The notes under the pieces were generated by a model, which did no database searches, had not been told where the DNA came from, and saw nothing but the letters and a program-made list of their open reading frames with translations. A DNA stretch of 38,024 nucleotides from a virus. Made by a program: the position numbers and the translations under genes. The DNA lies in the IMG/VR virus record IMGVR_UViG_3300034061_003894, positions 1 to 38,024 of that record. The stretch is one strand, 5' to 3'. Below, piece by piece: positions 1 to 38,024 of this stretch (the stretch's first letter is position 1; every line of letters starts with the position of its first letter).

Positions 1-209
1 CGACCGCCAGGGCCCACCTTCATAAACCGGCCAATGTCCGAGCTACCGCCGCCGTTCGTTATTGGCTTGCGGCTCACGAGCTCGATCGAGCCGCTGCTTG
101 CCACGAAACACGCGCGCAGCGCGCGCGTCATCGGGTGCCGCCAGTCGACCTCGACCGGCCCCTGGGGCTGACGCCGCCACCGCTGCGGCTGGTAGACGCC
201 GAACGGCAT
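1..209 (-). CDS. LamG-like virion protein, N-terminal fragment
   Basis: The first 69 codons of a gene that runs off the left edge. The ATG at 209 overlaps the stop of the upstream gene as TGATG, so the two are translationally coupled. The visible part has a run of Gln, Pro and Arg and then a GPVEVDWRHPMTR motif. That motif resembles the start of LamG/concanavalin-like domain proteins of phages, which often read W-x-Q-P-x-G followed by V-x-V-D-W-x-N-P-L-T-R-G. Such proteins are usually surface-exposed virion components that may bind glycans. The family call is recalled from sequence style, not from a search. The C-terminal piece may be the fragment at 37851-38024. Confidence 0.55.
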   Translation of the reverse strand, partial: MPFGVYQPQRWRRQPQGPVEVDWRHPMTRALRACFVASSGSIELVSRKPITNGGGSSDIGRFMKVGPGG

Positions 210-634
210 CAGGCGACCCGAACCTCGTGGAACCGAGCGCGAAGCACGATGTTGCGCGTGGCGGTCTGGTTGCCCTTGTGCGAAAGCCTGAACGACTTCA
301 TCGCGGTCGGCAGCTCGACGAAAATGCGCGCGGGATCTTCGCCCGGCGTGTCGGTGCCGAAGGTGTTCAGCCGGCACAGGAAAGTCGCGTGCTCGTCCGT
401 CGAGAAGTCGTCGCCCGCCGACCCGTCCACGTCGCCGACGCTCGGCTTGATGTAGATGTCGATGTAGTCGCCCGAGGCCGGCGTGCCCTGGTTGTCCGCG
501 TGGATCACCATGCTGATCGCCGTCGTCGTCGCGTCGACCGTCATGGTGTCGCTGTCCGCCTGCGTGTTGCTCGACACCGTGATCGACGCGGCGCTCGACC
601 ACGTGACATTCGTCTCGACTCGCGTGATCGCCAT
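209..634 (-). CDS. hypothetical virion-associated protein (141 aa)
   Basis: Rich in Ser and Thr near the N-terminus, with alternating polar and hydrophobic residues that suggest a beta-sandwich. There is no signal peptide or membrane segment. It lies in the late operon between two other small structural genes, one base after the gene ending upstream, and its stop overlaps the start of the LamG-like gene. Position after the head-tail joining genes suggests a minor head, decoration or fiber-associated protein. I do not recognise a named family, and function is inferred from position only. Confidence 0.75.
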   Translation of the reverse strand: MAITRVETNVTWSSAASITVSSNTQADSDTMTVDATTTAISMVIHADNQGTPASGDYIDIYIKPSVGDVDGSAGDDFSTDEHATFLCRLNTFGTDTPGEDPARIFVELPTAMKSFRLSHKGNQTATRNIVLRARFHEVRVA

Positions 635-635
635 C

Positions 636-1100
636 TCAGAGCACCCGGATCAGTGAAGCGTCAGCCGCCGAGACCTCGCCCTCGGCCCGCAGCCGCCCCG
701 GAGACGCCTCGGTGCCGGTGCCGTTCGCGAGCAGCGACTCCGCGCGTGTGGCCGTGCGGCGCAGGACCGGCGCGAGGGCCGTGAACGTCGAGGACGACGC
801 GCCGAAGCAGTCGCTCAAGCCGTTGCGGAACCGCCCGATCCCTGCGTCGATCGACGGCATGGCACGCATCCAGTCCCAGATCCTGGCCTTGCCGACGGAC
901 AGCGCGTCGACCTCGGCCCACACGAACTGCTGCATAACCTCGGCCGGCGTCACGCTGCTGCGCCAAACCACGTACGCGGTCGACGCGTTCAGCCAGTCCG
1001 CCACCGCCGCATCGTTTCCGGCCGCCAGCGCAGCCGCCAGCGTCGGCTCGGCGATGATCGCGGTCCGCAGCGTCGCGCGCTGCGCGGGGGTCAGGTCCAT
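636..1100 (-). CDS. conserved phage protein of unknown function (154 aa)
   Basis: Matches in style a family common near head-tail genes of siphophages: an opening like LTPAQRATLRTAI, a central VVWRSSV stretch, and a C-terminal half with Arg-rich helices followed by GTGTEASPGRL and a short closing strand. Members have no established role that I know of. The protein looks mostly alpha-helical, soluble and without a signal peptide. It lies 4 bases after the 131-aa gene and just before the 141-aa gene, so it is co-transcribed with head-completion genes. It may be a structural or assembly factor. Confidence 0.75.
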   Translation of the reverse strand: MDLTPAQRATLRTAIIAEPTLAAALAAGNDAAVADWLNASTAYVVWRSSVTPAEVMQQFVWAEVDALSVGKARIWDWMRAMPSIDAGIGRFRNGLSDCFGASSSTFTALAPVLRRTATRAESLLANGTGTEASPGRLRAEGEVSAADASLIRVL

Positions 1101-1104
1101 CGCG

Positions 1105-1500
1105 TCAGCCGTTCGGGTCGGTGACCGTGAACGACGTCACCGTCACCGTCTGCCCGCTCGTGATCGAGCCGTTGAGCTGCAGCTCGCCGCTCGACACGCC
1201 CGCGCTGCCTTGGATGTGGCAGGTGGTGCCGTTGCTCGCGTAAATGCGGTAGCTCGCCGGCGACGTGCTCGAGCCCGACGACGCGGTGCCCGACCAGGTG
1301 CCGGTGAGAGCCTTGCTGCCCGCCGACGCCGCCGCCATCCAGTCCGACGGCAGGGTCATCGTCACCAGCAGGCCCGACGGGTCCGCCGCCGCGCAGTTCG
1401 CCGGCTCGGCGCCGGAGAACACCTTCAGCACGGCGCTCGTGCCCGTGGTCGACTCGATCGCGTCCAGCCGCGCATTCCGCACGGAGTCCGAGAGTTTCAT
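1105..1500 (-). CDS. conserved small virion protein (131 aa)
   Basis: The N-terminus (MKLSDSVRNARLDAIES) followed by a stretch on a measurable quantity (LKVFSGAEPANC) is typical of a small phage family found between head-completion and tail genes. The remainder is Ser/Thr/Gly-rich and beta-strand-like, as in a decoration or Ig-like domain. A GAGGAA ribosome-binding site lies about 8 bases before the ATG at 1500. The function is not known to me. Placement suggests a minor capsid, neck or decoration role. Confidence 0.75.
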   Translation of the reverse strand: MKLSDSVRNARLDAIESTTGTSAVLKVFSGAEPANCAAADPSGLLVTMTLPSDWMAAASAGSKALTGTWSGTASSGSSTSPASYRIYASNGTTCHIQGSAGVSSGELQLNGSITSGQTVTVTSFTVTDPNG

Positions 1501-1511
1501 GGCTCAGTTCC

Positions 1512-1823
1512 TCAGTCCGCGCGCTGCAGGTCCGCCCGCGCGATGTGTCCGTCGTCGATCGCGGCGACCCGCCGCACGGTGTAGAGCTGCGCGCCGATCG
1601 TCACCCGATCGCCCTCGCGCACCGCCGCCCACTCCGACACCCGGTACGTGATGCGATGCGCCGCAGCCCGGATGTCGTCCAGCGCGTCCTCGTCCGGCGC
1701 GTCGAGCAGCACCACGCCGGCCACGGCCGCCGCACCAGGCGCGCGAGCACGCCACGTCGCCGCCACGCCGAACTCGTCGGCGTCAAAAAACGCGTCGACG
1801 TCGGTGAATGCGGGGCCTGGCAT
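1512..1823 (-). CDS. head-tail joining protein, lambda gpFII-like
   Basis: At 103 aa it is close to lambda gpFII (117 aa), which caps the connector and forms the interface that receives the tail. The C-terminal half (VREGDRVTIGAQLYTVRRV, then a closing IDDGHIARADL strand) resembles the beta-barrel core of that family, where a similar segment reads LRRGDTLTIGEENFWVDRV. The N-terminus has the usual acidic helix (DVDAFFDADEFG). It follows the 61-aa gene after the capsid gene by 3 bases, the expected lambda-like position. Assignment rests on motif similarity, length and order. Confidence 0.7.
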   Translation of the reverse strand: MPGPAFTDVDAFFDADEFGVAATWRARAPGAAAVAGVVLLDAPDEDALDDIRAAAHRITYRVSEWAAVREGDRVTIGAQLYTVRRVAAIDDGHIARADLQRAD

Positions 1824-1826
1824 CTT

Positions 1827-2012
1827 TTACTCGGCGCGGCGGCGCTGGCGCGGCGCCTCGGGCGGCGCGTCCGCCTTCGGCTCCTCGCTGGCCGGGACTG
1901 CCTTCGCGTTCGCGATCAGCTCGACCGCCAGGCTCGCCGGCACCTCGACCACGTCGCCGGCGGCGACCGGGCCCTGGTAGACGAACCCGCGCAGTGCCTT
2001 GACTCGGGTCAT
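1827..2012 (-). CDS. small head protein of unknown function (61 aa)
   Basis: The start at 2012 is chosen because GGAGGAA stands 4-5 bases upstream and the longer frame to 2336 lies antisense-like within the capsid gene. The N-terminal 35 residues follow a pattern common downstream of phage capsid genes: a basic start, G-F-V-x-x-G, a GD-VVEVP turn, then an LAVELIANAKA helix. The C-terminal 20 residues are charged and disordered. In lambda-type phages this slot holds accessory head proteins (gpFI-like), but similarity to gpFI is not evident. Role unknown. Confidence 0.75.
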   Translation of the reverse strand: MTRVKALRGFVYQGPVAAGDVVEVPASLAVELIANAKAVPASEEPKADAPPEAPRQRRRAE

Positions 2013-2032
2013 GCGTTCCTCCACAGGATGAA

Positions 2033-2059
2033 CGGGCGCCCCCGCGACGAGGGCGCCCG
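2033..2059 (-). terminator. strong hairpin after the capsid gene
   Basis: A perfect 9-bp inverted repeat (CGGGCGCCC / GGGCGCCCG) with a 9-base loop lies between the capsid stop and the ribosome-binding site of the next gene. It has almost no T-run, so it is more likely a partial attenuator or an mRNA 3'-end stabiliser for the abundant capsid transcript than a full terminator. Confidence 0.5.
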
Positions 2060-2086
2060 CGCTGCTGGTCTGCAGCACGGCTACGA

Positions 2087-3898
2087 TCAGGTGATCGTGA
2101 TGGCGCGCGAGAACGCGCCGGCCTGGCGGATGCCCACGTCGACCGTCGCCCACGCCCGCACGCCGATGATCCCGGCCGGGAAGTTGGCGTACGGGTTGAC
2201 CTCGAGCTCGAGGTCCGCCCACATGCCGACGATCACCTGCGAGAAGTCGCCGAACACCATCGAGGCCGCGGTCAGCGCCGTGGTCGTGGTCGCGCGGAAG
2301 CCGGCCATCTGGCCGTCGAGCACCGACCCTTGCCACAGCGGCGTGTCGGTGTTCGAGAACCGCGCGCGCTGGGCGAGCAGCGCCGCCACCGCGGGCGTGG
2401 TGACGTACGCACAGCCCGGGACCAGCGCGTTCGCCGCGGCGAGGTCGGTCTGGAACTCGAGCACGCCGGCGTAGCCCAGCGTCGTGCCCGTCACCGACCC
2501 GATGCCACCGGTGCCGCTGATGCCGGTCGGCTGCGCCGAGCCGCTGCCCTCGAAGCCGGCGATGTCGATCGCGCGCGCGACGACGGCCGCCAGGTCGTCC
2601 ATCACGATCTGCTCGACGCCCGGCGCCGACTGCTGCGTGAGCTGCTTCGAAATCTCGGTGTACGCGCCCACCTGCTTCGGGGTCATCGTCACCTGACCGA
2701 TCGTCTGGTCGCTCTCGGTGATCGCCGTCGCCTCGTTCGTCAACCAGTACGCGGTGCCCGCGCCGGTCTGCTTCGGAATCGCGACGTTGCCGACCAGGCC
2801 GGGCAGCATCCGCGCGCCCAGGCCGGCGAGCAGCGTGCGAGCGCGCAGCAGCTCGATGAACGAGCCGGCGAGCTGGTCGGTGCCGACGAGCTTGCTGCCG
2901 TTGTTCGCCGACGCCGCGGTCAGGTCCCGCTGCTGGACGTCGAACGGCAAGTAGAACGAGTTGGTGCGCTTGCTCGGGCCGATGCGCTTCTCGATCGCGC
3001 GGTGGGCCTCGAGCTCGAGCCCGGCCTTCGACCAGTCGCCGGTGGCGGCGGCCAGCACGGCGCGCAGCACCGAGTAGCGCTTGACGTCTTTCGACTCCAT
3101 GCCGAGCTCGGGCGAGCCCCCGGCGGTCGGCGCCGGCGCGCGCTTGCCCATCTCGGTCAGCACGTGCCGGCCGAACGCGTCGGCGGGCAGGTTGTCCGAG
3201 ACGGCCCGCTGCACGACCTGGTCGTCCACCGTCCAGCGACGCGCGATGGCGTAGATGTCGGCGATGCGCTGACGCTCCGCCGCTTGGATCGCCGCCACGT
3301 CGACGGCATGGGGTGCCGGCGCGGCCGGCTGCACGATGGGCTGTTCCATCTTCGCTTCCTTGTGCGGCTCATCGCCGCGAATGGTGATTTCCTGCTCGTC
3401 GCCGTCGTCGGCGCGACCGATCCCCACGGTGGGGTCGGCGGGCACGCTGACCAGCGACACCTCGAACGGCTCGAAGTCCATGACGCGGTAGGTCGGCACG
3501 CCTTCGACCTCGCGCTCGTGCTGCATCGCGTGGATGCGATACCCGAACGACGAGTTCTTCCGGATGCCGTCCTTGACGTCCTGGAACACTTCCTCGGCTC
3601 GCGCGCTTCGGCCGAAGCGCACCTTTGCCCGCGCCACGCGGTCACCGCCGATCGACACGTCCTCGATCACGCCCACGATGTCCCGCGAGTCGTGATCCAC
3701 CAACAGCGGCCCCCCCGCCTGCAGCCGGCCAAGGCGCATCGACGAGGGTTCCACGTTGAGCACTTCGACACCCCAGGAGCGCTCGTACGGCTCCTCGGAC
3801 GCGAACGCCAGCACCGCGGTCCTCGACTCCTCGTCGAGCGCCGCACGGTCCAGCGTGAACGACCGGAACTGGCGTCCGGCCTTAATCGTCTTGGTCAT
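2087..3898 (-). CDS. fused prohead protease and HK97-fold major capsid protein
   Basis: One 603-aa protein joins two usually separate head functions. Residues 1-165 resemble the HK97-type prohead protease (S78/U35): a His in LLVDHD (H69), a Ser in NSSFGY (S117) and an acidic residue in FEVSLV (E146) are the likely catalytic set. Residues 170-265 form an Ala/Pro/charged, helical linker that can act as scaffold (delta domain). Residues 270-603 fit the Phage_capsid family: N-arm, KQVGAYTEIS motif, GSGSAQPTGI loop near 452-460 and a C-terminal ANFPAGIIGVRAW segment. It follows the portal gene with a 17-base overlap. An in-frame ATG at 3349, with AAGGAAG 5 bases upstream, could make a separate 420-aa scaffold-capsid form, as with lambda C/Nu3 nesting. 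Confidence 0.92.
   Translation of the reverse strand: MTKTIKAGRQFRSFTLDRAALDEESRTAVLAFASEEPYERSWGVEVLNVEPSSMRLGRLQAGGPLLVDHDSRDIVGVIEDVSIGGDRVARAKVRFGRSARAEEVFQDVKDGIRKNSSFGYRIHAMQHEREVEGVPTYRVMDFEPFEVSLVSVPADPTVGIGRADDGDEQEITIRGDEPHKEAKMEQPIVQPAAPAPHAVDVAAIQAAERQRIADIYAIARRWTVDDQVVQRAVSDNLPADAFGRHVLTEMGKRAPAPTAGGSPELGMESKDVKRYSVLRAVLAAATGDWSKAGLELEAHRAIEKRIGPSKRTNSFYLPFDVQQRDLTAASANNGSKLVGTDQLAGSFIELLRARTLLAGLGARMLPGLVGNVAIPKQTGAGTAYWLTNEATAITESDQTIGQVTMTPKQVGAYTEISKQLTQQSAPGVEQIVMDDLAAVVARAIDIAGFEGSGSAQPTGISGTGGIGSVTGTTLGYAGVLEFQTDLAAANALVPGCAYVTTPAVAALLAQRARFSNTDTPLWQGSVLDGQMAGFRATTTTALTAASMVFGDFSQVIVGMWADLELEVNPYANFPAGIIGVRAWATVDVGIRQAGAFSRAITIT
3347..3361 (-). promoter_or_regulatory. internal ribosome-binding site and ATG inside the protease-capsid gene
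   Basis: AAGGAAG at 3361-3355 sits 5 bases before an in-frame ATG at 3349-3347 (Met184 of the fusion). Initiation here would give the scaffold plus capsid without the protease, in the excess over protease that head assembly requires. This is inferred from spacing and biology, and SD-like codons for Lys-Glu can occur by chance. Confidence 0.5.
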
Positions 3899-5357
3899 CT
3901 TGCACCGCCGTTTCCGGCGCCGGTTGCGGTGCCGCCTGCGGCAGCACGTTGGCGAGCCGGGCGTTCTCGGCCTCGAGCTCGCGCCACACTTCCTCGGGGT
4001 CCAGCCCCTGCTCGCGGATGATTCGGCCGCGCGTCGTCAGCCCGTTGCGGATCGCGAGCTCCGCGGCCTGTAGGTCCTTCATCGGGTCGACCCACTGCCA
4101 GCGCCGCCCCTGCCACAGCGCAGAATCGAACTTTGCGCGCTTGCCGAGCGGCAGGTTGAGTGCGCCCACGGTCAGCGCGGCATCCAGCCATTCGCTGTAC
4201 AGCGGCGCGTAGAACGACTCGATCAGCCAGCCCTGCAGCGCCTTCCAGGTCTCGCGCTCCTCGAGCACGCCGACCCGCGCCGAGCTGTAGTTCACGCGCT
4301 CGACGTCGTTGGCGAGATTGTGGTACGCCACGTCGAGGCCGGACGCGATGCCGCGCAGGCACGTCGTCACGAAAGCGCCGAACTGCTCGTGCGGGTACTG
4401 GGGATTCCAGCTCTCGAGCGAGTAGCCCTCGGGCAGCCCCATGAACTCGCCCGGCTCCGCGCTGATCTGCGGCAGTTGCGGGTCGTCGCTCGGCTGAGTG
4501 CCCAGCGCCGGCGTCACGTCTGCCTCGGCCGTCTTGGTCAGCACGCCCATCTTTGCGGCGCCGACGCGTGCAGCGATCACCGCCGCCTCCTCGTAGCCGT
4601 CCAGGTCTCGCATCCGCCGCATCGCCGTCGCCATCCACGGCTCGCCGCGGAGCTGGTCGACGTCATGCGGCAGGAACAGGTGCACGATCTCGCTGGCCGG
4701 AACCCGCGTGCGCTCGGTGACCCGGTTCATGCCGGTCATCACCTGCACCGCCTGGTCCTTCGTCAGCCAGTACGCCGTCGGCCGGTTCATTGCGTCGAGC
4801 TCGACGCCCATCCGCACCCGCGCGCCGCCCACCAGGTCCTCGTTGTGCCTCGGGTCGAGCCGCTCCGCGCTCACGAGCTGGTACTGCACACCGTAGCGGC
4901 CGGCGCCCATGTACCGGCGCACCATCACCTCGCCATCGAGCACAAGGCGCTGCAGCAGCAGCCGCTGAAACTCCGTCCACGTGTACCGGCCTGTGACCTC
5001 GAACTCGCCGCGCTTCACGAACCGCGCGAACTGGCCCTCGAGGTACGCCGAATCGACGACGTCGAGCGTTCCGTCGGGCCGCAGCGCCTGCACCTGCAGG
5101 CTCATTCCGGCCGGGCCGATCACGTTCTTGACCACGAGGCTCACGAAGCGCCGCGCGTAGTCGTTGTTCCGGAACAGGTCGCGCGAGCGGCTCTGCAGCG
5201 TCAGCAGGTCTCGGTACAGTGCCGCGTTCGTGCGCTGGTGCTGCGCGCCCCACGACGCCGTCAGCCGCCCGACGTGCGCGCCGGCGTAGCCGGTCGTTGC
5301 GTTGCGCTGCTGCCGCACGAACCCGAGCCGCGCAGCCAGCCGGTCGGCCCAGCTCAC
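3882..5357 (-). CDS. portal protein, lambda gpB family
   Basis: The 491-aa protein forms the dodecameric ring through which DNA enters and leaves the head. Family signs include SRDLFRNNDYARRFV near residue 60, NVIGPAGMSLQ near 80, DGEVMVRRY near 140, LVSAERLDP near 165, EIVHLFLPHDVDQLRG near 250 and AARVGAAKMGVL near 290. Length is close to lambda gpB (533 aa). The start at 5357 overlaps the stop of the gpW-position gene by 4 bases (ATGA). Its 3' end overlaps the protease-capsid gene by 17 bases. Gene order (terminase, connector protein, portal, protease, capsid) is canonical. Confidence 0.92.
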   Translation of the reverse strand: MSWADRLAARLGFVRQQRNATTGYAGAHVGRLTASWGAQHQRTNAALYRDLLTLQSRSRDLFRNNDYARRFVSLVVKNVIGPAGMSLQVQALRPDGTLDVVDSAYLEGQFARFVKRGEFEVTGRYTWTEFQRLLLQRLVLDGEVMVRRYMGAGRYGVQYQLVSAERLDPRHNEDLVGGARVRMGVELDAMNRPTAYWLTKDQAVQVMTGMNRVTERTRVPASEIVHLFLPHDVDQLRGEPWMATAMRRMRDLDGYEEAAVIAARVGAAKMGVLTKTAEADVTPALGTQPSDDPQLPQISAEPGEFMGLPEGYSLESWNPQYPHEQFGAFVTTCLRGIASGLDVAYHNLANDVERVNYSSARVGVLEERETWKALQGWLIESFYAPLYSEWLDAALTVGALNLPLGKRAKFDSALWQGRRWQWVDPMKDLQAAELAIRNGLTTRGRIIREQGLDPEEVWRELEAENARLANVLPQAAPQPAPETAVQDDQDD

Positions 5358-5917
5358 AGCCGCACCTGCAACGCGTAGCCCGGCGTCTCGCCGGCCATCA
5401 CCCGGCGGGCCACCGCTTCGGACTCGACTTCCGCCTTGTAGCGGTCGCGCAGCGCGAGCAGGTCAGCGATCGGCGTGCGCTTGAGCATCCGTTCTCCGAT
5501 CCGGTACTCCTCCTGGTCGCGCGTCGCGCGCCCTTCGAGCACCGCCTCGATTGCCTCGAGCACGCGCCGCGCGTGCGATCGCACGTCCTGCGCGGCCGTC
5601 GCGGTGCCCGCGCGCAGGTCGGGCAGGACGCGCAGCTCGCCGCTGTCGACGGTGTACTTCTCGGCGCCAGACTCGACCCACGCGACCCACGCGTACGAGC
5701 CGGCCGCATACGGCGCGGTCGTTGCGGCCGCGACGACGACGGCGTGCGCGACGCCGTCCGCAGCCGCTGTCACCTCGAAGCCGCCCGCCGCGTTCTTGAA
5801 CCGGTACTTGAGCGTCCAGGTCGGCGCCGGGTAGTCCTCGAGGTCCTCGCGGCGCCACTTCCACGTGTCGCCCGCGCGCAGCTCGCTCGGCTCGTTGGTC
5901 GGAATGCTCGCTGCCAT
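5354..5917 (-). CDS. head-tail connector-position protein, gpW-like C-terminus
   Basis: This 187-aa protein occupies the slot of lambda gpW, between large terminase and portal, but is nearly three times longer. Residues 1-100 look like a beta-rich Ig or jelly-roll module (AGDTWKWRREDLEDYPAP, then repeated strands). Residues 110-180 are helical and end with RTPIADLLALRDRYKAEVE, a segment seen in phage proteins of this position and reminiscent of the gpW helical pair. It may therefore stabilise packaged DNA and receive the tail, or be a fused accessory domain. It starts one base into the terminase stop and overlaps portal by ATGA. Family assignment is tentative; being a real gene is near certain. 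Confidence 0.6.
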   Translation of the reverse strand: MAASIPTNEPSELRAGDTWKWRREDLEDYPAPTWTLKYRFKNAAGGFEVTAAADGVAHAVVVAAATTAPYAAGSYAWVAWVESGAEKYTVDSGELRVLPDLRAGTATAAQDVRSHARRVLEAIEAVLEGRATRDQEEYRIGERMLKRTPIADLLALRDRYKAEVESEAVARRVMAGETPGYALQVRL

Positions 5918-8001
5918 CAGTTTCGCCAGCCCTTCACGAATCCGCCGGGACGCACCCGGCCGACTTTCCTGGACGCCGCCGGCGCCGCGACTGGTGCCGC
6001 ATCTCGCGCCGAATCCGCCGCGGCCCCGCCATCCGGCTCGCCGCCAGCCAGCGCACCAGGCGCTGCTTCACGTGGAACATCCGCCGGCGGATCGCTCAAC
6101 AGGTCGCGCTGCGTGGGGCTCACCCGCTCGCGCAGCCTTCCCCACATCGCCTCGGTGAACCGGTTCAGGTCCAGCGCGTGCGCCGCGAACAGCGCGTAGA
6201 CCGCGCAATCCCATGCCTCGTTGCGCGCTCCCGAGTCCTTCACCCACACGAACCGCTGCCCGCGAGCCGTGCGCGCCAGCACGCGCTGCTCCGAGGTCAT
6301 CTGCTGGTACCACTCGTCCGCCAGATCCGCCGCTAGGTGCACGAACCCCGGGCCCGGCTCCTTGACCCGCAGGTGCGCGTGCCACCAGTCCTTCGCCGCG
6401 GTCACGCCGACCATCCACAGCTTTACGCCGTGCTTCACCACCGACCCTCGCCAGTTCACGTCGACCGGGCTCGCCCGGCCCTTGACCGGCATTCCGGGCC
6501 GGTCCATGCCCTTGATGGCGTAGGTCCGCCGCACCCACTCGACCCCGGCCGCGCGGACCCGCGTCGAGTGCCGGGCCCGGCAGTACGCGTACACCGCGTG
6601 CGTGCAGTGCCCGCCGGTGTCGATCGCCGCGGCCTCGACGCCGAGCGTGTTGCCCGACGCGTGCCTGTAGCGCTGCTCGAAGAACGCGTCGAGCCGGTCC
6701 CACACGGTCGGCTGGCCGCCCGGTGTGCGCTCGGTCTGCGACGGGTCGCCCCAGATCTGCGCGACGTCGACGACCGCGCACTCGTCGCCCGGGCCCCACC
6801 CCCAGACGACCACCTCGAGGCGGTTGTCCTGGGTGTCCACGCCCGCGGTCAGAACCAGGCACGCCTCGGGAACTTCCCGCAGCGGCCGCGTGCCAGCGCG
6901 GGCCCGCAGCCAGTCGCCGTCGAGCCGCGCGCCTTCCTCGCGGTAGGTCTCCGCGAGACGGGTGTTGATCCACGTCTTGCGCGGCTGCGGGTCACCGCGC
7001 TCGGCCGACTCCTTCGCTACCAGGTACTCGGCGACCAGCTTTCGCCAGCTGAACCACCCGAGCGGCGAGTACAGGCTCGACAGGTGGTAGCTCCGCACCG
7101 CCGCGCCGGGGTTCTCCGCGACCCACACCCCGCCGGCCAGCATCGCGGTCTTGTGGTGCTCCTCGATCTCGCCACCGCAGCCCGCGCACACGTACGCCGC
7201 CGTCGACGGGTCGTCGTCCCGGTATCGCAGCCCCGGGCCCTCGTCCTCGCCGATCCAGACCAGCCGCTGGTAGTGCCCGCAGTGCGGGCACGCCACTTGG
7301 TAGCGGAACCGCGTCCCCGCGTCGAACCGCGCCTCGATCAGCGACAGCCCCTTCGGCCGCTTCGGGCTGCTTGTCACGAGCAGCTTGCGCCGCGCGAACG
7401 TGTCCTGCCTGGCCGTCGCGATCTGCAGCGGCTCGCCCTGCCCGTCGACGTCGAGCGGATAGTCGTCGACCTCGTCGGCGTGGATGTACCGGCACGGCAT
7501 CGAGGCCAGCCCCGCCGCGCTGTTCGCGCCGGTGATGACCACCAGCCCGCCCGGGAACTCCTTCAGCAGCGTGGTGTTCCCGCTGTCGCGGGAGCGCGAC
7601 TCGCGCACCTTGCCGGCCAGCACCGGGCACGCGCGGATCATCGGCGCAATGCGCTGCTTCGAGTACCGCTTCGCCAGGTCCACCGTAGGCTGGATCAGCA
7701 TCATCGGCCCCGGCACGTGGTCGATGATGTAGCCCAGCCAGTTGTTCCCGCTCTCCGACTTCGAGAGCTGCGTGCCGAACATCAGCACCACCTCCGCGGC
7801 GTCCGACGAGTCGGACAGGTCGCGCAGGATCTGCCGCATGTACGGCGTGCGCTCGGTCCGCCACGGGCCCGGCTCGGCCGACGTCTCGCGTGGCAGCACC
7901 CGGTGCTGATCGGCCCACTCGTCGACCGCCAGCAGCTCGGGCAGCGCCAGGTGCTCGGCGAACAGCTCGTCGACGAGCCGCCACGCGTCGACCGTGCTCA
8001 C
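5917..8001 (-). CDS. terminase large subunit, GpA family
   Basis: The 694-aa DNA-packaging motor and nuclease. The GpA-type Walker A variant is TQLSKSESGNNW near residues 77-88. Walker B with its catalytic acid is YIHADEVDD at 172-180, and a coupling motif LLVTSSPK lies at 207-214. A zinc-ribbon-like pair, CPHC (238-241) and CAGC (272-275), follows. The C-terminal nuclease begins with LTAGVDTQDN (D389) and continues with AIDTGGH. GpA-type enzymes normally act with a small subunit at a cos site and leave staggered ends. The start overlaps the small-terminase stop by ATGA. The C-terminal 60 residues are Pro/Ala-rich and probably contact the portal. Confidence 0.95.
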   Translation of the reverse strand: MSTVDAWRLVDELFAEHLALPELLAVDEWADQHRVLPRETSAEPGPWRTERTPYMRQILRDLSDSSDAAEVVLMFGTQLSKSESGNNWLGYIIDHVPGPMMLIQPTVDLAKRYSKQRIAPMIRACPVLAGKVRESRSRDSGNTTLLKEFPGGLVVITGANSAAGLASMPCRYIHADEVDDYPLDVDGQGEPLQIATARQDTFARRKLLVTSSPKRPKGLSLIEARFDAGTRFRYQVACPHCGHYQRLVWIGEDEGPGLRYRDDDPSTAAYVCAGCGGEIEEHHKTAMLAGGVWVAENPGAAVRSYHLSSLYSPLGWFSWRKLVAEYLVAKESAERGDPQPRKTWINTRLAETYREEGARLDGDWLRARAGTRPLREVPEACLVLTAGVDTQDNRLEVVVWGWGPGDECAVVDVAQIWGDPSQTERTPGGQPTVWDRLDAFFEQRYRHASGNTLGVEAAAIDTGGHCTHAVYAYCRARHSTRVRAAGVEWVRRTYAIKGMDRPGMPVKGRASPVDVNWRGSVVKHGVKLWMVGVTAAKDWWHAHLRVKEPGPGFVHLAADLADEWYQQMTSEQRVLARTARGQRFVWVKDSGARNEAWDCAVYALFAAHALDLNRFTEAMWGRLRERVSPTQRDLLSDPPADVPREAAPGALAGGEPDGGAAADSARDAAPVAAPAASRKVGRVRPGGFVKGWRN

Positions 8002-8543
8002 TGCATCCCCGCCGGGCCGCGGCTCTCCGACGACAGCTGCGCGAGAATCTGCCGGTGCTCGGTCTTAAGCACCGCGTAGACCTTCGCCGGGTCGGTCTCG
8101 GCCGCCAGCAGCGGCGCCAGCCGATCGGCCAGCGTGTCGAGCGCGTCACGCACGCCGAGCAGCTTCGGCACCAGCGCCTTCTGCACGTCGGCCACGGCCA
8201 CCAGCTCGCCCCGCTTCTCGGCCAGCTCGAGCTCGGCCAGCTCGGCCATCGCCTGCTCGCGCCTGGCGCGCGACTCGAGCAGCTGCAGCCCGGACCCCTC
8301 GTCGGCCGGCTCAGCGCGCGCCGCGCGCGGCACGATCGCCGTGGCGCTCGCCATCGACGCGACCGCCGCCTGGCCGCGCTGCTGCGCGGCATCGGTGTTG
8401 CGCGCCCACTGGATGTCGGCGACCTCGGGATCGATCTTCCCGTCGATCAGACGAATCCGCCCCGTGGCGATCGCCTTCTGCACCGCGCCGAGGGTGACAC
8501 CTCGCCGGCGGGCGTACGCACGCAACCCGATCAGCTCTGGCAT
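7998..8543 (-). CDS. terminase small subunit, Nu1-like
   Basis: The 181-aa DNA-recognition subunit of the packaging enzyme. The N-terminal 50 residues form a winged-helix-like module (AYARRRGVTLGAVQKAIATG, then the DGKIDPEVADIQW wing region), a signature of Nu1-type proteins. Residues 85-125 are a charged helix (EQAMAELAELELAEKRGEL) likely to dimerise. The C-terminal third probably binds the large subunit. A GAGG ribosome-binding site precedes the ATG by about 7 bases. The non-coding stretch just upstream (8544-8669) is where a lambda-like cos site is expected. Confidence 0.9.
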   Translation of the reverse strand: MPELIGLRAYARRRGVTLGAVQKAIATGRIRLIDGKIDPEVADIQWARNTDAAQQRGQAAVASMASATAIVPRAARAEPADEGSGLQLLESRARREQAMAELAELELAEKRGELVAVADVQKALVPKLLGVRDALDTLADRLAPLLAAETDPAKVYAVLKTEHRQILAQLSSESRGPAGMQ

Positions 8544-8669
8544 GACTACCTCGTGATGCTCACCGACTACTCAGGCGACCACCCCGTCGGTGCCCTGCCA
8601 CTAGCTCGCGATCGCGGCGCGAATGACCCGCCCGCTGTGCACTGTCGGAAGGACCCGACACATCGACGA
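8544..8669. other. non-coding gap upstream of terS, candidate cos region
   Basis: This 126-base stretch separates the gpZ-like gene from the small terminase. A perfect 10-bp palindrome, CGCGATCGCG, lies at 8607-8616 inside a GC-rich stretch. In lambda-type phages cosN and cosB lie just before the small-terminase gene, and cosN has rotational symmetry. A coupled 37-codon frame (8560-8673, minus) crosses it, but has only about 58 percent GC at third positions and is probably not a gene. The cos assignment is inference from position. Confidence 0.3.
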
Positions 8670-9371
8670 TCATCGTGCCGTCGCCAGCGCTTCCCGCAGC
8701 CGCCGAGAGAACGCGGGCGCGATCTCGCGGCGGGCGATCCGCTCGGTGTCCTCGTACCACCGCACCCGCTTCTCGTATCTCGCCGCCTGCTGCGGGAACA
8801 CGATCAGGGGCACCAGGCGGTTGTCACCCGAGCCGGGCAGCGGCACGCGCTGGTAGATCCCGGGCGGCCGACCGTCGCCCGGGTCGCCATAGAAGATCGT
8901 GACCTTCGAGCTGACGCGCAGCCGGGCGGATTGCTTGCCCGTCAGCCGCCGCCCGCGCTCGGTCTTGGCGTTCGCCTTCGCGATCAGCGTCTGGATCGTC
9001 TTTGCCGGCAGGTTTCCGTACGCGTCGAGCGGCTGCTCGCTCGGCAGTCGCAGCGCCCGGCGCTTGGGCTGCCTGATGCCGCCCTCGATCTGGTACTTCA
9101 GGTACGCGGACTGCAAAGGCTTGAAGCCGACCACGGCCTCGAGCACTGCCTTCTTGCGGTCGGCTCTCTCGACGAACATTCCCCGACGCGTGTCGGTGGT
9201 GAACCGCGTCGGCCGGTCCAGGTCTCGCTCGAGGATCGCGGGCGTCGCGTCCCGGATCTTGAACGCCACGTCGGTCAGCGCCCTCGACATCGCGAACGGG
9301 ATCTGCTGCCGCTGCAGGCGATCAAGCCGCTGGATTGCACCGCGCACGTCCGCCGAGACGTCGAGCCTCAC
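8670..9371 (-). CDS. virion protein, minor tail protein Z-like
   Basis: The start chosen is the GTG at 9371, which overlaps the stop of the 66-aa gene as GTGA; longer frames only read through that gene. The 233-aa product has an N-terminal helical region (IQRLDRLQRQQIPFAMSRAL) followed by DRPTRFT near residue 55. Both recur in phage proteins annotated as minor tail protein Z or head-proximal structural proteins that expect near-full-length N-terminal helices. The middle is basic and has a Tyr/Phe-rich segment. Location upstream of terminase rather than among tail genes is unusual for lambda gpZ but known in other siphophages. Confidence 0.55.
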   Translation of the reverse strand: MRLDVSADVRGAIQRLDRLQRQQIPFAMSRALTDVAFKIRDATPAILERDLDRPTRFTTDTRRGMFVERADRKKAVLEAVVGFKPLQSAYLKYQIEGGIRQPKRRALRLPSEQPLDAYGNLPAKTIQTLIAKANAKTERGRRLTGKQSARLRVSSKVTIFYGDPGDGRPPGIYQRVPLPGSGDNRLVPLIVFPQQAARYEKRVRWYEDTERIARREIAPAFSRRLREALATAR

Positions 9372-9568
9372 GCCTCGCCCGCCCACATCCTGCGCCGGAA
9401 CACCTCGCCGGCGATCTCGCCCGCCAGCTCCACGACGACAGCGCTGTGCCCTTGCCGCTGCATCGCGCGCCGGGCCGCATCGGAGAACGCGACCTCCGCC
9501 CCTGCCCGCTGGCCCGCGACCCGCAGGATCTCGACGACGTAGTGCGCGACGGCCTGGTCGACGGTCAT
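9368..9568 (-). CDS. small hypothetical protein, first gene of the late operon (66 aa)
   Basis: A 66-aa mainly helical acidic-to-neutral protein with no membrane segment. It is the first gene after the paired terminator hairpins and ends with a GTGA overlap into the gpZ-like gene. The ribosome-binding site is weak. I do not recognise it; position suggests an accessory to packaging or virion assembly. Confidence 0.6.
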   Translation of the reverse strand: MTVDQAVAHYVVEILRVAGQRAGAEVAFSDAARRAMQRQGHSAVVVELAGEIAGEVFRRRMWAGEA

Positions 9569-9574
9569 CGGCGG

Positions 9575-10135
9575 TCAATCGACAAAGGCCCGCCGACCCG
9601 AAGGCCGGCGGGTAAGTCCGCCTGACGACGGACGGGGAGGAGAGGCACCGCAAACGAAAGGCCCGGCAGACTGCACCGGGCCTTCAGGGGCACGAGACCC
9701 CAGATTGCCGGATTCTGCATGGCCGTGAGCACATTGGGAAACTTGGCCGGGGACGGTTGCGCCCCAGTAGGCCACCGTCCGGATCACCAGGTCGATATGC
9801 CGGCTGACGGTTGCCGGCGCGATGCGGTGCTCGCGCGCGATGAACCGGTACGAGAACTCGCCGCCGAAGTGCAGCTTCGCCTGGATCCGCACGTCGGCGG
9901 GCAGGCTGTTCACCGCGTCATCGACCCAGCTGCAGTGCGTCTCGTTGATCGGGGCCATGTAGTGCTCGGCCGACCGGTCCACCCGCTGCAGGTTCGCCAG
10001 CACACTCGGGCCGTAGCCGAGCGCGCCGCTCGTGCGCTGCATCAGCCAGCGGCCCCACGCCTGCAGGTCGTGCCGCGCCCGCTCCAGGCGTGCCTCGTGT
10101 TCCTGGTCAGCGTCGCGGGTGCTCCGTGCCGTCAT
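9575..10135 (-). CDS. Q-like late antiterminator
   Basis: Residues 25-125 fit the Q-like group: a WGRWLMQRTSGALGYG opening near 27-42, a central stretch that counts on an acidic helix (WVDDAVNSLPADVRIQAKL), then a helix-turn-helix (FIAREHRIAPATVSRHIDLV). Proteins of this type bind near the late promoter and modify RNA polymerase to ignore terminators. A GGAG site precedes the ATG at 10135. The last 60 residues are Pro/Gly/Ser/Arg-rich and encoded across two terminator-like hairpins (9684-9658 and 9612-9589), so this tail looks like read-through and may not be conserved. The next genes downstream are the late operon, as for lambda Q. Confidence 0.6.
   Translation of the reverse strand: MTARSTRDADQEHEARLERARHDLQAWGRWLMQRTSGALGYGPSVLANLQRVDRSAEHYMAPINETHCSWVDDAVNSLPADVRIQAKLHFGGEFSYRFIAREHRIAPATVSRHIDLVIRTVAYWGATVPGQVSQCAHGHAESGNLGSRAPEGPVQSAGPFVCGASPPRPSSGGLTRRPSGRRAFVD
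9589..9612 (-). terminator. terminator hairpin 2 before the late operon
   Basis: A 10-bp stem closed by a TTCG tetraloop on the minus strand. One G-T wobble becomes an A-C mismatch on the plus strand, so the structure favours minus-strand RNA. It is followed by CCTTTGT. It lies inside the C-terminal codons of the Q-like gene. Confidence 0.65.
9658..9684 (-). terminator. terminator hairpin 1 before the late operon
   Basis: A perfect 9-bp inverted repeat (AAGGCCCGG / CCGGGCCTT) with a 9-base loop, followed on the minus strand by TCGTTT. With hairpin 2 it forms a tandem terminator upstream of the late genes, the expected target of Q-type antitermination. Confidence 0.7.
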
Positions 10136-10319
10136 CGCGTTCTCCGATCCCCGGCCACCAGGTGCCGATCTCGTTGCCGTTCTCGCTTGCCCAGAAACAG
10201 GCCCGCCCCTTCATCCCCTCCCGGATGACGCCGTTGACCTGGTCGGCGCCGAAGGCGGCCCTCAAGTCGTCGATCCATCCCGTCACCTGCGGCATCAGCC
10301 GCCTCATCTCCTTCGCCAT
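10107..10319 (-). CDS. conserved phage protein upstream of Q (70 aa)
   Basis: A short protein with two helices (WIDDLRAAFGADQVNGVIREGM) and a closing CFWASENGNEIGTWW. A similar pattern, F-x-A-x-ENG-x-E-V/I-GT, recurs in small phage proteins next to Q or recombination genes. Function unknown. The ATG at 10319 has no good ribosome-binding site and follows directly on the repeat array. Later Met codons (residue 5 or 9) are possible starts. It overlaps the Q-like gene by 29 bases. Confidence 0.65.
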   Translation of the reverse strand: MAKEMRRLMPQVTGWIDDLRAAFGADQVNGVIREGMKGRACFWASENGNEIGTWWPGIGERDDGTEHPRR

Positions 10320-10324
10320 CTATC

Positions 10325-10582
10325 GGTTACGCGGTTACGGTTGAGGTTACGCATCGGAAATCCGGAGACCCGCATGGATGCTGGCGAGTTACGGAGGAGA
10401 CGCGGTTACGGGTGTTTCCTGATCCCATGCGAGAGATGACCGAAGCCCGGACCGCGACGCGCGCGTGTGCGCGCACATGGGAGAGTTGGAGAAACACGCG
10501 TAACCGCGTAACCGCGTAACTACCCGCATGGTTAAGCCATCCGCTGGTTACAGGTCCGCGCGCGACGCGTAACCGCGTAACC
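10325..10582. repeat. iteron-like array of an 8-bp motif (candidate replication origin)
   Basis: About ten copies or near-copies of GGTTACGC occur in this gene-free stretch. Plus-orientation copies start at 10325, 10333 (GGTTACGG), 10345 and 10404 (GGTTACGG). Weaker forms lie at 10388 (AGTTACGG) and 10546 (GGTTACAG). Inverted copies (GCGTAACC) start at 10498, 10506, 10567 and 10575, with GCGTAACT at 10514. Several are head-to-tail with an exact 8-base period. The array lies just downstream of the primase-helicase gene. Clustered iterons beside a replication gene suggest an origin or a site for an initiator or regulator. The inter-copy GC-rich part (10457-10478) can fold. Confidence 0.6.
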
Positions 10583-10595
10583 GCCGAGGCGCGCA

Positions 10596-12836
10596 TCATT
10601 CGTCCTCGCCCGGGCCGCGGCAGAACACGCGAAGCACCCGCTCGAACTCGGCGACCGCGTCGGTCGCCCACTGCCCGGCCGTGACCCCTTCGGGCGGTGC
10701 ACAGCCATCCGGCACCCACATCCGGGTGGCGAGCTTGCCGCGCTCGGCCGCGTCGAGCTTGATGACTTTCGCGCGCACCTGGCCGCGCGCGGCCTTGTCG
10801 AGCGCCTTCGAGAACACGACCTGCGGCGGCGGGAAGCGCTCGCCGGCCGCCTGGCACCAGTGTCGGAACGCGCGGTAGAGCTGCTCCGAAGCGCACACCT
10901 GGAGGGGGAGGGGGAGATAGCCGCCCAGCCACTCGCGCACGAAGCGCTCGGGGGGCTTGAGCCCGAGCTCGATCAGGTCGGCCTTCGCGCGGGTCATGAT
11001 CGGCCGCGTGTGCGGGCCGAAGTCGCCCAGGTCACGCTCGAGCAGGTGGCGCAGCAGGCGCGCGGCGCCGCCGGCCTTTAGGAACGCGCCGACGCGCTGG
11101 TAGAGCGACTCCTCGGCCCGTGGCGGCGTGTAGACGACCATGTACCGACGGTCGTCGGGCTCGAGGGCCAGCGGCTGCTGCTCGTTGGAGAGGAACACCA
11201 CGTTCACGTGGTTCTTCTCCGTCCGCAGCGGCAGCATCTTCGCGTTGATCTGGATCGTGTCGCCCGTGATGAACGACTTCAGCTTGTTCTTCTGGTGGTA
11301 GAGCTCGGCCTTCGCGACGACCTCGTCCCCGATCAGGAACAGCTTCTGGCTCGCCCAGTCGTTGAACTTGTCCTCGAGCTGGTCCTGCCCCACGACCAGG
11401 CCGTATTGCCCGTAGATCGACGCGACCGCCTCGAAGAACAGGTTCTTCCCGGCGCCCTGGCCGCCGTGGAACACCAGGGCGCTCGCCATCTTGGCGCCGG
11501 GGTGCTGCAGCGGATAGGCCAGCCAGTCGAGCACCCACTTGAGCACAGCGTCGACGCCCGCCTCGGTCGCTGCGGAGTCGGCGCACAGGTGCCCGAGCAG
11601 CTCGAGGATCGGCCCGACGTCGCCCTCGGCCGGCTCCATTGCCAGCCCGTCGAACAGGTTGATGCAGTCATCGCCGGCCGTGCCGCGAGGATCGAACACC
11701 AGCTGCTCGGGCAGGATCATCCGCCGGCCCTCGTCGGCCAGCCAGAGCTTCACGACGTCGGGCCCGAAGGCGATCCGCAGGTTCGCCACCCGCACGATGC
11801 GGCGCGTGCGGCAGTCGTACGCTGTGTCCGTGCTGTAGATCAGCACGAACTGCTCCATCAGCTCGTTGAACCGGCCCATGTCGACCGGCCGGCGGCGCCT
11901 GGGCGGCCTCGCGCGCCCCTCCTCCCCCTCCGGAGCGCGCGCGTCGGCGGGCGCCTCGTCAGAGGGGGGAGGAGGCGGCGGCTCCTCACGGGCCCGCGGC
12001 CGCGTCGAGATGTTGCGCCCGCCGAGCTCCTCGGCATGACGGAACACCCAGCGCCAGTGCATGTCGCGGCGCTTGAGCTTGCCCGGGTCGAACGACGCCC
12101 ACACGCGGCGCGCGTCGGCCGGGTCGTACTTCGGCGAGCGCTGCGACCACTCGTCCCAGATCGCGAAGCCGTGCTCGGCGACCGTCGACAGCGCCCAGCC
12201 GACGTTGACCCACACCTCGCGATCGTCGCTCGAGATCGTCGCGAGCGTCGCGCGCAGGTCGGCGACCTGCTGCGGCGTGAGGATCTCGGCGCCGGCGCTG
12301 ACCGCCTCGGCGACAGCGCCAATCCGGCGCAGCAGCGCCTCGGGCGCCACCGCGATCTCGGGCACGTCCCCCGACAGCACGTCCCAGTCGACAAACGCGT
12401 AGGGCGTGCCGCTCGGGTGGAGGGATGGCTCGACGACGATGTAGCCGTTCCACTTCAGGTCGATGCCCCGCCAGATCGAGCTGATCGGCTCGAAGCCGGC
12501 CGGCACGCGGTACAGCACGTGCAGCCCGCCGCCGCCGGTCTGCGCGTGCAGGGTCCCGGCGGTATCGAACGGCAGCGCGGCGACGTCGCCGCCGTTGCGC
12601 GGGTCGACGTCGACCGCCACGAGGCCAGCCATCCCGACCGCGATGCCGATGCCGGCGCCAGGGAACAGGCGCCACCAGCGCTCGATCTCGCCCAGGTCCG
12701 TCGTCGCGTCGAGGAAGCCGCGAGGCACGCACTTCGCGACCGGGAGCTTCTCGCCACGACGGATCGGCAGCACGGGCCAGCCGTGCTTGGCGTACGCCAG
12801 CGCGTACGCGACCCCAGGCACCACGTCGGTCGTCAT
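10596..12836 (-). CDS. primase-polymerase / SF3-type helicase replication protein
   Basis: The start at 12836 overlaps the preceding gene by ATGA; a longer frame to 12977 lies within that gene. The 746-aa product has an N-terminal bifunctional primase-polymerase domain (residues 10-170), with catalytic acids in VAVDVDPRNGG (D76, D78) and a His in GGLHVLY (H106). A PriCT-2-like helical module follows at about 190-270. Then comes a Pro/Arg-rich linker (285-320) and a C-terminal helicase of the DUF5906/D5 kind: Walker A GGQGAGKN (458-465), Walker B LFLIGDE (499-505), motif C VVFLSNEQQP (547-556) and an Arg pair in DDRRY (561-565). It should prime and unwind phage DNA, probably at the adjacent iteron array. 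Confidence 0.9.
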   Translation of the reverse strand: MTTDVVPGVAYALAYAKHGWPVLPIRRGEKLPVAKCVPRGFLDATTDLGEIERWWRLFPGAGIGIAVGMAGLVAVDVDPRNGGDVAALPFDTAGTLHAQTGGGGLHVLYRVPAGFEPISSIWRGIDLKWNGYIVVEPSLHPSGTPYAFVDWDVLSGDVPEIAVAPEALLRRIGAVAEAVSAGAEILTPQQVADLRATLATISSDDREVWVNVGWALSTVAEHGFAIWDEWSQRSPKYDPADARRVWASFDPGKLKRRDMHWRWVFRHAEELGGRNISTRPRAREEPPPPPPSDEAPADARAPEGEEGRARPPRRRRPVDMGRFNELMEQFVLIYSTDTAYDCRTRRIVRVANLRIAFGPDVVKLWLADEGRRMILPEQLVFDPRGTAGDDCINLFDGLAMEPAEGDVGPILELLGHLCADSAATEAGVDAVLKWVLDWLAYPLQHPGAKMASALVFHGGQGAGKNLFFEAVASIYGQYGLVVGQDQLEDKFNDWASQKLFLIGDEVVAKAELYHQKNKLKSFITGDTIQINAKMLPLRTEKNHVNVVFLSNEQQPLALEPDDRRYMVVYTPPRAEESLYQRVGAFLKAGGAARLLRHLLERDLGDFGPHTRPIMTRAKADLIELGLKPPERFVREWLGGYLPLPLQVCASEQLYRAFRHWCQAAGERFPPPQVVFSKALDKAARGQVRAKVIKLDAAERGKLATRMWVPDGCAPPEGVTAGQWATDAVAEFERVLRVFCRGPGEDE

Positions 12837-13090
12837 CGCAGCCAGTCGTCGCTGAAGATCGCGCAGCGCGTCACCTGCGCCGGACCGTAGACCGCCACCG
12901 GCCGCGTCGAGTGCGCGACGCGCGTGCGCTCGAGCACCGCGGCCTCGCCGAGCTGCTTGAGCTGGTGCAGGTGCCACGAGGCGTCCGGGATCGACAGCTG
13001 CAGCCCGTAGGCGACTTCGCGCGCGGTCGCGCGCTCGCGCTCACGCAGGAACGATGAGATGAGCCGGAGCTTCACGCGCGGCCGGCCCAT
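12833..13090 (-). CDS. winged-helix DNA-binding protein (85 aa)
   Basis: Residues 7-60 have a compact winged-helix pattern: LRLISSFLRERERATAREVA, a second helix in a SIPDASWHLHQLKQLGEA segment that fits an ArsR/MarR-like recognition helix, then a short wing (VAVYGPAQV). It is small, basic, cytosolic and precedes the primase gene with an ATGA overlap. It could regulate leftward transcription or help load the primase. The fold is inferred from pattern; the family is not identified. Confidence 0.6.
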   Translation of the reverse strand: MGRPRVKLRLISSFLRERERATAREVAYGLQLSIPDASWHLHQLKQLGEAAVLERTRVAHSTRPVAVYGPAQVTRCAIFSDDWLR

Positions 13091-13323
13091 CAGAACGGCG
13101 CCTCCATCGCGTCAGGCATCGCCACGCGCCACCGCGGGCGCGGCACCCGCACTAGGTCGCCGAGCGGCACGACCCGCACGTCGGGAAACGGCCAGCGGCC
13201 GCCGTCGGCGGCGAGCCGCACCGCCGCCCCGTCGATCGAGACCGCCTGCACGACGCCGATACGGCCCTCGTGCTCGCCGCGCGTGACGCGAACGCGCGCG
13301 CCGGCGCGCAGCGCCCGGATCAC
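13090..13323 (-). CDS. small KOW-like protein (77 aa)
   Basis: The N-terminal half, ARVRVTRGEHEGRIGVVQAV, has the G-x-x-V-x-V-x-x-G-x-x-G-x-x-G-x-V pattern of a KOW/SH3-like barrel, as in NusG and ribosomal proteins. The rest is Arg/Pro-rich. Its stop and the next start overlap as TGATG. KOW modules bind RNA, ribosomes or RNA polymerase, so a transcription-linked role is possible, but nothing here shows it. Confidence 0.55.
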   Translation of the reverse strand: MIRALRAGARVRVTRGEHEGRIGVVQAVSIDGAAVRLAADGGRWPFPDVRVVPLGDLVRVPRPRWRVAMPDAMEAPF

Positions 13324-13568
13324 CGGTCGTCCTTTCGTCCGATGTCGGCGCCCATCGCCTGGGGCCGCACGCGGCCGTACGCTGCCTGCATGGCGGCGAC
13401 GTGTCCGTAGAGATGCTGGGCAAGGAGCTCGCGGACGTACTCGCTCGCCGAGCCGTAGCCGGCGGCGATCGCCAGCGCGGCCAGGTGTTCCTTCACCTGC
13501 GAAGGCAGGGGAACGTCGAGGCGGTCGTCACACTTGCCCAGCACGGAACTGCTGCTCGGTCTGGTCAT
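13320..13568 (-). CDS. ribbon-helix-helix (CopG-like) DNA-binding protein
   Basis: Residues 13-50 follow the ribbon-helix-helix layout: a beta strand RLDVPLPSQV, a first helix (KEHLAALAIAAG), a turn (YGSASEYV), and a second helix (RELLAQHLYGH). Such dimers bind DNA with paired strands and often repress. The start at 13568 (MTRPSSSS) is preferred because it overlaps the stop of a short upstream frame as ATGA. An alternative ATG at 13589 would give an 89-aa form; neither has a strong ribosome-binding site. It lies in the leftward early cluster after the Cro-like gene. Confidence 0.7.
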   Translation of the reverse strand: MTRPSSSSVLGKCDDRLDVPLPSQVKEHLAALAIAAGYGSASEYVRELLAQHLYGHVAAMQAAYGRVRPQAMGADIGRKDDR

Positions 13569-13660
13569 GCCATCTTGGGGGAAGTACATGGACGCACGCG
13601 AGAGATATGGTTCTTGTACGGGGAGAACTGGCCCCGGCCCTTGCGATCGGAGAGCGGCAT
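13565..13660 (-). CDS. possible 31-aa peptide
   Basis: A 31-codon frame starting MPLSDRKGRGQF lies between the Cro-like gene and the ribbon-helix-helix gene. Its stop overlaps the preferred ribbon-helix-helix start (ATGA), and third positions are GC-rich in its first half. No good ribosome-binding site is seen. It may be a leader peptide for coupling rather than a functional protein. Confidence 0.3.
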   Translation of the reverse strand: MPLSDRKGRGQFSPYKNHISRVRPCTSPKMA

Positions 13661-13667
13661 TACCCGC

Positions 13668-13898
13668 TCATGCCGCCCTCGCCTCCTGCGGATGCTCCGG
13701 GTCGACGGGCACCGCCTCAAAGCGGTAGCCGAAATACGCGGCCAGCGCGTCGATCCGCGATGACCATGCGTTGTCCGCCGCTCCACCTTTCAGGTGATGC
13801 AACGTGCGAGCCGGAATGCCCGTAGCCTCGCTCACGCGCGCGATGGACACCTCGGGCTCATTGAGCTTGTCGACCACGAACTGGGCTGGGGTGCGCAT
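13668..13898 (-). CDS. Cro-like helix-turn-helix regulator (76 aa)
   Basis: The first gene of the leftward early operon. It contains a short helix-turn-helix (VSIARVSEATGIPARTLHHL) around residues 16-35, followed by one or two helices. The layout fits a small Cro/C1-type DNA-binding protein that recognises operators and blocks the divergent repressor. A GTG at 13901 directly precedes the ATG at 13898; either could serve. A promoter with a TATGAT -10 lies just upstream (13951-13922). It is divergent from the XRE repressor gene, the classic immunity layout. Confidence 0.75.
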   Translation of the reverse strand: MRTPAQFVVDKLNEPEVSIARVSEATGIPARTLHHLKGGAADNAWSSRIDALAAYFGYRFEAVPVDPEHPQEARAA

Positions 13899-13915
13899 CA
13901 CGTCCGATCAAAGTT

Positions 13916-13951
13916 TTGCACATCATACAAGCAACACATTGCGCAGTGCAA
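13916..13951. promoter_or_regulatory. operator-like dyads between the divergent regulators
   Basis: TTGCGCAGTGCAA (13939-13951) and a wider TTGC...GCAA dyad of 19 bp (13916-13934) flank and cover the leftward promoter. Their half-sites resemble those of the perfect 19-bp dyad at 14934-14952, so one repressor could bind both places. Confidence 0.45.
13922..13951 (-). promoter_or_regulatory. leftward early promoter
   Basis: On the minus strand: a -35 of TTGCAC (13951-13946), 18 bases, and a -10 of TATGAT (13927-13922). Transcription would start near 13915, about 17 bases before the Cro-like start codon, and feed the replication and Q genes. Confidence 0.6.
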
Positions 13952-13968
13952 GGACCACCCTCGATCGA

Positions 13969-14337
13969 ATGGACAAACCGCTTGCGCAGATCGTTGCTGA
14001 GAACGTGAGAGCGGCTCGACGGCATCGGAAGATCGATTCGTACCGCGAGCTCGCTGGCAAGGCCAAAGTTGCCCCGAATTCAGTCAAGAATCTTGAGGAG
14101 CCGGAACAGCGCGCGCTGGGCAAGCGGGGCTCGGCAGCTCCGAGACTGGACATCCTGGACAAAGTGGCGGGTGCGATGGGGTTCGCGACGTGGCAGCTGC
14201 TCGTGCGAGACTTCGACCCAGCCAACCCGCCACCGTTGGCACCTCCATCGGATCGCGAGGTCAAGGCATGGCGAAAGATCGAGCAGGCGTACCGCGATCT
14301 CGACAAAGAAAAGTTCGACGGCAACTCGCGGGAATAG
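13969..14337 (+). CDS. XRE-family repressor, CI-position
   Basis: The 122-aa protein has an XRE helix-turn-helix in residues 8-60: IVAENVRAARR, then ELAGKAKVAPNSVKNLEE as turn and recognition helix. A segment on choosing a partner helix (RLDILDKVAGAMG) follows. It lacks the S24/LexA C-terminal protease domain of lambda CI, so induction would need another route, such as displacement by the Cro-like protein or a host signal. It is divergent from the Cro-like gene across 70 bases of promoter and operator sequence. The start at 13969 has only a weak ribosome-binding site, and longer frames enter the divergent gene. Its 3' end overlaps the secreted-protein gene by 70 bases. Confidence 0.75.
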   Translation: MDKPLAQIVAENVRAARRHRKIDSYRELAGKAKVAPNSVKNLEEPEQRALGKRGSAAPRLDILDKVAGAMGFATWQLLVRDFDPANPPPLAPPSDREVKAWRKIEQAYRDLDKEKFDGNSRE

Positions 14338-14894
14338 CGCTTTCCGCGGCCGCTCAGGCTGCTTTCGCGCAGCCCCCACTTGAGTTCAAGGGCCTGCCGC
14401 TCGGCTCCTCGGTCGACCAAGCCAAGCAGCACTTTGCCGCCCTGGAGTGCCGCCCCAGCACGGGGGCGGCGGAACTGGGCGATACCGTGTGCTTCAGCCT
14501 GGCGCGCATTGGATGCCCAGTCGGCGGCTGCGAGAAGCCCACCCTGGCGACCTACGCTGGCGTCGACCTCGAGCTCGCCGTGCTGCACTTCGGCGGCGAC
14601 CGCCTCCTGTCCGTGAGCATGCGGTACAAGCCCGAGGTTGCCGATCAGATCATCGAGGCGATCACTCTCAAGCACGGCAAGCCGACCGCGGACACTCGCA
14701 CTACCGTGCAGAACCGAATGGGCGCCGCCTTTGAACAGCGCGAGGCCACCTGGGATACACCCGGCGGCCGCCTGAAGGTCTCGCGATACGCCGGCCGCGT
14801 CACCTCCGGACTTGCATCCATCACCGGTATCGACGCAGTGCAGTACATGCAATCGCGACGACCGTCGAAGGAACAGCGACTCAACGACATGTAG
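14268..14894 (+). CDS. secreted (periplasmic) protein, candidate lysogenic-conversion gene
   Basis: The start at 14268 is chosen because it opens a signal peptide and has a GAGG about 9 bases upstream. The product is 208 aa. The n-region is strongly basic (residues 3-19). The h-region is LAGIALSAAAQAAFA, with a likely cut after AFA before QPP. The mature protein has several Cys, a repeated LGSS/VDQAK-type motif, and a C-terminal TVQNRMGAAFEQ-like stretch that recurs in small proteobacterial proteins of unknown function. It lies downstream of the repressor and on the same strand, so it is probably expressed in the lysogen. A role at the cell envelope, such as exclusion of other phages, is inference. 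Confidence 0.65.
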   Translation: MAKDRAGVPRSRQRKVRRQLAGIALSAAAQAAFAQPPLEFKGLPLGSSVDQAKQHFAALECRPSTGAAELGDTVCFSLARIGCPVGGCEKPTLATYAGVDLELAVLHFGGDRLLSVSMRYKPEVADQIIEAITLKHGKPTADTRTTVQNRMGAAFEQREATWDTPGGRLKVSRYAGRVTSGLASITGIDAVQYMQSRRPSKEQRLNDM

Positions 14895-14911
14895 CCCAGA
14901 CCGATTTCCAG

Positions 14912-14928
14912 GGCCGCGGTTCGCGGCC
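14912..14928 (+). terminator. hairpin after the repressor/secreted-protein unit
   Basis: A perfect 7-bp stem (GGCCGCG / CGCGGCC) with a 3-base loop starts 17 bases after the secreted-protein stop and is followed by ATTCCTTT. It is a plausible, modest terminator separating the lysogenic unit from the rightward early promoter. Confidence 0.5.
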
Positions 14929-14933
14929 ATTCC

Positions 14934-14952
14934 TTTGCGCGAACTGCGCAAA
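14934..14952. promoter_or_regulatory. perfect 19-bp operator-like dyad
   Basis: TTTGCGCGAACTGCGCAAA is a perfect 7-bp inverted repeat with a 5-base spacer, ending 7 bases before the -35 of the rightward promoter. A second dyad (TTGCGCATTCGCAA, 14990-15003) follows the -10. Both fit binding of the XRE repressor or the Cro-like protein. Confidence 0.6.
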
Positions 14953-14959
14953 ATGTTGC

Positions 14960-14988
14960 TTGCGTGTCGCCGCCGTTTCGTGCATAGT
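14960..14988 (+). promoter_or_regulatory. rightward early promoter
   Basis: A -35 of TTGCGT (14960-14965), 17 bases, and a -10 of CATAGT (14983-14988), bracketed by operator-like dyads. Downstream is a GGAGG at 15015 and the first gene of the rightward early operon at 15024. Confidence 0.55.
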
Positions 14989-15023
14989 TTTGCGCATTCG
15001 CAACTACGGCCTACGGAGGCGCG

Positions 15024-15215
15024 ATGCACATCACCCCCCGCAGCGAGTCCCGCTACCGCTGCCACCTGATCCGCACGTATGCGATCGCCGAGACCGGCGA
15101 GCGCGAGGTCGTGCAGCTGCGCGCGCCGAGCGCCGCGCTCGCGGCCCGCCTGGCGCTGCACGTCACCGGCGCGGCCGCCGTCGTCGAGGTCGAGCGGATC
15201 GAGGACGCGTCGTGA
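15024..15215 (+). CDS. small early protein of unknown function (63 aa)
   Basis: The first gene of the rightward early operon, with the strongest ribosome-binding site of that operon (GGAGG, 4 bases before ATG). The product has a basic N-terminus, a strand-helix-strand pattern (VVQLRAPSAALAARLALHV) and a short acidic end (VVEVERIEDAS). This could be a small ferredoxin-like or RNA-binding-like fold. I do not recognise it. Its stop overlaps the next GTG start. Confidence 0.65.
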   Translation: MHITPRSESRYRCHLIRTYAIAETGEREVVQLRAPSAALAARLALHVTGAAAVVEVERIEDAS

Positions 15216-15523
15216 GCGCCCCCGATCCCGTCACCGTGCACCAGCTGCTGACGCGGGACGAGATCCTCGAGCTCACGCCGCTGCCCGGGTTCACCCGGCG
15301 CGACTGGCTCGAGGTCCTGGTGCGACACGTCGAGGCCGACACGCTGCAGCGCGCGGCGCGTCTGGCGCGCGAGCTCGAGGTGCTGCTGCCGCACTCCGGC
15401 ATCGTGCGCGAGGCCGTCGCCGTCGCGCTCAAGTCGCGCGCATCGGCCGCCGCGCGCATCGCCTCGCGGATCGTCACCGACGACGTCGTGCGGCGCACCG
15501 CGCACCTGCGGAGGGTCAAGTGA
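15212..15523 (+). CDS. early protein of unknown function (103 aa)
   Basis: The GTG start at 15212 overlaps the previous stop (GTGA); upstream in-frame codons belong to another gene's region. The product is mostly helical, with an acidic-basic alternation, and ends in Arg-rich residues (VRRTAHLRRVK). There is no signal or membrane segment. It is coupled to the next gene by TGATG. No family recognised. Confidence 0.65.
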   Translation: MSAPDPVTVHQLLTRDEILELTPLPGFTRRDWLEVLVRHVEADTLQRAARLARELEVLLPHSGIVREAVAVALKSRASAAARIASRIVTDDVVRRTAHLRRVK

Positions 15524-15693
15524 TGGTCCGCCAGCCCCCGCAACCGACCGCGCCGCTGCTCGACGGCCTGCGCGGACCCATGTCCGACGCGACCCTGCGC
15601 GAGCTGCAGCGCCGGATCGCGGAGAAGCGCGCCGCCGCGATCGCCGAGCTCGGCGACCGGTGGCTCCTGCACCCTTCGAGGCGCCTGAAATGA
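15523..15693 (+). CDS. early protein of unknown function (56 aa)
   Basis: Starts with TGATG after the previous gene and ends with ATGA into the next. The C-terminal 35 residues form one amphipathic helix (LRELQRRIAEKRAAAIAEL). A small DNA- or protein-binding peptide is possible; nothing specific is recognised. Confidence 0.55.
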   Translation: MVRQPPQPTAPLLDGLRGPMSDATLRELQRRIAEKRAAAIAELGDRWLLHPSRRLK

Positions 15694-15893
15694 ACGCGAT
15701 CCTGACCCGCTGGCACGCCTGGGCGGCCGCCAGCGCCACCCGTCGGCAGCGCATGTCGATGCTCGCCGACCTGGACTTCGACTCGCCGCGGCCGCGCATG
15801 TCGCGCGCCGACGTCGCGGCCGGCGCCGTGCTGCTGCTGCTCTCGGGCGGGTTCACCGTCTGGGTCGCGACGCTTCTCGCGGGGGCCGTCTGA
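15690..15893 (+). CDS. small membrane protein (67 aa)
   Basis: The start at 15690 (MNAILTRW) overlaps the preceding stop by ATGA. The first 40 residues are polar and basic. Residues 42-66 (ADVAAGAVLLLLSGGFTVWV and on) make a single C-terminal transmembrane helix, so the N-terminus is probably cytosolic. Early membrane proteins of temperate phages often affect superinfection or host membrane processes; that role is inferred. Confidence 0.6.
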   Translation: MNAILTRWHAWAAASATRRQRMSMLADLDFDSPRPRMSRADVAAGAVLLLLSGGFTVWVATLLAGAV

Positions 15894-16507
15894 TGCAGAT
15901 CATCGGCATCACCGGGCGCGCGGGTGCGGGCAAGGACAGCGTCGCGAACGCGCTGCAGGAGCGGCGACCGGGCGTCGGCCGCGCCGCGTTCGCGGACGCG
16001 CTCAAGGCCGAGGCGGCGGCGGCCTTCGGCGTCGATCTCGCGCTGTTCACCGACCCGGCGCTCAAGGAACGCCCCGCCCGCGAGCTGTCGTCGGTGCGGT
16101 GCACCGAGCCCGCGTTCGCGCGCTACCTGGGCACCCTCGAGTGGTTCGCCGAGCTGCGGCCGCGCACGATCATGCAGCAGTGGGGCGACTGGAGGCGCCA
16201 GCAGGACCCCGACTACTGGGTCCGGATGCTGTCGATTACCGTCGAGGCCGCGCGCGGCATGGGATTCGCCGCGTTCGTCGTCACCGACGTGCGCTACCCC
16301 AACGAGCTCGAGTGGTTGCGCGGCGCGGGCGGCGTGCTCTGGCGCGTTCAGCGCCCCGGGCTGGCGCCGACGTCGGGGCACTCGAGCGAGTGGGCGCTCT
16401 CGGACTCTGCCGCGGACCTGACGATCACCAACGATGACGGGCTCGAGCTGCTCACGCGCCGGGCGACCGATGCGTTCGACGACTTGATGGCCGGGAGCGT
16501 CGCATGA
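15893..16507 (+). CDS. deoxynucleoside monophosphate kinase
   Basis: The 204-aa enzyme phosphorylates dNMPs to dNDPs for phage DNA synthesis. A P-loop lies at residues 8-15 (GRAGAGKD) after the IIGIT strand. The DNMK-type features are the AFADALKAEAAAAFG region near 32-46, a WGDWRRQQDPDYWV motif near 97-110 (nucleotide-binding, as in phage dNMP kinases), and VTDVRYPNELEWL near 135-147, matching the conserved D-x-R-x-x-N-E/D segment. Start overlaps the previous stop (TGATG), and the end overlaps the next ATG by 4 bases. Confidence 0.85.
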   Translation: MQIIGITGRAGAGKDSVANALQERRPGVGRAAFADALKAEAAAAFGVDLALFTDPALKERPARELSSVRCTEPAFARYLGTLEWFAELRPRTIMQQWGDWRRQQDPDYWVRMLSITVEAARGMGFAAFVVTDVRYPNELEWLRGAGGVLWRVQRPGLAPTSGHSSEWALSDSAADLTITNDDGLELLTRRATDAFDDLMAGSVA

Positions 16508-16914
16508 CGGCGTCGGACTCCATCTGCGCCCGCATCGTCGAGACGCTGGCGCTCGCGCCGATGAGCGACGAGGCGCTGATGCACGAGCTCGACATCAACC
16601 GCAGGCAGCTCGGGCAGGCCCGCGGCCACCTGCGCCGGGCCGACCGGGTCGAGCAGGACGACCGTGGGCTCTGGTTCCTCGTCAAGCCGGGCGCGCAGCC
16701 GCTGCCGGTCATCGAGGCCGAGCCGCCGGTGCCGGCCCCGCCCCGGCGGACGGACAGCGAGGCGATCGGCCACCTGGTCGAGCAGCTCACCGCGCCTCGC
16801 CAGGCGCCGTCGATCGCGCTGGGCGACCAGGTGCTGCAGGTGCTGATCGCCGCCGGCCGCGTGACGCAGGACGACATCCGGCTCGCGTCGCAGCTGATCG
16901 GGAGCCGGACGTGA
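16504..16914 (+). CDS. probable DNA-binding protein with a winged-helix N-terminus (136 aa)
   Basis: Residues 5-60 fit a winged helix: an initial helix (ARIVETLALAPMSDEAL), a recognition helix (NRRQLGQARGHLRRADRVEQ) and a wing (RGLWFLV). A Pro/Ala-rich linker (65-80) leads to a second helical region (AIGHLVEQLTAPR). The start overlaps the kinase stop (ATGA). A regulator of the rightward operon or a replication accessory is possible. Assignment is by pattern only. Confidence 0.6.
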   Translation: MTASDSICARIVETLALAPMSDEALMHELDINRRQLGQARGHLRRADRVEQDDRGLWFLVKPGAQPLPVIEAEPPVPAPPRRTDSEAIGHLVEQLTAPRQAPSIALGDQVLQVLIAAGRVTQDDIRLASQLIGSRT

Positions 16915-17120
16915 GGGCGCAGCGCACGCGCCCGCCGATGCTGGTAACGCCGTACTGGGTCTGCGTGCTCGGCAACGAGCGCCTGCTGCAGTGGGGCCTG
17001 TTCGACCGGAAGGCTCACGCCGAGCTGCGGGCAGACGCCGCCTGCACGGGCAGCACCCGGATGCTGCGGTCCAGCATCACGACCGAGCGCGTCTGGATCT
17101 CGCGGAGGGCACCGAGATGA
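16911..17120 (+). CDS. early protein of unknown function (69 aa)
   Basis: The product mixes a short beta-rich part (PYWVCVLGNERLLQW) with an Arg/Thr-rich C-terminus. No signal or membrane segment is visible. It overlaps the genes on both sides by 4 bases. Not recognised. Confidence 0.6.
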   Translation: MRAQRTRPPMLVTPYWVCVLGNERLLQWGLFDRKAHAELRADAACTGSTRMLRSSITTERVWISRRAPR

Positions 17121-17362
17121 GCGACCGCGACGAGCTGCTCGCGCGTATCGACCAGCGGGCCGCGCAGCTGCTCGCCCTGGTGCTCGAGGTGCGGCTGCAG
17201 GTCGAGCACTGCCGCCTGCGGCCGGATCTCGACGCGGGCTACAGCGAGGGCTACCACGTGGCCGCGGCCGACCCGGAGCGCTGGGTCGACATCGGCAGCG
17301 ACCACCTGCAGCAGGGGCTGATGGCGCTGCGGCGCGCGGTGCGGCCGGAGGGGCGGTTCTGA
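17117..17362 (+). CDS. acb2-like: Acb2/Tad1-like helical hairpin protein, candidate anti-CBASS
   Basis: The 81-aa product has two helices: residues 5-32 (LLARIDQRAAQLLALVLEV) and 53-75 (PERWVDIGSDHLQQGLMALR). The second helix matches the signature I recall for the Acb2/DUF7681 family, D-x-R-W-x-x-I-G-x-x-x-L-Q-x-G-F/L-M-A-L-x-R-A-V followed by a P-x-x-F end; here the end is RRAVRPEGRF. Acb2 proteins form hexamers that sequester cyclic di- and trinucleotides and so block CBASS immunity. The intervening loop (33-52) is longer than usual. The ATG at 17117 overlaps the previous stop. It sits in the early anti-defence position, consistent with that role. Not confirmed by search. Confidence 0.6.
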   Translation: MSDRDELLARIDQRAAQLLALVLEVRLQVEHCRLRPDLDAGYSEGYHVAAADPERWVDIGSDHLQQGLMALRRAVRPEGRF

Positions 17363-17766
17363 TGGCCGTGCTGACTGCATCGGAGCACGACGTCACCCGC
17401 CTGTGGGCCGCGGGCCTGTCGTGCGCGGCGATCGCCGCGCGCCGCGGTACGAGCCGATCGACGGTCACGACGCTGCTGTCGCGCGCGAAGCGCGAGCTCG
17501 GCATGCGCGATCGTCGAGCGCTGGCGATCCGCCTGGCCGCCGGCGTCGAGATCGACGAGCAGCCGCGCACTGGCCGGCCCCTTGGCGTCTCCAGGTTCGG
17601 CTACCCGCCCGGCCAGCGCGTGCGGATCATCGGCGGCCGCTACATGGGGCGCGAGGGCGTCTACCGGGCCGCGCACTCGTCGCGGCAAGTTCAGGTACGG
17701 ATCGGCGGGGGGATCGTCGCGATAACCGCCCGCTTCGTCGAGCCGATCGAGCAGGCCCCGGCATGA
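17362..17766 (+). CDS. HTH plus SH3/KOW-like regulator (134 aa)
   Basis: Residues 3-50 resemble a LuxR/sigma-4-type helix-turn-helix (VTRLWAAGLSCAAIAARRG, then TSRSTVTTLLSRAKRELG). After an acidic linker, residues 80-130 form an SH3/KOW-like barrel (PGQRVRIIGGRYMGREGVY, VQVRIGGGIVAITARFVE). The combination of a promoter-like HTH and a NusG-like barrel suggests a role in transcription, but this is not a family I can name. Its ATG overlaps the previous stop codon by one base (TGATG). Confidence 0.6.
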   Translation: MAVLTASEHDVTRLWAAGLSCAAIAARRGTSRSTVTTLLSRAKRELGMRDRRALAIRLAAGVEIDEQPRTGRPLGVSRFGYPPGQRVRIIGGRYMGREGVYRAAHSSRQVQVRIGGGIVAITARFVEPIEQAPA

Positions 17767-17933
17767 CCGACCTCGGCTACCAGCGCCGCCTGCAGGACGC
17801 ACTCGACGCGCTGCGGCGCGCGATGTCGCAGGGCGGCACGTTCGAGCGGGCGTGCGACCACGCCGCGCGCGCCTGGCGGGTGTCGTTCCGCGACCTTGAG
17901 GCAGCGTACCGGGCAAGGGAGGACCCGCTGTGA
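17763..17933 (+). CDS. small early protein of unknown function (56 aa)
   Basis: The ATG overlaps the previous stop (ATGA). Mostly helical: DALDALRRAMSQGG, then ERACDHAARAWRVSFRDLEAAY. The pattern resembles a tiny DNA-binding or adapter peptide, perhaps an HTH (HAARAWRVSFRDL). Its stop overlaps the next GTG. Confidence 0.55.
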   Translation: MTDLGYQRRLQDALDALRRAMSQGGTFERACDHAARAWRVSFRDLEAAYRAREDPL

Positions 17934-18013
17934 ATCCGGAGGACTGGGGGCTGCTTGTGGCGCAGATTCTGCTCGGCGCGCTGGTGGTGATGGTGCTGAT
18001 GGGGGGCGCGTGA
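17930..18013 (+). CDS. 27-aa hydrophobic peptide
   Basis: A GTG start overlapping the previous stop (GTGA), with a TGATG link to the excisionase-like gene, encodes NPEDWGLL followed by one hydrophobic helix (VAQILLGALVVMVLMGGA). It is too short for a usual ORF cutoff. Its coupling on both sides and single membrane segment argue that it is translated. The role is unknown; it may be a small membrane modulator. Confidence 0.5.
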   Translation: MNPEDWGLLVAQILLGALVVMVLMGGA

Positions 18014-18303
18014 TGCGACTGATGGACATCCAAGCGATCGCCGACATGCTGGGGCTGAACGCCGCGCACGTCCGCGACCGGCTGACGAAGCGGCGCGACT
18101 TCCCGCCGGGCTACAGAATCGGCGGCGCGCTGCGCTGGAAGGCCGAGGACATCGAGGACTGGATCGAGTCGCGCAAGGTCACCCCAGCCGCTCGGCGATC
18201 GAGGAGGCCGGCTCGCGGTAGTACGTCAGCAGCTCCGACAGGTTCGAGTGCCCCGACATCCGCGCCAGGTCCAGCGGCTGCAGAACCTTCGCTAGCCGCG
18301 TGA
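18013..18303 (+). CDS. excisionase-like (AlpA/MerR-type) DNA-binding protein
   Basis: Residues 3-57 have a MerR/AlpA-like fold: MDIQAIADMLGLNAAHVRDR, a loop with a basic FPPGYRIGGALRWK segment, then EDIEDWIESR. Phage excisionases of this type bend attP DNA and steer the integrase to excision. The last 40 residues (TSAAPTGSSAPT, AAA) are low-complexity and antisense to the integrase C-terminus, so they may be non-conserved. The gene ends inside the convergent integrase gene, with 125 bases in common. Confidence 0.7.
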   Translation: MRLMDIQAIADMLGLNAAHVRDRLTKRRDFPPGYRIGGALRWKAEDIEDWIESRKVTPAARRSRRPARGSTSAAPTGSSAPTSAPGPAAAEPSLAA

Positions 18304-19168
18304 GCGCCGTCGCGCGCGAGTCGTGAAACACGAACCCGGCCAGCCCTGCCGCCTCGCGCGCTCGCCGGAAGGTCGCGTCAAGCGTGTCGCCCTCCACGTG
18401 GAAGATCCGGCCGTCGGCAGCCGAGCGCGGATGCAGCAGGCGCTTTCCGCCCATGATCCGCAGCAGCTCGACCGCGCGCGTGGAGAGCGGCACCTCGCGG
18501 CCCGGCCCGGTCTTGGACTTGTGCAGCACCGCGACGCGGCGGCGGTAGTCCACGTCGGGGGGCCTAAGCGCCAGGATCTCGCCGGCCCGCATGGCGGTCT
18601 CCAGCGCGAGCAGGAACGCCACCGCTGCCTCGTGCTTGACCGTCTCGACCGTGGCACCGTCGAACCCGAGCGCGGCGACCATCGCGTCGCGCTCGGCGTC
18701 GCTGATGAGCCGCTTCCTCGCCGGCTGCTTCGGTGGGCGCTTCACGTCGCGGACCGGGTTGACCGCCACCCAGCGCAGCTCGAGCCGCGCGACCTCGATC
18801 ACGCCGCGCAGCAGCGTGAACTCGCGGCGCACCGTCGCGGGCGCGACGACCTTGATCCGCTCGTCGCGCCATGCGGCGAGGTCGGCCGGAGTCAGCTCGG
18901 CAAGCGGCTTCTTCGCCCATGCCCGGCTCTTGATCTCGGCGAGCCTCGCCCGCTCGGACCGGCCGCGCGGCTTCTGGCCGAGGAAGTGGTCGATCGCCTG
19001 CGCGAGCGTCTGCCTGCCGGCCGGGCCAGTGCCGTCGAGCAGCTCTCCCTCGCGCCGCACGATCCAGTCGGCGGCTTCCTGTCGAGTCTCGAAGGTGGCC
19101 GAGTCGCGCACGCCGCGCCGGAACACCTCGGCCCGGTACGTGCCGCCGCGCTTGCGGATGCTCCCCAT
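18179..19168 (-). CDS. int: tyrosine-recombinase integrase
   Basis: The start at 19168 (MGSIRKRGGTYRAEV) is set by the classic phage N-terminus (GSIRKR...YRAEV is an arm-binding AP2-like module); longer frames have no homology. The product is 329 aa. The core SAM-like domain spans 55-145. Catalytic residues are R194 in TAMRAGEI, K217 in HKSK, H282 and R285 in HDSR, H307 in SGHS, and Y316 or Y317 near TYY. Together these make a complete active site. It recombines attP with a host attB, with Xis reversing. It is convergent and overlapping with the excisionase-like gene, and upstream are dyads that may form attP. Confidence 0.93.
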   Translation of the reverse strand: MGSIRKRGGTYRAEVFRRGVRDSATFETRQEAADWIVRREGELLDGTGPAGRQTLAQAIDHFLGQKPRGRSERARLAEIKSRAWAKKPLAELTPADLAAWRDERIKVVAPATVRREFTLLRGVIEVARLELRWVAVNPVRDVKRPPKQPARKRLISDAERDAMVAALGFDGATVETVKHEAAVAFLLALETAMRAGEILALRPPDVDYRRRVAVLHKSKTGPGREVPLSTRAVELLRIMGGKRLLHPRSAADGRIFHVEGDTLDATFRRAREAAGLAGFVFHDSRATALTRLAKVLQPLDLARMSGHSNLSELLTYYREPASSIAERLG

Positions 19169-19417
19169 CTTGTACGGTGCCCCCCTGGCGTGGTTTGGCG
19201 TAACGCTACCACGGGGGCTACCGGAAAACGCTGGGAATTGTGGGGCGGTGCGAGAATTGGCGGAACCGGCTTGACTGCCCGGAAACGCCCTATCCATGCG
19301 GATCTTGCTTGAATCTGATGGTGCCCCGGGCGGGCACCGATCACCTAGCAGTGGTGCGGCCCGGCGAGCCGTTGGCGTAGGATTGGCGAACGGCTGCGCG
19401 CCGGGGAGAGTGACGGG
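19169..19417. other. integrase upstream region, candidate attP
   Basis: This 249-base gene-free region separates divergent genes. It holds a 23-bp dyad with GTGGT/ACCAC arms (19190-19212) and a GCGTAACGC core, two near-identical CCGGAAAACGC / CCGGAAACGCC direct repeats (19221 and 19279), and two GAATTG boxes (about 19235 and 19254). Repeated short sites like these suit Int/Xis/IHF arm binding at attP. A tRNA end was looked for and not found. The att core cannot be named from this window alone. Confidence 0.35.
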
Positions 19418-19612
19418 ATGGATGAGACCAACTGCGAATGGCTCGATGTGACGACGCCATGCGACGTCGACCGCGTGCTGCTGAACACGCGCACAGGCGA
19501 GAGACGGGCCGAGCCGTGGCCGACGGTCTCGCCGACGATGCAACTCAGGATCGATAAGCTGCTGCGAGAGCTGGGCGATGCGCCCCCACCCGAAAAGGCC
19601 GGCGAGCCGTAG
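19418..19612 (+). CDS. isolated small protein between integrase and late operon (64 aa)
   Basis: The only plus-strand gene in this region. A purine-rich GGGGAGAG precedes the ATG by 8 bases. The product is hydrophilic, acidic-basic and helical at the end (MQLRIDKLLRELG). GC at third positions is about 80 percent, as in coding regions nearby. It overlaps the late terminator hairpin on the other strand. A moron expressed in the lysogen is possible, but nothing specific is recognised. Confidence 0.5.
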   Translation: MDETNCEWLDVTTPCDVDRVLLNTRTGERRAEPWPTVSPTMQLRIDKLLRELGDAPPPEKAGEP

Positions 19613-19621
19613 CCCGCCGGC
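19598..19621 (-). terminator. late operon terminator
   Basis: A perfect 7-bp stem (GCCGGCG / CGCCGGC) with a 10-base loop, followed on the minus strand by CTTTTCGG. It comes about 75 bases after the last late gene (19695) and before the integrase. Confidence 0.6.
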
Positions 19622-19694
19622 GAAGCAGAACACCACCCGCGCAGGTAGCGCAGGGAAGATCACAGGCCCCTGTACGCCGGGGCGGCGCGTAAGC

Positions 19695-19913
19695 CTATGC
19701 GGGCGCAGTCCCCCGCGGCTCCCACAGCAGCCCAGCCGGCCCGCACGGCGCCCGCCGCACGCCGCGCTCGAGCAGGCAGCTCCGGGCGACCTGGTGCGAG
19801 CCCGCGAGAAAGGCCGGCGTCGGCACGTTGACCTCAGCGTGCAGGCAGACTCGATGTCCGCTGTGCACGAGCTGCTCGGACCACCGACACGCGTCGCATC
19901 GCCGCACCGTCAT
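19695..19913 (-). CDS. Cys-rich small protein, zinc-binding-like (72 aa)
   Basis: The start at 19913 (MTVRRCDAC) is chosen over a longer frame that is Arg/Ala-rich and overlaps other genes. It has CDAC, a Cys in HRVCLHAE, a Cys at RSCLLER and one at APCGPAG, spaced like a small zinc-ribbon. The end reads LLWEPRG. It resembles short phage proteins with CDxC...C...C motifs found near lysis genes. The last gene of the late operon, it probably acts in the cytosol. Function unknown. Confidence 0.6.
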   Translation of the reverse strand: MTVRRCDACRWSEQLVHSGHRVCLHAEVNVPTPAFLAGSHQVARSCLLERGVRRAPCGPAGLLWEPRGTAPA

Positions 19914-20170
19914 CGCCTGCCCTCCGCGCGCTGCTCGCGCTCGATGTGCCGCTCCAGCGCCACCCGGTATCGCCGCTCGCGCTCGGCCCGCGCCCGCTGC
20001 TCGTCGCGCTCGGCTGCGGCGGCGTGATGCAGCACCCGCACGGCTGCGATCCGGGCCTCGAGCCGCTCGACCTCGCGCTCGGCGTCGGCGAGCTGCTCGC
20101 GCAGCGTCACGATTGCGCAGTACGGGCAATTGCCCAGCAGGTACGCGTGCTCGCACAGGCCGCGCCGCAC
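19910..20170 (-). CDS. coiled-coil protein with a Cys/His N-terminus (86 aa)
   Basis: The GTG start at 20170 is chosen because the upstream part of the longer frame overlaps another gene and is low-complexity. The N-terminus has CEHAYLLGNCPYC, a compact zinc-knuckle pattern. Residues 20-86 form a long charged coiled coil (LREQLADAEREVERLEARI and more). Small phage proteins of this kind often follow holin and endolysin genes; a lysis role is not established. It overlaps the 72-aa gene by ATGA. Confidence 0.55.
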   Translation of the reverse strand: MRRGLCEHAYLLGNCPYCAIVTLREQLADAEREVERLEARIAAVRVLHHAAAAERDEQRARAERERRYRVALERHIEREQRAEGRR

Positions 20171-20174
20171 GCGA

Positions 20175-20297
20175 TCACCACTCCCGGCGCAGCCCGACGA
20201 ACGCGGCGAGCCGCTGCCAGAGCGGCCGGTCCGGCGCGGCGCCGGTCGGGCGGACATCGGCCCACCACGACCAGCCGCGCAGCCAGTGCGGCCTCAC
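20175..20297 (-). CDS. Trp-rich 40-aa protein
   Basis: A GTG start overlapping the holin stop (GTGA) encodes MRPHWLRGWSWW and a helix (LWQRLAAFVGLRREW). Six Trp in 40 residues is unusual. The helix is amphipathic with basic ends, like a membrane-surface peptide. Position right after the holin suggests a lysis accessory. Confidence 0.5.
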   Translation of the reverse strand: MRPHWLRGWSWWADVRPTGAAPDRPLWQRLAAFVGLRREW

Positions 20298-20464
20298 GCC
20301 CGGTTGGCCTTGTCCTGGTAGCTCAACGCCAGCCCGACGACGGCAAGCACGCCGCCGATCACGGCCTGCACGGTCGCCTCGTCGGCGTAGCCGCGCGCCA
20401 TGAGCACCGAGCCGGCGCCGGTCAGGACGTGGCGGACGATCGAGAGAATGAAGTCTTTGGACAT
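20294..20464 (-). CDS. holin-like small membrane protein (56 aa)
   Basis: A 56-aa protein with a good ribosome-binding site (AAGGAG) 6-7 bases upstream. The N-terminal helix (MSKDFILSIVRHVLTGAGSVL) and a second, more hydrophobic helix (AVIGGVLAVVGLALSY), followed by a charged tail (QDKANRA), resemble short holins with a KDxIL...RH..T..G pattern. It lies directly after the M15 endolysin gene. It should time the lysis by permeabilising the inner membrane. Assigned by length, membrane profile and context. Confidence 0.7.
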   Translation of the reverse strand: MSKDFILSIVRHVLTGAGSVLMARGYADEATVQAVIGGVLAVVGLALSYQDKANRA

Positions 20465-20498
20465 GGTCACTCCTTGCGCCCTCGGCGCGTTGAAAAGC

Positions 20499-20948
20499 TC
20501 ACTGGATGCCGCGCAGGTACGTCGTGCCGGTCAGGCCGCGCACGGCCGTTAGCTGCTGCCGGCGCGGCGCGACCCCCGGCGCGGCGATGGCGACGTGGCA
20601 CCAGGCGCCGAACTCGCTGATGACCTGGTCGAACGGCAAGTCGAGCGCGACGATCATCAGGCACACTTCGCGCGGCGGCAGGCCGGGGGCGATGATGTCG
20701 GCCGCCCGGCCGTGCATGTGCGCGCTGTTCGAGGCCCCGCCGATCGCGCGGTTCACGTCCGGGCTGCGGTAGCCGCTCGACACGACGATCGCGCGGCCGA
20801 GGTGGTCGCGCAGCGGCTGGAGAACCGTGCGCGCGAGCCGCTGCAGGTCGGCGACGACGCCGGCCGGCGGGCGGTTGTCGAGGCCCATGCGCGTCGCGGT
20901 CTGCGAGAGCACGAACTCGGACAGGTCGAACGACGGCGAGAGCTTCAC
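20499..20948 (-). CDS. endolysin, M15-family peptidase
   Basis: The GTG start at 20948 overlaps the stop of the 35-aa gene (GTGA); the longer frame to 20984 is less likely. The 149-aa product fits the M15_3-type D,D-carboxypeptidase or endopeptidase: SSGYRSPDVNRAIGG near 57-71, zinc ligands in the SAHMHGRAAD motif (H77, D84) and H118 in WCHVA. It would cleave peptidoglycan peptide bonds. No signal peptide is seen, so release depends on the holin. Position between XhlA-like and holin genes confirms the lysis cassette. Confidence 0.85.
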   Translation of the reverse strand: MKLSPSFDLSEFVLSQTATRMGLDNRPPAGVVADLQRLARTVLQPLRDHLGRAIVVSSGYRSPDVNRAIGGASNSAHMHGRAADIIAPGLPPREVCLMIVALDLPFDQVISEFGAWCHVAIAAPGVAPRRQQLTAVRGLTGTTYLRGIQ

Positions 20949-21052
20949 AGCCGCTTGATCCAGTTGATCCACGCGACGCCGCACAGCAGAGACACGAGCA
21001 CCGCGAAGTCGATCAGCGCGTCGACGATGGGTCCGAAACCGCTCACCACCAT
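20945..21052 (-). CDS. 35-aa single-span membrane peptide
   Basis: A frame starting MVVSGFGP (ATG at 21052, with a GTG alternative at 21046 overlapping the prior stop) encodes one hydrophobic stretch (IVDALIDFAVLVSLLCGVAW) and a basic end (WIKRL). It overlaps both neighbours. It could be a second small holin or a pinholin-like accessory. Short and unannotated by common cutoffs; translation is inferred from the chain of overlaps. Confidence 0.5.
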   Translation of the reverse strand: MVVSGFGPIVDALIDFAVLVSLLCGVAWINWIKRL

Positions 21053-21285
21053 TTCAGCCCCTTTCCAGCCAGGTAGCCGCCGACCAGCACCGTCAGCCAG
21101 CGCGCGAGCCGGCCGATCACCGACGCGCCCTTGATGAGCTCGACGATCTCGCTTGTGTCGCGCTTGATCTGCTCGGTCGTCTTGGTGTTCTGCGCGAGCA
21201 GACCTTCCATCTCCGTTACGCGCACCCTCATGTCGCCCACCGTCACCTCGAGCGCCCGCAGCCTTTCCTGGTGATCCTCGGTCAT
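21043..21285 (-). CDS. XhlA-like coiled-coil/membrane protein of the lysis cassette
   Basis: The start at 21285 (MTEDHQERLRALEV) is chosen over a long Arg-rich upstream frame. Of 80 residues, 1-50 are a charged coiled coil (RVRVTEMEGLLAQN, EIVELIKGAS) and about 57-74 are one membrane helix (ARWLTVLVGGYLAGKGL). The profile matches XhlA-type proteins that assist holin or haemolysin-like lysis. It overlaps the gene before it by one base and the small peptide after it by 10 bases. Confidence 0.65.
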   Translation of the reverse strand: MTEDHQERLRALEVTVGDMRVRVTEMEGLLAQNTKTTEQIKRDTSEIVELIKGASVIGRLARWLTVLVGGYLAGKGLKWW

Positions 21286-21659
21286 CAGAACCCCACTCTC
21301 ACGCCGAACACGATTCGATTGCGCGCGACGGTCACGAGACCGACGGCGACGTACCCCAGCAGCAGCCCGCGCCGATGCTCCGGCAGAGCGTGCGCGACGA
21401 CTCCCATCAGCAGCGCGGTGCCGACGAAGTACGCGTTGACGTCGCCCCTGCTCGGGTACGGCCCGAGGATCGGATTGGTCTCGTGCAGGCCGTTGTGCGG
21501 CTTGATGATGTGCAGCGTCTGCGACCAGTCGGCGACGTGCAGCGCGAGCGCAGTGGCCGCTAGCGCGCGGTCGGTGTCGTTCCACTCGGACGCGCGGGCG
21601 CCAGAAACGACGAGGGCCGCAACAGCGGCCCCGGCGAGGTAGCGGCGGATGCGGCTCAT
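21285..21659 (-). CDS. phage membrane protein with signal/anchor helix (124 aa)
   Basis: The start at 21659 overlaps the fiber gene stop by ATGA. A basic N-terminus and hydrophobic stretch (YLAGAAVAALVVSGARA) look like a signal peptide or anchor. There are further hydrophobic helices (near 75-92 and 98-112) between polar parts. A HVADWSQT and HETNPILGPYPS region matches a recurring phage family of unknown function near lysis genes. It may span the membrane two or three times. It may affect envelope disruption; that is inferred. Confidence 0.65.
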   Translation of the reverse strand: MSRIRRYLAGAAVAALVVSGARASEWNDTDRALAATALALHVADWSQTLHIIKPHNGLHETNPILGPYPSRGDVNAYFVGTALLMGVVAHALPEHRRGLLLGYVAVGLVTVARNRIVFGVRVGF

Positions 21660-24313
21660 TGACGGATGAACCGCGCCCACGGCGACTCGACCGGCGCCGT
21701 CGCGGTCGCGGCGATGGTCACGTAGTAGGACGCCTCGGCGTACCCGTACGCGTTCTCCGCGCGGACCGTGAACGCATGGCCGCCGGCCAGCGTCGGCGTG
21801 CCGCTGATGACGCCCGTCGAGCCCGCGATCGACAGCCCGGTCGGCAGCGCCCCCGAGACGATCGTGCGCGTGATCGTGCCGGTGCCGGTCGCGGCGACGG
21901 TCGCGCTGTAGGCGACGCCCACCGTGCCGCCGGGCAGCGTCGTCGTCGTGATCGTCGGCGCCGAGCCCGCCGCACCGACCACGATCGACAGCGAGCGGGT
22001 CGCGGTGCGGCCGATCGCGTCGGTGACCTGCACCGTGAACGACGAGGTCGCGGCCGTCGTCGGCGTGCCGCTGATCGTGTTGCCCGACAGCACGAGGCCG
22101 GCGGGCAGCGTGCCGCTGCTGATCGACCACAGGAACGGAGCGACGCCGGATGCGGCGAGCGCCTGCGAGTACGCGACGCCGACGACGGCGTTCGGCAGCG
22201 CGGCCGTCGTGACCGACGCGCCGGCGACGACCTGCAGCGTGAGCGTCCGATCGGTCGTCCCGGCCGAGCTCGTCGCGCGGAACACGATCGAGTAGCTGGC
22301 CTCGCCGCCGGTGATCGCGCTGGAGTTCGAGAGCACGCCGGCGCTCGAGCAGGCCAGCCACGACGGAGCGCCCGAGATAATCGAGAACGTCGGCGCGGGC
22401 GAGCCTGTCGCGAGAAGCTGCGCGGAGTAGCTCGCGCCAACCGTCGCGGTCGGGATGCTGGTCGCGTCGCCCCAGACCGGCGCGCTGTTCGCGTCGCGGT
22501 TCTTCGGCTCGACGTTCTTCTTCGATGAGCCGTTGAGCTTTGCGAACACGTTCGGCTTCGTCGGCAAGCCGGGCAGCAGCGAGAAGATCGTCCCGCCGCT
22601 GCTGCCACTTCCGAGCGCGCCGCTGCTGACGATCGCGCGCGCGATCACGCCGGCGATCTTGTCCGCGCCGGACTGGTTGAGATGGATGTCGCGCGCATTG
22701 ATTCCGGGGTTGAACCAGTAGTCGACCTCCGCGTAGCCGCTTCCCGTGCCGCCGGTCGCCTCCCAGTAGGACGGCACCGGCGGCGGGCTCGAGCGCAGGT
22801 CGGTCGCACTGAGCGAGTAGGTCGAGATGTCGTTGTAAGTGGTGGCCGGAGACCAGTTCGCGAGCGGCGGCTGCAGGCCGGGATCTTCCCAGTGCGAATT
22901 GGTCGCGGTCGAGCCGGCGCCGCCCTTGCCGATCGACACCGCTCCGACGTGCGTCCAGTCGTTCGACCGGAGCAGCTTCCACCTGCCCGATGAGCCGTCC
23001 ATCATCCCGTAAGGCCAGCCCCACCGGTCATACCGAGCGCCGCCGAGAGACGATGCGATGTCCATGCCCGTCTTGACGAGGAATCGCGCCTGCGCGCGAT
23101 CGTCGACGCCGTTCGGGTTGATGAGCGCGAGCCGGGCCTGCACGCCCCAGACGTAGCACTCCGCGTTCGCCATCAGGTCGCGGTTCCAGCCGCCGACGAA
23201 CGTCAGGATGCCGCGCGACGGGTTGGTGTCGACCGGCCAGACCTCGATGCCCCAGTTGCCGTCGGGCTTGATCCACGAGGTGATGCCATCGTCACGCCAG
23301 CCGACCGCGTAGGTGCCGAAGCCCGTGCTCTGGTCACGCGGCAGCGACGGGCTGTAGTCGTTCGGCGCACCCATTCGCGCGCCCTCGAAGAACCAGTCCC
23401 ACCCGCCGCCTACGCGCTTCGCCCCCGCGTAGCCGTTGCGAATCTCGATACAGGTGTTCGTCGACGCGTGCCCCGGCGCGGGGTAGCCCCAGAACCACGG
23501 GACCACGGCCGCCGCGCTGGTGGTGAAGCGGTTGACGCCGCCGACGACGGACTCCGCAGTCGGGTCCATCGACGTGCTGCCGCCGCCCGCGCCGTACGGG
23601 TACGGGGGATTCCGTGCCCACTGCCCGTTGAAGTCGGCGATCGACTTCCACGAGGTCAGCAGCGAGCCGCCGGCAGGATTCTGGATCAGGCCGCCGCCGA
23701 GCACGGTCGTGCCGTCCGGCGCCTGCTGCACGTCGGCGAGCAGCTCCTCGATGAACGCGCTCTGGCTTGCCCCGGTGTACGCCGCAAGGTCCGCGAGCAC
23801 GCGCGTCGTGCCGTTGGCGAGCGCGCGGATCTTCGCGTTGATCGCGCCGTACTCGGCATAGCTGCCGCCGGTCTGCGCCTCGGTCTTGCCGGGCTCCGGG
23901 TGCAGCGTGCAGATGACGACCTTCCTGCTTGACCACGCGCCGGTCTGGATCGCGTCGAGCAAGGTCTCGAACTTGGTGGCGATCGACGCGGTCGCCTGAT
24001 AGACGTCGTTCCAGCCGATGTACAGGACGATCAGGTCGGGCGACGGGAAGCTGGTCTTGAGCGACGACAGCCGGTCGGTGATGTTGTTGCCGTTGGACCC
24101 GGTGTTGTCCATTCGCGCGCCGCCCCACGCCGCGCAGTCGCCGTCGCTGCCGCCGCTTGCCGGCGGGCGGTTCTCGGGGCCGATGAAGTCAAGCCCGTCG
24201 ATGCCGGCCGACACGAGCAGCGTGTAGAGCGTGCCGCGGAACGTCCGGTAGCCGCCGGGCGTGGAGTCGCTGCCCGCCGTCAGCGAGTCGCCGATGCACA
24301 GGATCGTCGGCAC
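21656..24313 (-). CDS. SGNH-esterase tail fiber with Ig-like repeats (885 aa)
   Basis: A GTG start at 24313. The N-terminus is an SGNH/GDSL hydrolase: block I GDSLTAG (S10), an oxyanion Asn in IGWND (N102), and block V DIHLNQSG (D542, H544). Between N102 and D542 lies an insertion of about 340 residues (roughly 200-530), rich in aromatic and Gly residues, like a carbohydrate- or host-binding module. Three tandem Ig-like (He_PIG type) repeats follow from about 611 to 880, each with a V-G-x-x-Y-S/T and L-P-x-G-L pattern. Such enzymes deacetylate or degrade surface glycans, giving host recognition. Its location after gene J and before lysis genes fits a side tail fiber. Confidence 0.8.
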   Translation of the reverse strand: MPTILCIGDSLTAGSDSTPGGYRTFRGTLYTLLVSAGIDGLDFIGPENRPPASGGSDGDCAAWGGARMDNTGSNGNNITDRLSSLKTSFPSPDLIVLYIGWNDVYQATASIATKFETLLDAIQTGAWSSRKVVICTLHPEPGKTEAQTGGSYAEYGAINAKIRALANGTTRVLADLAAYTGASQSAFIEELLADVQQAPDGTTVLGGGLIQNPAGGSLLTSWKSIADFNGQWARNPPYPYGAGGGSTSMDPTAESVVGGVNRFTTSAAAVVPWFWGYPAPGHASTNTCIEIRNGYAGAKRVGGGWDWFFEGARMGAPNDYSPSLPRDQSTGFGTYAVGWRDDGITSWIKPDGNWGIEVWPVDTNPSRGILTFVGGWNRDLMANAECYVWGVQARLALINPNGVDDRAQARFLVKTGMDIASSLGGARYDRWGWPYGMMDGSSGRWKLLRSNDWTHVGAVSIGKGGAGSTATNSHWEDPGLQPPLANWSPATTYNDISTYSLSATDLRSSPPPVPSYWEATGGTGSGYAEVDYWFNPGINARDIHLNQSGADKIAGVIARAIVSSGALGSGSSGGTIFSLLPGLPTKPNVFAKLNGSSKKNVEPKNRDANSAPVWGDATSIPTATVGASYSAQLLATGSPAPTFSIISGAPSWLACSSAGVLSNSSAITGGEASYSIVFRATSSAGTTDRTLTLQVVAGASVTTAALPNAVVGVAYSQALAASGVAPFLWSISSGTLPAGLVLSGNTISGTPTTAATSSFTVQVTDAIGRTATRSLSIVVGAAGSAPTITTTTLPGGTVGVAYSATVAATGTGTITRTIVSGALPTGLSIAGSTGVISGTPTLAGGHAFTVRAENAYGYAEASYYVTIAATATAPVESPWARFIRQ

Positions 24314-24314
24314 G

Positions 24315-25292
24315 TCAGACCGCCCGCACCGTGCCGACCATGAACCCGGTCGTCAGCGTGCCGCTGGGCTGGTAGCCCATCACGTTGTAATTGTCGCCGG
24401 CGACCGCGCCGGCCGGGGCGTCGGAGAACACGAGCTTTCCGCTTGAAATGCTCGCGGCGTAGCCCGTCCACCGCTTCTTCGCCGCTGCGTCGAGCGGATC
24501 GCCCGACCACGCCCAGAACGTCCAGCCGGTCGTGCTGGTGATGTCGGTGGTGTCGATGTCGTCGATCTCGAGCCGCAGCGTCGTGGTCGACTGCTTGAGC
24601 GTCACGATCGCCGCGACCGCCGTCTGCGCGTTGGCGTACGTCCAGGTCGCCGACGGCCCGGTGGTCGCGGTGACCTCCTTGTAGGCGGACTGGCCGACGA
24701 CCTGAATGCTGTTGTCCGTCGAGCCTTGGAGGATCGTGAACGTGCTCGGCGGGCTGCCCGACCCGCTGCTGCTGCCGTTCCACGAGTACGCGAGCCGCGT
24801 GCCGATTGCGGCGATCACGACCTCGCTCGACTGCGCGAGCGTCGCGGTCGGGCCGGTCGTCAGGGTCGTCGCGGTGTTGATCGCGTAATCAGTGTCGGTC
24901 TTGTCGACGGCGGACGACGTGGCGATGCCGCTCCACTCGTCCATGTGCGACCACACGTACAGCGCGTCGGTGTACGCGAATGTCGGCTTCCCGATCGTCG
25001 TGCCGGCCGAGACGTTGAGCGCGACCCAGATCGTGACCTCGAGGCACCACACGCCGCCGTCGTCGAGCCGCTGCGAGCGCGCGGCGAGCGTCCAGGTGTT
25101 CGCCGCAGAGCCGCCGATGGTCGTGCCGTAGCCGCTGACGATGTTGCTCGCGCTGCCCGATGCGCGGTGTGCGTAGACGATCGCGACAAGGCAGTTACCC
25201 GCGACGACGCCGCTGATGGTCGCGCCGTCGACCGCGCTCGACGCGATGTTCTCCTGCCGGATGAGGTTCGATTGGCGTACGGGACCGGGCAT
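24315..25292 (-). CDS. tail-associated protein (325 aa)
   Basis: Ser/Thr/Gly-rich, beta-strand-dominated, with no membrane segment. Residues 30-250 look like one or two jelly-roll modules. The C-terminal 75 residues (LRLEIDDIDTTDIT and following) may form a separate sandwich. It lies between J and the SGNH fiber and is separated from them by 9 bases and one base. In many siphophages this slot encodes a fiber or tail-tip accessory. No family recognised. Confidence 0.65.
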   Translation of the reverse strand: MPGPVRQSNLIRQENIASSAVDGATISGVVAGNCLVAIVYAHRASGSASNIVSGYGTTIGGSAANTWTLAARSQRLDDGGVWCLEVTIWVALNVSAGTTIGKPTFAYTDALYVWSHMDEWSGIATSSAVDKTDTDYAINTATTLTTGPTATLAQSSEVVIAAIGTRLAYSWNGSSSGSGSPPSTFTILQGSTDNSIQVVGQSAYKEVTATTGPSATWTYANAQTAVAAIVTLKQSTTTLRLEIDDIDTTDITSTTGWTFWAWSGDPLDAAAKKRWTGYAASISSGKLVFSDAPAGAVAGDNYNVMGYQPSGTLTTGFMVGTVRAV

Positions 25293-25301
25293 TCGTGGGC
25301 C

Positions 25302-28300
25302 TCAGCGAGCGATGTCGAAGTTCACGGTCAACGCGTTGAACGAGACGACCTGCGAGATCGTCCCGGTCGGCAGCATCGCCGCGAACCGAATCAGGTAGCG
25401 AGTGCCGCCGGCGTTCACCAACGGCGCAGGCAGCAGGAAGGAGAACGTCGCGTCGAAGCCGGCCTTGTAAGGCGTGGTCGAGTTCGATGCGGTCGCGGGG
25501 ATGTGGATGAGCGTGCGCGAGTCGCTGTTGATCGTCTCGGCGCCGATGAGCTGCACGCGGCCCATGACCTCGCACGATCCGGCGGTGTTGTCCGAAAACT
25601 GCGCGACGTTGCCGGTGACCGTGACCAGCATCCGGCGGCCGGTGCCGTCGAAGTTTGCGACCGACGCGTCGGCGCCGACGGCGGTCCACTCGTTCTTCAC
25701 CGACCCGGAGATTGAGCCGAACGACAGGATCACCGGCGAGTCGATGCGCCTCGTCGCGCCCGGGTCGATGTCCGCGCCGCCGACCGTCCGCAGCGGCCCG
25801 TCCGTCCATGGCGAGAGATCGACCTGGCCGTCGAGCGCCGGGCCGAGATACCACCGCGTCGCGTACACGAGCGACGCGTCGCCCGCAGTCCCGCCCGAGC
25901 GGCCGTACTTGCGGACGAACACGACCGCGCGCGCCGCGCCGGCCGGAACCGTCGTGAACCCACCGCGCCGGTGGTACTGCGCGAGCGTCTGCAGCGTCGC
26001 CTCGGGCGAGACGGTGCCCGGCCCCCACAGCAGGTGCTCGGTCAGGTACGAGCCGTCCTGCCGGTAGAACGACACGCGCACGTCCGCCGTGCATCGGTGC
26101 GTCGACAGGTACACGGAGCCCTCGATGCGCTGCCCGGGCTCGACGAGCACCATCCTCGGCGTGTTGCCGACGAAAGCGTCCTGCACGCCGTTGGCGGGCC
26201 GATCGCCCTCCTCGTGCAGGTGCAGGCCGGCGCCCTTGCCGTCGGGCAAGCCCGTAAGCACGTACTGCGCCCCGGCGACGCCGATGCGCGTGTGCCTCAA
26301 TTCGAGGTTCGGGCCGGTCGGCGCGAACCAGCCCTCGGTGCCGTTGTAGCAGGTGGCGTTCTCGACCCAGTTCGCCGCGACGATGCCGGCCGCGTTCGGC
26401 TGCGTGACCGCCGACACGACATAGGAGGGCCGCCAGAAAGTCGCCGAGCGCGCGCCCACGCCGTTGACCGCCTGCAGGTAGACGTTGAGCACGTCGCCTG
26501 CGACGACGCCCTCGATCCACACGTAGGACGCACCGATCGGCGCGCGGATGCGCTGGTACTCGAGGTCGGGCGCGCGCTTCCAGAACACCTCGACGTACAC
26601 GTCGTCCTGCGCGGGAACGGTCCACGCGACCTCGACGTACGGCGCGTATGTGCCGTCGGCGCGCGCATACCAGGTCGTTGTGTCGCTCTTGAACGCAACG
26701 CCCGCCGGCACCGCGACGAACCGAGGGTCGGCGAGCGCGGTGTTAGGCGCGGGATCGGGCGTGGTCGCCTCGCTGAAAGCCCACGAATAGATCGCGCTCG
26801 CGTCCTCCTGCAGCGTCAGCCGCACCGTCGTCAGCGACTGGAACTCGCGCCGCAAGACGCGGAACACCTTGGTCGTCCAGCCGTAGCGCGCGATGCTCAG
26901 GCGGCAGGTGTCGCCCGGCTGCAGCGCGTAGGCACTGAGCTTGAACGTCGATTGGATCGTGAGCGCCTGGCGCGCGCGGAACAGGAGCAGCTTCGCGATG
27001 CGCTGCGCGCGGCGCGCGTCGTCGACCATGTCGAGGTCGATCTCGCGGTAGATCGTCTCGCCGTCCTCGGCGGCGTAGGTGCTCGACGCGTAGGGCGGGA
27101 AGTCGGTCACCTGGTACAGCTGCGCCGGGTCGCGGTAGCGGCCCCGGACAGCGTTGAACAGGTCGCGGCGGTTCGCGCGCGCCTGGATGCTGATCTCGCC
27201 GCCCGCGAGGTCGCCCTCGTCGAGGTCGAGGGTCGGCGTGACGTACGCGCCCGCGCGGATCGTCCACTTCCCGGCGCTGTAGACCGCGATGCCGACCATC
27301 GAGTCGAGGATGGCCTCGAGGTTCGCGCGGCGCTCGGTCTCGGTCGACAGCACGCCGGCGCACACGTAGCGCTTCTGCGTGCCCGAGCCTGCGTCCGTCG
27401 GCACGGTCTCGTCGCACACGTTCGCGGCGGATGCCACGCTCGGCCAGTCGATCTCGCTCGACGCGCAGCCGAAACCGAGCTCCGCGCGCAGGTAGTCCGC
27501 CGCGCACAGCGCTGGGTTGTCGGAGTACGCCCAGGTGCTAGGCGTGTCGGCGCGCTGTGAGCCGCTGCCGCCGTTGGTCGAGTCGGCACGCGGGTCGTAG
27601 ACCTTCTTGCCGCGCACGATCGCCGAGACGGCCGGGAAGCCCGTTGCGTACAGCGTCTCGTCCCAGATTGTCAGGACGTGCAGCCGCGCGACGTTGTTGC
27701 CGACCGCTGTCGACGCCCACTCGCCGCCCGACCACGTTTCGAGGTTCGTGTCGCGCTCGCCGGCCGACGTGCCGAGGAACGCCCAGACGGCCGCCTTCGC
27801 CTCGCCGCGCTCGACGCGATAGGTGACCGTGATCGGGTGCCCGGCGGTCTCGGCGGTCGAGATCGTGACGACATTGCCCGCGACGCTGTACTGCGAGGGC
27901 GTGAGCACCGTGTATGCGACATCGCGGACCACTGGGAGGCCGCCGTTGTCGTCGACGATCGCTTCACCCCACGCGACGGTGTCGACCGCGATAAGCGTGC
28001 CGCCGTTGAGCGGCAGCGTGATCGTCTGGCCGGTGCCGGTGCCCGCCACGAGCACGGAGTCCGACATCGGCCGCGACGCCATGTACGGCGAGCCGGTCGT
28101 CACGTAGCCGCCCGACCACGGCGCGATCGACTGGTCGTTGAACCAGACCGCGTCGACCGCAGTGATCTCGTGCCCAGCCAGCGGGATGACGTGCGACACC
28201 CGCTCGCGCCGGTCGCCGTGCGCGCGGTGGTAGATGATCGGCCCCGACACCCGCGTCGAGCCGTAGACGATCGTGCGAGCCGCGTCGGACTGTCGCACGG

Positions 28301-28460
28301 GCGTCGTGCGGTCCTGCAGCGACGCGTTGGCCTGCCGCGCAGCCTTGCGCGCTTGGCTCTGCGCGCGAGCAGCGCCGACGACGACGATCGCGGCCTGCAC
28401 ATAGGCCATCGTCGAGATGGTGGCCGCGTAGGTCGCGGCGGCTGCGATCACCGGCGCCAT
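25302..28460 (-). CDS. tail-tip / central fiber protein, gpJ-like (TipJ family)
   Basis: The 1052-aa protein is close to lambda gpJ in length (1132 aa). It forms the tip of the tail tube and contacts the receptor. Residues 1-60 are hydrophobic then basic, the usual N-terminus. Residues 60-600 contain hub-like motifs (QSDAARTIVYGSTRVSGPII near 57-76; LDEGDLAGGEISIQARANRR near 415) that the TipJ family shares. The middle includes an FN3-like segment (YVEVAWTVPAQDDVYVEVFW, 620-650). The C-terminal 250 residues are beta-rich and likely host-specific. It follows the NlpC/P60-position gene directly. Confidence 0.85.
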   Translation of the reverse strand: MAPVIAAAATYAATISTMAYVQAAIVVVGAARAQSQARKAARQANASLQDRTTPVRQSDAARTIVYGSTRVSGPIIYHRAHGDRRERVSHVIPLAGHEITAVDAVWFNDQSIAPWSGGYVTTGSPYMASRPMSDSVLVAGTGTGQTITLPLNGGTLIAVDTVAWGEAIVDDNGGLPVVRDVAYTVLTPSQYSVAGNVVTISTAETAGHPITVTYRVERGEAKAAVWAFLGTSAGERDTNLETWSGGEWASTAVGNNVARLHVLTIWDETLYATGFPAVSAIVRGKKVYDPRADSTNGGSGSQRADTPSTWAYSDNPALCAADYLRAELGFGCASSEIDWPSVASAANVCDETVPTDAGSGTQKRYVCAGVLSTETERRANLEAILDSMVGIAVYSAGKWTIRAGAYVTPTLDLDEGDLAGGEISIQARANRRDLFNAVRGRYRDPAQLYQVTDFPPYASSTYAAEDGETIYREIDLDMVDDARRAQRIAKLLLFRARQALTIQSTFKLSAYALQPGDTCRLSIARYGWTTKVFRVLRREFQSLTTVRLTLQEDASAIYSWAFSEATTPDPAPNTALADPRFVAVPAGVAFKSDTTTWYARADGTYAPYVEVAWTVPAQDDVYVEVFWKRAPDLEYQRIRAPIGASYVWIEGVVAGDVLNVYLQAVNGVGARSATFWRPSYVVSAVTQPNAAGIVAANWVENATCYNGTEGWFAPTGPNLELRHTRIGVAGAQYVLTGLPDGKGAGLHLHEEGDRPANGVQDAFVGNTPRMVLVEPGQRIEGSVYLSTHRCTADVRVSFYRQDGSYLTEHLLWGPGTVSPEATLQTLAQYHRRGGFTTVPAGAARAVVFVRKYGRSGGTAGDASLVYATRWYLGPALDGQVDLSPWTDGPLRTVGGADIDPGATRRIDSPVILSFGSISGSVKNEWTAVGADASVANFDGTGRRMLVTVTGNVAQFSDNTAGSCEVMGRVQLIGAETINSDSRTLIHIPATASNSTTPYKAGFDATFSFLLPAPLVNAGGTRYLIRFAAMLPTGTISQVVSFNALTVNFDIAR

Positions 28461-28461
28461 C

Positions 28462-28848
28462 TCACACCCTCCACGCCGCGATCACAAGCGCCATCGGCAC
28501 CACCACCAGGCCGTCCGGTCCCGGTCCTGCTGCGTCGGCACCGATGCACACCGCCACCGACTCCCGGCCGGCGAGGTCGACGAGCACCAGGTCTCCGCGC
28601 CGCGCAAACGCCGGCACGATCTCCGGGCCGAACACGTCGTCAACGCGGTCGCGCAGGCTGCGCTCCTCGAGCATCCGCACGGCATCGCGTGCCGACTCCA
28701 CGCGCGGCATCTCGACCGGCTGGCCGGTCATCGCCTCGACAGCCCCGGCCGCGAACGCCGCGCACGAGTGCGACGCCCAGCAGAACGGCACGTCGCGCTG
28801 CGACTCCAGGTAGTCCGAGAGCCGCTCGGGCCAGTCCTCGCGCCTCAT
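28462..28848 (-). CDS. tail-tip peptidase-position protein, DUF6950/NlpC-like (128 aa)
   Basis: The start at 28848 is set by an ATGA overlap with the upstream gene. The protein lies where tail-tip NlpC/P60 peptidases are found, just before J. It shows DWPERLSDYLES, then a Cys-containing segment FCWASHSCAAFAAGAVEAMTG that resembles the active-site helix (the first or second Cys as nucleophile). A His is not obvious in the usual place; GDLVLVDLAGRESVAVCIG is the following barrel, and the catalytic His of NlpC/P60 may be lost. It might be a structural relative. Confidence 0.7.
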   Translation of the reverse strand: MRREDWPERLSDYLESQRDVPFCWASHSCAAFAAGAVEAMTGQPVEMPRVESARDAVRMLEERSLRDRVDDVFGPEIVPAFARRGDLVLVDLAGRESVAVCIGADAAGPGPDGLVVVPMALVIAAWRV

Positions 28849-29435
28849 CGCCGCTGCGCCTCCGCGCTCGGGAACACGATCAGCCGCTCGGACATCGCGG
28901 ACACGTAGGCGAAGAAACTGTCCGTCGCGTGAAAGCGCCGCTGGTCCTGATCGGTGTAGCGACGCACGCTCGCGCCCAGCAGCGAGGCCATCCGCGACTC
29001 GGCCGTGCAGGAGACGACCGTCACCACCTCGCCGCCGTCGTCGGTGGACTCGAGCAGCGCCGGGGCGTCCAGCCGACCTTGGAACTCGACCGGCGGCGTG
29101 CCGATGAGCGCCATCGTCGCGGGGTCGAGCAGCCCCAGCCACAGCGTCACGCGGCGGCCCTGCGACTGCGTGGCGAGCGCCTGCGACACGCGCGAGGACG
29201 ACACGCCGGACAAGATGAACCGCACGCCGTTCGACTCGACCGCGTCGGACTCCTCGATCGGCTCGATCTGCACCGCGTCGCCGATCGCCTTCCAACTGTT
29301 GCCGTTCCACGCCATGTCCGCGCCGGCCGTGACGTAGCGCTCGAGCCCTTCGGCCCAGTCGACCTCGGCGAACAGCACCGGCAGCGCGAACGCAGCGTCG
29401 AGCGCCGCTTGCTGCGAGACCGAGATCGACCTCAC
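28845..29435 (-). CDS. tail assembly protein at the tail tip (196 aa)
   Basis: The GTG at 29435 overlaps the preceding stop (GTGA). Residues 18-110 look like the hub-type domain of proteins that follow the tape measure in siphophages: FAEVDWAEGLERYVTAGADM, NSWKAIGDAVQIEPIEES, then GRRVTLWLGLLDP. The C-terminus has an acidic-aromatic tail. Such proteins sit between the tape measure and the NlpC gene (similar in role to lambda L/M or DUF2163-type). The family name is uncertain. Confidence 0.65.
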   Translation of the reverse strand: MRSISVSQQAALDAAFALPVLFAEVDWAEGLERYVTAGADMAWNGNSWKAIGDAVQIEPIEESDAVESNGVRFILSGVSSSRVSQALATQSQGRRVTLWLGLLDPATMALIGTPPVEFQGRLDAPALLESTDDGGEVVTVVSCTAESRMASLLGASVRRYTDQDQRRFHATDSFFAYVSAMSERLIVFPSAEAQRR

Positions 29436-30061
29436 GCGAGCACCTCGACGAACGACAGGTCGATCGGCTCGGCGTTGCGGGCCGACGAGGTCTGCTTCCA
29501 GGTGCCGCCGACCAGCATCCAGAGCGCCGCAGGCCGGTCCCAGACGACGGACGCGCCATTGCTCGCGGGGGCCCGCAGCGGCGGCTCGAACGTGATCCCG
29601 ACGGTGCCGCCCGAGACCGTGCCGCCGATGACCACGCGGACGACCTGCAGCGCGTAGGCGGCGGTCGTGGTGATGCCGAGCATGTCGCCCGCGAGCACCG
29701 TCTGCCCGTTGGTGCCGCCGGCAATCGTCGCGGTCGTCGCGCCCTGCGCGAGCGCGCCCGAGAGCGTCAGCGTGCCGCGCAGCGTGCCGTAGGGCACCGG
29801 GTGCTGCAGGTGGTGCGCGGTTACGCGGTTGTCGCCGCGCGCGATGCGCGAGATGAACGCCTCCTGCTGCGCGCGCTCGCCGAACAGCGTAGAGCGCCGC
29901 AGCGCAATGTCCATCGTCCACCGGTGCGAGTACGGCACCTCGGTCGTCTGCGCGTCGCCGCCGAGCGGCGGATCGCCGGAGCTCCTGCGCTTGCGCGTCT
30001 CGCCGAACGACAGCACGGCAGGCTCGAACAACTTGGTCGCCGGCCACGAGATGTTCGCCAT
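29432..30061 (-). CDS. distal tail protein (209 aa)
   Basis: First gene after the tape measure (TGATG overlap). The N-terminus is W-P-A-T-K-L-F-E-P, and the middle has a TMDIALRRSTLFGERAQQEAF helix, then a hydrophobic beta part, and ends with SFVEVLA. It resembles distal tail or tip-attachment proteins that ring the tube end (lambda gpM/L-like place). No catalytic motif. Assigned by position and fold-like pattern. Confidence 0.65.
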   Translation of the reverse strand: MANISWPATKLFEPAVLSFGETRKRRSSGDPPLGGDAQTTEVPYSHRWTMDIALRRSTLFGERAQQEAFISRIARGDNRVTAHHLQHPVPYGTLRGTLTLSGALAQGATTATIAGGTNGQTVLAGDMLGITTTAAYALQVVRVVIGGTVSGGTVGITFEPPLRAPASNGASVVWDRPAALWMLVGGTWKQTSSARNAEPIDLSFVEVLA

Positions 30062-32040
30062 CAGGCCGCCTTTCCGCGCGCGCGCATGTCCTGCAGCATC
30101 GCGAGCGAGGCGAGCTGCGACCGCTGGATGTCTGCCGAGATGGCCGAGCGATCGGCGCGCGAGTCGATGTTGTTGACGATGGTCACGCCGCCGAATGCGC
30201 CATTCGGCACCACCGTGCCGGCGGACTTCGGGACGATCAGCTCCGGGCCGCGCTCGCCGACCAGGTACGGCACACCGGCCGACACAGGGCCGCCGGCCGC
30301 ACGCGTCAAGCCGAGCGCCGCAAAGATCGAGCCGGCAATCGTCCCTCCGGACTTCTTCGAGTCGAATGTGCCGCCCAACAGGTCGAGCAGCGGCCCGGTG
30401 ATCTGCTGCCGCACCAGCACTCGCAGGATGTCGGCCTCGAGTCCCTTGAGCATGTCTCCGACCTTCTTGCCGCCGACGACTGCGTCCTCGAGCGCCGACG
30501 TGAACGTCAGGCCGAATTCACGCGCGGCGCTGGTCGCAGCCCCAACTGCCTCCGGGAGTTTGCCGCCGAGGATGCCGTCGATCTGCGACAGGATTTGCGC
30601 CTGCCGCGCGTTGCCGAATTCCTGCCCCAGTGCGCCGGAGTTCACCAGCTCTCGCACTCGATCCAGCTCGCGGTAGAGCGCGCGCGTCGGGTCCACGGCG
30701 TCGCGGATCTGTTCGGTCGTGCGCTCGAGGTCGGCCTCGAAGCGCCGCTGGCCCTCCGAGCCGTCGGTGCGAGTCGTCTTGAACAGCTTCGAGAGTGCCG
30801 CCTCGTACACATCCGCCGAGATGGCGCCGTCGAAAAACAGCTTGTCGAGCCCGCCCAGCGTGTCGCGCAGCTCTGCCGCTTGAACCAGGTCGTTGTCGGT
30901 CACCAGCCTTGCGACCGCAGCCTGGATGCGCGTGGCGTAGTCCTCGAACGAGCGCACGCGCTCCTCGGTCGCACGGGCGGTTCCGCCTGGTCGCGCGCCG
31001 CCCCCACCCGGCAGGCTCGGCGCGGCCCCCGGGCGCGGCGTGAAGCCCCTGTCCTCCACGGCCCTCAGCGCCGCATTGTCGCGCTGGCGAATAGCCTGAA
31101 CGGGACCGGCGTCGGCTAGCTCCTTGCGAGCTTGCGCCAGTCGCTTCGTGACAACATCAATCTGAGCCAGCCGGTCGAGCTCGAACTCGGGAAGAACCTT
31201 GACGGACTCGAGCGAGCGAAGCTCCGCTTCCAGTTTGCCGACGTTGCCGGTCAGCCGCGCGATCTCGGAATCGGGCTGCAGCGTAAGCCGCAGTCGGTTG
31301 TAGAAGTTCTCGGCGCTGTTCCCGGCCGCGTTGAACCGCTCGACGATTCCGTTCAGCGCGGTGATGACCGGCCCCGCAAGCTGCACCTTGAGCGCGTCGA
31401 GGTTGCGCGAAACGATGCCGAGCTGCACGTTGAACGCCTCGGCCGCCTGCGCTTGCTCGGTCGTGACGCTGGCAGCGGCCTTCTGCGCGTTCGCGAGATC
31501 CTTCAGCAGCGGCAGCAGCGCGGCGCCGGTCTTGCCGAAGATGGTCTGGGCAAGCACGGTCTTGTTCGTCCCGTCCTCGTACTGCGCGAGCGCGCGCGCC
31601 ACGTCGTCGAGTACGTCCACCGCCGGGCGCAGGTTGCCCGCCGCGTCGCGCGTCGAGATCCCGAGCGCCGCGAACGCCGCCCCGGCGCCCTTCGTCTCGT
31701 CGTCGGCGCCGGCCATCGCGCGCGCGAGCTTGCCCGTCGCGTCGGTGATCTGGTCCAGCGTCGCGCCGTAGGGCGACAGCGTGTTCAGCAGCGAGGACAG
31801 CTCCTCGACGGACGAGCCCGTGCGGTCGGACGCGTCGTTGAGGGCGTCCATCGAGTCGACGGTTGTCCGCAGGCCGCTCACCAGCCCCGCGACCGACAGG
31901 CCGGCTCCCAGCGCCCCGAGCCCGGCGAGCGCCGACGCGGCGCTGCCCTGCAGGCCCCGCAGCGACGACTCGACCGACCTGAACGCCGACCGCGTCGCGT
32001 CCTCGGCCGTGATCGTGACCTTCACCTGGTCATTCGCCAT
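30061..32040 (-). CDS. tape measure protein
   Basis: The 659-aa rod sets tail length; at about 1.5 angstrom per residue it gives roughly 100 nm. The N-terminal domain resembles DxVxVTITAEDATRSAFRSVESSLRGL, typical of tape measures. The middle (60-500) is Ala/Leu-rich helix with coiled-coil character. A Gly/Ala hydrophobic region lies near 560-600. The C-terminus has GGPVSAGVPYLVGERGPELI followed by VPKSAGTVVPNG, the signature end of many tape measures. Its start overlaps the GT stop by 11 bases. Confidence 0.93.
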   Translation of the reverse strand: MANDQVKVTITAEDATRSAFRSVESSLRGLQGSAASALAGLGALGAGLSVAGLVSGLRTTVDSMDALNDASDRTGSSVEELSSLLNTLSPYGATLDQITDATGKLARAMAGADDETKGAGAAFAALGISTRDAAGNLRPAVDVLDDVARALAQYEDGTNKTVLAQTIFGKTGAALLPLLKDLANAQKAAASVTTEQAQAAEAFNVQLGIVSRNLDALKVQLAGPVITALNGIVERFNAAGNSAENFYNRLRLTLQPDSEIARLTGNVGKLEAELRSLESVKVLPEFELDRLAQIDVVTKRLAQARKELADAGPVQAIRQRDNAALRAVEDRGFTPRPGAAPSLPGGGGARPGGTARATEERVRSFEDYATRIQAAVARLVTDNDLVQAAELRDTLGGLDKLFFDGAISADVYEAALSKLFKTTRTDGSEGQRRFEADLERTTEQIRDAVDPTRALYRELDRVRELVNSGALGQEFGNARQAQILSQIDGILGGKLPEAVGAATSAAREFGLTFTSALEDAVVGGKKVGDMLKGLEADILRVLVRQQITGPLLDLLGGTFDSKKSGGTIAGSIFAALGLTRAAGGPVSAGVPYLVGERGPELIVPKSAGTVVPNGAFGGVTIVNNIDSRADRSAISADIQRSQLASLAMLQDMRARGKAA

Positions 32041-32688
32041 GCGCGTCCTTCATGCCCTCGCGGATTGCCACCAGCCACGCGACCAGCAGCTCGACGTCGC
32101 CGACGCCGTGCAGCTCGCACAGCACCGGCAGCGCCGACCACTCGACCGTGCCGCCCATCTGATTCCAGACCGTGATCGCCACGCGTCCCAGCGGATCGAG
32201 CGCCGGCAGCGGCCCGTCGCCGCCGTGCTTGCGCTCGGCCTGCGCCGCTAGGAGCTCGCCGACTTTCCCGGCACGGCCCCCAGCGCGGCCTTGTGCTCGG
32301 TGAACCAGCCCATGACGCCCGCGAGGACCTCGTTGAACACCGAGGGCCGCCCGAGCACGTACTCGCGCCACGCGGCGGCCGAGAAGTCCGCGCGGTCCTC
32401 GCCGCCGACGCCCGGCAGCAGGTCGGCCTCGGTGACTTCCCAGTCGACGACGTAGCGCAGCACGATCGCCGTATGCGCGGACCTGTCGACCTCGCGCAGC
32501 AGCGCCCGGACGTCGGCGTCGTCCTCGTGCCGCTCGGCGAGCCGCCGCGCCAGCCGCGCGACCTCGGACTGGGACATGATGTCGGCCAGCTCGAGGTCGA
32601 GCGGGCGCCGAATCTTCACGCGCGCGTCGCCCGCGTCGATCCAGCGCTCCCGCGCGGCGCGCATCCGCCGCTCGAGATCCGCGCTCAT
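32030..32688 (-). CDS. tail assembly chaperone, frameshifted GT fusion
   Basis: The longer product made by -1 frameshifting at GGGAAAG (32269-32263). G supplies the first 142 residues. The reading frame then becomes VGELLAAQAERKHGGDG and ends at 32030 after a further 77 residues, giving about 219 aa. In lambda, gpGT has the same layout and slippery sequence, and its T part binds the tail tube. Slippage occurs at a few percent. The T part has a Trp/Leu-rich core (LLVAWLVAIREGM). Confidence 0.75.
32248..32688 (-). CDS. tail assembly chaperone G
   Basis: The 146-aa unshifted chaperone. It starts at 32688 (TGATG with the tail tube gene). Mostly helical and charged: the first 50 residues contain LDLELADIMSQSEVARL, then a long acidic stretch. 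Its end (GAVPGKSASS) comes directly after the slippery heptamer. Together with GT it coats the tape measure during tail assembly; it is not in the mature virion. Gene order (tail tube, G, GT, tape measure) is canonical. Confidence 0.8.
   Translation of the reverse strand: MSADLERRMRAARERWIDAGDARVKIRRPLDLELADIMSQSEVARLARRLAERHEDDADVRALLREVDRSAHTAIVLRYVVDWEVTEADLLPGVGGEDRADFSAAAWREYVLGRPSVFNEVLAGVMGWFTEHKAALGAVPGKSASS
32263..32269 (-). promoter_or_regulatory. programmed -1 ribosomal frameshift site, GGGAAAG
   Basis: The heptamer reads G-GGA-AAG in the G frame, so tandem slippage re-pairs to GGG-AAA. It is the same sequence as in lambda G/GT. The G stop lies 13 bases downstream, and the -1 frame stays open to 32030. 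Confidence 0.8.
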
Positions 32689-33347
32689 CAGACGACCGGC
32701 GGCAGGAACAGCAGGCGACCGAACACGCGCACCGTGAACGAGCCGTTCGCGGTCTGCCCGAGGCCCATGTCCTCGTTCGACAGCGTCGGGATGCCGCGGA
32801 ACACGCGCTGCTGCGCGCCGGTGCTGCCGGCGAGCGTGATGCGGAACATCAGCGCCGTCTGGTCCTCGGCCGCCTGCGCGATCTTGAGCATCGCGGCCGA
32901 CTCCATGTCGGAGTTGCACGGGATCGTCACGGTCTGCGCGTTCAGCATCCCGGGCACGAGCTGCTGCACCGTGTCGAGCAGCACGGTCTGGTCAACGTCG
33001 GGCGCGTCCCCGCCGCCGATCTGGTACGCGGTCGCGTTGCCCACGGTCGACCAGGTCGAGACCGGGAAGAACGAGGCCGAGCCCGTGAACGCGGTCAGGC
33101 TTGCGGCGCGCAGCTTCTGCAGCTCGAATGTGCCCGTGGCGACGTTCGCGATGCGGACGGCCATGCCCTCCAGCATCGGGAGGAACGAGGTCACGCCCGT
33201 GAAGTAGCCGACGGTGCCGTTCGCCAGCCCGTGCGTGGCGGACGACGCGACCGGCGGGCTCGCGGCGGTGATGGCGGTGACGGTCTTGGATGCGCCGACG
33301 ACGTTCTCGACCTCGACCCTGACCCCGCGTCCGATGGGATACGGCAT
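32688..33347 (-). CDS. major tail tube protein
   Basis: The 219-aa product has the gene order and profile of a siphophage tube subunit: a beta-sandwich with little helix. There is an N-terminal YPIGRGVRVEVE strand. The middle is Ser/Thr-rich with an aromatic-Gly pattern. The C-terminal part (VFGRLLFLPPVV) is hydrophobic, and the preceding RGIPTLSNEDMGLGQTANG stretch fits a tube-tube interface. It stands between the tail terminator gene and G/GT. A GGAG ribosome-binding site lies 7-8 bases upstream, after a terminator-like hairpin. Confidence 0.8.
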   Translation of the reverse strand: MPYPIGRGVRVEVENVVGASKTVTAITAASPPVASSATHGLANGTVGYFTGVTSFLPMLEGMAVRIANVATGTFELQKLRAASLTAFTGSASFFPVSTWSTVGNATAYQIGGGDAPDVDQTVLLDTVQQLVPGMLNAQTVTIPCNSDMESAAMLKIAQAAEDQTALMFRITLAGSTGAQQRVFRGIPTLSNEDMGLGQTANGSFTVRVFGRLLFLPPVV

Positions 33348-33370
33348 GGTTGCAGCTCCAGAAATGAAAA

Positions 33371-33389
33371 GGCCCGCTCGAGGCGGGCC
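33371..33389 (-). terminator. terminator-like hairpin before the tail tube gene
   Basis: A 7-bp perfect stem (GGCCCGC / GCGGGCC) with a 5-base loop, followed by TTTT on the minus strand. It sits inside the late operon between the tail terminator and tail tube genes. Antitermination by Q would let polymerase pass; without Q it would reduce tail gene expression. It may instead stabilise the upstream mRNA end. Confidence 0.6.
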
Positions 33390-33414
33390 GGTTGGGGATT
33401 CGGTGCGGCGCCTG

Positions 33415-33867
33415 CTACGGCGCCGCCTCGAGGTCGTCGACCGCGGTCACGAAGTCGACGGTGTAGGTGATGGACTTCCGCAGCAGCGTCCCGTCGCCGG
33501 TCGACGAGCGCTGCGAGCGAACAGGTCCGGGAACAATCGCGCGCACGAGCGCGGCAAGTGCGGTCGAGCGCATCACGGCGCGATGCACGTCGGCGAGGAT
33601 CGGGTCGGCCTGCGCCGAGGGCGACTCGCCGGCCTGCTCGCGCGCGAGAACCGCGACGTCGACGCTCGCGCGGTGCATCATCTGCAGGTCGCCGATGTCG
33701 AGCACGTCGAGCTCGTCGTCGAGCGCCATGACGTCGATGGCCGGCAGGTCGGTCGCCGCGATCGTCATGCCGCGGTCCTCGTAGACCCGGTCGACCACGC
33801 CCTCGATGCCGGCGAGCCGCAGCTCGCGCAGGATCGCCTCGACGATGCGGCGCTCGAGGGTCGCCAT
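33415..33867 (-). CDS. tail terminator protein, gpU-like (150 aa)
   Basis: The start at 33867 overlaps the adaptor stop by TGATG. It opens with a helix (LERRIVEAILRELRLAGIEGVV), then a strand with DRVYEDRGMTI, DVMALDDELDVLDI, and a C-terminal helix-strand with LLRKSITYTVDFVTAVDD. This resembles gpU-type terminators that form the last ring of the tail and dock to the head. Length (150 aa) fits gpU (131 aa) or HK97-like relatives. It lies just before the tail tube gene, the standard place. Confidence 0.7.
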   Translation of the reverse strand: MATLERRIVEAILRELRLAGIEGVVDRVYEDRGMTIAATDLPAIDVMALDDELDVLDIGDLQMMHRASVDVAVLAREQAGESPSAQADPILADVHRAVMRSTALAALVRAIVPGPVRSQRSSTGDGTLLRKSITYTVDFVTAVDDLEAAP

Positions 33868-34178
33868 CAGCTCAGGCTCGCGACGACGGACACGACGAAC
33901 GTCCGGGCGACGGTCTCGCCGTTGGACTTCACGATCGTGCAGGTGACCGGGTAGTCGGTCCCGGCCGTGCCGGCGCCGACGCGCTTGGTCGCCGTGCTCG
34001 AGGTCGTGCCCTCGTTCGAGCCCGTCAGCCCGCCGACCGACCAGGTCGCCGACGTGATCGTCACGCCGGCCTGCAGGTGCTCGGACCAGTCGATCGTGAA
34101 GTCGATCAGGTCGGCGGCGGCCTTGTAGACCCCAGCGAGGTCGTCGGCGGCGCGGCGGAAGAATCCCTGCGGCCTCAT
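33867..34178 (-). CDS. phage fiber-tail adaptor protein (103 aa)
   Basis: Start at 34178 (MRPQGFFRRAADDLAG) overlaps the repeat-protein stop by ATGA; a longer frame starts at 34220. The core DLIDFTIDWSEHLQAGVTI with SATWSV and then GTAGTDYPVTC matches the pattern of the fiber-tail adaptor family (Gp77-like), an Ig-like sandwich that links side fibers to the tail. The N-terminal 20 residues are basic. Its location next to the fiber-like repeat protein suggests that this is its client. Confidence 0.75.
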   Translation of the reverse strand: MRPQGFFRRAADDLAGVYKAAADLIDFTIDWSEHLQAGVTITSATWSVGGLTGSNEGTTSSTATKRVGAGTAGTDYPVTCTIVKSNGETVARTFVVSVVASLS

Positions 34179-35521
34179 TCGTCCAGCTCCCACGTGTACC
34201 TGCCATGCCGAGCGCGCCACTCGCGCCCGGACGCCCCGGCGACGAGCGCCGCCCGATCTGCCGGCGAGCGCCAGGTCAGGCGCCGCACGGTCGGGTCAGT
34301 CGGCGCCGCGTTGGACGTCGTCCCGGACCCGCTCGCAGTTGCCGCCGCAAGCGTGACCGCAGCCGCGCTGAACACCGCGATCGCCCCGGAGGCGGACGCC
34401 GTGGCCGCCCCCAGCGTGACCGCCGCCGTGCCGCGCACGACGATCGCACCCGACCCGCTCGCGGTCGCAGCCGCGAGCGTCGGCGTGACGGTGCCGAGCA
34501 CCGCGACCGATCCGGCCGCCGCGACCGTGGCCGCCGACAGCGTCGCCGCAGCGCTCGCCGAGACCGGGACGCCTGCCGCGCCCGACGCGGTCGCAGCCGA
34601 CAGCGCCGGGCTCGCGGAGGCCGAAATCGGCACCGCACCAGCCGCCGACACCGTCGCTGCGGCCAGCGTCACCGACAGGGTGCCGGTGGTCCCCGAGGAG
34701 ACCGAACCCGCGCCCGAGACGGTCGCGGCCGACAGCGTCGCGCTGGCGGTGCCCGAGACCGCGACCGACGCCGCGCCGGTGACCGTTGCCGCCGACAGCG
34801 TCGGGCTCGCGCTCGCCGACACCGCGACGGTGCCCGCGGCACTGACCGTCGCGGCCGACAGCGTGACCGCGAGCGTGCCGGTGACGCCCGACGCGACCGT
34901 GCCGGCGCCCGAGACCGTGGCCGCCGACAGCGTGACGCTCGCCGTTGCGCTGACCGGCACCGTGCCGGCTGCCGAGACCGTCGAGGCCGACAGCGTCGCC
35001 GATCCGGTCGCGTCGACCGCGACGTTCGCGGCCCCCGAGGCCGTCGCTGCGGTCAGCGTGACCGAGAGCGTGCCCGTGACGCCCGCACTCGTCGTGCTGA
35101 ACGCGCTCGACGTTTCCGGTGCCGAGTCGAGCGTCCCGTCCGACCAAACGAACGAAACCTTGTAGCTCGTCCCCGCCGTCAGCCCGGTCGCGAGCGACGG
35201 CCAGTCGACCGTCGTCGTCGAGGTCGGCGACGCGATCGAGCCGGCCCACGTCGCGGCGGCGCTGGTGCTGTCCTGCCCGAGCTTGATCTGCGCGGCCGAT
35301 GGGGCGCCCAGCGCGCTCGGGTAGATGACCGCGTAGATGTACGCCGAGACGACCCGTTGCCGCGCGACGCCATCGCCCGCCCGCTGCGGGTAGGTCGCCG
35401 ACAGCCCTGTCGTGAGCCGCGCGCCCCGCAGCGGCCCGCGCGCACGGAAGCCCGCGACCGAGCCGGCAGAGCCGACGTCGCGGACTAGGCGTGCGGAGCC
35501 GCCACCGGCGCGCAGGGCCAT
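34175..35521 (-). CDS. fibrous virion protein with 12 tandem 21-residue repeats (448 aa)
   Basis: Residues 1-150 include a globular start and an FN3-like module (PSLATGLTAGTSYKVSFVW). Residues 154-408 are 12 units of about 21 aa with the consensus V/A-T-L-S-A-A-T-V-S-G-A-G-T-V-A-V-S-G-x-A-S; two units are 23 long. The pattern fits a beta-solenoid or filament. A C-terminal segment (RRLTWRSPADRAAL) and a W-rich end (REWRARHGRYTWELDE) follow. Its neighbour is the fiber-tail adaptor, so it is probably a thin fiber or decoration. Placed between the LamG-like/712-aa proteins and the tail genes. Confidence 0.75.
   Translation of the reverse strand: MALRAGGGSARLVRDVGSAGSVAGFRARGPLRGARLTTGLSATYPQRAGDGVARQRVVSAYIYAVIYPSALGAPSAAQIKLGQDSTSAAATWAGSIASPTSTTTVDWPSLATGLTAGTSYKVSFVWSDGTLDSAPETSSAFSTTSAGVTGTLSVTLTAATASGAANVAVDATGSATLSASTVSAAGTVPVSATASVTLSAATVSGAGTVASGVTGTLAVTLSAATVSAAGTVAVSASASPTLSAATVTGAASVAVSGTASATLSAATVSGAGSVSSGTTGTLSVTLAAATVSAAGAVPISASASPALSAATASGAAGVPVSASAAATLSAATVAAAGSVAVLGTVTPTLAAATASGSGAIVVRGTAAVTLGAATASASGAIAVFSAAAVTLAAATASGSGTTSNAAPTDPTVRRLTWRSPADRAALVAGASGREWRARHGRYTWELDE
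34298..35062 (-). repeat. 12 tandem ~63-bp coding repeats
   Basis: DNA encoding the 21-residue units of the fibrous protein. Units are diverged but keep period and GC-rich third positions; unequal recombination could change the copy number and fiber length. Confidence 0.7.
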
Positions 35522-35522
35522 G

Positions 35523-37661
35523 TCAGGCGACGGTCAGCTTCGCGTACAGGTCAACGCCACCGGGCAGCGACCCGGACGGCACGAAACGCCGCCGCGTGCC
35601 CACCGAGTTCGACCCAAGACCGGCCGTCCACGCGCTGCCAGTCCAATACTCGAAAGTTCCGTTGGTCGTGCCGGTCGACGCCTGCGTCAGCACCAACGCG
35701 TCGGTGTCGGCGCGATAGATGTTGATCGTGTGCGTCGTGATCGTCAGCGACGCGGTCTGGATAAACCCGAACGTCCCGTTGCTCGCGTTGAAATCGCCGA
35801 AATTCCATTGGTACTGGCTCGGCAGCGCGTCGTCGGTCTCATACAGCAGCGCCAGCGACAGCACGCGCGCCGGCAGCATCACGAGGCCGGCGGTGCGGAA
35901 TTGCAGCGCGAACTGGATGCTCGACGGCGTGCCGAGGCCCGACAGGTCGCCGTTGGACGGAACGTCCGTCCATGCGCCGCTGTTGTCATCAATGCCGCTT
36001 GTGCGAACCTGCACCCGGTAAGCGTCCGGCGCGACGCCCATCGTGCTGTCGCCGATGTTTGCGACGTTGTTGGTCACGACGCGGTAGAGCTTCGCCGGGG
36101 TCGCGCCCAACTGAATCTTCGGCAGGATGACGCGATTGGCGACCTTCGCTTGGTACTCCCAGTCCGCCGCGAGCGGGTACGCGGAGAACGCATTCAGATT
36201 GGCGGTCGTCGCGGTCGAGTACAGCCAGAACAGCCATCCATCTTCGACCCACAGACTCGGCACGCTCGACGTGATCGAGTGGACGAAGATCGGCAGATCT
36301 GTGTCGCGGTTCGCGCTCGGCGTCTGCGTCCCGAGGCACGCGGACCGGCGGTCGAGTTGCGCGCCCGTCGTGTTGTAGTCACTGATGTAGATCGTGCCCG
36401 TCGAGGCGGCGGCGGCGATGACCAGCTTGTCCATCGACCCCGCAATGTCGAACGACACGAACGGCGTCGAGGACGCGCCAAGATTGGTGTTCGCGCCGCC
36501 GGGCGTGACCTCCGACATTGAATCCGCGACGAACGTGGTGCTGCCGCCGGTGATCACCGAAAGCGGCACGCGCAGAATCCGCGTCGTGGTCAGCAGGTAC
36601 AGGCACGCCACGCCGCTCCCGGGGCCGTGGGAGAGCGTCCCGACCCGGCCGTTGTTCGACTGCGAGATGTTGCCCGTCACCGTCTGCGCTCCGGTGACAA
36701 CGATGTCGCTGCCCGACAGCGTGTGTGCGCCCGAGGTCAGCGTCAGCGGCGTGCGGATGTTGTACCTGTAGAGTGACAGCGATGTCGCCGCGCCGTTGGT
36801 CGCGTAGACATACTGCTGCGTCCACGAGTCACGGTCCCCCAGCGCGCAGCCGCCGATCACCGTATTGGCGACCGTTGCCGCGTCCTTCAGCCAGTACACC
36901 GCCTTGAGCTTGTCGACGGTCGTCGCGGCGGGGATCGTCGTTGCGGGGTTCTGGAAGTCGGCGTATTGCAGCCCTTTCGCGACGAACAGGCCGCCGTTGG
37001 TGGCGGTGGCGTTCGTGGTCGCCATGACCGCCATCATGTCTTGGATCACGTACGCCGTGCCCGCGCTGATCGTGCCTGCGCCGGCCGTAAGCGTGATCGA
37101 CGTGTCGCTGCCAATCGCGCTGATCTGATACCACGTCGTGATCTGCGTCGGGTCCGTCGAGCCGAACCCGATACGCGAGCCAACGGACAGGCCGGTGCTC
37201 CACGCCGTGCCGCTGCCGGTAACGGCTGTGCCGCTTACCCCGACGGTGCCGGTCGTGTAGTGCTCGATCACCATCCGCAGGCCGCGCACTGTGTGCGCCG
37301 AGGTCGGCGGGAATGTCAGCGTGATCGCGCCGACCAGCGAGTAGGTGTTCGTGCTCGGGACGTACGTCCAAAGCTGGACCGGTCGCGTCGCGGCAGCGGT
37401 CGAGTTGGCGCTCCCGAACACCCAAAACAGGTCGTCGCTGACCTTGTAGACGTGCAACAAGCCCGTGGGGATCGCGAGCGACGACTCGCCGACGTTCGCG
37501 ACACCCACCGGCGCAGGCCCGACAAACTTGTCGATCGGTCCGCTACCGAGCGAAAAATAGCCCGTGTGCTTGCCCCGGTTGATCTTCGTCGCGTCGTACG
37601 CGCCGCCAATCGCCACCTGCGCGATCGACCCGTCGAACACCTGCTCAATCGCTGCTTTCAT
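35523..37661 (-). CDS. large virion structural protein of unknown fold (712 aa)
   Basis: A 712-aa, Ser/Thr/Ala/Gly-rich protein with many short beta strands. The N-terminus (MKAAIEQVFDGSIAQVAIGG) and repeated VTGNI/ITLTSG-type segments suggest a beta-propeller or stacked sandwiches. Residues near 130-200 resemble an Ig-like insert (TGTVGVSGTAVTGSGTAWST, a motif known in phage virion proteins). No signal peptide or catalytic motif is visible. Its start overlaps the 61-aa gene by ATGA. With the repeat protein and LamG-like protein it forms a virion-display cluster between head and tail genes. Being a real gene is secure; its function is unknown. Confidence 0.7.
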   Translation of the reverse strand: MKAAIEQVFDGSIAQVAIGGAYDATKINRGKHTGYFSLGSGPIDKFVGPAPVGVANVGESSLAIPTGLLHVYKVSDDLFWVFGSANSTAAATRPVQLWTYVPSTNTYSLVGAITLTFPPTSAHTVRGLRMVIEHYTTGTVGVSGTAVTGSGTAWSTGLSVGSRIGFGSTDPTQITTWYQISAIGSDTSITLTAGAGTISAGTAYVIQDMMAVMATTNATATNGGLFVAKGLQYADFQNPATTIPAATTVDKLKAVYWLKDAATVANTVIGGCALGDRDSWTQQYVYATNGAATSLSLYRYNIRTPLTLTSGAHTLSGSDIVVTGAQTVTGNISQSNNGRVGTLSHGPGSGVACLYLLTTTRILRVPLSVITGGSTTFVADSMSEVTPGGANTNLGASSTPFVSFDIAGSMDKLVIAAAASTGTIYISDYNTTGAQLDRRSACLGTQTPSANRDTDLPIFVHSITSSVPSLWVEDGWLFWLYSTATTANLNAFSAYPLAADWEYQAKVANRVILPKIQLGATPAKLYRVVTNNVANIGDSTMGVAPDAYRVQVRTSGIDDNSGAWTDVPSNGDLSGLGTPSSIQFALQFRTAGLVMLPARVLSLALLYETDDALPSQYQWNFGDFNASNGTFGFIQTASLTITTHTINIYRADTDALVLTQASTGTTNGTFEYWTGSAWTAGLGSNSVGTRRRFVPSGSLPGGVDLYAKLTVA

Positions 37662-37843
37662 TCGCTGATCTCGTTAGGGTCTTGCCCGATGACCGTCGCG
37701 GCAAGAAACGCGCACGAAGCATCGCCAGCCTCGACAACGCGCCGACACGGCACGAGTTCGAGCAGTTCGTAGTCGCCGCCCGTGACGACCACGTAGCCGG
37801 CCTGTCCGAGCACGGGCGACAGCGGATCGACGGCGACAGCCAT
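37658..37843 (-). CDS. small hypothetical virion-associated protein (61 aa)
   Basis: Starts at 37843, 7 bases after the LamG-like stop, and ends with an ATGA overlap into the 712-aa gene. It has a beta-rich first half (AGYVVVTGGDYELLELVPC) and one Cys pair. It may be a chaperone or cap for the 712-aa protein; not recognised. Confidence 0.6.
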   Translation of the reverse strand: MAVAVDPLSPVLGQAGYVVVTGGDYELLELVPCRRVVEAGDASCAFLAATVIGQDPNEISE

Positions 37844-37850
37844 GCTCTGC

Positions 37851-38024
37851 TCAGATGGTGATGGTCACGCGCGGCCTCGCGCTGGTCTGCCCGATGTCGA
37901 TCACGGTCGCGGCACTGAGCTGCGGGCCGGTGGCGGGCAGGCTGTAGATGATCGGGCGGCGGGGGCGAAGGAACTGGTACGGCGCCCGGTCGTACTCGAG
38001 CCGCTCGGCGTCGGAGCGACGGCG
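37851..38024 (-). CDS. C-terminal fragment, LamG-like virion protein
   Basis: The last 57 codons of a gene that enters from the right edge and ends at 37851. The visible part, with YDRAPYQFLRPRRPIIYSLP, resembles the C-termini of phage LamG-type proteins (often W/Y-Q-x-F-x-P-R-R-x-x-x-x-L-P). GC at third positions is high, as in real genes. It is a likely partner of the N-terminal fragment at 1-209, though the two are not in frame if the window is simply closed into a circle. Confidence 0.5.
   Translation of the reverse strand, partial: RRRSDAERLEYDRAPYQFLRPRRPIIYSLPATGPQLSAATVIDIGQTSARPRVTITI

Follow-up and report, generated by a model that had tools for sequence, protein, structure and literature searches.

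Genomic context of the repeat array

The DNA analyzed here (the window) spans a complete virus record, 38024 bases long. It carries integrase (18179-19663), portal, capsid, tail (tape-measure-like) and terminase genes, and from this gene content we infer that it represents a temperate tailed phage. At the DNA level, similarity to named phages was limited to weak matches in four records, all confined to the primase. Apart from the locus described below, long tandem repeats of about 63 and 195 bp were observed at 34326-35085, within the ORF 34175-35521. The features of the replication locus are as follows:

10596..12977, minus strand: proposed initiator primase-helicase (Prim-Pol, PriCT-2, SF3/D5-like helicase, predicted C-terminal winged helix)
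10716..10805, minus strand: codons 725-754 of the primase-helicase, predicted recognition helix and wing, covarying with the iteron word
10326..10581, no strand: proposed replication origin, a two-sided iteron array (from site mapping and layout conservation)
10499..10581, minus strand: near arm, adjoining the primase, with GTTACG at 10576, 10568, 10515, 10507 and 10499
10326..10410, plus strand: far arm, with GTTACG at 10326, 10334, 10346, 10388 and 10405
10531..10552, plus strand: flipped degenerate sites within the near arm, GTTAAG (10531-10536) and GTTACA (10547-10552)
10457..10479, no strand: 23-bp alternating purine-pyrimidine tract at the array centre, the second hallmark of the locus
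10368..10377, plus strand: ACCCGCATGG box, exact copy 1 of 2 (repeat family D9)
10522..10531, plus strand: ACCCGCATGG box, exact copy 2 of 2 (repeat family D9)

The primase-helicase ORF comprises 793 codons and contains Prim-Pol, PriCT-2 and DUF5906/VapE-like domains. An ATG at 12836 overlaps the stop of the ORF 12833-13090 (window 12834-12836, minus strand) and is probably the true start of the primase, rather than the GTG at 12977. A structure model of the protein was built from 43 window and locus sequences; its pLDDT is mostly above 90 across the helicase and the C-terminal domain, while the N-terminal half is modelled poorly. The C-terminal domain, composed of helices followed by two strands, is predicted by this model to be a winged helix. 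The best structural match is the C-terminal region of the NrS-1 phage polymerase (Z 25.7 over 362 residues), followed by the SaPI5 primase-helicase (Z about 17) and then by SF3 helicases of animal viruses.

The array is bounded by the stop codon of the primase-helicase (10596) on one side and by the start of a 70-aa ORF (10319) on the other. It contains ten GTTACG cores, five on each strand. The nearest core starts 15 bp past the primase stop, and the first site lies close to the stop in most relatives as well; the edge of the far arm is separated from the listed start of the next ORF by about 6-7 bp. For this small ORF, AAGGAG is present just ahead of an ATG at 10307 (window 10305-10319, minus strand), which suggests as a possibility that translation starts there, four codons after the listed ATG. 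Exact GGTTACGC occurs in six copies within the array, and one further copy was found outside it, at 29819. The 8-mer CGGTTACG reaches seven copies per 300 bp, as compared with a maximum of six (attained once) and a mode of four in 100 dinucleotide shuffles of the whole window. The repeat array beside the primase-helicase is thus real and exceeds chance expectation. An earlier sequence-only reading had described about ten units in direct and inverted halves that end where the small gene at 10319 starts, and both statements held. The exact 8-base period that it also reported held only in part: this period is confined to the tandem runs 10324-10339, 10497-10520 and 10566-10584, and does not extend through the array.

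The array centre is less GC-rich than the genome (62.8% versus 70.5% GC), but it is not AT-rich in absolute terms; over 50 arrays, the centre averaged 53.6% GC against 59.5% for the locus. No Rfam family matched the window. GC-skew analysis of the whole window, proposed earlier as a check, revealed no clear turn at the array (10.4 kb), and the cumulative curve flattens near 15-16 kb; we set this result aside because gene direction may dominate the skew.

Conservation of the layout in relatives

In the window itself, a generic score for opposed arrays equals 10, which is only the maximum observed among 462 control windows, and the case for function therefore rests on conservation. The score is the number of sites that match the best seven-letter word (with at most one mismatch) and are placed in opposed arms, within a region of 350 bp beginning 12 bases ahead of the primase stop. 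Our first sample included 80 relatives from viral contigs, four of which were too short, leaving 76 testable loci. A score of at least 11 was obtained for 63 of these 76 loci and for none of the 462 control windows, and a score of at least 10 for 68; the control maximum was 10. After removal of near-copies, 40 of 53 viral relatives still scored 11 or more. The second sample consisted of 78 loci retrieved from bacterial genomes by protein profile, with scores of at least 11 in 42 loci versus 2 of 926 controls (38 of 74 when near-copies of each other were left out). The two samples partly overlap, since the site patterns of L199, L225 and L230 equal those of L022, L033 and L038, respectively.

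By this score, no array was detected in L028, L034, L075 and L077 among the viral relatives, nor in L196, L201, L210 and others among the bacterial-genome loci. The score penalises flipped sites, however, and several loci (L070-L072, L207, L209, L214, L220, L256) score low despite having 10 to 12 sites. Typical arrays have about six sites in each arm, with variation in count. The spacing in one layout, exemplified by L061, is 9, 12, 12, 32, 9 in the first arm and 9, 9, 42, 12, 20 in the second; another, seen in L008, consists of 9, 11, 11, 21, 9 plus its mirror. A third layout (L207, L209, L214, L220, L256) carries one flipped site per arm, arranged mirror-wise, and the window resembles it by virtue of the degenerate flipped sites at 10531 and 10547 in its near arm. 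The site positions of a close relative from a Burkholderiales metagenome-assembled genome (L195), with a primase 86% identical in the best segment, nearly match those of the window.

The spacing is conserved across relatives, whereas the repeat word differs by lineage. GTTACG is the word of one clade, and elsewhere we found GTTGCG, TGTGCG, TGTGCAGG, TATTACG, CGCTACG, ACCACGG, CACTACG and GTGAAGG. The origin proposal made earlier was to be considered refuted if the motif were not conserved beside homologous primases; this outcome was not observed, in that the layout is kept and the word changes. In four relatives (L006, L007, L010 and L022), a AAACCCGCG-like box lies between the iteron groups of the near arm; the window has its two ACCCGCATGG boxes.

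The central alternating tract was also found to be a recurrent feature. The longest alternating purine-pyrimidine run has a median length of 18 bp in array regions versus 8 bp in controls, and in the first sample 37 of 54 array regions contained a run of at least 16 bp, as compared with 4 of the 1384 control windows. The corresponding counts for the second sample were 41 of 78 and 5 of 926. The tract might help to open the duplex in a supercoil-sensitive manner or might serve for priming, but both roles are guesses. At the array centres of L067, L070 and L083, the core lies between GCGCGAG (left) and CTCGCGC (right), and at least one of these words was seen in 22 of 54 array regions.

Distribution in named phages and around the repeat word

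Among 727 named-phage records with a match, we examined 13 by score, and BPP-1 in addition. Stenotrophomonas phage S1 has a score of 16 directly after the primase; its annotated gene gp2 (L181 2454-2804) overlies the array and is likely not a gene. The Pseudomonas phages Turba, Lodos and pAN carry TGTGTTGGGT arrays that are recognizable by eye, although their scores are only 7 to 9; by eye, the outer three sites of their far arms are turned round. Halomonas phage H4907 shows CAGACA runs in both arms, yet its score is 5. The status of Moraxella phages Mcat7 and Mcat1 (score 8), PG1 (6) and SC_9 (7) is unclear. No array was found behind the primase in phages BPP-1, AAT-1, QDWS359 and phiVC8.

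A search in the opposite direction, from the repeat DNA to the protein, started from the exact 15-mer GGTTACGCGGTTACG, which occurs in 95 viral stretches. Six or more GTTACG per 300 bp were found in 32 of them, the other 63 having no such cluster. Of these 32, 19 also contain a relative of the helicase, and in every case a distance of 12-270 bp separates the motif from the end of the helicase match; L093, L134 and L157 are shared with the first set of relatives. In the L195 genome, the 15-mer (with at most one mismatch) occurs four times, all inside one 258-bp stretch. For the other 13 GTTACG clusters no helicase match was found, and neighbouring ORFs were scanned at nine of them. Three of the nine neighbours are primase-helicases of other types (PriCT-2/Toprim/DUF927 in L163, Prim-Pol/D5_N in L166, VapE-like in L164). 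The remaining six comprise one DUF3987 protein, one UvrD helicase, one weak methyltransferase match and three ORFs without a Pfam match. In L163, the cluster (6387-6615) directly follows the PriCT-2/Toprim/DUF927 protein (3519-6380), an initiator of another type, and this case suggests that the layout may be shared more widely.

Covariation of the repeat word with the primase-helicase

For the analysis of covariation between repeat word and protein, we used 46 loci, after removing eight of 54 non-redundant loci in which the array or the word was ill defined (L028, L034, L044, L054, L066, L073, L075, L077). Word distance correlates with winged-helix distance at 0.617, as compared with 0.299 for the distance of the helicase core. 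The partial correlation of the word with the winged helix given the helicase is 0.585 (p=0.0005, 2000 permutations), versus -0.183 for the helicase given the winged helix. Sliding windows of 20 residues reach their maximum at residues 725-754 (0.70 and 0.77), which are placed by the structure model at the predicted recognition helix and wing. A replicate set included 54 of the 78 bacterial-genome loci, namely those that reached a score of 9 or more and had no near-copy in the first set. In this set residues 725-754 gave a partial correlation of 0.561 (p=0.0005), with the peak again at 735-754 (partial 0.55). A weaker second peak at residues 395-424 appeared in both sets. An example is the pair L061 and L056, which are 91% identical in the helicase core and only 44% identical over residues 715-756, and whose words differ.

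These Mantel tests handle ancestry only via the helicase distance, so that shared ancestry is not fully removed. As covariation, the result is shown in both samples: the iteron word tracks residues 725-754 of the primase-helicase. On the same basis, and in the absence of binding data, the C-terminal winged helix of the primase itself is the probable reader of the word. The separate winged-helix ORF 12833-13090, which had been suggested as a binder, received no support.

Proposed origin and alternative explanations

We consider it very likely (probability about 0.85) that the array is the replication origin of this temperate phage, read by the winged helix of its own initiator, with helicase rings loaded from two sides; no replication or binding data are available. 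Three observations support the origin assignment proposed in the sequence-only reading, namely the position of the array, the conserved layout and the covariation with the primase-helicase. All steps of the mechanism, from binding through ring loading, melting and priming to bidirectional replication, are inferred, by analogy with SaPI Rep and Cch2 (PMC7581432). In this model, the C-terminal winged helix of the primase-helicase would bind each short repeat, and the opposed arms would collect initiator subunits in opposite orientations, giving two SF3 helicase rings, one per arm. The central spacer, with its lower GC content and an alternating tract that could absorb supercoiling, would melt; the Prim-Pol domain would prime, and forks would depart in both directions. 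About six sites per arm would fit one hexamer per arm, although the number of sites is not constant, and in the window five are intact in each orientation.

A stem-loop origin, in which the initiator recognizes a long hairpin formed from one strand or an extruded cruciform, is in our opinion unlikely. In its favor, the region folds far better than its shuffles (z -5.9, and -9.8 in L061), and the bases in the spacers between iterons show more pairing at the iteron register than at other registers (0.347 versus 0.254, with an excess in 59 of 73 loci), which leaves a cruciform possible. Moreover, hairpin recognition has been proposed for plasmid pRN1 and Bordetella phage BIP-1, and replication of pRN1 needed an intact stem (PMC4234260). 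Good folding, however, is expected of any opposed array, and no array was found in BPP-1, which together with BIP-1 is the published stem-loop case. The arms of the commonest layout are not mirror images (9, 12, 12, 32, 9 versus 9-21, 12, 43, 9, 9), and the turned outer far-arm sites of Turba, Lodos and pAN cannot pair with the near arm, yet they are kept. Unequal arms and turned outer sites argue against a cruciform as the general rule.

The array could instead be a regulatory node that governs the genes downstream of the primase through operators for the winged-helix ORF 12833-13090 or for the Q-like protein, as the sequence-only reading had offered for the Q-proximal genes. The far arm indeed ends 7 bp from the next ORF, and weak Q-like and sigma-region-4-like matches (E about 0.008) lie just downstream, at 9575-10135. 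Against this, a scan of 9500-10700 detected no promoter-like or terminator-like site, and the word covaries with the winged helix of the primase itself. A regulatory site is also disfavored because the array remains beside the primase, whereas the genes that follow it vary: the longest downstream ORFs, taken from 88 loci, represent 29 families. We regard this explanation as very unlikely, even though an origin would be compatible with autoregulation by the initiator. A packaging or recombination site (cos/pac or att) built of repeats is nearly ruled out: the terminase genes are located 2 kb downstream of the array in the window, but across relatives with varied downstream genes the array follows the primase, and not terminase or integrase.

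Comparison with known replication systems

The two-sided origin proposed here differs from the origins of iteron plasmids in having five iterons in each orientation instead of a single orientation. The earlier remark that the arrangement is unlike ordinary single-orientation iterons therefore held, and the arrangement matches published PICI origins instead. PICI origins have the same two-sided organization, which no other known bacterial replicon was said to share (PMC6092414), and in SaPI Rep and Cch2 the C-terminal domain reads iterons downstream of its own gene (PMC7581432). As in PICIs and SaPIs, the array lies directly 3' of the initiator gene (PMC6092414, PMC7581432), and two iteron sets flank a central region, which in those elements is the melting region. 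Reading of iterons by the C-terminal domain of the initiator is described there, whereas here it rests on covariation alone, without binding data. PICI/SaPI-type origins also have an AT-rich core; the centres measured here are only lower in GC than their surroundings (62.8% versus 70.5% in the window). Unlike PICIs and SaPIs, the window is a complete temperate phage with terminase, portal, capsid, tail and integrase. Since the positional and iteron features are met and the satellite criterion is not, we classify the locus as a variant of the PICI origin, and not as a PICI; that it works like a PICI origin is not backed by bench data. In the PICI/SaPI literature examined (PMC6092414, PMC7581432), we found neither the 6+6 spacing nor a central alternating tract nor covariation at the level of residues, and no description of such an array in phages was found in the open-access literature searched.

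Several other systems share parts of this organization. The pRN1 origin and the proposed BIP-1/BPP-1 origin are likewise located 3' of a protein with Prim-Pol, SF3 helicase and winged helix (PMC4234260), but a stem-loop without iterons was proposed for them, in contrast to the iteron array described here. Phage P4 alpha is an initiator with helicase and primase functions whose winged helix binds repeats at the origin (PMC4234260); its primase is of the bacterial Toprim type, and not a Prim-Pol as in the window. SCCmec Cch2 has a D5-type helicase and a C-terminal domain that binds direct repeats downstream of its own gene (PMC7581432), but its binding site has only three iterons, and its partner is a separate polymerase pair rather than a Prim-Pol fusion. 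The NrS-1 polymerase, the best structural match, forms a hexameric ring; the published account presents the tail domain as a new fold and guesses the position of the origin from two 8-nt sites (PMC7102993).

Implications

A bolder reading joins these elements into one picture, and as a whole we hold it with slightly more doubt than belief. It states that a large family of temperate proteobacterial phages has a fixed origin geometry (about six sites and one hexamer per arm), and that the word has changed repeatedly, in step with the recognition helix and wing, even at 91% helicase-core identity. Such switching would ensure that prophages and satellites residing in one cell do not fire the origins of one another; the alternating tract would be a conserved supercoil-sensitive element that sets duplex opening.

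Our analysis places the two-sided origin organization, previously viewed as restricted to satellites (PMC6092414), in complete phages and in prophages from many hosts, and this is relevant to the question of where satellites acquired their origins. About a hundred loci share this geometry but vary jointly in the word and in a short segment of the protein, and they therefore provide a natural table for learning how a winged helix reads DNA. The same set of loci makes origin incompatibility between prophages directly testable, and the findings suggest what the tail domain of the NrS-1 polymerase, so far unexplained, may do.
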